DNA of 47,277 nt from Verrucomicrobiota bacterium (GTDB lineage: Bacteria; Verrucomicrobiota; Verrucomicrobiia; Chthoniobacterales; Terrimicrobiaceae): positions 1-47,277 of the forward strand of contig JAPLTG010000016.1 in NCBI GenBank assembly GCA_026398255.1, written 5' to 3'. Position 1 is the first letter of the stretch, and every line of letters begins with the position of its first letter. The translations under genes and the position numbers were made by a program. Under the pieces are notes generated by a model. It was not told the DNA's origin. It did not search any database and saw only the letters and a program-made list of their open reading frames with translations. This document shows positions 1 through 47,277 of the stretch, piece by piece.

Positions 1-505
1 AAGGGCCACCCGCGCCTTGAAGGCGCCATCGTGTCTTCTGCGTTTGGCTTTCATTTCAATGGTTGGTTTTAAGTTTTTTGACCTCCTCCAACCACCGCTT
101 TTATCTCTTATCCGCTGGTCCGATTTTCGGGGTCCACCTCAGACCTTGCAACTGATCATCGGGACTACCGGTCGGAAGCGGGGTCAGTCCCACATATTCA
201 CATATTTGAATGGGGAGAGGCCATGCAGCAGTTGGCCCGAATTCAGCGCCCGCAGGAATTGCGGTTAGGAAGTTCTGTTTTCCGCAAAAATCCCGAAATT
301 CCGGATGCCATGATTCATGGTCATGTCGTCCTTTGGATCCTTGACGCTCTGGTGCTGCAGTAGGAGGGTGATCTTTTCCGAATCCCGGTTTCCTTGTGGA
401 CCATCACTCGATTTTTATGAGCAAAGACCCAGTGGCCATCGATGCCAAGGAGCCGCTTGGTGAATTCCAACAACATGCTCCGCCCCAGACTGAGGTTCGC
501 GGATT
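1..505. other. non-coding or degraded stretch upstream of the helicase
   Basis: No gene with a recognisable family is visible. Short open frames exist on both strands (for example 17-268 on plus and 321-524 on minus), but their translations are rich in Ser, Arg and Pro and show no motif. A small plus-strand frame at 223-363 (47 codons, beginning MQQLARIQRPQ) is also unrecognised. The stretch contains a transposase-leader-like repeat at 180-211, so it is best read as eroded accessory DNA. Confidence 0.4.
180..211 (+). repeat. transposase-leader-like repeat, copy A
   Basis: A sequence beginning GGGGTCAGTCCCACATATTC and running on to TTTGAA recurs almost unchanged at 3023-3058 (one difference over about 31 bases, T to C after CCCACA) and in weaker form at 17449-17480. 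An ATG follows the TTTGAA at 210-212. I recall this kind of GGGGTCAGTCCCACA leader upstream of IS200-like REP-associated (RAYT) transposases, which is knowledge from memory; the repeat itself is directly visible. No intact transposase follows. Confidence 0.6.
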
Positions 506-2848
506 TTGAACTCCACAAGCTCACAGGTTCCGTTCGCTCCCTTGAATTTGCCCGATCTCTGGCAGCAGGATGCGGTGCGTCACCTCAAGAGCGGTGCGGA
601 TGTGATCATTGATGCGCCGACAGGTGCCGGCAAGACGCGGGTCTTTGAGCTTTTTCTGAAAACACCCGAAGCCGCCCGCCTCGGACAGGCCGTTTACACC
701 GTGCCGACGCGTGCTCTGGCGAATGACAAATGGCGAGAGTGGAAATCCCTCGGATGGAATGTCGGCATCGCCACAGGCGATCTCGCGGAGAATCTCCACG
801 CCCCGGTTCTGGTCGCGACACTCGAGACCCAGCGCGAGCGCATTCTCAGTGGAAACGCCCCAGGTTTCCTCATCCTCGATGAATACCAAATGCTCGCGGA
901 TGCCCAGCGCGGCTTGAACTACGAGATGGCCATGGCCCTTCCTCCGGCATCCACCCGCTTCCTGCTCCTGAGCGGCAGCGTGCGGAATCCTGTGGACATC
1001 GCGGAGTGGCTGATGCGGCTCGGGCGGCGCGTGGAGTTGATCCAAGTGAAAGAGCGTCCGGTTCCCTTGGATCAAGTGCCGATCGAGAATCTGCCGCGCG
1101 TGCCGGATTCCGTGCATGGCTTCTGGCCACGGGTGGCTGTGGCCGCACTTCATGCGGGGCTGACGCCGCTTCTGCTGTTTGCCCCGCGGCGCCGCGATGC
1201 GGAAAAAATGGCCACTCAAATTGCCGCCGCCCTCCCTGTGGACAGCCCGCTGCGCATGACTCCGGAAGATCAAAACCTCCTCGGCCGCGACCTGGCCCGA
1301 CTCCTGCAGCACCGCGTGGCCTTTCATCACAGCGGCCTTCCCTACTCCGCGCGCGCTGATTGGATCGAACCGCTTGGCAAAGCCGGAAAGCTCCATGTCA
1401 TCGTCGCCACCACCGGCCTCGCGGCGGGGATCAATTTTTCTGTGCGTTCCGTGATGGTCACCTCGACCAGCTACGGAGACGCCCGCTTCCAACGCGAACT
1501 CCGCGCCGACGAGTTGCTGCAGATGTTTGGCCGTGCCGGACGAAGAGGGCTTGATGAGCGAGGATTTGTTCTGACGGCCCAAAACCTCCCCAGCCTTCTG
1601 GACGCCTCGCCACGCCAACTCCGGCGGGTGAACCAAATGGATTGGCCAACCTTGCTGCGCGTCATGGAAGGGGATTCCTCCGATGGCAAAAGCCCCCTCG
1701 CCAGGGCAGCTCTTGTCTGCGAAAGGCTTTTCAGCCGCCAAAAGATCGCCCCCGATTTGGCAAACGCCCTGGAAATCTCGAAATCCAGCGAGCGTCATGG
1801 TCCGACGAGAGTCGAGTTTCTCGGACTCTCCGAGTTATGGCATCCACTCAAAACCGCCGTGGAGCAAACCCACCCGCTCGGCCAGTGTCTTGCCCGGCAC
1901 AAGGAACGATGGATTCCCGCGCTTCGCGCCCCTCGCAGCCTCGATCGGCTACCCCACGGCAGAGCCTGCAAAATCCGCGACGGGCGAAGTTTTTCCTATG
2001 GAAAGGAAGTGTCCATCGCGCGTCTCGCGGGCACTCATTTCCAGCCACTGCCTTGGATTCAAAAACTTCTCGGGCTGCGCAAAACCGAGATATTTTCTGA
2101 AGACGAATTGATCCGCTATATCATCCCTCTCCTGGAATCCCACTGGTCGCCCGGAGTTTTTCACTCCACCGCGTGCCATGGCCCGAACCTCATGGCGCGC
2201 CTTTCACTGGCAACTATTGCCGTGAGCGCGCTCATCCATCCCGATGGCACCGCGCTCCTCGATCCTCCGAGACGACGGGTGAGTTCGTCCTTCGAGGTTG
2301 GCGAGTCGCCGGTGTTCAACCCGCCTCCGGGATCTGCAGCCTACAGTTGGCGAAAACTCGGTCTGGTCGATCACTGCGGCGCACCAACTCCGCGCGGCCG
2401 GCTCTTCAGCCGTTTTCAAGGAGGCGAGGGCCTCATGGTCGCCGCCGCTCTGGAGGATGCGACTTATCCGATCGAGGACATCGTCGCCCACTTGGCCAAC
2501 CTGCGAGGCGGTCCGCGATTCCTGGATTTTGCGGATGGGCCGAGCCATCGTCTGGCGGCCGTGGCACGCGAAATTTACGGCCATGTGGACCATGAAGGCT
2601 ATCTCGAGGGCGGGCTTTGTCCGGGGTTCGGCGAGGGAACCTGCGAAGCCTTGTCGCTGCACCGGAGCGGCGGAATGCGCGCTCTGGAAAAAGAAACCGA
2701 CTCCATCCGCCGAGGGGATATCGAGCGTGCCACACTCGAGTGGAAAAGCCTGCTCCGACACATTCTTCACGCAGCAGATCCGCTCTTCCCGCGATGGAAT
2801 GAGCTTCAAGCGGCAGCGAGGCAGGTTCTTGATAAAACTAGCTTGTAG
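506..2848 (+). CDS. SF2 helicase, Ski2/DEAD-box-like
   Basis: A 780-residue ATP-dependent nucleic acid helicase. Walker A is APTGAGKT (37-44), motif II is DEYQ (125-128) in place of the usual DExH/D, motif III SGS (156-158), motif V ATTGLAAGINF (301-311) and motif VI QMFGRAGRRG (339-348), an order typical of Ski2/Hel308-type enzymes. The C-terminal 400 residues are not assigned. The start is TTG at 506, with another in-frame TTG at 542; no early ATG exists, so the start is uncertain. The gene stands alone, flanked at 180 and 3023 by direct copies of the same repeat, which suggests accessory origin. Its role (repair, RNA or defence) cannot be told from the sequence. Confidence 0.85.
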   Translation: MNSTSSQVPFAPLNLPDLWQQDAVRHLKSGADVIIDAPTGAGKTRVFELFLKTPEAARLGQAVYTVPTRALANDKWREWKSLGWNVGIATGDLAENLHAPVLVATLETQRERILSGNAPGFLILDEYQMLADAQRGLNYEMAMALPPASTRFLLLSGSVRNPVDIAEWLMRLGRRVELIQVKERPVPLDQVPIENLPRVPDSVHGFWPRVAVAALHAGLTPLLLFAPRRRDAEKMATQIAAALPVDSPLRMTPEDQNLLGRDLARLLQHRVAFHHSGLPYSARADWIEPLGKAGKLHVIVATTGLAAGINFSVRSVMVTSTSYGDARFQRELRADELLQMFGRAGRRGLDERGFVLTAQNLPSLLDASPRQLRRVNQMDWPTLLRVMEGDSSDGKSPLARAALVCERLFSRQKIAPDLANALEISKSSERHGPTRVEFLGLSELWHPLKTAVEQTHPLGQCLARHKERWIPALRAPRSLDRLPHGRACKIRDGRSFSYGKEVSIARLAGTHFQPLPWIQKLLGLRKTEIFSEDELIRYIIPLLESHWSPGVFHSTACHGPNLMARLSLATIAVSALIHPDGTALLDPPRRRVSSSFEVGESPVFNPPPGSAAYSWRKLGLVDHCGAPTPRGRLFSRFQGGEGLMVAAALEDATYPIEDIVAHLANLRGGPRFLDFADGPSHRLAAVAREIYGHVDHEGYLEGGLCPGFGEGTCEALSLHRSGGMRALEKETDSIRRGDIERATLEWKSLLRHILHAADPLFPRWNELQAAARQVLDKTSL

Positions 2849-3022
2849 ATGGCTCCTCATCGCGGGAATTAAATCCCATCTCAATTTGGCGCGTCAGCGC
2901 CCCTCGAAACCGAACTGGAGGGCGCTGCTCCGTCGGCGCCCAATCCCCCCGCGCCCAAGCGCGGCCCTATCAAACCACCCCAAAATCCCGGACGACACGG
3001 AGGTCGTCACTCCAAACCTAAC
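2849..3022. other. intergenic stretch with short hairpins
   Basis: No gene seen. Several short inverted repeats follow the helicase stop: GGCGC/GCGCC at 2888-2901, a GGGCGC...GCGCCC pair near 2923-2944, and GACGAC/GTCGTC at 2991-3008. None has a clear U-run, so none is a convincing intrinsic terminator; they may be REP-like. Confidence 0.4.
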
Positions 3023-3058
3023 GGGGTCAGTCCCACACATTCACATATTTGAAATGGC
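3023..3058 (+). repeat. transposase-leader-like repeat, copy B, with relic start codon
   Basis: Near-identical to copy A at 180. The motif is followed directly by an ATG at 3054 that opens a six-codon frame MAKARI before a TGA at 3072-3074. Many RAYT-type transposases begin MARKARI or MAKPLRI (from memory of the family), so this reads as the first codons of a lost transposase gene. The match is short and the link is inferred. Confidence 0.55.
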
Positions 3059-3141
3059 AAAGGCGCGTATCTGATGAGGTAGATTAAAAACGGTCCAACT
3101 TTGCCGTTAATCGGTTCAGTTGGGCGGATGAGTTTTTCTCC

Positions 3142-3363
3142 ATGGTTGCCGATCAAATGGACATTTCTCAGATGAATATCGCGCAACGGCTCCGGTTGAT
3201 GGAGCGTTTGTGGTGTTCCATGAGTGGAGAATTGGAAAAGCAGGGGCCGCCAGCTTGGCACGATGAGGAACTGGCATCCCGCAGCGGCGAATGGATGATG
3301 TGGGACTCCGTTTCCGAGGACTGGCACAGCGTTTGTGGCAAATTGAAGCGTAATCTCGAATAA
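3142..3363 (+). CDS. orphan addiction-module antitoxin-like protein (PF09720/TIGR02574 type)
   Basis: A 73-residue protein with the layout of the Unstab_antitox family: an N-terminal helix (ISQMNIAQRLRLMERLW) followed by a middle PAWHDEELASR segment, which in the family matches the conserved P-x-W-H-x-x-x-L region. Relatives are usually followed by a RelE/ParE toxin; here only a short hairpin and a convergent glycosidase gene follow, so it is an orphan. It lies just downstream of a mobile-element relic. In-frame ATG alternatives at 3160 and 3172 would shorten the N-terminus. The function is inferred from family resemblance. Confidence 0.65.
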   Translation: MVADQMDISQMNIAQRLRLMERLWCSMSGELEKQGPPAWHDEELASRSGEWMMWDSVSEDWHSVCGKLKRNLE

Positions 3364-3381
3364 TATCGAACGACTTACGAT

Positions 3382-3400
3382 CGCAGGCGAGACGCCCGCG
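3382..3400. repeat. REP-like hairpin
   Basis: Arms CGCAGGCG and CGCCCGCG (one mismatch) around an AGA loop, between two convergent genes. It resembles the short REP-type hairpins at 19506-19523 and 47098-47117. It has no T-run, so it is not a classical terminator on either strand. Confidence 0.45.
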
Positions 3401-3443
3401 CTACTTTCAAAAGTCCCAAATTAGGCTGCATTTGGTTTGATTT

Positions 3444-4937
3444 CTACCCCAAGCGGCTGGTCAACCCCTCGATCACATCGGCCAGCGGGATAATGGCGAT
3501 GCGGGAGGATGTGTCGGAGCGCGCGTAGGGCAGGACGAGATTTGGACCGTGGATCATGGCGCCGCAGCTATAGACGACATTCGGCACATAGCCTTCGCGC
3601 TCGTCGGGGGCAGGGCGCAGGAGGGGTTCGCGCAGGCGGCCGATGACGCGCGAGGGATCGTGGAGGTCGAGAAGGACGGCGCCGAGGCAGTATTTGCGCA
3701 TGGGCCCCACGCCGTGCGTGATCACGAGCCAGCCCGCGTCGGTTTCGATCGGCGAGCCGCAGTTGCCGAGTTGCACGAATTCCCACGGGTGCTTGGGCCG
3801 GATCAACACCTGGGACTCATACCAAAAGTGCAGATGGTCCGAGAACATGAGGTGGATGTTTTCGCCGTCCTGTCGGCCCAGCATGGCGTATTGGCCGTGG
3901 ATTTTTCTGGGGAAAAGAGCGAGGCCTTTGTTGCGAATGGCGGGGCCGTTGAGGGTGCAGATGGAAAACTCCCGGAAGTCGCGCGTGTGGACCATTTGCG
4001 GGAGGACGACATTGCCGTCGTAGGCCGTGTAGGTGGCCATGTAGGTGGTCGAGCCGTCGTCCTCGATGAAGGGCACGAAGCGTGCGTCTTCGATGCCGTT
4101 CATCTCGCCTTGCGAGTAGGGGAAGAGGATTTTCTCGGAAATATCCAGCCCCTCGGGAAAAACCACGGTGTAGTTCGATTGTGCGAGAAGCAACGCCCGC
4201 TCGGCGGCGCGTTTCACGCCGGGCTCGTCAGCACCGGAACGAATGCGTCGGACGAGGTTCACAAGATCACTCATCAAAAACCCCGGAGCCAGACCCTGCG
4301 TGGCGAGGCCCACGGCCTGGAACTCCACGCCGAGTTCTTGGAGTTTGCGTCGGAAGGTCGCGAGATCGTAGCGCGCGGCAGGCTGGGGGCGGGGTTGCTG
4401 GACATAGCGCGAGACGGGATCGAGCCGCAGGTTCGCTTCGGAATTCAGGATGCCGCAGCGGAAAGTGATCGAGGAAATGTGCCCTTCACCGGTGGCGCGG
4501 AGGCTCAGAATCACGCGGCGCTCGCCAGGCTGGAGGCCGCTTTGGTCGGGGGAGGGGAAGATGCCGGGATTAAAGAGCGCGGTGGATTCCAGTGAGTATT
4601 CGTTTGTGAAATACGAGCCGAGCAAAATACGGCGTGGCTCGGTGAGCTCCTGGTCGGTGGGTAGCAAGTGGCGGACTTGCTCGAAGCGCTCGGCGAAGAT
4701 GTCGTGGAGCCGCCCGTGTCGCCCAAGGAAGTCGGAAAAGACCTCGTCGAGCTTGGCTACCACCGAGGCCTCGTCCATGTGCATGACCCGTGAAAAGAGG
4801 CTGACCACGCGAGGATTTGGTTCGGGGACGGAGAAGGGTTTGACGATGAGCGAAGGGATGAACGGCCGCAACAGAACGCGGCGCGGGTCGGGATCGATGG
4901 TGATGGGGAGGCGGCGGATTTTGGATTCGAGAGACAT
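3444..4937 (-). CDS. glycoside hydrolase family 130 protein (beta-mannoside phosphorylase/hydrolase)
   Basis: A 497-residue protein of the GH130 type, five-bladed beta-propeller enzymes that phosphorolyse or hydrolyse beta-mannosides. The signature GIEDARFVPF carries the family's conserved Asp. Further family blocks are HGQYAMLGR, LGNCGSPIETDAGWLVITHG and the C-terminal YVPNVVYSCGA...LPYARSDT. The first ~100 residues form an extra N-terminal segment before the propeller. The start ATG at 4937 is 7 bp after the stop of the glycosyltransferase, so the two are co-transcribed and probably act on the same glycan. The open frame continues further upstream, but that part is antisense-like sequence inside the neighbour. 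Phosphorylase versus hydrolase cannot be settled by eye. Confidence 0.85.
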   Translation of the reverse strand: MSLESKIRRLPITIDPDPRRVLLRPFIPSLIVKPFSVPEPNPRVVSLFSRVMHMDEASVVAKLDEVFSDFLGRHGRLHDIFAERFEQVRHLLPTDQELTEPRRILLGSYFTNEYSLESTALFNPGIFPSPDQSGLQPGERRVILSLRATGEGHISSITFRCGILNSEANLRLDPVSRYVQQPRPQPAARYDLATFRRKLQELGVEFQAVGLATQGLAPGFLMSDLVNLVRRIRSGADEPGVKRAAERALLLAQSNYTVVFPEGLDISEKILFPYSQGEMNGIEDARFVPFIEDDGSTTYMATYTAYDGNVVLPQMVHTRDFREFSICTLNGPAIRNKGLALFPRKIHGQYAMLGRQDGENIHLMFSDHLHFWYESQVLIRPKHPWEFVQLGNCGSPIETDAGWLVITHGVGPMRKYCLGAVLLDLHDPSRVIGRLREPLLRPAPDEREGYVPNVVYSCGAMIHGPNLVLPYARSDTSSRIAIIPLADVIEGLTSRLG

Positions 4938-4944
4938 GGATTTT

Positions 4945-7215
4945 TTACAAGAGGCACACGGCGGGCGCGGCGGTGTGGAGGGTTTGGATTTCGGCGCGGG
5001 CGAGGAGGAACGACAGCGTCGATTCCGCGCCTTGGTTTCGGTTCGCGCGGCTTTCGTGGAGGCCATCGCGACAACCGCCGGTCTCGTGGTCATAGAGCGG
5101 AACCCGGAGATCGTTGGCGCCGAGGAACCACTCGAAAGCGCGTTGCGCGGAGTGTTTCCAGCGCAGGTCACCCGTGGCGTTGAACGCCTCGATGCAGGCT
5201 CCCACGGAGGCGGCGGCCTCGAGCGGTTGCTGATCGTGGAGCGCGGGTTGGCCACCGCGAAGCAGGAATCCATTCGAGCCCACGGGGCGGAAGTGACCCG
5301 AGCCGGTGGATTGGATTTCCATGAGCCAATCGAGAGCCTCGAGGCCGAGAGTCTTCATGCGGTCGTTCCCCGTGAAGCGGCCCGCGAGGATCAACGCCTG
5401 CGGCAGGCGCGCGTTGTCGTAGGCCACGATGTCCTCCCCCCATGGCCAGTCCGGGGCCGCGTTGCCCTCGAACAACGCGAGAAGTTTTCCCGACAAATCC
5501 TCCCTTTGGCGGTCGGCGAGAAGATCGCCGTGGAGCGTGCGGAAATATTCGTGCAGGCCGAGCAGGGTAAACGCCCAGGCGCGCGGCGAGGTGAAGTCGC
5601 TGACAGCAGGGAGCGCGCGTTCCATCAACGAGGCCGCCCAGGTGCGGAGGTCTGGGTTGGCGGCGCGGCCGACCATGGTGCCGAGCGCCCAGAGAGCGCG
5701 GCCGTGGCTGTCCTCGGAGCCGTTCTCCTCGATCCAGCGCCGGTCGAATCCCATGAAATTCCGGAAACGGCCCAGGTCCGGCGAGAAGGCGTGCTGGAGA
5801 AACGCGGCGGCGGCGGTTTGCAGGCGCTGGATTTCCTCCCCGCCCTCGCCGAGTTCCTCGAGGAGCGTGGCGAGGATCAGCGCGCGGGCATTGTCATCGG
5901 TGCAATACCCGTGATCGAACCACGGCACGGTGTGGATGGCGTGCTGGAAAATCCCGGTGGAATCGCTCATTCGAAAGAGGTGTCCGAAGCTCCACGGCGG
6001 GAGGCTTTCTCCGGAGTCGCGAGGATTTGGGGTGCGCCCGCGCGGGCGGCTGCGGATTTGGAAAAGCTGGCGTGCCTCCTCGAAAACCCGCGCGTAGGCC
6101 CGGCCGACCTCTGGCCAAACCATTTCGCGCCCGGCGAGGTAGGCTTGTTTCCTCATTGCGTGGAGGCGTGGCTGGTCCTCGAAAATCCCGAGCACCGCCG
6201 TGGCGATCGCCTCCGCGTCGCGAAACGGCACCAGCTCGCCGCGGCCGTCGCGCAGGAGTTCGGCGGCGTGCCAATACGGCGTCGAGACCACGGCCTTTCC
6301 CGCGCCGAAGCAGTAGGAGAGCGTGCCCGAGGTGATTTGCGATTCGTTCAAGTAGGGCGTGAGGTAGATGTCCGCCGCGCCGATGAACTCGCACAGCTCC
6401 GCCGACTCCACATAGCGGTTCACGAACATGACATTTTTCTCCACTCCGAGTTCGCGGGCGAGGTCCTCGAGCGAATGCCGGTAGCGCTCGCCCTCACGCC
6501 GCAGGAGGTTCGGATGCGTGGCGCCGAGGATGATGTAAACAACCTCGGGATGCTCCATGGCGATGCGCGGAAGGGCGCGGATGCCGTATTCGATGCCCTT
6601 GCCGGGCGAGAGCAGGCCGAAGGTCAGCAAAACCGGCCGCCCGGCCACGCCGAACTGGTCCTTGTAAAAATTCGGATCGACGAAGGGGATGTCAGGAATG
6701 CCGTGCGGGATGACGGAGATTTTTTCCTCTGAAATGCCGTGGACCTCTCGCAGCAGCGAAGCGCCTTTTTTCGTCATCACGACCAGCTTTCTCGAGCAAT
6801 CCACCAACTCCTCAAATGCGCGCTTCTGATCGGGCTCGGGCTTTTCGAGCACCGTGTGGAGCGTGGTGACCGTGGGAATCCCCGCGCGGCGCAGGAGGGT
6901 GTTGATATAACTTCCGGCGGGTCCGCCGAAAATGCCGAACTCGTGTTGCAGGCAAATCACATCGGCGTGGGAGACTTTCAAAAACTCCGCCGCGCGCAGG
7001 TAGGAAGACGCGTCGGCCTCGGGAATCTCGAACCGCACCTCGGGCGGGTAGGCGTAGTTGCCGCCGGGCTCGGTAACCGCCACCACCGGGCAGGGCCAGC
7101 CATTCTCCATTCCCTCGAGCGCGCCGCGCAGATCGCTGGTGAAGGTGGCGATGCCGCACTTCCGCGGCGGGTAGTTGCCAACGATGGCGACCTTACTGGT
7201 TTGGTATTCCGACAT
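4945..7215 (-). CDS. two-domain GT4 glycosyltransferase with C-terminal (alpha/alpha)-barrel-like domain
   Basis: A 756-residue protein. Residues 1 to about 390 are a GT-B glycosyltransferase: the N-terminal loop PRKCGIATFT, the HGIP block, the LLTFGLLSPGKGIEYGI donor-site start, and LTPYLNESQITSGTLSYCFGAGKAVVSTPYW, the GT4 pattern for the E-x7-E region. The rest (from about 410) is helical, with DDNARA, SEDSHGRALWALG and DWPWGEDIVAYDNARLPQA, resembling the inner helices of (alpha/alpha)6 glycosidase or epimerase folds. The start at 7215 (MSEYQTSKVAIVGNYPP) suits the family; an in-frame ATG at 7251 would add 12 residues. It is followed 7 bp later by a GH130 gene. Confidence 0.82.
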   Translation of the reverse strand: MSEYQTSKVAIVGNYPPRKCGIATFTSDLRGALEGMENGWPCPVVAVTEPGGNYAYPPEVRFEIPEADASSYLRAAEFLKVSHADVICLQHEFGIFGGPAGSYINTLLRRAGIPTVTTLHTVLEKPEPDQKRAFEELVDCSRKLVVMTKKGASLLREVHGISEEKISVIPHGIPDIPFVDPNFYKDQFGVAGRPVLLTFGLLSPGKGIEYGIRALPRIAMEHPEVVYIILGATHPNLLRREGERYRHSLEDLARELGVEKNVMFVNRYVESAELCEFIGAADIYLTPYLNESQITSGTLSYCFGAGKAVVSTPYWHAAELLRDGRGELVPFRDAEAIATAVLGIFEDQPRLHAMRKQAYLAGREMVWPEVGRAYARVFEEARQLFQIRSRPRGRTPNPRDSGESLPPWSFGHLFRMSDSTGIFQHAIHTVPWFDHGYCTDDNARALILATLLEELGEGGEEIQRLQTAAAAFLQHAFSPDLGRFRNFMGFDRRWIEENGSEDSHGRALWALGTMVGRAANPDLRTWAASLMERALPAVSDFTSPRAWAFTLLGLHEYFRTLHGDLLADRQREDLSGKLLALFEGNAAPDWPWGEDIVAYDNARLPQALILAGRFTGNDRMKTLGLEALDWLMEIQSTGSGHFRPVGSNGFLLRGGQPALHDQQPLEAAASVGACIEAFNATGDLRWKHSAQRAFEWFLGANDLRVPLYDHETGGCRDGLHESRANRNQGAESTLSFLLARAEIQTLHTAAPAVCLL

Positions 7216-7329
7216 ACCGAGGTTTTCGCAAGCCGGGCGAAATTTTCCCATGGGGTGAAGACCTTGGTTCGCGCATGGATTTCAAAGATGTCGTTGCGGG
7301 AGCCGAGGAATTCTGGAAAAACCGCCCCG

Positions 7330-8172
7330 ATGAACAGCGTGCGCGTGCGGGTGCCGGCGACTTCGGCAAATCTGGGTCCGGGCTTTGACAGCCTCGGCGT
7401 CGCCCTGCGCCTTTATAATACGACCACCGTCGTTCGCGGACGCGGCCCCGCCCCGGGCGACATGGCCAGCGCGGCAGCGGATTTGTTTTTCGGGAAAACC
7501 CAGATGAAACCCTTTGCGTTCCACTGGAGCGTCGAGGGCGATGTCCCCCGCTCGCGCGGCCTCGGCAGCAGCGTCACTGTGCGGCTCGGCGTTTTGCACG
7601 GGCTCAACGAGCTCGCTGGCCGACCCCTGAAACGCCATGGGGTTTTTGAGCTGTGCGCGGAACTCGAGGGCCACCCCGACAACGCCGCGCCCGGAGCCTT
7701 CGGCGGTTTCTGCATCGCTCCCGCAAAAGGCCCCGTGCAGAGCTATGTCGTCGGGGAGGATTTGGCATTCGTGTTTCTGATCCCCGCGCAGGAACTCGAG
7801 ACCGAAAAAGCCCGCAACCTCCTGCCAAAAACCCTCCCGCTCTCCGACGCCGTTCTTTCCGCAGGCAACGCCGCCGCCATCGCGGGAGCCTTTGCCAGTG
7901 GCGACTACAAGAAACTCGCCGGCTGCTTCGGCGACCGAATCCACCAACCCTACCGCGCGAAGGTCCTGCCGTTCCTCGACAGCGTGATCGAGGCGGGATG
8001 TGCCGCCGGCGCGCTCGGTGGCTGGCTCAGCGGCGCGGGTTCCGCCGTCGCCTGCGCCACGCTCGTGCGACCAGACCGCGTGGCGAATGCAATGGCCTCC
8101 GCCTGCGACCTCGACGCGGCCTGCGCGATCGTCCTACGCGCCGACAACCAAGGCGTGCGAATCCTAAAATGA
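7330..8172 (+). CDS. thrB: homoserine kinase
   Basis: Phosphorylates L-homoserine with ATP in threonine synthesis. The 280-residue protein has the GHMP kinase motifs: PATSANLGPGFDSLG at the N-terminus, the phosphate-binding PRSRGLGSSVTVRLG in the middle, and the C-terminal GGWLSGAGSAVAC. The short VRVRVPATSANLGPGFD opening is typical of ThrB. The start ATG at 7330 is preferred; an in-frame ATG at 7288 would add 14 unlikely residues. The gene is divergent from the glycosyltransferase, with about 110 bp between starts. Its TGA overlaps the ATG of lpxK (ATGA), indicating translational coupling. Confidence 0.93.
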   Translation: MNSVRVRVPATSANLGPGFDSLGVALRLYNTTTVVRGRGPAPGDMASAAADLFFGKTQMKPFAFHWSVEGDVPRSRGLGSSVTVRLGVLHGLNELAGRPLKRHGVFELCAELEGHPDNAAPGAFGGFCIAPAKGPVQSYVVGEDLAFVFLIPAQELETEKARNLLPKTLPLSDAVLSAGNAAAIAGAFASGDYKKLAGCFGDRIHQPYRAKVLPFLDSVIEAGCAAGALGGWLSGAGSAVACATLVRPDRVANAMASACDLDAACAIVLRADNQGVRILK

Positions 8173-9359
8173 GACGCTGGATCGAGGGCCTTGAAACCTT
8201 CGCCATCGATGTCATCCTTGAGCGTCGCGCGGGCAAGCGTGCCGGCATTCTTCGGTTCTTCCTCGCAGGTCTCGCCAAAATTTACCGCGCCATCGTCCAA
8301 ATCCGACTGGCCCTCTACAGCCATCGCATTTTCCGCAGCCACTCCCACGGCGTGCTCGTTATCAGCGTGGGCAACCTCACCGTCGGTGGCACGGGAAAAA
8401 CTCCCGTCGTCGAAATGCTCGCCCGCGCCCTCCAGCAAGGCGGGCGCCGCGTGGCGATCCTTAGCCGCGGCTACAAAAGCGTTCCCAAGCCCTTCCTCCT
8501 GCGCCTTCTTGATCGCGTCACGCGGAGGAAAAAAGTTTTCACTCCCCGCGTCGTCTCCGATGGCGTCTCGCTCCTTCTCGATTCGCGCACGGCGGGCGAC
8601 GAGCCGTTCATGCTCGCGAACAACCTCCGTGGCGTCGTCGTATTGGTGGACCGCGACCGCGTGCGCAGCGGCATCCACGCCATCGAGGAATTCGGGTCCG
8701 ATGTGCTGATCCTCGATGACGGCTTCCAGTATGTGAAAATGCGCCACGGCCTCGAGATCACGCTCATCGACCGGCAGGCGCCTTTCGGGAACGAGCACAT
8801 GCTCCCGCGCGGAACCCTCCGCGAGCCGCCCGAAAACCTCCGCCGCGCCACCCACATTTTCCTCACCAAGTGCGACGGTTCGGACAACGCCGAGATCATC
8901 AGCCGCATCCGCCGCTACAACCGCACCGCCGACATCATCGAGTGCACGCACCGGCCGAAGCACCTCAAGGATTTCGTCACCGGCGAAGTCCGCCCGCTGG
9001 AATATCTCAAGGGCCTCAAAATCGGCGCGCTGAGCGGCATCGCGGTTCCCGAGAGTTTCGAGCAGGCCCTCGCCGGGCTCGGTGCCGAGCTGGAACTCAC
9101 CCAGAGCTACGCCGACCACCACCGCTATTCCCTCAAGGAAATCGAACGCTTCGTTCGCCGCTGCGCCCGCCGCAATGTCGATGCCGTAATCACCACCGAG
9201 AAGGACGCCGTTCGCATCCCGCGCATCATGAATCCCGAGGTGCCGATCCTCTACATGCGTGTGGAGATCGAAATCCTCGCCGGTCAGGAAACCTGGTCGC
9301 GCCTCGTCGAGCGTCTCACGCAGCCCGGAGGCTACAAAATCCCCGCCCGGCTTTACTGA
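8169..9359 (+). CDS. lpxK: tetraacyldisaccharide 4'-kinase
   Basis: Adds the 4'-phosphate to the lipid A precursor at the inner membrane. The 396-residue protein has Walker [13 protein letters not shown] (68-79), SRGYKS (99-104), DDGFQ (183-187) and a C-terminal [10 protein letters not shown] block, all standard for LpxK. A hydrophobic/basic N-terminal helix (about 25-55) is the membrane anchor. It is longer than the usual ~330 residues, partly from an insert around 107-128 rich in Arg/Lys. The ATG overlaps the thrB stop. An intrinsic terminator follows the stop directly. Confidence 0.93.
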
Positions 9360-9365
9360 AAAATA

Positions 9366-9401
9366 AAAACCGCCGCCAAGGTCGTTGGCGGCGGTTTTTT
9401 T
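9366..9401. terminator. bidirectional intrinsic terminator
   Basis: Perfect arms AAAACCGCCGCCAA (9366-9379) and TTGGCGGCGGTTTT (9385-9398) around a five-base loop, with a T-run to 9401 on plus and an A-rich flank (9360-9369) serving as the U-tract for minus. It sits between lpxK (+) and the convergent gene ending at 9423 (-), so it can end both transcripts. Confidence 0.92.
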
Positions 9402-9422
9402 GAAAAGGAACAGCGTTCCGGG

Positions 9423-10001
9423 TTAGTTCGCTTTTTTGGGAGCGACGGTGTCGGCAGCTTTCTTGCCGGCTTCGACAGCGGCGCTTCCGGCGGTCTTGGC
9501 AGCGCCTTCGGTGGTTTTGACGGCACCCTTCACGGCACCAGCGCCGGTGACGGTGGTGTCGGCGGCGGCTCCGAGAGCGGTTTCGGTCGCGTCGGCAGCC
9601 GTCTTGAGCGTTCCACCCACGGCCGCACCGGTTGTTTTGAGAGCGCCCTCGGCGGCGGTTTCAACTGCTTTGGTCGCGCCTTTGATTGGGTTCTTGTTGA
9701 TAGCAGCCTTGCCAGTATCGACAACCGTCTCGCCAGCGGTCTTCGCGGTGTTGACGACGGTTCCCACGGCGGCGCCCGCCGTGGCAGCCGTTCCTACAGC
9801 GGCATTGGCTGTGGTGGTTGCGGCGTTTTTCGCGGTGCCTTTGACGGCGTTTGTGGCGTCTTTGCCCGTGGCTTTGGCGGCTTCAGCTGTCTTGCTCTGC
9901 GCGGCAGGAGCCGGGCAGGATTCGGGTTTGGATTTCGTCGTTCCAGCTTGCGCGGAAAGGGCGATGGCGGAGGCGGTGAGGGTGGTCAGGAGTTTTTTCA
10001 T
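9423..10001 (-). CDS. secreted Ala/Thr/Lys-rich low-complexity protein (LEA-like)
   Basis: A 192-residue protein with a Sec signal peptide (MKKLLTTLTASAIALSAQA, cleavage likely after AQA). The mature part is built almost only of Ala, Thr, Lys, Gly, Val, Glu, Asp and Asn in runs such as AEAAKATGKDATNAVKGTA and TAKTAGETVVDTGKAA, an irregular 11-residue-like pattern of amphipathic helix as in LEA proteins or apolipoproteins. It has no aromatic residue and no Arg after the signal peptide, and a single Cys early (PESCPAP). The start at 10001 fits the signal peptide; an upstream ATG at 10055 would bury it. No enzymatic role is visible; a periplasmic protective or structural role is a guess. Confidence 0.75.
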   Translation of the reverse strand: MKKLLTTLTASAIALSAQAGTTKSKPESCPAPAAQSKTAEAAKATGKDATNAVKGTAKNAATTTANAAVGTAATAGAAVGTVVNTAKTAGETVVDTGKAAINKNPIKGATKAVETAAEGALKTTGAAVGGTLKTAADATETALGAAADTTVTGAGAVKGAVKTTEGAAKTAGSAAVEAGKKAADTVAPKKAN

Positions 10002-10080
10002 ATGGGAATTAAGGACTGAGCCGCCAATGCCATAAAATCCGTGCGTGTGTGTCAACGAGGATTACGCAAAAAATCGCGGT

Positions 10081-10803
10081 GTGAACTGGGACCTAATTCA
10101 ACTCGCGGAAACCGCTTCGACGAATGACATCTGCCGCGCCATGCCGCCGTGGACGGCCGTGCGGGCCGATTCGCAAACGAGCGGTCGCGGGCGTTTCGGC
10201 CGCGCGTTCGTTTCGCAAAAAGGCGGGCTTTGGCTTTCAGCCTCTCTCCCGGCAACCGGTCCCGCCGAGGTTTGGGCCGGCTTTTCGCTTCGGGTGGGCG
10301 CCTCGCTCCTTGCGCATTTAAAATCCATCGGCCTCGCCGCCGCTCGCCTTCGCTGGCCAAACGACATCCTGTGTGGATCCCGTAAACTCGCCGGGCTGCT
10401 CATCGAACAACCCGCCTCCGGCCAACTCATCGTCGGCTTCGGCATGAATGTCCTCAACGAGCCGTGGATCGTTTCGCCAGAACTGCGCGACACGGCCACA
10501 CGCTTGGCCGACTGGATTTCGCCCGTGCAGGATATGGAAACTCTCACCGCTGGAATTCTTGGCGCCCTCGCCGAGGCCCATATCCAAATGCTCTCCACCG
10601 GAATGCGCGCCGCGATTGAAGAACTCAACGCCCACTGGACCGATCCCATGCCCGTCGAAATCTCTCTCTCTGGCGGAGGAACGGTGAGGGGTTCCTTTCT
10701 AGGCCTCGCCCCGAACGGCCACTTGCAACTTCTCGATTACACAGGCTCGATTTTCCTGGTCGAACACCCAACCGTCGAGCGCCTCCGCGAGCTCGAGGGC
10801 TGA
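10081..10803 (+). CDS. birA: biotin--[acetyl-CoA-carboxylase] ligase, short form
   Basis: Attaches biotin to the biotin carboxyl carrier protein. Motifs are TASTND at the N-terminus, QTSGRGRFGRAF (biotinyl-AMP loop), KGGLWLS, RLRWPNDI and SRKLAGLLIE, then a C-terminal SH3-like part (GTVRGSFLGLAPNGHLQLL). The N-terminal HTH of the E. coli repressor form is absent, so it should not regulate transcription. The GTG at 10081 gives MNWDLIQLAETASTND, a usual opening; an in-frame GTG at 10045 would add 12 residues. It is divergent from the secreted protein gene. Confidence 0.88.
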   Translation: MNWDLIQLAETASTNDICRAMPPWTAVRADSQTSGRGRFGRAFVSQKGGLWLSASLPATGPAEVWAGFSLRVGASLLAHLKSIGLAAARLRWPNDILCGSRKLAGLLIEQPASGQLIVGFGMNVLNEPWIVSPELRDTATRLADWISPVQDMETLTAGILGALAEAHIQMLSTGMRAAIEELNAHWTDPMPVEISLSGGGTVRGSFLGLAPNGHLQLLDYTGSIFLVEHPTVERLRELEG

Positions 10804-10856
10804 ACAGATCAAAATTTTGGACAAACGCCCTGGCAACTTCTACCAATACCCGCCGC

Positions 10857-11144
10857 ATGAGCAGTCCCAATCTTGATGTCCGCGATGTGGCCCGGCTGGC
10901 CCGCATCGAACTCACCGACGAAGAGGTCGCCACCTTCCAATCCCAGCTCGGCAAGGTGCTGGAATATGTCGAGCAGCTGAAGTCGCTCGATGTTTCCGCC
11001 GTCGAGCCGACCGCCCACGCGAACCCCATCTTCAATGTCTTCCGCGAGGATATGGCGAAGCCTGGCCTGGACCGCCAAGCCGCACTCGCTAACGCGCCGC
11101 ACTCGGCCAACAACCTTGTCGTCGTGACCAAAGTCATCGAATAA
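10857..11144 (+). CDS. gatC: Asp-tRNA(Asn)/Glu-tRNA(Gln) amidotransferase subunit C
   Basis: A 95-residue GatC, the small subunit that stabilises GatA in the GatCAB complex, which converts Glu-tRNA(Gln) or Asp-tRNA(Asn) to the amides. It shows the family pattern DVARLARIELTDEE near the start, VEQLKSLDVSAVEPTAHAN in the middle and the FREDMAKPGLDR tail. The stop is one base before the gatA ATG, so the two form a unit. Confidence 0.93.
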   Translation: MSSPNLDVRDVARLARIELTDEEVATFQSQLGKVLEYVEQLKSLDVSAVEPTAHANPIFNVFREDMAKPGLDRQAALANAPHSANNLVVVTKVIE

Positions 11145-11145
11145 C

Positions 11146-12606
11146 ATGAGCGATCTCACCACCCTTTCCATTTCCAAACTCCAAGCCGGCTTCCGCCAAG
11201 GCGACTTCACGCCCGTCGATGCCGTCCGCGCCCTCGAGGAGAAAATCACAAAAGTCGATCCCGCGATCGGCGCCTACCTCTCCCGCGATGTTCAGAGCGC
11301 TCTCGCGGCGGCCGAAAAAGCCGACATCTCACTTCCCCTCGGCGGCGTGCCGATCGGTATCAAAGATGCCATCAATGTCGTCGGCGAACCCTGCACTTGC
11401 GCCTCGAAAATCCTCGCCGGCTTCCGCTCGCCCTACGACGCCACCGTGATCGCCAAGCTCCGCGCGGCAGGCGCAATTCCGTTTGGCCGGCTGAACATGG
11501 ACGAGTTCGCGATGGGTTCCTCGACCGAGAATTCCGCCTATCAAAAAACCCGCAATCCTTGGGACACCTCCCGCATCCCCGGTGGCTCCAGCGGCGGCTC
11601 GGCGGCCTCTGTGGCGGCTTGCGAGGCCTTCGCCACCCTCGGCAGCGACACCGGCGGCTCGATCCGCCAACCCGCTTCGCTCTGCGGCGTCGTGGGCCTC
11701 AAGCCCAGCTACGGCCGTGTCTCGCGCTACGGTCTCGTGGCCTTTGCCTCCTCGCTCGACCAGATCGGCCCCATCGGCCGCAGCACGCGCGATTGCGCTG
11801 CGATTCTCAACGCCATTTCCGGTAAAGACCCGCACGACTCCACCTCGCTTGATGTCCCGTCCGAGGATTTCACCGCGAATCTCGGCCGTGACCTGAAAGG
11901 CGTGAAGCTCGGCATCCCCGCCGAGTATTTCGTCGATGGCATGGACCAGCGCGTCCGCGAAAAAGTCGAGTCCGCCATCAAGCTCTGCGAACAGCTCGGG
12001 GCCGAACTCATCCCCGTCTCGCTGCCCCACACGCAATACGCGGTCGGAGTTTACTACATCATCGCCACCGCCGAGGCCTCTGCGAACCTCGCCCGCTTCG
12101 ACGGCGTGCGCTACGGCCACCGCGCCAAAAACCCCCGCGACCTGCTCGACCACTACATGCGCACCCGCGAGGAGGGTTTCGGCAGCGAGGTGAAACGCCG
12201 CATCATCCTCGGCACCTATGTGCTCTCCAGCGGTTACTACGACGCCTACTACCTCCGCGCCCAAAAAGTCCGCACTCTCATCCGGCAGGATTTCGCCAAG
12301 GCCTTCGAAAAAGTGGATGCCATCATCTGCCCGACCTCGCCCGATCTGGCCTTCAAAATCGGCGAGCGCGTGGACGACCCGCTCCGCATGTATCTGGCCG
12401 ACATTTTCACCATCGCCACGAACCTCGCCGGCATCTGCGGCATCAGCGTCCCCTGTGGATTGGTAGAAGAAGAAGGCAAAAAACTCCCCGTCGGCCTGCA
12501 ATTCCTTGGCAAAGCGATGGACGAAACCCGCCTCCTCGGTATCGCCGACGCCTTCGAACGCACCGGCTCCCAACAAGTCCTCACCGCCCTCCCCAATACA
12601 TTATGA
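11146..12606 (+). CDS. gatA: Asp-tRNA(Asn)/Glu-tRNA(Gln) amidotransferase subunit A
   Basis: A 486-residue amidase-signature protein that releases ammonia from glutamine for GatCAB. The Ser-cisSer-Lys triad is visible: Lys in GGVPIGIKDAIN, the Ser pair in GGSSGGSAASVAA and GSDTGGSIRQPA. The C-terminus (PVGLQFLGKAMDE) is typical. It follows gatC by one base. gatB, often the next gene, is not in the window; a GxxExxY gene occupies that position. Confidence 0.95.
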   Translation: MSDLTTLSISKLQAGFRQGDFTPVDAVRALEEKITKVDPAIGAYLSRDVQSALAAAEKADISLPLGGVPIGIKDAINVVGEPCTCASKILAGFRSPYDATVIAKLRAAGAIPFGRLNMDEFAMGSSTENSAYQKTRNPWDTSRIPGGSSGGSAASVAACEAFATLGSDTGGSIRQPASLCGVVGLKPSYGRVSRYGLVAFASSLDQIGPIGRSTRDCAAILNAISGKDPHDSTSLDVPSEDFTANLGRDLKGVKLGIPAEYFVDGMDQRVREKVESAIKLCEQLGAELIPVSLPHTQYAVGVYYIIATAEASANLARFDGVRYGHRAKNPRDLLDHYMRTREEGFGSEVKRRIILGTYVLSSGYYDAYYLRAQKVRTLIRQDFAKAFEKVDAIICPTSPDLAFKIGERVDDPLRMYLADIFTIATNLAGICGISVPCGLVEEEGKKLPVGLQFLGKAMDETRLLGIADAFERTGSQQVLTALPNTL

Positions 12607-12610
12607 AATG

Positions 12611-13197
12611 TTAACCACAGCCGACCGAAGGGAGACAGACTGCCGCAGGCAGCCCCTCTGGGGCGAGCAATGCGAGTCAAAGGACACAATCGAGCACCGT
12701 GGCAGGTGCGAGATGGAGCAACCGCAGGTTGGCCCGGAGGGCGAGGGAGCGGGAGCGACTGAGTCAAAGAGCACGGAGGTGTTTGAAAACAACTCTCTGA
12801 CGGACGCCATCATTGGCGCGGCCATCACCGTGCACCGCGAACTCGGACCCGGCCTGCTTGAGTCAGTCTACGAAAAGTGCCTCGCCTTGGAGCTAACCAA
12901 GTCAGGCCTTCAAACCACCTCTCAAAAAGAAATCCCACTCACCTACAAAGGTCTCGCCCTCGAAAGTGGATTCCGCGCCGATCTGATCATCGAAAACAAA
13001 GTCCTTGTTGAGCTAAAATCCGTCGACCAAATCCTCCCCGTCGACACCGCCCAAGTCCTCACTTACCTGAAACTCTCCAACCTCCGCACCGGCCTCCTCA
13101 TCAATTTCAATGTCCAACTCCTAAAAAACGGCATCAAACGCCTTTCCCTATGAAAACTCTTCTTCCCCTCCGTGTTCTCCGTGTCCTCCGTGGTTAA
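12611..13197. repeat. repeat-bounded segment carrying the GxxExxY gene
   Basis: The segment opens with TTAACCAC (12611-12618), just after the gatA stop, and closes with its inverse GTGGTTAA (13190-13197), just before purL. Before the right end lie three tandem 9-mers of the form CTCCGTGNN (13168-13194); a partial inverted counterpart GCACGGAGGT is at 12771-12780. The left leader also folds into two hairpins, CTGCC/GGCAG (12640-12652) and GCCCC/GGGGC (12652-12664). I recall such CACGGAGG strings around GxxExxY genes in other genomes. Whether this is a mobile unit is inference. Confidence 0.5.
12713..13153 (+). CDS. GxxExxY protein (PD-(D/E)XK nuclease superfamily-like)
   Basis: A protein of about 146 residues of the GxxExxY family. 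The name-giving motif is GPGLLESVYEKCL, followed by FRADLIIENKVLVELKSVD, which has the D...ExK spacing of PD-(D/E)XK nucleases, and the conserved tail LLINFNVQLLKNGIKR. The biological role of the family is unknown. The same frame stays open back to 12506, with ATGs at 12608 and 12713; the stretch before 12713 is repeat-like and hairpin-rich, so I prefer 12713, but 12608 (two bases after the gatA stop) is possible. Confidence 0.8.
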   Translation: MEQPQVGPEGEGAGATESKSTEVFENNSLTDAIIGAAITVHRELGPGLLESVYEKCLALELTKSGLQTTSQKEIPLTYKGLALESGFRADLIIENKVLVELKSVDQILPVDTAQVLTYLKLSNLRTGLLINFNVQLLKNGIKRLSL

Positions 13198-13210
13198 AAA
13201 TTCTTCCAAT

Positions 13211-15430
13211 ATGTCCGCCATCACACCCGAAATCATCTCCAAACACGGCATCACGCCCGACGAATACGAACGCATCAAATCCATCCTCGGACGCGAACCC
13301 AACCTCACCGAACTCGGCGTTTTCTCCGTCATGTGGAGTGAGCATTGCTCCTACAAAAATTCGAAGCTCGAGCTGAAAAAATTCCCCGTCACCGGCCCAC
13401 GCGTGCTCGTGAAGGCGGGTGAGGAAAATGCCGGCGTCATCGACATCGGCGACGGCTGGGCCATCGCGTTCAAGATGGAGAGCCACAACCACCCGAGCGC
13501 CATCGAGCCATTCCAAGGCGCGGCCACAGGCGTCGGCGGCATCATCCGCGACATCTTCACCATGGGTGCAAGACCTGTGTTCTCGATGAATTCCCTGCGC
13601 TTCGGCGACATCCGCGGTGACTCCCAACAATCCGCCACGAACCGCCGCCTCTTCGCAGGCGTGGTGAATGGCATCGCTCACTACGGAAATTGCATCGGCA
13701 TTCCGACCATCGGCGGCGAGGTGTATTTCGACGACAGCTACTCGGGAAATCCGCTCGTCAATGTCTTCTGCCTCGGTATCCTCAAGCACGAGCAAATCGC
13801 CCGCGGAGCCGCCAAGGGCGTGGGCAACCCCGTTTTCTATGTCGGAGCCGAAACCGGCCGTGACGGCCTCGCCGGCGCCGCCTTCGCTTCCCGCGAACTC
13901 ACCGAGGAATCCAAGGAAGACCGCCCCGCCGTGCAAGTCGGCGACCCCTTCCGCGAAAAACTCCTTCTCGAAGCCTGCCTCGAACTCCTCGCCAGCGGTT
14001 GCGTCGCGGGCATCCAAGACATGGGCGCAGCAGGCCTCACCTGTTCGACCTGCGAAACCGCCAGCCGTGGCGGCACAGGTGTTGAAATCGATGTCAACCT
14101 CGTGCCAAAACGCGAGACCGGCATGACGCCCTACGAGATCCTGCTCTCCGAGTCCCAGGAACGCATGCTCGTCATCGTCAAAAAAGGCGAGGAAGATAAA
14201 GTCCGCGCCATCTTTGAAAAATGGGATCTCCCCTACGCCCATGTCGGCGTGGTCAATGACGACGGCATGATGCGCGTTCGCGAGGGCGACGAAATCGCCG
14301 TCGAAATCCCCGCTCGCCAACTCGCCGACGAAGCCCCGCTCTACTCCCGCGAAGCCGCTCCGAAAAAAGCTCCCGAGCCCCTCGACCTCGCCAGCGTGCC
14401 TGAAGCCGACCCGCTCACCGCACTCGAAACCCTTCTCGCCCATCCGAGCATCGCTTCGAAGCAATGGGTCTGGCAGCAATACGACCACATGGTCCGCCTC
14501 GGCGCCACCGTCCTGCCTGGCTCGGATGCCGCCGTCTTTATCGTCCGCGAGGCCAATAAAATCCTCGCCGCATCCACCGATTGCAACGCGATCTACTGCA
14601 AGCAAGACCCCCGCGAAGGCGGCCGTATCGCCGTCGCCGAAGCCGCGCGCAACATCGCCTGCACCGGCGCAACCCCGCTCGCCGTCACGGACAACCTGAA
14701 TTTCGGAAATCCCCACAAACCCGAGAATTTCCTCCAACTCCGCGAAGCCATCGAAGGCCTCGCCGAAGCCTGCCGCGCGTTCGACACACCCGTCACCGGC
14801 GGCAATGTGAGCCTCTACAACGAATCCCCCGCCGGAGCCATCGACCCCACGCCCACCGTCGGCATGGTCGGCCTCGTTGAAAAACCCGAGCACATCACCA
14901 CCCAAGCCTTCAAAGCTGCGGGTGACATCATCCTCCTCATCGGCGAACCCGGCAGCGAACTCGGCGCGTCCCACTACCTCCTCGCCGTCCACGGCCGCAA
15001 AGCCGGCGCCCCGCCGCAACTCGACTACGCCAAGGAACTCGCCGTCCAAAACGCCGTCCGCGACCTCATCCGCAAAGGCCTCGTCAAAAGTGCCCACGAC
15101 TGCTCCGAAGGCGGCCTCGCCGTCAACCTCGCCGAATCCTGCCTGAGCGGAAACCTCGGAGCCAAAACCGAAATCCCCGGCACCCGCGCCGATGTCGTGC
15201 TCTTCAACGAGTCACAATCCCGCATCGTCATCACCTTCGCCCCGCGCCACGCCAGCGAAATCCTCGACCTCCTCAAATCCCGAAGCGTGCCCCACACCCG
15301 CCTCGGCGAAGTCGTTAAAGACCCCACCCTCACCATCGAAGCCACCGGCAAAACCTTCGCCTGGCCAATGGAAAAACTCCGCACCCCATTCGAAAAAACC
15401 ATCCCGTCGCTCATGAGTTGGGAGAAGTGA
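13211..15430 (+). CDS. purL: phosphoribosylformylglycinamidine synthase subunit PurL
   Basis: Makes FGAM from FGAR, ATP and glutamine-derived ammonia in purine synthesis. At 739 residues it is the small PurL type that needs separate PurS and PurQ, neither of which is in the window. Recognisable blocks are [12 protein letters not shown] near the N-terminus, [22 protein letters not shown] (metal/ATP site), [11 protein letters not shown], and in the second half [13 protein letters not shown] and [12 protein letters not shown]. The ATG at 13211 starts [15 protein letters not shown]; the frame is open upstream only through the CTCCGTG repeat, which I do not count as coding. Confidence 0.95.
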
Positions 15431-15439
15431 TATGCACCA

Positions 15440-15718
15440 ATGATTCTCTCCTTTTCGGATAAAGACACTGAAGAACTTTTTCGCACGGAGAGTAATCGTC
15501 GTTTCTCGCAAATCTCAAGGGTCGCCACCCGCAAACTTACGGCGCTGGATGCCGCAGATCAGATCGAGGACATGGCGGTCCCGCCCGGCAACCGCCTTGA
15601 GCCTCTGCGCGGAAAGGGTGCTGGTTGGCACTCGATTCGGATCAACGACCAATGGAGGATTGTCTTTCAATGGACCGCCAATGGTCCTTCTGAGGTCGGC
15701 ATTGTGGACTACCATTGA
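15440..15718 (+). CDS. higB: HigB-type toxin of the RelE/ParE superfamily
   Basis: A 92-residue toxin-like protein ending in the family pattern GAGWHSIRINDQWRIVFQW...EVGIVDYH, as in HigB/PF05015 mRNA interferases that cut ribosome-bound mRNA. The N-terminal FSDKDTEELFRTESNRRF is also typical. It begins 9 bp after the purL stop and is followed by its antitoxin gene, toxin first, the usual order for higBA. All expected blocks are present, so it looks functional. Confidence 0.88.
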   Translation: MILSFSDKDTEELFRTESNRRFSQISRVATRKLTALDAADQIEDMAVPPGNRLEPLRGKGAGWHSIRINDQWRIVFQWTANGPSEVGIVDYH

Positions 15719-15725
15719 CACCAAT

Positions 15726-15739
15726 CTATAACGCTATAG
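15726..15739. promoter_or_regulatory. possible HigA operator in the higB-higA gap
   Basis: An inverted repeat CTATA (15726-15730) and TATAG (15735-15739) with a 4-bp spacer sits in the short gap before higA, in an AT-rich stretch. HigA proteins bind palindromes and repress their own operon, but operators normally lie upstream of higB, where I see no such palindrome. Low certainty. Confidence 0.35.
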
Positions 15740-15749
15740 GATATAAACC

Positions 15750-16046
15750 ATGAAGACAGCTATCACTCCCGGTGAAATTCTGCTCAAAGACTATCTCGTG
15801 CCCATGGGCATTTCCCAAAACGCGCTCGCACGAGCCCTTGGCATCAGTCCGCGAAGCATCAACGAAATCGTCCTAGGCCGCCGCAGCATTACACCGGAAA
15901 TGTCGCTTAAACTCGGCAAGTTTTTCAAACAAAGCGCCCAATTCTGGTTCAACATTCAAACCACCTGCGATTTCCGCCAATTGCTCAAAAAAGAAAAGCA
16001 AATCACTGCGACGGTAATCAAGGACTACACCGAGTTGGCGGCTTGA
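15750..16046 (+). CDS. higA: HigA-type antitoxin, XRE family
   Basis: A 98-residue antitoxin with the opening [25 protein letters not shown] and the [24 protein letters not shown], then [16 protein letters not shown], all standard for HigA (TIGR02607). It neutralises HigB and represses the operon. It lies 31 bp after higB. Its first 20 codons are echoed in two truncated copies at 18301 and 18612. Confidence 0.9.
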
Positions 16047-16052
16047 GACTTA

Positions 16053-17183
16053 ATGCCTAGAGGCAAAATAGTTGATGAAACTGGGAATATTTATGGAAAG
16101 CTTGTAGTTTTAAATCGCGGCCCAAATCAGCCCCAGAAGGAAGGCACCTCAAGAGCTCAATGGTGGTGCGAGTGCTCATGCAAACGAGCATGTGTTTTAG
16201 TTCTTGGCAAACAGCTTCGGGTCGGGAAAACCCGCAGTTGTGGCTGTATAAGAAAAGATTCAGCGAGACACAGAACGCGAATTAATTCTAGATTTTGCCA
16301 TACTAAAAATCAGGGGCGAAAAATGCAGGGCTCTATGCCAGATGAAGTTGGATCAGCATACGGAATGTTACATGTCCTAAAAAGGGGGCCCGATAAAATT
16401 TTCCCTTCTGGCGGTAGGCATGCAGCATGGTGGTGTAAATGTGAATGCGGCAACCCCAATCTTATACTTAAGACAGGTAATTGGTTAAGAAGAACAAAAA
16501 GCTCAAGGCACTGCGGGTGTCAGCATAAAAAAATTCGAGAAAAAGCTTATAACCAATCAAATTCCGTTAATCAAAGAATTGAAAAACACAAGAAAAAGCT
16601 CGCTATTTTCGGTAAGGCTGAACTATTTGGAGATTATTTAGGTGACCGAGTAAAAACAAAATACAGATGCTTGATACATGATCAGGTTCATTTTGGAATT
16701 CCTACAAACATGGGAAGAGGTAGGGGGTTGCCTTGCTGTAAAAGAGACATTGGTTGGGATAGTTTAGAAGCTGTAATTGACGGTTCATTTAGAGCTCCAA
16801 ATCAAACATGTTTGCTTTATTTATTTAAATTAAGTCGCTTCCCATCGCTAATAAAATTAGGTATCGCCAGCCATATTGACCGGCGTCCAGACGAAGAATA
16901 TGGGGACTTAATTAGAACTTGGACATTCAGCAATAGAGTAGATGCTGCTCTTGTTGAAATTTCTATAAAACAATACACTATAAAATATTCTGTAGTTCCA
17001 GATAATTTGATTAACTGGGCGGGAAGAACTGAGATAAGAAGAATCGATCCAAACATACTTGTAATACGTGTGCAATTATTGGCTGAGGAGTTATCAAAGT
17101 TAGGCAGGTGGAGGTTTGCCTTGAAATACATCTCGATGAGTAATAAACACCGATCAATGGTGGAGAATCTGATGCAAAATTAA
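16053..17183 (+). CDS. GIY-YIG nuclease-like protein with tandem zinc-ribbon repeats
   Basis: A 376-residue protein in visibly AT-rich DNA unlike its neighbours. Two repeats share a Y-G-x-L-x-V-L-x-R-G-P lead, WWC-x-C-x-C (39-43 and 128-132) and a closing CGC (63-65 and 154-156). A third zinc-binding-like segment holds YRCLIHD (Cys206) and CC (228-229). The C-terminal part matches the GIY-YIG layout: LYLF (255-258), IKLG (267-270), Arg277/278, Glu302 and a WAGRTE block (322-327). This combination occurs in phage and mobile-intron-type endonucleases, so it is probably a DNA endonuclease inserted next to higBA. It starts 6 bp after higA. The target is unknown. Confidence 0.68.
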   Translation: MPRGKIVDETGNIYGKLVVLNRGPNQPQKEGTSRAQWWCECSCKRACVLVLGKQLRVGKTRSCGCIRKDSARHRTRINSRFCHTKNQGRKMQGSMPDEVGSAYGMLHVLKRGPDKIFPSGGRHAAWWCKCECGNPNLILKTGNWLRRTKSSRHCGCQHKKIREKAYNQSNSVNQRIEKHKKKLAIFGKAELFGDYLGDRVKTKYRCLIHDQVHFGIPTNMGRGRGLPCCKRDIGWDSLEAVIDGSFRAPNQTCLLYLFKLSRFPSLIKLGIASHIDRRPDEEYGDLIRTWTFSNRVDAALVEISIKQYTIKYSVVPDNLINWAGRTEIRRIDPNILVIRVQLLAEELSKLGRWRFALKYISMSNKHRSMVENLMQN

Positions 17184-17607
17184 AGTCCACTAAGGCAATG
17201 CTTTGAAAAATTTTAGTTAACTCAAATTTAAAAATCATTCAGTTTAGCGGGGTTCAGCAGGTGTCTTATCGCCGGAAAATGAAAAGAAAAGGAGGGCCCG
17301 TCCCGCGTTTTATCGTATTTTTAGAAACACGAAAAGTTTCAACTGCAAAAACTCATTCCTGATAAGCGGATTTCATTTTTACTTACAAAACTTTCCCTAT
17401 TGCTTGTTTACTGGCTTGCCAAAACATCTATTGAGACGTGAAAAGACATCATTCCCACATATTAACATATTTTCAATATGCCAACGGGGACATTTGTGCT
17501 CCGGACGCAAAGCGAAGTCACATGAGCAGCTGGCTCCGCTTTTCCACTTTGCGAGTGCCGCTTGGAGGGCGGATGGGTAGCGGCTTCTTGACTTTGTTTC
17601 ATTTTAA
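17184..17607. other. AT-rich gene-free stretch in the island
   Basis: No gene is visible between the GIY-YIG-like gene and the toxin remnant. The first 280 bases are AT-rich like the nuclease gene, then the base composition returns toward the genome average near 17480. It holds copy C of the transposase-leader-like repeat (17449-17480). The shift in composition probably marks the edge of a separate insertion. Confidence 0.45.
17449..17480 (+). repeat. transposase-leader-like repeat, copy C (diverged)
   Basis: TCATTCCCACATATTAACAT followed by ATTTTCAATATG aligns with copies A and B through CCCACAtATT-ACATATTT-cAA, again with an ATG just after (17478-17480). It is more diverged and lacks the GGGG lead. 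It sits upstream of the broken toxin gene. Confidence 0.42.
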
Positions 17608-17971
17608 AGCAACATAGGCATCAAGCTTATCAACGAATTCTTCAAGTCTGCGGAAGGGAAATCCCCGGTAGCGGATTATCTGGATGAACTGGATGCCAAG
17701 CAAGGCGGCGAAGGTGCTTTGGACTCTCTCGGCGATCAAGCTGACTCACCCAGCGCCTTCCGTTTACCTGAAAAAGATGGTGGCAACGGACGATCTTTGG
17801 GAGGTGCGCGTGATCTTCGCCGGAAACATATTCCGCCTGCTGGGCTGGATGGAAGGCGCGGACAAATTGGTCTTGGCGCACGGCTTCACCAAAAAGACCG
17901 TGAAGACCCCGCTGCAGGAGATCCAAATAACCGAAACCCGAAAGAAAATTTATGAAGACAAAGAAACCTGA
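17608..17971 (+). pseudogene. frameshifted Gp49-like/RelE-family toxin
   Basis: Two frames together give a phage Gp49-like (PF05973) toxin. Frame one reads IKLINEFFKSAEGKSPVADYLDELDAKQ (split here: it ends near 17703), and the next frame continues AAKVLWTLSAIK...VATDDLWEVRVIFAGNIFRLLG...KKTVKTPLQEI to a TGA at 17969-17971. One extra G in the GG at 17704-17705 explains the shift. The first frame has a stop at 17605 and no start codon after it, so the N-terminus is lost as well. A shorter ORF from ATG 17684 would lack the N-terminal helix. It overlaps the antitoxin start by 20 bases, the usual toxin-antitoxin arrangement. Confidence 0.75.
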
Positions 17972-18242
17972 TGACTTGAACCGCTACATTGCGCAGCGAA
18001 AAGAGAAGGATGCGGATTTCTCCGCCGCCTACGACAGTGAGCAGGCAGAGTGGCAACTCGGCCAACTTCTGGCCAAGACCCGCGAGAGCGCAGGACTCAC
18101 GCAAGAGGCATTGGCCCGCAAAATAGGCTCCACGCGCAGCGCAATCTGCCGCTACGAGCGCCATCCGGCTAATCTCACACTCTCGACATTGGAAAAAGTC
18201 GCCCGCGCTACCGGGCGGCGCCTGGTCGTGAAATTTGCTTGA
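17952..18242 (+). CDS. XRE-family antitoxin of the broken Gp49-like toxin
   Basis: A 96-residue protein with the HTH LAKTRESAGLTQEALARKIGSTRSAICRYE and the tail TLSTLEKVARATGRRLVVKF, typical of HTH antitoxins paired with Gp49-like toxins. It appears intact although its toxin is frameshifted. The ATG at 17952 lies inside the toxin's last codons. It may persist as a regulator or as protection against related toxins. Confidence 0.8.
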   Translation: MKTKKPDDLNRYIAQRKEKDADFSAAYDSEQAEWQLGQLLAKTRESAGLTQEALARKIGSTRSAICRYERHPANLTLSTLEKVARATGRRLVVKFA

Positions 18243-18300
18243 GCGGTAAAATCACGACAACATTCATCAGCAACTGTCTCGACGCTGCAAAATTTTCCAA

Positions 18301-18381
18301 ATGAAACCCGCCATCACGCCCGGTGAAATTCTCCTCGAGGACTACACTGTTCCCAGCATACAAACCGCATTCAGCTTATGA
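18301..18381 (+). pseudogene. HigA N-terminal fragment, copy 1
   Basis: A 26-codon frame, [20 protein letters not shown] and six more residues, matches the first residues of HigA (compare 15750) and stops in the first HTH helix. Its TGA overlaps the ATG of the ribbon-helix-helix gene at 18378 (ATGA). It is either a relic or a small coupled leader peptide. The same arrangement is repeated at 18612. Confidence 0.65.
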
Positions 18382-18605
18382 GCACCCTGACAATCCGTCT
18401 TCCAGAAGACAAACACTCCCGCATCCGCCAACTTGCCAAGCACCGCGAGATGAGCGTCAACAAACTCTTTGAGGAACTCGCCACCATTAGCATCGCAGAG
18501 TTCGACGCGGAATCCCGATTCCGTGCGATGGCGGTGCGTGGTTCGACGAAAAAGGGCCTTGCTCTGCTGTCCAAGCTCGACGCAGCTTTTTCCGCTATGA
18601 AGTGA
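18378..18605 (+). CDS. ribbon-helix-helix (CopG/Arc-type) antitoxin-like protein
   Basis: A 75-residue protein beginning MSTLTIRLPEDKHSRIRQLA, the beta-strand and first helix of an RHH DNA-binding fold, then HREMSVNKLFEELA for the second helix and an acidic/basic tail. Such proteins are often antitoxins of PIN or RelE toxins, but no toxin gene follows. Its start overlaps the stop of a HigA N-terminal fragment, so it may use that fragment's ribosome-binding context. Confidence 0.72.
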   Translation: MSTLTIRLPEDKHSRIRQLAKHREMSVNKLFEELATISIAEFDAESRFRAMAVRGSTKKGLALLSKLDAAFSAMK

Positions 18606-18611
18606 GTCACC

Positions 18612-18689
18612 ATGAGCGAACTCAACCCCGGCGAAATTCTACTTGAGGACTACCTCATTCCCATCAACCAAACTGCATTGAGCCCATGA
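18612..18689 (+). pseudogene. HigA N-terminal fragment, copy 2
   Basis: A 25-codon frame, MSELNPGEILLEDYLIPINQ plus five residues, resembling copy 1 at 18301 and HigA itself. Its TGA overlaps the ATG at 18686 of a second, truncated ribbon-helix-helix frame, exactly as in copy 1. The 311-bp offset between the copies marks a tandem duplication. Confidence 0.65.
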
Positions 18690-18781
18690 GCGGCCTGACA
18701 ATCCGTCTTCCAGAAGGCAAACATCACCGCATCCGCCTGATGATCAAACGCACAGACATTATTGGGCTTATTTCGGCATAA
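18686..18781 (+). pseudogene. truncated ribbon-helix-helix protein, copy 2
   Basis: A 31-residue frame beginning MSGLTIRLPEGKHHRIRLM, nearly the same as the start of the RHH protein at 18378, then diverging to a stop at 18779-18781 before the second helix. It cannot form a complete RHH fold. A further 16-residue frame at 18803-18853 (MQTEKIRITRELLEEH) may be another relic. Confidence 0.65.
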
Positions 18782-18859
18782 TCAGGCATCTATTTCGGTA
18801 TCATGCAGACCGAAAAAATTCGAATCACACGGGAGTTGCTGGAGGAGCATTGAGCGAGA

Positions 18860-18949
18860 TCGCAGCTTGGGAAAATTTTATATCGACTTTATTTTGTCAT
18901 TTTCGTGATACATTATCTATTTTAGAGAATCACCAAGTATACAAAATTT
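18860..18949 (+). promoter_or_regulatory. AT-rich probable promoter region of hipB
   Basis: An AT-rich stretch directly before the HipB-like start. TTGTCA at 18894-18899 could be a -35 box, with TATCTA or TATTTT near 18914-18923 as the -10; the spacing (14 or 18) is not ideal. TATCGA...GTGATA half-sites around 18881-18910 could be an operator. Weak evidence. Confidence 0.3.
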
Positions 18950-19276
18950 ATGCCAACCCCTCATCATCCATCCGCCGCCGTGCGCAAAGCTCTCGGAAAG
19001 CTTGGGAGCGATCTGCGGGATGCCCGCCGCAGACGACGACTGCCGATGGCGGTGCTCGCCGACCGCGCTTTCACCTCCCGCGCCACCTTGCAACGAGTGG
19101 AGGCAGGCGCCCCCGCCGTGAGCATGGGCATCTACGCCGCTGTCATGCACTCGCTGGGCCTCTTGGATGGTCTCGGCCAGTTGGCTGATGCCTCCACAGA
19201 TTCCGTCGGTCAGGCGCTGGCCAATGAATTCTTGCCGCAGCGTGTTCGTCTCAAAAAAGCCAAGGAGCAACCGTGA
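18950..19276 (+). CDS. hipB: HipB-like XRE-family regulator/antitoxin
   Basis: A 108-residue HTH protein. LGSDLRDARRRRRLPMAVLADRA and FTSRATLQRVEAGAPAVSMGIYAAVMHSLGL form a HipB-type XRE domain, and the tail (QALANEFLPQRVRLKKAKEQP) is basic. The TGA overlaps the start region of a hipA remnant, the standard hipBA layout. With hipA truncated, it probably survives as a lone DNA-binding protein. Symbol by resemblance only. Confidence 0.72.
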   Translation: MPTPHHPSAAVRKALGKLGSDLRDARRRRRLPMAVLADRAFTSRATLQRVEAGAPAVSMGIYAAVMHSLGLLDGLGQLADASTDSVGQALANEFLPQRVRLKKAKEQP

Positions 19277-19428
19277 TGGATTTCGAGGTGCATCTTTCGC
19301 TTGATGCGGAAACACAGCGGATTGGTTCGGCGCGCAGCAATCGAGTCCGGGGCAAGGAAACCGTGGTTTTTGAATACTGGAGCTTCCTCCCAAGAGATTC
19401 ATCGAATGGCCAGCGCTTTCGAGCATGA
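19276..19428 (+). pseudogene. hipA: truncated HipA toxin, N-terminal domain only
   Basis: A 50-residue frame starting MDFEVHLSLDAETQRIGSAR and containing VVFEYWSFLPRD, the opening (Couple_hipA) segment of HipA kinases, where a strand, a G-x-L/A turn and an FEY motif are usual. Full HipA is about 420-440 residues; the kinase domain is absent here and the frame stops at 19426-19428. The following bases do not resume it in any frame I can recognise. Probably a deletion remnant. Confidence 0.65.
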
Positions 19429-19505
19429 TACTATTATTAAAGTATTTGTATTGCAGTTAATTGAAAAAACATTTCGACCTGAAGAACGACGCATCCGTGT
19501 AAGGA

Positions 19506-19523
19506 GCCAACGAGGACGTTGGC
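19506..19523. repeat. REP-like hairpin
   Basis: Perfect arms GCCAACG and CGTTGGC around an AGGA loop. The loop and arm style match the hairpin at 47098-47117 read on the opposite strand (AGGA between AACGGCAG and CTGCCGTT). It stands between the hipA remnant and the Fic gene. Confidence 0.5.
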
Positions 19524-19540
19524 GATCCTCGAAGGCCGCC

Positions 19541-19581
19541 GTAACGACAAAATTTTGATTTTTACGAATTATACTCGTTAC
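19541..19581. promoter_or_regulatory. possible operator upstream of the Fic gene
   Basis: Inverted arms GTAACGA (19541-19547) and TCGTTAC (19575-19581) enclose the palindrome CAAAATTTTG (19548-19557) and an ACGA/TCGT pair, in AT-rich DNA 44 bp before the Fic start. The Fic protein carries an N-terminal HTH, so autoregulation here is plausible. Inferred only. Confidence 0.4.
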
Positions 19582-19624
19582 AAAACGCGCTTCTGACCTT
19601 TAATCTCGTGACAAGCTCACATCC

Positions 19625-20608
19625 ATGCCGGGTAAACCTTTTCAATCCAAGCTAAAGCCTTACGAGTCCGAGCTGAGGGAAATTCTCGCTTCTGGTATCG
19701 GCTATCGTGGCGCGGCGCAGGAGATCAATCGACGGCATGGATTGAATGTGAGCCACAATGCGGTTTTTTCCTTTTTGAAAAACCGACCGGCACCGCGCGC
19801 TGAGCGAGGCCTTTTTTACGAAGGTCTTCCCTGCGATCTCCGCGATCAGCTTCTCAAGCGCCTCGCTGCCGAATGGACGCACGAATCGACAGCCATCGAG
19901 GGCAATACTCTGACTCTCGGCGAAACCGTCAAAATTCTGGAACTCGGCCTCACCATCGGAGGCAAGCCGCTCCGGGATCATCAGGAGGTTTACGGGCACG
20001 CTAGGGCGATCGACTTGATCTACGAAATGGTCGGCCGCGCGCTCACTCGGGAGGATCTTTTCGCTCTTCACAGGGCCGTGATGCCGCTTTCTGCGTTGGA
20101 TTCACTCCATCCCGTGGGCGACTGGAAAAAAGATTTCAACGGAACCACGGGCGTGGTGGACGGCAAGAGCGTTTACATGGAATACGCAGCCCCAGCCGAT
20201 GTGTCGCGATTGATGGATCGCTGGCTGACCGATTTCAACAAAACACGCACGATCAATCGCCCCGCACAGGCCGTTGCCGTCTATGTCCGGACGCATATGG
20301 TTTTCGTTCGCATCCATCCCTTCTTCGATGGCAACGGCCGCATGGCTCGGCTGATTGCCAATCTCCCGGTTCTGGCCGCAGGCTTTCCACCGATCCTCGT
20401 GCCGATGTCACGCCGTGGCGACTACATCGACCTCCTCTGGCGCTACCAAAACGCTGTCGGCCGCATCGGTCGCGGAAGTCATCTGCTGCCAACCCACCCT
20501 GCCCTTCGCGAGTTGGAATCCCTGCTTTTGGAGGGATGGAAAAAATCGACATCCCTCGTCGAAGAAGCCCGCCAACTCGCCACACAGCGCCGATCATTGA
20601 CTTCATGA
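19625..20608 (+). CDS. Fic-family AMP-transferase-like protein with N-terminal HTH, class II
   Basis: A 327-residue protein. Residues 1-55 form an HTH-like segment (SGIGYRGAAQEINRRHG, then NVSHNAVFSFLKNRP). STAIEGN (88-94) matches the inhibitory (S/T)xxxE(G/N) motif in N-terminal position (class II). The catalytic loop is HPFFDGNGRMAR (231-242), matching HxFx(D/E)GNGRxxR fully, so AMP transfer to a protein hydroxyl is expected. A C-terminal helical part follows. No separate antitoxin is adjacent; the inhibition helix is built in. It ends the toxin-antitoxin island. Confidence 0.9.
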   Translation: MPGKPFQSKLKPYESELREILASGIGYRGAAQEINRRHGLNVSHNAVFSFLKNRPAPRAERGLFYEGLPCDLRDQLLKRLAAEWTHESTAIEGNTLTLGETVKILELGLTIGGKPLRDHQEVYGHARAIDLIYEMVGRALTREDLFALHRAVMPLSALDSLHPVGDWKKDFNGTTGVVDGKSVYMEYAAPADVSRLMDRWLTDFNKTRTINRPAQAVAVYVRTHMVFVRIHPFFDGNGRMARLIANLPVLAAGFPPILVPMSRRGDYIDLLWRYQNAVGRIGRGSHLLPTHPALRELESLLLEGWKKSTSLVEEARQLATQRRSLTS

Positions 20609-20670
20609 ACGACAGCCAGCTCCGAACTCCAGGCGTGACAGAGGGGCGGGGTAAATAAAAAATCCGCGCC

Positions 20671-21090
20671 ATGACGACCTCCTACCCTCATGTTGAAGAG
20701 TGCGATCTTGATGCGGCCACCGTGGTGACGCGCTGGATGGATTGCGTGAATGCCGGCGATGTGGCCGGAGTGACGAGCCTCTATGCCACCCACGCGGTGC
20801 TGCTGCCGACCTTCTCGCCGCACACGATCCACACTGCGGAAAAACGCTTGGAATACTTCAATTCCCTGGCTTCCAGAAAAGGGCTCCAGGTTTCTCTCCA
20901 TGCGAAGACCCTACGAGTCACTTCGCTCTCGGAGACCGTCAAAGTGGCGTGCGGGATTTACCGTTTCAGCTTCGAGGTCGATGATGAGCCGCTGACTTTC
21001 GAGGCGAGGTTTTCGTTCGCGATAAACATCACCAAGCCCCACCCGATCAAGCACCACCACTCCTCGCAGGTGCCGCGCACGCTGGGCTGA
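20671..21090 (+). CDS. NTF2/SnoaL-like protein
   Basis: A 139-residue protein of the cone-shaped NTF2-like fold: a first helix with TRWMDCVNAGDVAGVTSLYA, then AVLLPTFSPHTIHTAEKRLEYFNSL, and strands such as VACGIYRFSFEV and EARFSFAI. This resembles the DUF4440/CaMKII-association-domain group (SgcJ-like). The substrate or partner is unknown. It precedes the CobW gene by about 50 bp on the same strand, which does not show a link. Confidence 0.7.
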   Translation: MTTSYPHVEECDLDAATVVTRWMDCVNAGDVAGVTSLYATHAVLLPTFSPHTIHTAEKRLEYFNSLASRKGLQVSLHAKTLRVTSLSETVKVACGIYRFSFEVDDEPLTFEARFSFAINITKPHPIKHHHSSQVPRTLG

Positions 21091-21138
21091 CGGATTTCGG
21101 CTTTCCAGCGCGGGGCGTTTTTCCGTTACTCTCTCGGG

Positions 21139-22098
21139 ATGTCGCGCATTCCCGTTACGATTCTGACCGGCTTCCTCGGAGCCGGAAAAACCACACTCCT
21201 CAACCGCATCCTCACCGAAAAACACGGCCTTCGAATTGCCGTGATCGAAAATGAATTCGGCGAGGTCGGCATCGATCACGAACTTGTAATCAGCACCGAC
21301 GAGGAGCTTTTCGAAATGAACAACGGTTGCATTTGCTGCACTGTGCGCGGCGACCTGATCCGAATCCTTGGCAACCTTCTCAAGCGCCGCGACAAGTTCG
21401 ACCACATCCTCGTCGAGACGACCGGCCTCGCCGATCCCGGGCCGGTGGTGCAGACCTTTTTCGTGGACGAGGACATTCGGGAAAAAACCTTCGTCAACGG
21501 CGTGGTTACGGTCGTAGACGCCCACCACATCGCGCGGCACATGGAGGACACGCACGAGGCTGAGGAGCAAATCGCCTTTGCCGATGTAATCCTCCTCAAC
21601 AAATGCGATCTCGTGCCCACTGAAAAACTCGACGGGCTTGAGAAAATCGTCCGCGAGGTGAATGCGCTGGCGACGATCCACCGCACCACGCGCGCTGAGA
21701 TCGACATCGCCAAAGTCCTCGAGGTCGGTGGCTTCAACCTCGACCGCGCCACTGAGCTGAATCCCCATTTCCTCGAACCCGACGCGCACCACCATCACCA
21801 CCACTCGGACATCTCGAGCGTGGGCATCGAGGCGGAGGGGGATTGCGATGGGAAAAAACTCAACGACTGGCTCTCGAAACTCGTGCAAGAGCAGGGCCAG
21901 GACATTTTCCGGATGAAGGGAGTTTTTGCCGTGAAAAACCAGGCCGACCGCGTGGTTTTTCAAGGCGTCCACATGCTCATCGACGCCGCCAGCGGCGGGC
22001 CGTGGGCCGGGCGTCCGCGCAAGAACAGCCTCGTTTTCATAGGACGCAACCTCGACCGCGAGGCATTGAACAAAGGCTTCCGCGCCTGCCTCGCTTGA
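21139..22098 (+). CDS. CobW/COG0523-family GTPase, metal chaperone
   Basis: A 319-residue G3E-family GTPase. Walker A is GFLGAGKT (11-18), the metal-binding CxCC motif is CICC (64-67), ETTGLADP and NKCD complete the nucleotide site, and a histidine-rich stretch (six His in a row) lies between the GTPase and the C-terminal CobW domain. COG0523 proteins move Zn or Co to target enzymes; the CxCC and His run favour zinc. No Zur box was identified upstream. Its stop overlaps the TTG start of a WD40 gene. Confidence 0.88.
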
Positions 22099-23066
22099 AA
22101 AATCTCGTCACATTCGCAGCCGAGGATCACATCCTCCATCTCGCTTGGAGCCACGACGGCGGGCGCCTCTTGGCCACACCAGCTTCGGGTTCGATTTTGG
22201 TCGCTGGGCAGGATGGGGAAATCCTCGAAACACTCCCCGGCCACGGCATGGGAAACGGCGAGGCGGCTTGGTTTCAGGATGCGCCGGCGACTTGTGGATT
22301 CGACGGCAAGGTGCGCTTGCTCGGACGCGAGTGGAGCCCTGGTCGCGGCCTGATCGAGCGCGTGAAAACGAGCCCGGACGCGAAATTTCTCGCCGCTGCT
22401 CAAGGCAAGTCCCTCCACATTCTTGATCAGGAAGGCAACGAATCGCTCAGCATCCGCGACCTTGAAACCTCGGTGGTGGATTTCGCCTGGAACCCCTCGC
22501 GCTCCCGCGAAGTCGCAACCACCGGCGCTGGTGGCGCGACACTCTGGCGGCTGGGACAAAAGAAACCGTTCGCGAGATTTGATTGGGGCGGCGCGAGTCT
22601 GCGCGTCGGCTGGAGTCCTGACGGACGCTGGCTCGCCACTGGCGACCAGACTCCGAGCGTCCATATCTACGACATCCCGCGCGACCATCCGCTGCACATC
22701 CAGGGCTTCGAAGGCAAGGTGCAGGCGTTGTCTTTTTCCTCGGACAGTAAACAACTCGCCACAGCGGGAAGTGCGGTGGCGACGGTTTGGCCGATGACGG
22801 GAAAAAAAGGCCCGGATGGAGCGACCCCGATTCAGATCGAGGGATGCGAATCCGCCGCGCAGGCGCTGGATTTTTCCTCGAAAGGCCTACTCGCCATCGG
22901 CGACGGCGCGGGGATTTTGCTCGTGATCACATTTGAAAAAGGCCAGTTCCGCCGCAAGCGCTCGAAGCTCGAATCCGGCATCAGCGCCCTCGCGTGGCAT
23001 CCCTCGCAACCCATCCTCGCCATCGGTCATGAGGACGGGCAGGTCATGTTCCTCGCGCTGGAGTGA
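22095..23066 (+). CDS. WD40-repeat protein coupled to the CobW GTPase
   Basis: A 323-residue beta-propeller protein. WD40-like blades show as [63 protein letters not shown] and [20 protein letters not shown], about seven in all. The start is a TTG at 22095 overlapping the CobW stop (TTGA); the same frame is open further upstream through CobW but without family sequence. Coupling suggests a partner of the metal chaperone, perhaps a scaffold. Its last codon abuts the nadE stop on the other strand. Confidence 0.8.
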
Positions 23067-24689
23067 TCAATCAGCGGAATACCGCTGCGCGATCGGCATC
23101 CGGCGGCCCATCCCAAAAGCTCGGCTCGTGACTTTCAGCCCGGGCGCGGCTTGCTCGCGCTTGTATTCGTTGAAGTCCACTTTTCGCGAGACCCAGCGGA
23201 CGGTTTCGGCATCGAAGCCCCGCGCGGCGATCTCCGCGACGCCGAGGTTTTCCTCCACATAGAGCCGGAGGATCGCATCAAGGATGTCGTAGGGCGGGAG
23301 GGTGTCTTGATCAGTCTGGTTGGGACGCAATTCGGCGCTGGGGACTTTCTCGATCGTGCGCAGCGGGATCAACTCGCGCGACGCATTGAGGTGCCGCGCG
23401 AGTTGATAGACCATCGTCTTTGGCACATCGGAGATCGCCGCGAGTCCGCCGCACATGTCGCCGTAGAGCGTGCAGTAGCCGACGGCGAGTTCGCTTTTAT
23501 TGCCGGTGGTGAGCAGGAGGTGGCCAAACTTGTTCGAAAGCGACATGAGCGTGAGGCCGCGCAGGCGGGCCTGCATGTTTTCCTCCGTGGCATCTTCGGG
23601 GCGGTCGCCAAACGCCGGGTGCATCTGGCTTTTGAAAACCTCGAAGCACTCGGCGATTGGAATCGTAAGGCAGGGCATCCCGAGGTTTTGGGCGAGTTGG
23701 AGGGCGTCCTCGACGCTGTGGCTCGACGAGAAGGGCGAGGGCATGGCCACGCCAGTGACCTTGTCAGCGCCGAGGGCCTCGACGGCGAGGCAGGCGACCA
23801 CGGCGCTGTCGATCCCGCCGCTCAAGCCCAGCACGGCGGAGCGGAAGCCGCACTTCGCGGCGTAGTCGCGGATTCCCAGAACGAGTGCCTGACGAAGCGA
23901 TTCGATGTCAGAGACGGGTGCGGCGGATTCGAGGTCTTCCACCATGGCGAGTGATTCACAAAAGCCCGGCCAGCGGCGGAGGGTTTTTCCGTCGGTGTCG
24001 ATGGCCAGAGAATTTCCGTCGAAGACGAGCTGGTCGTCTCCGCCGACGGCATTGCAGTAGAAAAACGGAACGCCGTGTTTTTTCGCTTGGGCGGCGATCA
24101 TTTCCTCGCGGATTTTTGGTTTGCCGATTTGGAAAGGCGAGGCGCTCAAATTCAGGATCGCCGTGGCTCCGGCGGCGATGAGGGTTTCCACCGGATTCGT
24201 CGAGTAAAGCCGACGCGGCAAATGCTCGGGCGTCCAGATGTCCTCACAAATCGTCACCCCGAAAAGACTCCCGCCGATCTCCACAGGCGCTGGGGAGGAA
24301 TTGGGTTCGAAGTAGCGTGTCTCGTTGAAGACATCGTAGGTCGGAAGCAGCGACTTGAAGACGAAGCGCGGCGGTCGGCCTTTCTCGAGGATCGCAGCGG
24401 CATTAAAAAACGGGCGGCCGTGCTCCGAGGGATTCGGGTGCACACAGCCTACAATCCAGGCGGCCGTGCCGACCTCGGCGTGAACTTCCTCAAGCGCCCG
24501 AAGGCTCGCTGGAACGAATTCGGATTTGAAAAGAAGGTCCTGTGGCGGGTATCCGGTGAGGACGAGTTCGGGTGTGAGGACAATCGTCGCGCCGCGTTTT
24601 TCCAAGGCGCGGCAGGCGTCGATGATCTTGCGGGTGTTTCCCGCGAGATCGCCGACGGTTGGGTTGAGTTGTGCGAGGCCGATGTTCAT
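23067..24689 (-). CDS. nadE: glutamine-dependent NAD+ synthetase
   Basis: A 540-residue two-domain enzyme making NAD+ from deamido-NAD+, ATP and glutamine. The N-terminal nitrilase-type glutaminase has the triad Glu41 (PELVLTGYPPQDLLF), Lys112 and Cys148 (VTICEDIW). The C-terminal synthetase has the P-loop SGGIDS (290-295) and the NKSELAVGYCTLYGD block. It is the last gene of the radC-lpxA-CPBP-nadE operon, starting next to the CPBP stop. Confidence 0.95.
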   Translation of the reverse strand: MNIGLAQLNPTVGDLAGNTRKIIDACRALEKRGATIVLTPELVLTGYPPQDLLFKSEFVPASLRALEEVHAEVGTAAWIVGCVHPNPSEHGRPFFNAAAILEKGRPPRFVFKSLLPTYDVFNETRYFEPNSSPAPVEIGGSLFGVTICEDIWTPEHLPRRLYSTNPVETLIAAGATAILNLSASPFQIGKPKIREEMIAAQAKKHGVPFFYCNAVGGDDQLVFDGNSLAIDTDGKTLRRWPGFCESLAMVEDLESAAPVSDIESLRQALVLGIRDYAAKCGFRSAVLGLSGGIDSAVVACLAVEALGADKVTGVAMPSPFSSSHSVEDALQLAQNLGMPCLTIPIAECFEVFKSQMHPAFGDRPEDATEENMQARLRGLTLMSLSNKFGHLLLTTGNKSELAVGYCTLYGDMCGGLAAISDVPKTMVYQLARHLNASRELIPLRTIEKVPSAELRPNQTDQDTLPPYDILDAILRLYVEENLGVAEIAARGFDAETVRWVSRKVDFNEYKREQAAPGLKVTSRAFGMGRRMPIAQRYSAD

Positions 24690-25379
24690 TTACCAAAACC
24701 CCCATTGGCGCGTGGCCATAATGTAGGCTCCGAGGCCGAGATTCGTCAGACCATGGGCCACCACGCAAGCCGCGAGGCTTCCGGTTTTCACTGCGACAAA
24801 ATTGTAAACGAGCCCGCAGAGGAACGCCGCCGGCCAATCCGCCATCGAGTGGACGAGCATGAAAAATACGGCCACGAGAAGGAACGCCTTCAGCTGAAAC
24901 TCGCCGATGCACGCTTTTTCAAAATCCTCCCTCACGAGAAATCGCATCAAAAACCCCCGCCAAAAAATCTCCTCCACCAGCGGAACGATCACCACGAGCC
25001 GGGCGAAGCGGGCGACGAGTGTCGTCCAATAAAGCACCGAGCCTTCGCCGAAGACAGTCGGGTCGAAACCCTCAGTCCGCTCGGGAAAGCCGAAAACAGC
25101 TTGCGGAGCGACCCACACTCCGAGGACGACCAGCCCCGCGAGTGACGCCGTAAAAAGGCCTCCGCGTTTCGAGAAGTCGTATTGCCTCCAATAAAAAACC
25201 AGCGCCGCAGCGCAGAGAGCGGTTTGGAGCGGATAAACCCAGTATTCGGGGTGTTTGAGCCAAAAGACCTCGCTGCCCGTCGCCTGCAGGGCGGAGGTCA
25301 AAACGAAGCCGCCCATGAAAACAAAAAACGGCACCGTGTAGGCCGCCATCGGCGAGCGAAGTCCGGCGAATCGACTCAT
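24690..25379 (-). CDS. CPBP/CAAX-type intramembrane protease
   Basis: A 229-residue membrane protein with six or seven hydrophobic helices. The Abi/CPBP motifs are EExxxR as VEEIFWRG (Glu136-Glu137), His177 (FFMLVHSMADW) and His209 (VVAHGLTN). It resembles the CAAX-protease-related group (TIGR03008) noted in genomes with exosortase/PEP-CTERM sorting. Its start overlaps the lpxA stop by 4 bp and its stop adjoins nadE. No exosortase is in the window, so the substrate is unknown. Confidence 0.85.
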   Translation of the reverse strand: MSRFAGLRSPMAAYTVPFFVFMGGFVLTSALQATGSEVFWLKHPEYWVYPLQTALCAAALVFYWRQYDFSKRGGLFTASLAGLVVLGVWVAPQAVFGFPERTEGFDPTVFGEGSVLYWTTLVARFARLVVIVPLVEEIFWRGFLMRFLVREDFEKACIGEFQLKAFLLVAVFFMLVHSMADWPAAFLCGLVYNFVAVKTGSLAACVVAHGLTNLGLGAYIMATRQWGFW

Positions 25380-26179
25380 TCGGTTTCCCCGGAATCTCCT
25401 CTAGGAACCGAGCGGCCGCAGATTCCGCGTTTGGAGGAGACGATGAATTCAAAAAACTCGCGCGCCTCGGGTCCCCATTCGGATTTCAAGGCTTCCACGG
25501 CGGCGATCCGGAAGGGGTGGTTGCTGCGGTAGATTGCTAAAAAAGCGCGCTTGATCTCCAGGCGCTGGATGGGGTTCAAGCCGGCACGCTTCAAGCCGAC
25601 CGCATTAATGCCATGAATTTTGTTGTAGCTGTCGGCGATGGTGTAGGGGGGGATGTCTTTGTTGAAGCGAGATCCGCCGGCGACCATCGCGCGCGCGCCG
25701 ATTCGCATAAATTGGTGGAACACGGCGCCGCCTCCGAGAACCGCCGATTCCCCCACCTCCACATATCCGGCGAGGAGGACATTGTTCGTAATGATGGCGC
25801 CGTCGCTGATCTCGCAGTTGTGCCCGACATGCACGCCGACCATGAGAAAACAGTTATCGCCGATGCGAGTGACCGTGCCGTCTTTTGTGCCCCGGTGGAT
25901 CGTGGCGTATTCCCGGATGCGGTTGTTGTTTCCGATGACGACCGAGCTGCGGATCTCCGCGGAGTGCGCGTAATCCTGCGGTTCCGCGCCAATCACCGCG
26001 CCGTAGCCGATTGTGTTATCAGATCCGATGGCCGTGTCGCTTTCGATCACCGAGTGGGCTTGGAGCACGCATCCCGCGCCGATTTCCACCCGCTCCCCGA
26101 TGACAACCCCTGGGCCGATAATGATGTCATTGGCCAATTTTGCATGAGGGGAAATGATCGCGGTGGGATGAATGGTCAT
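25376..26179 (-). CDS. lpxA: UDP-N-acetylglucosamine acyltransferase
   Basis: The first enzyme of lipid A synthesis, adding a 3-hydroxyacyl chain to UDP-GlcNAc. The 267-residue protein starts MTIHPTAIISPHAKLANDI and has left-handed beta-helix hexapeptide repeats, the IREYATIHRGT block and the active-site region MVGVHVGHNCEI. The start at 26179 overlaps the radC stop (ATGA); the open frame continues upstream but only as antisense-like sequence. The C-terminus has an extra ~10 polar residues. Confidence 0.94.
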   Translation of the reverse strand: MTIHPTAIISPHAKLANDIIIGPGVVIGERVEIGAGCVLQAHSVIESDTAIGSDNTIGYGAVIGAEPQDYAHSAEIRSSVVIGNNNRIREYATIHRGTKDGTVTRIGDNCFLMVGVHVGHNCEISDGAIITNNVLLAGYVEVGESAVLGGGAVFHQFMRIGARAMVAGGSRFNKDIPPYTIADSYNKIHGINAVGLKRAGLNPIQRLEIKRAFLAIYRSNHPFRIAAVEALKSEWGPEAREFFEFIVSSKRGICGRSVPRGDSGETE

Positions 26180-26874
26180 AGGTGTCCGGCTTCTTTGAAG
26201 CTGTAATATGGCACGCGGCCTCCATCGGGCGAGCCGAGGATGATGTGGTCGATGAGGTTGATCTGGAGGAGGGCGGCTGCCTCGCGGAGCGAACGGGTGA
26301 TCCGGATATCGGCTGCGCTTGGGGCCGGGTCGCCACTGGGGTGGTTGTGGAGGACCACGACGGCATAGGCGCTGTGGATCATGGCTTGGCGGAAAATCTC
26401 GCGCGGGTGGGCCATGCACTCGCTCACCGATCCGCGGGTGATCTCCTCGGCGCGGATGAGTCGCAGGCGGGCATCGAGCAGAAGCACGCGAAGGGATTCT
26501 TGGCGCAGGGCCATGAATTCCTTGCCGAAGACATCGAAAACTCTTTCGGGTGTGTCGAGCAATGGCGCGATGGATTTTCCCTTCGCGAGGCGCTTGCCGA
26601 TCTCAAAAGCGGCTGCCATTTCCAGAGATTTGGCGGGGCCGATTCCTTTGCCGAGTCGGCGGATTTCTTTCGGCGAGCAGCGCGCCAATTCGGCGAAGCC
26701 ACCGCAGTCGCGCAGGAGGTCGCGGGCGACTTGGAGGGCGTTTTTTCCTGGCACTCCGGTGCGAATGAAAATCGCCAGCAACTCGGCATCGGCGAGAGTC
26801 TCACACCCATGCCGCTCGGCTTTCTCGCGAGGCCGCTCGTCGGGCGGGATTTCCTGCAGGCGGGTTGATTCCAC
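26176..26874 (-). CDS. radC: RadC-like JAB-domain protein
   Basis: A 232-residue protein with an N-terminal HhH-like part (LGKGIGPAKSLEMAAAFEIG) and a C-terminal JAB/MPN metal site, LHNHPSGDPAPSAAD (His176, His178, Asp189). Despite the name, the family's part in repair is unproven; it is often tied to recombination and mobile DNA. It is first in the operon with lpxA, CPBP and nadE and lies about 45 bp downstream of tRNA-Pro on the same strand. Confidence 0.92.
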   Translation of the reverse strand: MESTRLQEIPPDERPREKAERHGCETLADAELLAIFIRTGVPGKNALQVARDLLRDCGGFAELARCSPKEIRRLGKGIGPAKSLEMAAAFEIGKRLAKGKSIAPLLDTPERVFDVFGKEFMALRQESLRVLLLDARLRLIRAEEITRGSVSECMAHPREIFRQAMIHSAYAVVVLHNHPSGDPAPSAADIRITRSLREAAALLQINLIDHIILGSPDGGRVPYYSFKEAGHL

Positions 26875-26918
26875 AATCGAACCCTAAGCGGGCCTATCGG
26901 CAATTCTGAAGAACAAAA

Positions 26919-26992
26919 TCGGGGCGAGAGGATTCGAACCTCCGGCCTCCTGGTCCCAAACCAGGCGCTCTACCAGGCTAAGCTACGCCCCG
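26919..26992 (-). tRNA. tRNA-Pro (anticodon TGG)
   Basis: Read on the minus strand, a 74-nt cloverleaf: acceptor CGGGGCG/CGCCCCG with discriminator A, D-arm AGCTTAGCCTGGTAGAGC, anticodon arm CTGG-TTTGGGA-CCAG with TGG, and T-arm CGGAGGTTCGAATCCTCT region with TTCGAAT. CCA is not encoded. No integrase or attachment duplication is evident beside it. Confidence 0.96.
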
Positions 26993-27047
26993 TTGCGCAA
27001 GAATCTGCACCCGTGTCCGTGAAGTGGCAAACAGAAAAACAGAAGCT

Positions 27048-27506
27048 TCACCATGGATAGTAGGGCGGCCGCTGGTCGGGATAGATCAGTTTGTAGCGGG
27101 ATTGAAGAAATGCGACGAGGTCGATCATCTGGGCGACGGTCATGGTTTCGTTAAAATTCGTCATCGGGGATTGCGTCGCCTGTCGAAGTTCCTCGCGGTA
27201 TCGGGCGCTGATGACATGCGAGGGGTTAATGATTGAGGTGACGAGTTCGCCGTAGGTGCGGATGCGCGGACTCTCGCCGCCGAGGGGGATGTTAAAGCTC
27301 GTGGGAGCCGGGAAATTTTCCTCAGAAACGGTGTGGCACGAGTTGCATTGCAGGGAAACAAAAGCCTCCCGGCCTTTATCGACATTGCCGTCGGGTAGGC
27401 GGAAGCCTCGCGGGGATTTTTCCAAGTCGCAACCGGCCGCCAGCAAAACAACTGCCGCTGCGAGCAACGGCAGACCCATTTTTTTCAGGACAGAAAATGT
27501 TTTCAT
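27048..27506 (-). CDS. lipoprotein cytochrome c, single heme
   Basis: A 152-residue protein with a lipobox (VLLAAGC) after a hydrophobic N-terminus, so a lipid-anchored periplasmic protein. One heme site, CNSCH, follows in the first third, and a likely Met axial ligand is in SPMTNF. The last part (MTVAQMIDLVAFLQSRYKL) is the terminal class I helix. It stands alone, upstream of tRNA-Pro on the same strand. The redox partner is unknown; it somewhat resembles Sox/alternative complex-type cytochromes. Confidence 0.85.
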   Translation of the reverse strand: MKTFSVLKKMGLPLLAAAVVLLAAGCDLEKSPRGFRLPDGNVDKGREAFVSLQCNSCHTVSEENFPAPTSFNIPLGGESPRIRTYGELVTSIINPSHVISARYREELRQATQSPMTNFNETMTVAQMIDLVAFLQSRYKLIYPDQRPPYYPW

Positions 27507-27622
27507 GATTCGCGAACAAGGCTAGCAGCAGGCGTGCTTCGCGGAACCGAGGTGATCACCCCAAATTCCAGATTTCCTTTTCACACTTGGCCTCTGCTCG
27601 GGCAGGTCTAAATTCGTTCCCA

Positions 27623-29908
27623 ATGTCCCGGCGATTTCGATTATTCCGCGCGCCCTTTCTGCATGTCGCTCTCGTGGCCTTGTTGAGCGCTTCCATTCAG
27701 GCGCAGACGATCAATCAAGTCATCGAATCCCTCACCTCCCCACCTGCGGCCGCCGGATCCTCCGAACAATCCCAAAAAGGCGCCTCCGCACAGATTTCCT
27801 GGGTGCAGGAGAAAATCCAAGAGGCGTCGGGCCGCCTCGGGCTCGCGAAGTCCGAGGGCTTCCAATCCAAACTCCAGGCCGCTGGGTTTCCCGATAGCCG
27901 CCCCGCCGAAATCCAGCGCGATGCAGCCGAGGCGGTGGACTCGTGGAACTCCGCCAAAAACCTCCTCGAATGGATCGTCGTTCGTGAAACAGTCGGCGAT
28001 GTCGAGGATGCGAAACCCTCCCCACCCTCGAACAACACCGAGGCCCTCGCACTCGAGCGGGATTCGGAGGATCTCAAAAACCAACTCGCCCGCTTCGAGG
28101 CTAATCTGAAGGCTCATCCCGCAGGAGTCGCGAGTGCGGAGCAGGAAAGCCGCTCCGCCCGCCACAATCTCGGGGAACTCCGTGTCGAGGCGCAATCCCA
28201 GCTCGCCGCAAACGCCCGCGACCGGTCGGATGTGGACATCCTCGTGGGCACAATCCGCGAGGACAACGCCAACGCCCAAGTCTTCTTCCAGAAGTGGCTG
28301 GGCTATCGCCTCGAACTCGAATCCACCGAGATCCAAGCCCGCATCGACGCGATCTCGAAGCTACTTGCCGATTCCGGTTACGGCCGACTCCTCGCCGCCC
28401 AGCGCGCCACGGCGGAGATTTCCCAAATCGAAAAAACCCTCCCCGAACTCATAAAATTCGACGAACAGTCCTCCCAAGCCTTCGCCGCTGCCGCCGCCCG
28501 ACTCGCCGACTCGCGCTCAGAGCTCGCCGCCGCAACCGCGAACGGCTCCGCACCGCCGGAGGATCTTCAAAAAGAAGCCCAGACCTCCCTCGCGGAGTAT
28601 TCCCACCTCGAATCACTCTGCAGCGCGGCGCGTGCAAGAGCCTTCGCCGCCCGCCAAACGCTCGACCTTTGGAACCGCGTTCTGGAAATTCTTGAAAACA
28701 CCAATCTCGATAGCCTCGAAAAAGCCCGCAACGACCTTGCGGCCCAGCTTCCCACGACCCGCGACCTAGCGGACCGCGTTGATCGCCTCCTCGCCGAAAA
28801 ACAGGCCGAGTCCGAAAATTGGCTCCAAGATCTCCGCATTGCCGGCACCACCCAACCGGAGCGCGCGGCACTTCAGGATCGAATCAAAAAGAACCAAACC
28901 CTCGCGGAGCAATTGCTGCATGTGAGGGACGAGACCGCCTCGCTTCTGGCCCTTCAAACCCGCCTCCTCGCCGAAATTGAAAACGAAATCTCCGCCCTCG
29001 TGTCGCAGCAGCGCGCCAATGCGATCGTTCACAACCTCTGGAAAAGCATCCAGAGTTTCTGGAATTTCGAAATCACCAAGCAAGGCGACCGGGCAGTCAC
29101 CCTTGGGGCTATCGCCACGGCGGTCCTCGCCCTTGCCACGGCATTAATCCTCGCCCACATCTTGGCGCGGCGGATTTCCGCGACAGTCGAGCGTCACACC
29201 AAACTTCCTGGGTCGCGCAACCATCTCATCCAAAAACTGAGCTTCTACGCGCTCTCAGTGATTTTCGTTTTGATAGTCCTCCAATGGCTCCAAATCCCTC
29301 TCACGATCTTCGCCTTCCTCGGCGGTGCGCTGGCCGTGGGAATCGGCTTCGGTAGCCAGAACCTGATCAACAATTTCATCAGCGGCTTGCTCCTTCTCCT
29401 CGAACAAAAAATTAACGTCGGCGACCTCGTCGAAGTGGACGGGAATTTCGGACGCGTCACCGATCTCGGCAGCCTTTGTTCTGCGATCCGCAAGTTCGAT
29501 GGCGTCGAGGTGCTGGTTCCCAACAGCTCTCTTCTGGAAAAAAATGTGATCAACTGGACCCTCTCCGATCCCATGCACCGCTACGATTTTTCCGTGGGCG
29601 TGGCCTACGGTTCGGATGTGGACCTCGTCATGCGCACCCTCAAAGAGGCCCTCGATGCACAACCCGAAATCCTCCGCGATCCCGTGCCGGAGGTTTCCTT
29701 TGAAAATTTCGGCGAAAGCACGCTCGACTTCCATGTTTACTACTGGCTCGAGGTCCGCACCCACAACGCCAGGGATATCGGCACCCACATGCGAGTTCTC
29801 ATCGCGCGGCTCTTCAAGGAACGCGGGATCGAAATGGCCTTCCCGCAACGCGACATCCGGCTCATCCCCTCAAAGCCGATCCAAGTTCGCCTCGAGAAGG
29901 AATCTTAG
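27623..29908 (+). CDS. large MscS-family mechanosensitive channel with periplasmic coiled coil
   Basis: A 761-residue protein: signal peptide (ending SIQAQ), a long Ala/Glu/Gln-rich region of about 450 residues predicted as coiled coil in the periplasm, then membrane helices and the MscS core with GIGFGSQNLINNFISGLLLL (pore helix), INVGDLVEVDGNFGRV (beta domain) and the C-terminal alpha/beta part (VSFENFGESTLDFHVYYWL). This is the MscK/MscM-type architecture. The start at 27623 gives the signal peptide; an in-frame ATG at 27587 is less likely. Confidence 0.9.
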   Translation: MSRRFRLFRAPFLHVALVALLSASIQAQTINQVIESLTSPPAAAGSSEQSQKGASAQISWVQEKIQEASGRLGLAKSEGFQSKLQAAGFPDSRPAEIQRDAAEAVDSWNSAKNLLEWIVVRETVGDVEDAKPSPPSNNTEALALERDSEDLKNQLARFEANLKAHPAGVASAEQESRSARHNLGELRVEAQSQLAANARDRSDVDILVGTIREDNANAQVFFQKWLGYRLELESTEIQARIDAISKLLADSGYGRLLAAQRATAEISQIEKTLPELIKFDEQSSQAFAAAAARLADSRSELAAATANGSAPPEDLQKEAQTSLAEYSHLESLCSAARARAFAARQTLDLWNRVLEILENTNLDSLEKARNDLAAQLPTTRDLADRVDRLLAEKQAESENWLQDLRIAGTTQPERAALQDRIKKNQTLAEQLLHVRDETASLLALQTRLLAEIENEISALVSQQRANAIVHNLWKSIQSFWNFEITKQGDRAVTLGAIATAVLALATALILAHILARRISATVERHTKLPGSRNHLIQKLSFYALSVIFVLIVLQWLQIPLTIFAFLGGALAVGIGFGSQNLINNFISGLLLLLEQKINVGDLVEVDGNFGRVTDLGSLCSAIRKFDGVEVLVPNSSLLEKNVINWTLSDPMHRYDFSVGVAYGSDVDLVMRTLKEALDAQPEILRDPVPEVSFENFGESTLDFHVYYWLEVRTHNARDIGTHMRVLIARLFKERGIEMAFPQRDIRLIPSKPIQVRLEKES

Positions 29909-30037
29909 AGCGTAAAGTCACACCCCACCCACCACGAACGAAGTCTCCCGTCCTGGCGCGGGCTTGGCTATCGGGTGAAATGCGGGGCTGGGCAAAAAGG
30001 GATTTCGGATTCTAGTCGCCTCGCTCAGACTTCTTGG

Positions 30038-30664
30038 GTGCGAAGGTTGTTCATAAAAGGGCTGCTGTTCCTGCTGGTGATGGTGGCGGGATATGTCTTT
30101 TGGCCGCGCTTTCCCGCACTCGAGAGCTTTAGGCCGCCGAAGATGGCCGTGCTGGAATGTGAAGCTTTTGAAAACGCAAAAGCCCAACGATCAGCGGCGC
30201 TGCTCGTCAGGCTCTATCGGATTTTCCAAGAGGAGTTCCGCCTCGCGCCGATGGCCGCCGCACAGGCGGCATGGAACTCCTCGCAGGCGCTGGAGAATTT
30301 CCTCGAGTCGGCCGACAATGCCGACCGCGAGCGGGCCCTGCCGTATCTGCAGCGGACTTTTGAAATCCTCCGCCGCCAGACCGATGCGCGTTTCGATCCG
30401 GCGGTGGTTGCGCGACTCCAACTGCACCGGTGGATGCTCGCGGCGGATGGCAACCGCCAGAACCAACTCCCCGCCGCGATTTCCGAAATCCTCGCCATGC
30501 TCTATGGCGGATCCGCCTCGGAGTATTCGGCCTCGGCGGCCGCGTTCGCAAAAGCCGACCGGCTTTTGGCTTCGCAAAAACCTGAGGCGGCGCGCCAAGC
30601 CGCGGCTTCTGCGTGGAGGAGATTGTCGGAGCAACTTCAGGCGAGGACTCAGGACAAATCCTGA
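30038..30664 (+). CDS. membrane-anchored hypothetical protein
   Basis: A 208-residue protein not recognised. One N-terminal membrane helix (LFIKGLLFLLVMVAGYVFW) is followed by a mainly helical, Ala- and Arg-rich region (AAAQAAWNSSQALENFL, AASAWRRLSEQLQ). The GTG at 30038 just before the basic N-terminus is preferred; an ATG at 29975 would add 21 unlikely residues. It comes after the MscS gene on the same strand with a gap of about 130 bp. Its end overlaps the convergent zinc-ribbon gene by 16 bp. Confidence 0.6.
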   Translation: MRRLFIKGLLFLLVMVAGYVFWPRFPALESFRPPKMAVLECEAFENAKAQRSAALLVRLYRIFQEEFRLAPMAAAQAAWNSSQALENFLESADNADRERALPYLQRTFEILRRQTDARFDPAVVARLQLHRWMLAADGNRQNQLPAAISEILAMLYGGSASEYSASAAAFAKADRLLASQKPEAARQAAASAWRRLSEQLQARTQDKS

Positions 30665-30885
30665 GCCGTCACGCTTTGCTGGGGCCTTGTCGCCAAGAGG
30701 CGGGCCTGCTCGACGACTCGCTCGGGAGATTCATCGAAACGGTAGCCGTGGCAGTTCGGGCAATTCACCACACGCTCGGTGACGATGGAATCGCAGCCTT
30801 CGCAAACCTTGAAGTTGTCGGGAGCGGCGATGATTTTTTCAGCGCGCGCCGCACGGTCGGCGAGATGGGCGTTATCGGTGGACAC
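30649..30885 (-). CDS. small zinc-ribbon protein
   Basis: A 78-residue protein with two CxxC pairs, CEGCDS and CPNCHG, around VTERVVN, forming a zinc ribbon, after a helical N-terminus (LADRAARAEKIIAAPDN). I recall near-identical short proteins in Verrucomicrobiota, with no known role. It lies 12 bp after the AsmA-like gene, at the end of the metH operon. Confidence 0.75.
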   Translation of the reverse strand: MSTDNAHLADRAARAEKIIAAPDNFKVCEGCDSIVTERVVNCPNCHGYRFDESPERVVEQARLLATRPQQSVTAQDLS

Positions 30886-30897
30886 GAAAGAAACCTA

Positions 30898-32196
30898 TCA
30901 GCGCCCGAGGATGTCGAAAAGGGTGTTGATCGTCTCGTCCACCGCCTTGCGCGCGGGCTCGGGGACGGATTGCAGGACCGGCTCCACAGCTTCCAAGGCC
31001 GCCCCACCTGCAGCGGCGACAAGGCGCGAGGAGAGGTTTTCCGTCGGCGCATTGAGTGAGCCCCCGACACTCACCGGTGTCCAAACAAAGCCATCGGCCT
31101 CGCGCGTGAAAACCCTCGAGCGGGCACCGGGAATTCCGTTGAGAAGTGTCGGTGCCACGCCGACCTGCAATTCGCCGAGCAGATTCTTGTTTTTGGAAAC
31201 CGAAAGGCTCCCTTCTACGCGAAGCAATCCACTGGATTCGAGAATGACATTCCGAAAAGCAAAATCCCCGTTCTGGATTTCGAAATCCGCCGTTGATTTC
31301 GAGATCGGCAAGCTGCGAAATTCCTCGCGCCCCGTGAAATCGGCGGCTTTCTCCAAAATCGGCACACCGCGCAGGCTACCGCCACTCCACTCAAAATTCC
31401 CCTTCACCCGCCCCGCCTCGACTTGGGCCGAGCCAGCGAGCTTTCCATCCAGATTGGCGCCCCATTTCCCGCCGGGAAAATCGGAAGGCAAAACATCAGA
31501 CCATTTGACATCCATGGCGCCCGGCCATTTTCCAACCGACGAGATTTTGCCGTTCGCACCTAGCTTGAGTGACGACGCATTCACCGAAACCCGGCCCTCG
31601 CTCCAATCGGCTTGGAACGACTCGATCACCAACGGCGGCAGCGAGGGACAAACAAACCGCCCGGCCGATCCATTGAATTTCCAGCCGCGTCCCTCGGGCC
31701 GAACCTCCAGAGCGCTCTTCTGAATCTCCGCCTCACCAAAATCCAAATCCGCGCGATCGATCACAACGACCCCCATTTCAAAACGGGATGGCAAAATCGC
31801 CAACGCCGCCGAGGGACTCCAATCATTCGAGGTCCGCGTGGCTTCGCCCTCGCCAAACTCCGCACGCAAGTTCTTCGCCAAAAATTTCTCCACCCGCCAA
31901 GCCCCAGAAAGCACCGCTGCCCAGTCGATTTTAGCGCGCAGATTTTCCGCATGGATCGAGCGAACCTTCGAGCCCTCGCCGCCCGTCAAACGCAGCGAGC
32001 CGGTTTCCACATGCGCGCCGTCCCACCGCAACGGCTCAATCACGGCTTGGCCGCGCACCGTCCCTCCTGCAAAATCCTCGACCAATCGCCGGAATTCCTC
32101 CCCCTCCAAAAACCCCCGCACCCGGCTCCACAAAAACAAAGCCGCCACGGCAAGCACCAACAGCCCGATAAAAATCCATGGCCGCTTGGTTTTCAT
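30898..32196 (-). CDS. AsmA-like membrane-anchored protein
   Basis: A 432-residue protein with one N-terminal membrane helix (PWIFIGLLVLAVAALFLW) and a long beta-rich periplasmic part with repeated strand patterns such as VRSIHAENLRAKIDWAAVL, VVVIDRADLDFGEAEIQ and LRVEGSLSVSKN. This recalls AsmA/TamB/YhdP-like lipid-transfer proteins, but it is short and no clear AsmA domain is proven. It begins 6 bp after metH. Confidence 0.6.
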   Translation of the reverse strand: MKTKRPWIFIGLLVLAVAALFLWSRVRGFLEGEEFRRLVEDFAGGTVRGQAVIEPLRWDGAHVETGSLRLTGGEGSKVRSIHAENLRAKIDWAAVLSGAWRVEKFLAKNLRAEFGEGEATRTSNDWSPSAALAILPSRFEMGVVVIDRADLDFGEAEIQKSALEVRPEGRGWKFNGSAGRFVCPSLPPLVIESFQADWSEGRVSVNASSLKLGANGKISSVGKWPGAMDVKWSDVLPSDFPGGKWGANLDGKLAGSAQVEAGRVKGNFEWSGGSLRGVPILEKAADFTGREEFRSLPISKSTADFEIQNGDFAFRNVILESSGLLRVEGSLSVSKNKNLLGELQVGVAPTLLNGIPGARSRVFTREADGFVWTPVSVGGSLNAPTENLSSRLVAAAGGAALEAVEPVLQSVPEPARKAVDETINTLFDILGR

Positions 32197-32202
32197 TTCA
32201 GC

Positions 32203-35940
<3,738 letters not shown>

Positions 35941-36026
35941 TTCGTGAAGCGGTAAACAATACGAATCACGCGGCGATCAGAACACAAAAAACAGCTGGAA
36001 TCCGGAGTGGTGAGAGAGAATGTCGT

Positions 36027-37421
36027 TCAGCGCAGGAGCCGCTGTTTCAAATCTGCTGGGAGGGCATTTGAAGATTGGACGAAGAGTCTTGCGGCGTTGG
36101 GATCGGTTTTTTTCCAGTCGCCCACAATGCGTTGTATGGAGCTGCTTCGCCTGGCGGGATCGGAAATTCTTGTGGCCCACTGGGCGGCATTGGCCGGGTC
36201 CGACTTGGCCATCTGGACACTGAACGCTACCGTGGCGGTATCGCGTGTTTGAACCTCACTGATTGAGCCTATCCATTGTTCCGCCGCAGCGGGGTTGGAT
36301 TGAGCCCATGAGGACGAAACTGCGGAGACGGCTTTGCCACGCAGTGTGGGGTCGGAGAAAGACGCGGCCCAATTTGATGCGGCGCCGGGATCGAAAGCCG
36401 CCCAGCGCGAGGACACGCCGCCCACCAAGGCGTCCGCATGCGGCCTTGCGGGCTCGCTCGACAGCCAGTTGGCCGCCGCCAAGGGATCCATGCTGGAAAA
36501 CCTCTGCATGGCGGATTGCATAAACTCGGTGCGCAGGCTTGGGTCGGAAATACTCTGCGCGTAGTCAAAGGCGGTGCCGGGATCACGAGCTACCCAATTT
36601 CCCGCGAGCTGGCGCATGGCTTCGTTGCGTGTCTGCTGGGATGGTTGTTTCAAAATCCAGGCAGCGGTTGCCGCAGGATCGGCGACGGACCAATTGTTCA
36701 CAATCTCGCGTGTTGCGGCCGCTTGGAGCGGGCCTGTGAGCCCCTCGGCCCATTTCAAAGCGGCATCCGGGTTTCCTTTGATAAAATTTTTCGCCACAGC
36801 GGTGGTTGCCACCGTTTGTGCCGAGCCCAAAGGCAGGGCATTGATCGCTCCGGACGCCAGCATGGGGTCGGTGGATGACCAAGTGTTGAAAATCTGCCCG
36901 ATCGCCGTGTCCCTCGCGAGCGGGGAGTCGAGGTTTGCGGCCCATTGTGCTGCGCCGGCCGGGTCGGTTTTTGCCCAAGCCGCCGTGGCTGTTTGCAAAA
37001 GTCGGGGATTTCCGCCCTCGGCAACGCCTGCGGCGGCAAACTCCGACGCGCCGATTGGGTCCAGCTTCGACCAGCGAGTCACGAGAAGTTGATCCATCTC
37101 GTCGGTGGCTGCGGTGGCCTCCATTCCATTCATGGCCTGGAGGCGTGAGTGGACTTCAGCCAGCGAGAGGCTCGCAATTTCGGTGGCAAGATTGGGAGGT
37201 GCGGTGGGCTTTGGGGCTGGCTTTTGGCCTTTTGGTGGAGGGGCTGCTTGCTTTTTTTCGGAGGAAGCCAAGGTGGAGAATTTCTGGCCGAGATTTTCGA
37301 CTGTCTCCGGTTGGCGTGTGAAAGACGGCAGCGGATGGGTTTTAAAAAATGGAACACCCAGCAGGTAGCCCGCGCAAAATCCCGAGGCGCAAATTAAAGT
37401 GAAGACCAGCGACCTTTTCAT
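36027..37421 (-). CDS. secreted or anchored protein of about eleven 32-residue repeats
   Basis: A 464-residue protein. After an N-terminal hydrophobic segment (LVFTLICASGFCAGYLLGV) and a Pro/Lys-rich linker (APPPKGQKPAPKPTAPP), about eleven units follow with the pattern DPxxAAxWAxxLxxPxxR and a conserved W near position 29, e.g. DPAGAAQWAANLDSPLARDT. The period is 31-32 residues and it should form an alpha-solenoid like HEAT or Sel1 repeats. The start at 37421 fits the signal; 37475 would add 18 residues. The function is unknown; protein binding is likely. Confidence 0.78.
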   Translation of the reverse strand: MKRSLVFTLICASGFCAGYLLGVPFFKTHPLPSFTRQPETVENLGQKFSTLASSEKKQAAPPPKGQKPAPKPTAPPNLATEIASLSLAEVHSRLQAMNGMEATAATDEMDQLLVTRWSKLDPIGASEFAAAGVAEGGNPRLLQTATAAWAKTDPAGAAQWAANLDSPLARDTAIGQIFNTWSSTDPMLASGAINALPLGSAQTVATTAVAKNFIKGNPDAALKWAEGLTGPLQAAATREIVNNWSVADPAATAAWILKQPSQQTRNEAMRQLAGNWVARDPGTAFDYAQSISDPSLRTEFMQSAMQRFSSMDPLAAANWLSSEPARPHADALVGGVSSRWAAFDPGAASNWAASFSDPTLRGKAVSAVSSSWAQSNPAAAEQWIGSISEVQTRDTATVAFSVQMAKSDPANAAQWATRISDPARRSSSIQRIVGDWKKTDPNAARLFVQSSNALPADLKQRLLR

Positions 37422-37471
37422 GAAATGGGAAGGATGTTCACAGGGTCGTTTTTCCAGAGGGGGATGCCAGC

Positions 37472-37512
37472 ACAAAAAACCCCTCCCGCACGAGGCAGGG
37501 AGGGGTTTTTGT
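37472..37512 (-). terminator. intrinsic terminator after the SWIB gene
   Basis: Arms AAAAACCCCTCCC and GGGAGGGGTTTTT around a 10-base loop, 14 bp after the stop of the SWIB gene on minus, with a T-run on that strand. The structure is symmetric enough to work on plus as well. Confidence 0.88.
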
Positions 37513-37525
37513 AAAATAGGCTGTC

Positions 37526-37801
37526 TTACTTCACATGGGTCGAGACGAGCTTGGTCATCTCGAACATGGTGACTTGAGACTTGCCGCCGAAGACGGGCTT
37601 GAGGAGCGCGTCGGCGTTGATGTTACGCTTGTTCTTGGCGTCTTGGAGACCGTGTTTCTTGATGTAGTCCCAGACTTTTTTGGTGAGCTCGCCGCGGGAG
37701 ACCGGGGTGGAGCCGACGACGGCCGCAAGAACGGCGTCAGGTTGAACAGGTTTGAGGAGGGCAGGATTGGCTTTGCGTTTAGGTTTGGCTGCTGTTGGCA
37801 T
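37526..37801 (-). CDS. SWIB/MDM2-domain protein
   Basis: A 91-residue protein: a basic N-terminal tail (AAKPKRKANPALLKP) and one SWIB domain (LAAVVGSTPVSRGELTKKVW, then DYIKKHGLQDAKNKRNINAD and the FEMTKLVSTH end). SWIB is known from eukaryotic chromatin remodellers and from chlamydiae and related PVC bacteria, often attached to topoisomerase; here it stands alone. DNA or topoisomerase association is plausible. The start at 37801 is preferred over 37912. It is downstream of coaE after 126 bp and has its own terminator. Confidence 0.88.
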   Translation of the reverse strand: MPTAAKPKRKANPALLKPVQPDAVLAAVVGSTPVSRGELTKKVWDYIKKHGLQDAKNKRNINADALLKPVFGGKSQVTMFEMTKLVSTHVK

Positions 37802-37927
37802 GTTGGGTGGTTTTTTTGGTTGCGACACCCGGGCCGTGCGGCTGGGCGTCAATATTCTCGAGGATTCGTGAACGAGGCGGACTGATAACAGGTTCTCGCG
37901 AAGGGAGTCCACTTTTTCTTTTTGGGG

Positions 37928-38527
37928 TTACGACAGGGGTTTTTGGAGGATTTTAGCGAGTTCGGAGGCTTGGTTTTCTAGGTTGGTGAGCGAGCCGTCG
38001 TTCCACACGACAAAATACGCCAGCGTGGTTTTGCGCTCGAGGGGGATTTGGCTGCGAATGATCGACTCGGCCTCGTCGCGGGGCAGGCTGCGGGCGGCGG
38101 TGCGGGCGAGTTGGGTCTCGTGCGAGCAGGCGACGGTGGCGATCCGGTCGAAGAAACGCTCGGCGCCGGTCTCAAAAAGCAGGGGGATCTCCACGACGAG
38201 CGGCGTGGCGTTTTGACGGCATTCGGCGGCGAGTTGCGTCCAACGCTCACGGATACGGGGGTGGAGGATGGATTCGAGGCGGGCCTTGGCGGCGGGGTCT
38301 TGAAAAACCAAGCGCCGGATCGCGGCGCGGTCGGGCTTGCCGTCGGGGGTGTAGGCTTCGGCGAAAAGCTCGGCGGTAATTTTCTCGCGCACGGCGGGGT
38401 CGGACTCGAGGAGTTCGCGCGCGGCGGAGTCGGCGTCGAACAGGCGCGCGGAGAGGTGATCGGCCAACATTTTTGAGAAGGTCGACTTGCCTGATCCGAT
38501 GCCGCCGGTGACTCCGATGACCGCCAT
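37928..38527 (-). CDS. coaE: dephospho-CoA kinase
   Basis: The last step of CoA synthesis. The 199-residue protein has Walker A GGIGSGKST near the start, DADSAARELL and the LEPxxHP-like block LESILHPRIRERW, then VVEIPLLFETGAE and the lid with RTAARSLPRDEAESIIRSQ. It lies 33 bp after the lipoate-ligase-like gene. Confidence 0.95.
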   Translation of the reverse strand: MAVIGVTGGIGSGKSTFSKMLADHLSARLFDADSAARELLESDPAVREKITAELFAEAYTPDGKPDRAAIRRLVFQDPAAKARLESILHPRIRERWTQLAAECRQNATPLVVEIPLLFETGAERFFDRIATVACSHETQLARTAARSLPRDEAESIIRSQIPLERKTTLAYFVVWNDGSLTNLENQASELAKILQKPLS

Positions 38528-38560
38528 GTTTTTAGAAATAATGAGACGCTCGCTCGAAAG

Positions 38561-39217
38561 CTAGCGCAGGTTCAGCCAGGCGGGGTCGTTGTAGCGTTCG
38601 CGGACGAGGGTGGCGGCGGCATTTTCCAGAGCGGGGAGGTTTTGGATGGGAGAAACGGAATCCGCCAACGCTTCAGCGAGGGCGAGCGGGGGGATGTCGG
38701 CGTGAAGAGAGCCTTGGTAAAGAGCGCCCCCACGCGAGCGGCGCAACGCGCCCCCGAGGATTTTGCGCGAACCTGCCACGATGTCGTAGGCAACAGGGCT
38801 CTCGAAGCACACCGGACCGCAGCGGCAATCCTCCAGCGCGACCAACTTGGCTTCGGGGAGAATTTCCCGGACCGCTGGCAGAAGTGCCTCGTGGATCGCT
38901 TGGTAGATTTGCGCGGAGGTGAGGTGGGTGAAGGCCCCACTGGCGGGAATCGCCAACCCGAGAGTGAGTTCGCCCCCATGAAAAACCGTCCCGCCACCCG
39001 TCCAGCGGCGCATGACAGGCCGGCCGTGGGCGAGGGTTTGGACATTTTGGAGGCGTTGCGAGTATCCAAAGGTCACCGCTGGTTTCGCCCAGCGATAGGT
39101 GCGAAGGACCGGTGCCTCCGCAACTCCGGCCAAAGCCTCGTCGCAAGCCATCTGCTCGGCCGGGGTCCGCAGGCACGGATCATCCCAAAAGAGAATTCGG
39201 GCGAAGGTTTTTTTCAT
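38561..39217 (-). CDS. lipoate/octanoate protein ligase-like protein
   Basis: A 218-residue member of the BPL/LplA/LipB family. The RRWTGGGTVFH motif and YDIVAGSRKILGGALRRSR with the lipoyl-lysine site AYDI-x-Gs-RK are clear. It is shorter than LplA and lacks its C-terminal domain, so it might be an octanoyltransferase (LipM-like) or a scavenging ligase. It opens the coaE-SWIB strand and is divergent from parB, with only 36 bp between starts. Confidence 0.85.
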   Translation of the reverse strand: MKKTFARILFWDDPCLRTPAEQMACDEALAGVAEAPVLRTYRWAKPAVTFGYSQRLQNVQTLAHGRPVMRRWTGGGTVFHGGELTLGLAIPASGAFTHLTSAQIYQAIHEALLPAVREILPEAKLVALEDCRCGPVCFESPVAYDIVAGSRKILGGALRRSRGGALYQGSLHADIPPLALAEALADSVSPIQNLPALENAAATLVRERYNDPAWLNLR

Positions 39218-39253
39218 GGTTTGCGGTGGAGCGCCTGTTTAGTTTCACGGGTC

Positions 39254-40138
39254 ATGGCAAAGCAAGCACTCGGCAAAGGCCTCGGCGCGCTCATCAACAA
39301 ACGCGTCGCGAGCCCCGCCCCCTTGGAGGAGCACGGGGAGAAAATCCAAAAGCTCCCTCTCACCAGCATCGCGCCCAGCCCGCTCCAGCCGCGTCTGGAT
39401 TTCCCCGTCGAGCATTTGAATGAACTCGTGGAGAGCATCCGCGATCGCGGGATCATCCAGCCCCTCATCGTCCGTCTGGTCGATGGCAGCTACGAACTCA
39501 TCGCCGGGGAACGCCGTTGGCGCGCGGCGAAGGAACTCGGCCTCGCCGATGCGCCCGCCATCGTGCGCGAGGCCAGCGACCGCGAGGTTTTGGAGTTGGC
39601 GCTCATCGAGAACCTCCAGCGCGAGGGCTTGAACCCGATCGAAGAGGCCTCTGCCTACTCGAAGCTGCACCAGGATTTCAGCCTCACGCAGGAGGAGATC
39701 GCGCGCCGAGTCGGCAAGAGCCGCGCCGCTGTGGCGAATGCCATGCGACTCCTCGACCTCGCCAGCGATGTGCAAGCGCTCCTCAAGCACAGCCGCATCT
39801 CTGTGGGCCACGCGAAGGTCCTCCTCTCGCTCCGCAACCACGAGGAGCAAAAACTCCTCGCCGACCAGATCGTGCGCTCGGGCCATTCCGTGCGGATCGC
39901 CGAGAAAATGGCGGCGCAGCTGATGGCGGAGAGCGGTCAGCCACGCAAAGGCCGCGCCAAAAACCGCCCACAGGAGCCCGCCGCTGCCATCCAGCGCGTG
40001 CAAAACCTGCTCACCCACCGCCTCTCCACGCGCGTCTCGATCCAGCACGGCGAGAAAAAGGGCCACATCCAGATCGAGTATTACGGCAGCGATGACCTAA
40101 ACCGCATCCTTGGCCTGATCGGGGTCGTAGAAGAATAG
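39254..40138 (+). CDS. parB: ParB/Spo0J chromosome-partitioning protein
   Basis: A 294-residue parS-binding CTPase. It begins AKQALGKGLGALI, with the CTP-site motif GERRWR (85-90), ENLQREGLNPIEEA, the HTH SLTQEEIARRVGKSRAAVAN, and a C-terminal dimer segment. No parA is nearby, and no parS-like 16-mer was spotted. Its stop is 3 bp before the desaturase start, so it heads a fatty acid operon. Confidence 0.94.
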   Translation: MAKQALGKGLGALINKRVASPAPLEEHGEKIQKLPLTSIAPSPLQPRLDFPVEHLNELVESIRDRGIIQPLIVRLVDGSYELIAGERRWRAAKELGLADAPAIVREASDREVLELALIENLQREGLNPIEEASAYSKLHQDFSLTQEEIARRVGKSRAAVANAMRLLDLASDVQALLKHSRISVGHAKVLLSLRNHEEQKLLADQIVRSGHSVRIAEKMAAQLMAESGQPRKGRAKNRPQEPAAAIQRVQNLLTHRLSTRVSIQHGEKKGHIQIEYYGSDDLNRILGLIGVVEE

Positions 40139-40141
40139 CCT

Positions 40142-41089
40142 GTGTCTGCTCTTGGTAAAATCCTCACACCCGCCGTGCGCTTCATCGACTCGGATTATTT
40201 TCCCGAGGGCGTGGAAAAAACGCGCGAACTTCCCGAGCGCTTCGAGTTCAAGCGTGCCGTGCCATTTCTCATCCTGCACCTCGGTTGCCTCGGCGTGATC
40301 TGGGTCGGCTGGAGTTGGGCCGCGGTGGCGACGGCGGTGTTTTTGTATTTTGCGAGGATGTTCGCGATTACGGGACTTTATCACCGGTATTTCTGCCATC
40401 GCGCCTTCCACACTTCGCGGGTGATGCAGTTTGTCTTCGGGCTCATCGGCCTTACTGCCGTCCAGCGCGGGCCGCTCTGGTGGGCGGCGGTGCATCGCCA
40501 CCACCACGCGCACTCCGACGACGAGCACGATGTCCACTCGCCGGGCGTGAAGGGATTTCTCTGGGCGCACATTGGCTGGCTCACAAGCAGCCGTAATTTT
40601 CCCACTGATTACCGGCTTGTGAAGGATTTGGTGAAATACCCCGAGCTGGTTTTTTTGAACCGCTTCGACCTCATCGGACCATTGATTTTGTTAGCCGGGC
40701 TCTATGGGTTCGGCGCCGCACTGGAAGCCTTCGCGCCCGGGCTCAGCACCTCCGGATGGCAAATGGTCGTCTGGGGTTTCTTCATCAGCACGACGGTGCT
40801 TTTTCATGGGACCTGCCTGGTGAACTCGCTCGCGCACTGTTTTGGAAACAAGCGCTTCGACAATGGCGATGACAGCCGCAATAGCCTGCTCATCGCACTC
40901 GTCACGCTGGGTGAGGGCTGGCACAACAACCACCATCAATATCAGGCCTCCGCGCGGCAGGGCTTCTACTGGTGGGAGGTCGATATTTCCTACTACATCA
41001 TTCGACTCATGGGGGTCTTCGGCATCGTCTGGAATATCAAACAAGTGCCAGCCGGCGTTTACGCCAAAGTGGATTCCTCTCCGAAGTGA
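40142..41089 (+). CDS. acyl-CoA/acyl-lipid delta-9-type desaturase
   Basis: A 315-residue membrane di-iron desaturase. The three His boxes are HRYFCH (81-86), HRHHH (118-122) and HNNHH near 265. Several hydrophobic helices flank them. It introduces a double bond into fatty acyl chains. The start is GTG at 40142. The stop TGA overlaps the GTG of the flavoprotein gene. Confidence 0.93.
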   Translation: MSALGKILTPAVRFIDSDYFPEGVEKTRELPERFEFKRAVPFLILHLGCLGVIWVGWSWAAVATAVFLYFARMFAITGLYHRYFCHRAFHTSRVMQFVFGLIGLTAVQRGPLWWAAVHRHHHAHSDDEHDVHSPGVKGFLWAHIGWLTSSRNFPTDYRLVKDLVKYPELVFLNRFDLIGPLILLAGLYGFGAALEAFAPGLSTSGWQMVVWGFFISTTVLFHGTCLVNSLAHCFGNKRFDNGDDSRNSLLIALVTLGEGWHNNHHQYQASARQGFYWWEVDISYYIIRLMGVFGIVWNIKQVPAGVYAKVDSSPK

Positions 41090-42357
41090 GGGAGCGGGTC
41101 GCCATCGTCGGAACCGGCGTCGCCGGCATGGGAGCGGCTTGGCAACTCCGCCACTCGGCCGATATCACGCTCATCGAGCGCGACGCCCGGCCGGGAGGAC
41201 ACACGAACACCGTTACGATCGACGAGGAGGGCACGCCCGTGCCGATCGATACGGGGTTCATCGTTTTCAACCACGCCACCTACCCGAACCTCGTGGAGCT
41301 TTTCCGCGAACTCGGCGTGGAAACCAAGCCCGCCGAAATGTCCTTCAGCGTCCGCCACGAACCGGCGGACCTGGAATACAACGGCATGGGGCTGGACAAA
41401 CTTTTCGCCCAGCGGCGCAACATCCTGCGGCCGCGCTTTCATGCGCTGGTGCTGACGATCATGCGGTTCTTCCGCATCGCGCGGAAGGCGCTGGAGAACC
41501 CCGCATCGCTCGAGTGCACGGTGGCGGAATTCGTCGAGCGGCACCGCCTCGGGCGCGACTTCCTCGAGTTCTACCTCGTGCCGATGAGTTCGGCCGTGTG
41601 GTCCACCGAGCCGCAGCGGATGCTGGATTTTCCGGCGCTCAGCCTGATCCGGTTTTTTCAAAACCACGGATTCCTCGGTGTCACCACGCACCATCCGTGG
41701 TTCACCGTCAGCGGCGGCTCGCAAAGTTACCGCGACAAAATCCTCGCAGCGTTCGATCCCGTGCGGTTGCCCGCCAAGGTAGTGGCTGTATCGGAGGGGG
41801 AGGGGAGCGCCAAGATCCGCGTCGAGGATGGCGCGGAGCTGGAATTCGACCGCGTCATCATCGCCGCCCATGCCGACGAGGCTTTGGCGATGCTTGCCGC
41901 GCCAGACCCTGACCAGCAAAGGCTCCTCTCGGCGTTTCGCTATCAGGAAAATACCGCCACGCTCCACACCGACTCGTCCGTCATGCCCCGTGCGCGCCGC
42001 GCCTGGGCTGCGTGGAACTACCGCGTGGAGCGCCAGCCCGGCGGCGAATCAAGCGCGACGACGCATTACTGGATGAATGCCCTGCAGGGGGTGTCGAAAA
42101 AACGGGACTACTTCGTCTCGATCAATGGCGCGGAGAATATTCCCGACGCTGCCGTGCTTTATCGCACAGTTTACCACCATCCGGTTTTCACTCTCGAAGC
42201 CATGCGGGCGCAGAGGGAGCTTCCCTCGCTCAACACCCGCTCGTCCCGGCAGCGCCTGTTTTTTTGCGGCAGCTACTTCCGGCACGGCTTCCATGAGGAC
42301 GCCTACGCCTCGGCGGTGGACCTCGCTCGCGTGCTTCGGCCGAACCTCGGGCGATGA
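41086..42357 (+). CDS. COG2907-type FAD-dependent oxidoreductase
   Basis: A 423-residue flavin amine oxidase-like protein. The dinucleotide site is VAIVGTGVAGMGAAWQL with ERDARPGGHTNT following, then THHPWFTVSGGSQSYRDKI and the C-terminal FAD block FCGSYFRHGFHEDAY. In many bacteria this family is next to DUF1365 and a Cfa-type methyltransferase, in unusual fatty acid modification. Here it follows a desaturase and precedes DUF1365, with no methyltransferase. GTG at 41086 is the start (GTGA overlap). Confidence 0.88.
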   Translation: MRERVAIVGTGVAGMGAAWQLRHSADITLIERDARPGGHTNTVTIDEEGTPVPIDTGFIVFNHATYPNLVELFRELGVETKPAEMSFSVRHEPADLEYNGMGLDKLFAQRRNILRPRFHALVLTIMRFFRIARKALENPASLECTVAEFVERHRLGRDFLEFYLVPMSSAVWSTEPQRMLDFPALSLIRFFQNHGFLGVTTHHPWFTVSGGSQSYRDKILAAFDPVRLPAKVVAVSEGEGSAKIRVEDGAELEFDRVIIAAHADEALAMLAAPDPDQQRLLSAFRYQENTATLHTDSSVMPRARRAWAAWNYRVERQPGGESSATTHYWMNALQGVSKKRDYFVSINGAENIPDAAVLYRTVYHHPVFTLEAMRAQRELPSLNTRSSRQRLFFCGSYFRHGFHEDAYASAVDLARVLRPNLGR

Positions 42358-43121
42358 ACTCCTGCCTCTACGAGTGCACCGTGATGCACCGCCGCCTCGC
42401 GCCCAAAAAGCACGAGTTCGTCTACCGGATTTTTCTCTTTCTCTTCGACCTCGACGAGTTGCCTGAAATCGAGCGCCGCGTCCCGTTTTTCAGCGTCAAC
42501 ACGCCGAACCTCTACTCGCTCCGCGACGAGGATTATTTCCAGTTCCACTCGCGCGGCATCCGCCAAAACCTCGAGACCTTCCTCGCCACCCAAAACCTCC
42601 CCGTCCGCCCGGCGCGCATCCAGCTTCTCACCCTCCCCCAACTCTTCGGCTACACCTTCAACCCCGTCTCGGTCTTTTTTTGTTTCGATGAAAACGAACG
42701 CCCGCTGACTTCGGTGATCCAAGTTGGAAACACCTTCGGCGAGCTGAAACCCTATCTCGTTCCGTGCGATCCCGCCGGCACGGGATTCCATGTCCGTGTG
42801 CCGAAGAACTACTATGTCTCGCCCTTCTCCGAGCTCGATCTGGAGTTCGACTTCCGCTTCGACGCGCCCGGCCATCGGCTTCGGTTGGCAATCGACGACT
42901 ACCGTGGCGGCGAGCGGGTTTTGATCAGCACCGTCACCGGCGCGCGTGAGGAACTCACCGCCACGAACCTTGCCCGCTTTTCGATCCGCTATCCGCTGAT
43001 CACGCTGAAGGTGATTGTTCTCATTCACTGGGAGGCCCTGAGGCTTTGGATGAAAAAAATCCCCTTTCGTTTCAAAGAAGCCGAGCCGCACCTCCAACAA
43101 GGCGCACACCGCGTTCATTGA
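42354..43121 (+). CDS. DUF1365 protein
   Basis: A 255-residue DUF1365 (COG3496) member: CLYECTVMHRRLAPKKHEF, LTLPQLFGYTFNPVSVFFCFD, and a C-terminal AIDDYRGG/ARFSIRYPLITLKVI part. The function is unproven; the context with flavoprotein and desaturase points to acyl chain modification. The start overlaps the flavoprotein stop (ATGA). Confidence 0.9.
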   Translation: MNSCLYECTVMHRRLAPKKHEFVYRIFLFLFDLDELPEIERRVPFFSVNTPNLYSLRDEDYFQFHSRGIRQNLETFLATQNLPVRPARIQLLTLPQLFGYTFNPVSVFFCFDENERPLTSVIQVGNTFGELKPYLVPCDPAGTGFHVRVPKNYYVSPFSELDLEFDFRFDAPGHRLRLAIDDYRGGERVLISTVTGAREELTATNLARFSIRYPLITLKVIVLIHWEALRLWMKKIPFRFKEAEPHLQQGAHRVH

Positions 43122-43176
43122 GAACGCCACACCCAATGTCTTGCCCCGCTCCCGCGACCGATGCCACATTTCCCAC

Positions 43177-44505
43177 ATGACTAGTCGTTTCTTGGGTTTG
43201 TTCCTAGCTTTGGTGGCCACCACCACCCTGTCAGCGCAATCTCAACTCTCCGGTGATGGCCGACAAGCTGTCGAAAAATCCGGCATTGCGCTGGTCAAGC
43301 CCCAGAAATGGTCGAAGGCGAATGAGGCTGTGCCGATGCGCTTCACCGCCTACACAAACCGCAGTGGCTACTTTGTCTTTCGCACACCGAGTGGCCAGGA
43401 GCGTCAAGTTTGGGTCGATCAAATCGTCGGAAGTAAGCCGATTCTTGAGCCGGAAATTCCCTCCGAAATCCTCGATGCCGCCCAGCGCAATAACATCCTC
43501 AACCAAGTCCTCGAATTGAAGCGTCTCATCGCCCAAGCGCCCTCTGCCGCCATAGAGCTTGGGCAATATGCGAAGCCTTTTATCGAGGCACTCCAGCGCT
43601 ACGACGCCGGCGAGGTGCGGGTGAATGGCACTTGGGAACCGGCTTCAAAGTATCGCGCGAGTCAGTTTTACGATGCACAAGTTGTTCTCCAGAAGTCGAT
43701 CGATCAGGAAGTCGATAAATCCAAATTCGACCTCGAGGAGAATTCTAATTTCAAGCAACTCGTCGAACTCTCGAAGAACGACGCCAGTCTGGAAGCCAAG
43801 GTCCAAGCCATCCGTGATGATTTCCAAAAGAAAGCCCTCTCGGAGCGTCAGCACAAAATCATCGACCAATTAACCAATCCGCACACGACCGAATCCGAGG
43901 CCCAATCGCTCCTCAAGGAGCTGGATGCATTCAAGAACTCGGACGAAAAAACCAAGGCCATCCTGCAGCAGGCAGTCACTGCCGGGCTTCTTGATCAGGA
44001 AATCCAAAAAATCAAAACGGCCATGGAAAATCACTTTGTAGGCCAGTCTCCGAGCGAGACGCCTCCGAAACTGCCCATCAATTTGGAACTCGAGATCCAA
44101 ATCCTTGCCGGCCAAATCTCCACATTCCGTATGACCTCGCCGCCGGTCGGCATTCGTATTTCCGATGCCACCGCTCGTGCCATCGCCGAGATTTCCAGTG
44201 GCCTGCCCAAAACCACCTCGCTGTTCGAGCAGCGCAACTATGTCGAGGCCGCCACGCTTTTGACCAACCTCAACTCTCAGGCCGCCAACATCGGTCCCGC
44301 CACCCAGCAGGTCATCATTGCCCTCCAAGTCGCCGCCACCAAAAAGGTCGATCTTTTCTCCAAGCTCCGCGCCGAGGGCGATACCGAAGAAAAAGCCGGC
44401 AACATCCCCGCCGCCCTCGAAAAATATAACGCCGCCCTCGAAATCTCACCGAACGCCGACCTTTCCGCCAAAATCGAACAACTCAAAACACCCGCCAAAA
44501 AATAA
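43177..44505 (+). CDS. secreted helical protein with TPR-like C-terminus
   Basis: A 442-residue protein not assigned to a family. The signal peptide is RFLGLFLALVATTTLSAQS. An N-terminal beta segment (TAYTNRSGYFVFRTPSGQERQVWVDQIVG) is followed by long helices. The end, LRAEGDTEEKAGNIPAALEKYNAALEI, is a TPR unit. The start at 43177 matches the signal. It is 2 bp before zwf, so they are probably co-transcribed, though a functional link is not evident. Confidence 0.7.
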   Translation: MTSRFLGLFLALVATTTLSAQSQLSGDGRQAVEKSGIALVKPQKWSKANEAVPMRFTAYTNRSGYFVFRTPSGQERQVWVDQIVGSKPILEPEIPSEILDAAQRNNILNQVLELKRLIAQAPSAAIELGQYAKPFIEALQRYDAGEVRVNGTWEPASKYRASQFYDAQVVLQKSIDQEVDKSKFDLEENSNFKQLVELSKNDASLEAKVQAIRDDFQKKALSERQHKIIDQLTNPHTTESEAQSLLKELDAFKNSDEKTKAILQQAVTAGLLDQEIQKIKTAMENHFVGQSPSETPPKLPINLELEIQILAGQISTFRMTSPPVGIRISDATARAIAEISSGLPKTTSLFEQRNYVEAATLLTNLNSQAANIGPATQQVIIALQVAATKKVDLFSKLRAEGDTEEKAGNIPAALEKYNAALEISPNADLSAKIEQLKTPAKK

Positions 44506-44507
44506 TC

Positions 44508-46037
<1,530 letters not shown>

Positions 46038-46039
46038 AA

Positions 46040-47044
46040 ATGCCCGTGCGTCCTCACCTGATCCTCGCCGGCGACATCGGCGGCACGAAGGCGAATATCG
46101 CCCTCTTCCATGTCGTCGGGCGCAAACTCTCCCTCGTCCGTGAGCAGCGCTATCCCAGCGCTGGCTACCCTGGCCTCAACGCCATCCTCCGTGAATTCCT
46201 CGCCGAGGAACACCAGCCCATCCTTGCCGCCGGATTCGGAATTCCCGGCGTCGTCTCAAACGGCCGCGCCAAGCCCACCAACCTCTCGTGGGGCGTGGAC
46301 GCCGAGGAAATCTCCGTGGAATTCGGCATCCCGCATGTCCAAGTCCTCAACGACCTCGCCGCCAATGCCTGCGGCATCGCGCACCTGCCCGCCGGGGATT
46401 TCGCTATCGTCCAGCGCGGCGCGCCCCATGCCACCGGCAACCGCTGCGTCGTCTCCCCCGGCACCGGTCTCGGCGAAGCCGGGCTTTTCTGGGACGGCCA
46501 CCGCCACCTTGTCTGGGCCTGCGAGGGCGGCCACACCGACTTCGCTCCGCGCAACGAACTCGAGATCGCCCTCCTCGAATACCTCATCAAGCAATTCGTC
46601 CATGTCAGCGCTGAGCGCGTCGCCTCCGGCATGGGCATTGAAAATATCTACAAATTCCTCCGCGATACCGGCCGCGGCACCGAACTTCCCGCCGTCGCCC
46701 AAGCGATGAAAACCGAGAACGCCGGCGTTGTGATCTCGCGCTTCGCCGATGCGGGCGAGTGCCCGATGTGCGCCAAGACGCTCGATATTTTCGTGAGCTG
46801 CCTCGGCGCCGAAGCCTCAAACATGGCCCTCAAAACCATGGCCACCGGCGGCGTCTTCCTCGGCGGCGGCATCCCCGTGAAGCTCCTGCCCCACATCCAA
46901 AGCGTCGCCTTCCTCCACGCCTTCAACGACAAAGGCCGCCTGAGTAGTTTGATGGAAAACACCCCCGTCTTCGTGATCCTCAACGACCAAGCCGCCCTCC
47001 TCGGCGCCGCCTACACCGCCCTGGAAAAAAGCTCTGGAGGGTAG
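46040..47044 (+). CDS. glk: glucokinase
   Basis: A 334-residue ATP-dependent glucokinase of the proteobacterial Glk type (COG0837). The phosphate-1 motif is LAGDIGGTKANIALF, followed by GIPGVVSNGRAKPTNLSW, LNDLAANACGI with the catalytic Asp, SPGTGLGEAG and GGIPVKLLPHI. It forms a short operon with zwf. No pgl or gnd is in the window. Confidence 0.95.
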   Translation: MPVRPHLILAGDIGGTKANIALFHVVGRKLSLVREQRYPSAGYPGLNAILREFLAEEHQPILAAGFGIPGVVSNGRAKPTNLSWGVDAEEISVEFGIPHVQVLNDLAANACGIAHLPAGDFAIVQRGAPHATGNRCVVSPGTGLGEAGLFWDGHRHLVWACEGGHTDFAPRNELEIALLEYLIKQFVHVSAERVASGMGIENIYKFLRDTGRGTELPAVAQAMKTENAGVVISRFADAGECPMCAKTLDIFVSCLGAEASNMALKTMATGGVFLGGGIPVKLLPHIQSVAFLHAFNDKGRLSSLMENTPVFVILNDQAALLGAAYTALEKSSGG

Positions 47045-47277
47045 TTCGGCGCTGGCTGGACCAGACATGTCGCAAAGCCACGAAGAAGAGTTGTAGCAAC
47101 GGCAGTCCTCTGCCGTTTCAAACCGACCCGCGAATGACGCGGGCATGTAGTCATGCAAGGAAAAAAGCGGGACTTTGGGGCGTCCCCCCGAACGCCTGCC
47201 GCGGCGAGCGGTGCGGGGTTTGGGGGCGCATAGCCCCCATCAGGCTGGTTGGGGAGTTTCTCAGGAACTGACTGACG
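47045..47277. other. gene-free end with hairpins
   Basis: No gene seen in the last 233 bases. Hairpins are AACGGCAG/CTGCCGTT (47098-47117, TCCT loop, REP-like), CCCGCG/CGCGGG (47127-47143) and a GGGGGC/GCCCCC pair near 47223-47240. The first is followed only by TTTC, so it is a weak terminator at best for glk. Confidence 0.45.

Follow-up and report, generated by a model that had tools for sequence, protein, structure and literature searches.

The two short leader frames that precede ribbon-helix-helix (RHH)-type starts in the window, by which we mean the whole 47,277-nucleotide stretch of DNA that was analyzed, are very probably a deletion scar in a toxin-antitoxin (TA) cluster that is decaying toxin first. 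Read against intact relatives, each leader is a higA start joined to the last codons of a PIN toxin gene and left by deletion. The features concerned are the following:

18301..18381, forward strand: leader 1, chimeric ORF of 26 aa, higA head to about 18355/6, then PIN toxin tail to the TGA at 18381 (basis: 44/45 nt of higA in G011, the PIN tail of G007 and G003, and a best split at nt 55-56)
18378..18605, forward strand: RHH copy 1, complete, 75 aa, 99% amino acid identity to G007, where PIN precedes RHH
18612..18689, forward strand: leader 2, chimeric ORF of 25 aa (MSELNPGEILLEDYLIPINQTALSP), higA2 head to about 18663/4, then PIN tail (basis: 49/53 nt against higA2 of G007, and a split at nt 52-53)
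18686..18781, forward strand: RHH copy 2, a fragment whose homology stops near 18737, with unrelated codons after that point

Composition of the leader frames

The ORFs confirmed the two leaders of 25 to 26 codons that a sequence-only reading had placed 311 bp apart, each with a TGA that overlaps an RHH-type start as ATGA; the leader starts are separated by 311 nt, the RHH starts lie at 18378 and 18686, and leader 1 is in frame up to the TGA that overlaps RHH copy 1. Together, the leader-RHH units form a direct repeat of 116 nt that is 81% identical. The same reading had the HigA match ending in the first helix of the helix-turn-helix (HTH), which did not hold: the higA homology ends after about 55 nt in leader 1 and 52 nt in leader 2 (codon 18), and the final 21 to 22 nt before the RHH ATG are in both leaders the 3' end of the PIN toxin gene, i.e., its last 7 codons and stop. 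The leader tails IQTAFSL and NQTALSP are thus the C-terminal end of PIN, which reads ...QFSQTTFSL in G007 and ...QFSQTAFKL in G003. The tail (NQTAL/IQTAF) was also considered as the HigA segment SQNALA with a small deletion, and this was rejected, since the PIN tail fits better, is contiguous with RHH in relatives, and requires no further event.

In the profile search no family match was found for leader 1, and leader 2 scored 14.6 bits over 20 residues against TIGR02607, below the cut-off of 47.7. The HTH is missing from both leaders, so that the HigA-type DNA-binding regulation that had been proposed for them cannot come from the leader. In addition, the Shine-Dalgarno-like GAGGGG before higA2 of G007 reads GAGTCA before leader 2.

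The PIN-RHH module of relatives

RHH copy 1 gave weak matches to RHH_1, HicB, and DUF6290. A protein search of 58 related genomes identified its close orthologs as the antitoxins of PIN-RHH modules, in G007 (99% amino acid identity) and G003 (95%) within the genus and in G024 (76%) within the family, and in all three a PIN toxin gene lies directly upstream with its stop overlapping the RHH ATG as ATGA. The overlap is present at the PIN-RHH junctions of loci L081 (G007), L082 (G003), and L089 and in G024, and of nine PIN-RHH loci in a set of 84,980 genomes, three carry it while the others have a 4-nt gap. Because several PIN-RHH pairs of relatives share it, the ATGA overlap is native to the PIN-RHH operon and was not captured with the higA start. 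The idea of a captured leader therefore stands in part: a HigA start does now precede RHH in an overlap capable of coupling, but the overlap itself belongs to the module.

The PIN protein exceeds the cut-offs of both TIGR00305 and PF13470 (PIN_3). In place of a PIN gene upstream of RHH, the window keeps just the last 7 PIN codons; other PIN genes of the same genome are at most 38% identical. A palindrome, TGAtaGCatAtaTGCTATCa (also given as TGATAGCATATATGCTATCA and TGATAGCATATGTGCTATCA), is found with variation immediately before PIN in nine relatives and is likely the operator of the RHH antitoxin. With up to 5 mismatches allowed, the window contains no copy of TGATAGCATATATGCTATCA, and the module promoter is likewise gone. 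The nine palindrome-bearing PIN loci come from Verrucomicrobiota and Planctomycetota, and the palindrome is preceded by a TTGAC-like box (L081 2128-2150; in L082-L089 immediately before the PIN start).

Both starts named in the sequence-only reading are of RHH type, but RHH is whole in copy 1 only. With its frame intact and PIN deleted, RHH copy 1 is now the orphan antitoxin of the deleted toxin. It differs from G007 by one non-synonymous and four synonymous changes (dN/dS about 0.07), a difference that may mostly predate the join; the sole amino acid change, A53V, is private to the window, with Ala in 9/9 relatives. RHH copy 2 retains about 17 RHH codons (82% identity over 74 nt to G007), and five of its six changes within 51 nt are non-synonymous and one synonymous, a pattern as expected of decay.

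A Shine-Dalgarno sequence is absent before RHH in the window and in 8/9 relatives, which makes coupling to the upstream frame a reasonable native mechanism that the chimera would preserve. Together with the overlapping ATGA, this absence is the geometry relevant to translational coupling. If RHH copy 1 is still made, ribosomes would thus begin at the former higA start codon and re-initiate at the ATGA; there is a small chance that such residual, coupled and still useful expression of the orphan RHH from the chimeric leader occurs.

History of the join

The two higA heads have different closest relatives. The higA half of leader 1 differs at 1 of 45 nt from intact higA (higA1) in contig C96 of G011, and the 58 nt upstream differ at a single position; higA1 of C96 follows the same Gp49/HTH pair that precedes leader 1 in the window. 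The head of leader 2 agrees at 49 of 53 nt with the higA gene directly after RHH in G007 (higA2). Window positions 18361-18664 are 95.7% identical to G007 over 304 nt, and these close matches to G011, in the higA half and the upstream DNA, and to G007 exclude chance for both halves.

The gene order in G007, next to purL, is higA1, an opposite-strand gene pair, PIN, RHH, and higA2, and purL likewise precedes the TA cluster in the window. By comparison with this order, the window appears to have lost the higA body and nearly all of PIN, and probably the opposite-strand pair too. That pair of small genes lies between higA and PIN or Fic (L130 4016-4761; L017 1528-2090, reverse-complement coordinates), matches no Pfam or NCBIfam family, and may be a TA pair that has not been described before. 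The second higA of G007 is itself cut short, its frame continuing into the C-terminal portion of an apparent RND-type transporter (L017 2833-3501, reverse-complement coordinates). The stretch from purL to a cobW-like gene (window 15440-20670) is not conserved between the congeners examined, a site of varying TA gene content, and the RHH DNA is 96% identical to G007 in comparison to 80% for purL, which suggests transfer.

To locate the breakpoint, every split of each leader into a higA head and a PIN tail was scored. The best splits fell at nt 55-56 for leader 1 and nt 52-53 for leader 2, leaving 21 to 22 nt of PIN in both, and since the higA2 head is one codon shorter in the alignment, the breakpoints are equivalent, nucleotide for nucleotide, on the higA side and on the PIN side. 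Such identical breakpoints are most simply explained by one join that was copied afterwards, and this history is in all likelihood the correct one, in agreement with the earlier suggestion that the join preceded the duplication, which is probably right. Two independent deletions between separate higA and PIN genes are an unlikely alternative. In their favor, the heads derive from different higA genes, and the two joins differ in their small blocks. On a rough uniform estimate, however, the chance that a second join would land within 3 nt of the first on both sides is less than 1 in 1,000, and the breakpoint has no strong repeat that could force the coincidence, the longest word common to both parents near the join being 7 nt and not located at the breakpoint.

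In the proposed single-join history, a deletion would have removed higA from codon 18 through PIN to its last 7 codons, including the PIN promoter and the conserved palindrome, leaving an in-frame ORF of higA head and PIN tail whose stop still overlaps the RHH start. We infer that the second unit, with a different head and the same join, arose after the join by unequal exchange, in which the joined higA1 head recombined with the higA2 head following RHH. This would account for the different heads of the two leaders; no intermediate of this exchange was found. The second unit would then have decayed, with RHH copy 1 surviving as an orphan antitoxin. Some observations count against the deletion scar: leader 1 contains a 4-nt block (CTCA to ACTG) and, at the join, about 5 nt that have no counterpart in either parent, the repeat to be expected at the join is short (the 7-nt word, which is not at the breakpoint), and RHH copy 1 is well kept, which is also compatible with continued selection.

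We also searched the phylum, relative, and class genome sets, which overlap one another, for the join. With a degenerate pattern, the join of higA head and RHH start was found in no other genome among 388 genomes of the phylum, 384 genomes of the class, and viral contigs, nor in 97 relatives including 15 congeners, so that the part of its own refutation test that concerned other genomes went against the sequence-only reading. When all 16 genomes of the genus were searched at the DNA level, the separate parts alone were found outside the window, a plasmid search with the leader-RHH unit gave no match, and in the literature nothing specific to this exact leader-RHH arrangement was found.

Probable toxin-first decay in the cluster, and known systems

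The neighboring genes, all on the forward strand, are as follows:

15440..15718, forward strand: HigB-like toxin gene, open (PF05015, E 5e-19), first in the TA cluster downstream of purL
15750..16046, forward strand: complete higA antitoxin gene (TIGR02607, 96.4 bits, cut-off 47.7)
17622..17971, forward strand: Gp49/RelE-type toxin gene, broken (PF05973; alignment with G011 C96)
17952..18242, forward strand: HTH antitoxin partner, open, 96 aa (PF01381/PF13560)
18950..19276, forward strand: HipB-like HTH gene, open, 108 aa (HTH_31; couple_hipB below cut-off)
19273..19558, forward strand: HipA-like remnant, a head of about 36 codons and, in another frame, a tail of about 25 codons, with the middle deleted
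19625..20608, forward strand: Fic-family gene (PF02661), the right-hand neighbor, also downstream of higA1 in G011

Relative to the intact gene of G011, the Gp49 toxin gene has lost its start codon and carries a 1-nt insertion near 17704, and its HTH partner compares to G011 with a dN of 0.023 and a dS of 0.077. The head of the HipA-like remnant is 83-86% identical to frames of 422-431 aa in G012 and G001, and the tail, ASSQEIHRMASAFEHD, was identified by comparison with the G012 protein; an internal deletion of about 350 codons joins the two. Both neighboring toxins, Gp49 and HipA-like, are thus broken and their HTH partners open, a pattern that, as judged from the reading frames, is toxin-first decay with antitoxin frames kept; the exception is the HigB/HigA pair at 15440-16046, in which both genes are open. 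To the right, window positions 19494-19905 are 89% identical to G011 C96. A palindrome, GCCAACGAGGACGTTGGC, lies at 19506-19524; the stretch around it resembles a REP element and has further matches near higA in G007 and at two places in G011, and a REP-type transposase-like ORF is nearby in G007.

The leader had earlier been taken as possibly more than simple debris, a view that the broken toxins and the decayed second copy do not favor. That the chimeric leader was kept by selection, with the higA start taking the place of the toxin start and driving coupled translation of RHH as a toxin-free anti-addiction cassette, is rather improbable. The in-frame passage of leader 1 to the overlapping TGA speaks for such selection, but a frame is kept by chance in 1 of 3 cases; the higA upstream DNA (57/58 conserved with G011), the intact RHH with no Shine-Dalgarno of its own, and the low dN/dS against G007 are also in its favor, but that comparison may for the most part reflect changes older than the join, and A53V occurs in the window alone. 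Orphan antitoxins have already been proposed as anti-addiction modules (PMC7354431), but here the PIN operator is missing, only a decayed second copy is left, and the join is absent from every other genome sampled. That the cassette works at present, the HigA start peptide driving termination-reinitiation of the orphan RHH antitoxin and thereby silencing incoming PIN-RHH modules, is more doubtful still; if true, its RHH would bind the operators of such modules and neutralize their toxin. An assembly artefact of the metagenome bin is highly improbable as the source of the join: TA clusters are repetitive, and in the nearest relatives, G013 and G015, the contigs break off in this region, but no shared repeat contains the breakpoint, the join is present in two copies that have different heads and are 19% divergent, and the contig continues through unique flanks.

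The deletion scar is of use in several respects. Intact relatives on both sides show how a TA cluster sheds toxins and retains antitoxin frames, a small in-frame ORF left behind by a deletion can resemble a designed regulatory leader, and the PIN-RHH module of Verrucomicrobiota is now clearly described, with the toxin first, overlapping genes, and a conserved promoter palindrome. Beyond these points it is ordinary genome decay, a well-resolved scar that is ordinary in kind.

In comparison with known systems, the window shares with the PIN-RHH modules of Verrucomicrobiota (TIGR00305, PF13470 PIN_3) the RHH gene, the ATGA overlap, and the last 7 PIN codons, but lacks their toxin body, promoter, and operator and has a higA start in their place. 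Toxin-first gene order is unusual but known, e.g., in higBA and hicAB (PMC3920265). With the HigA family (TIGR02607), both leaders share the first 18 codons, and leader 1 also the upstream DNA, but without the HTH a leader cannot be a HigA protein. There is also a likeness to orphan antitoxins, which a review that also cites the decay of ccdO157 (PMC7354431) interprets either as what is left of degraded TA systems or as modules of anti-addiction; in these, as in the window, the toxin is lost or broken and the antitoxin frame kept, whereas the scar in the window is a higA/PIN chimera duplicated in tandem.
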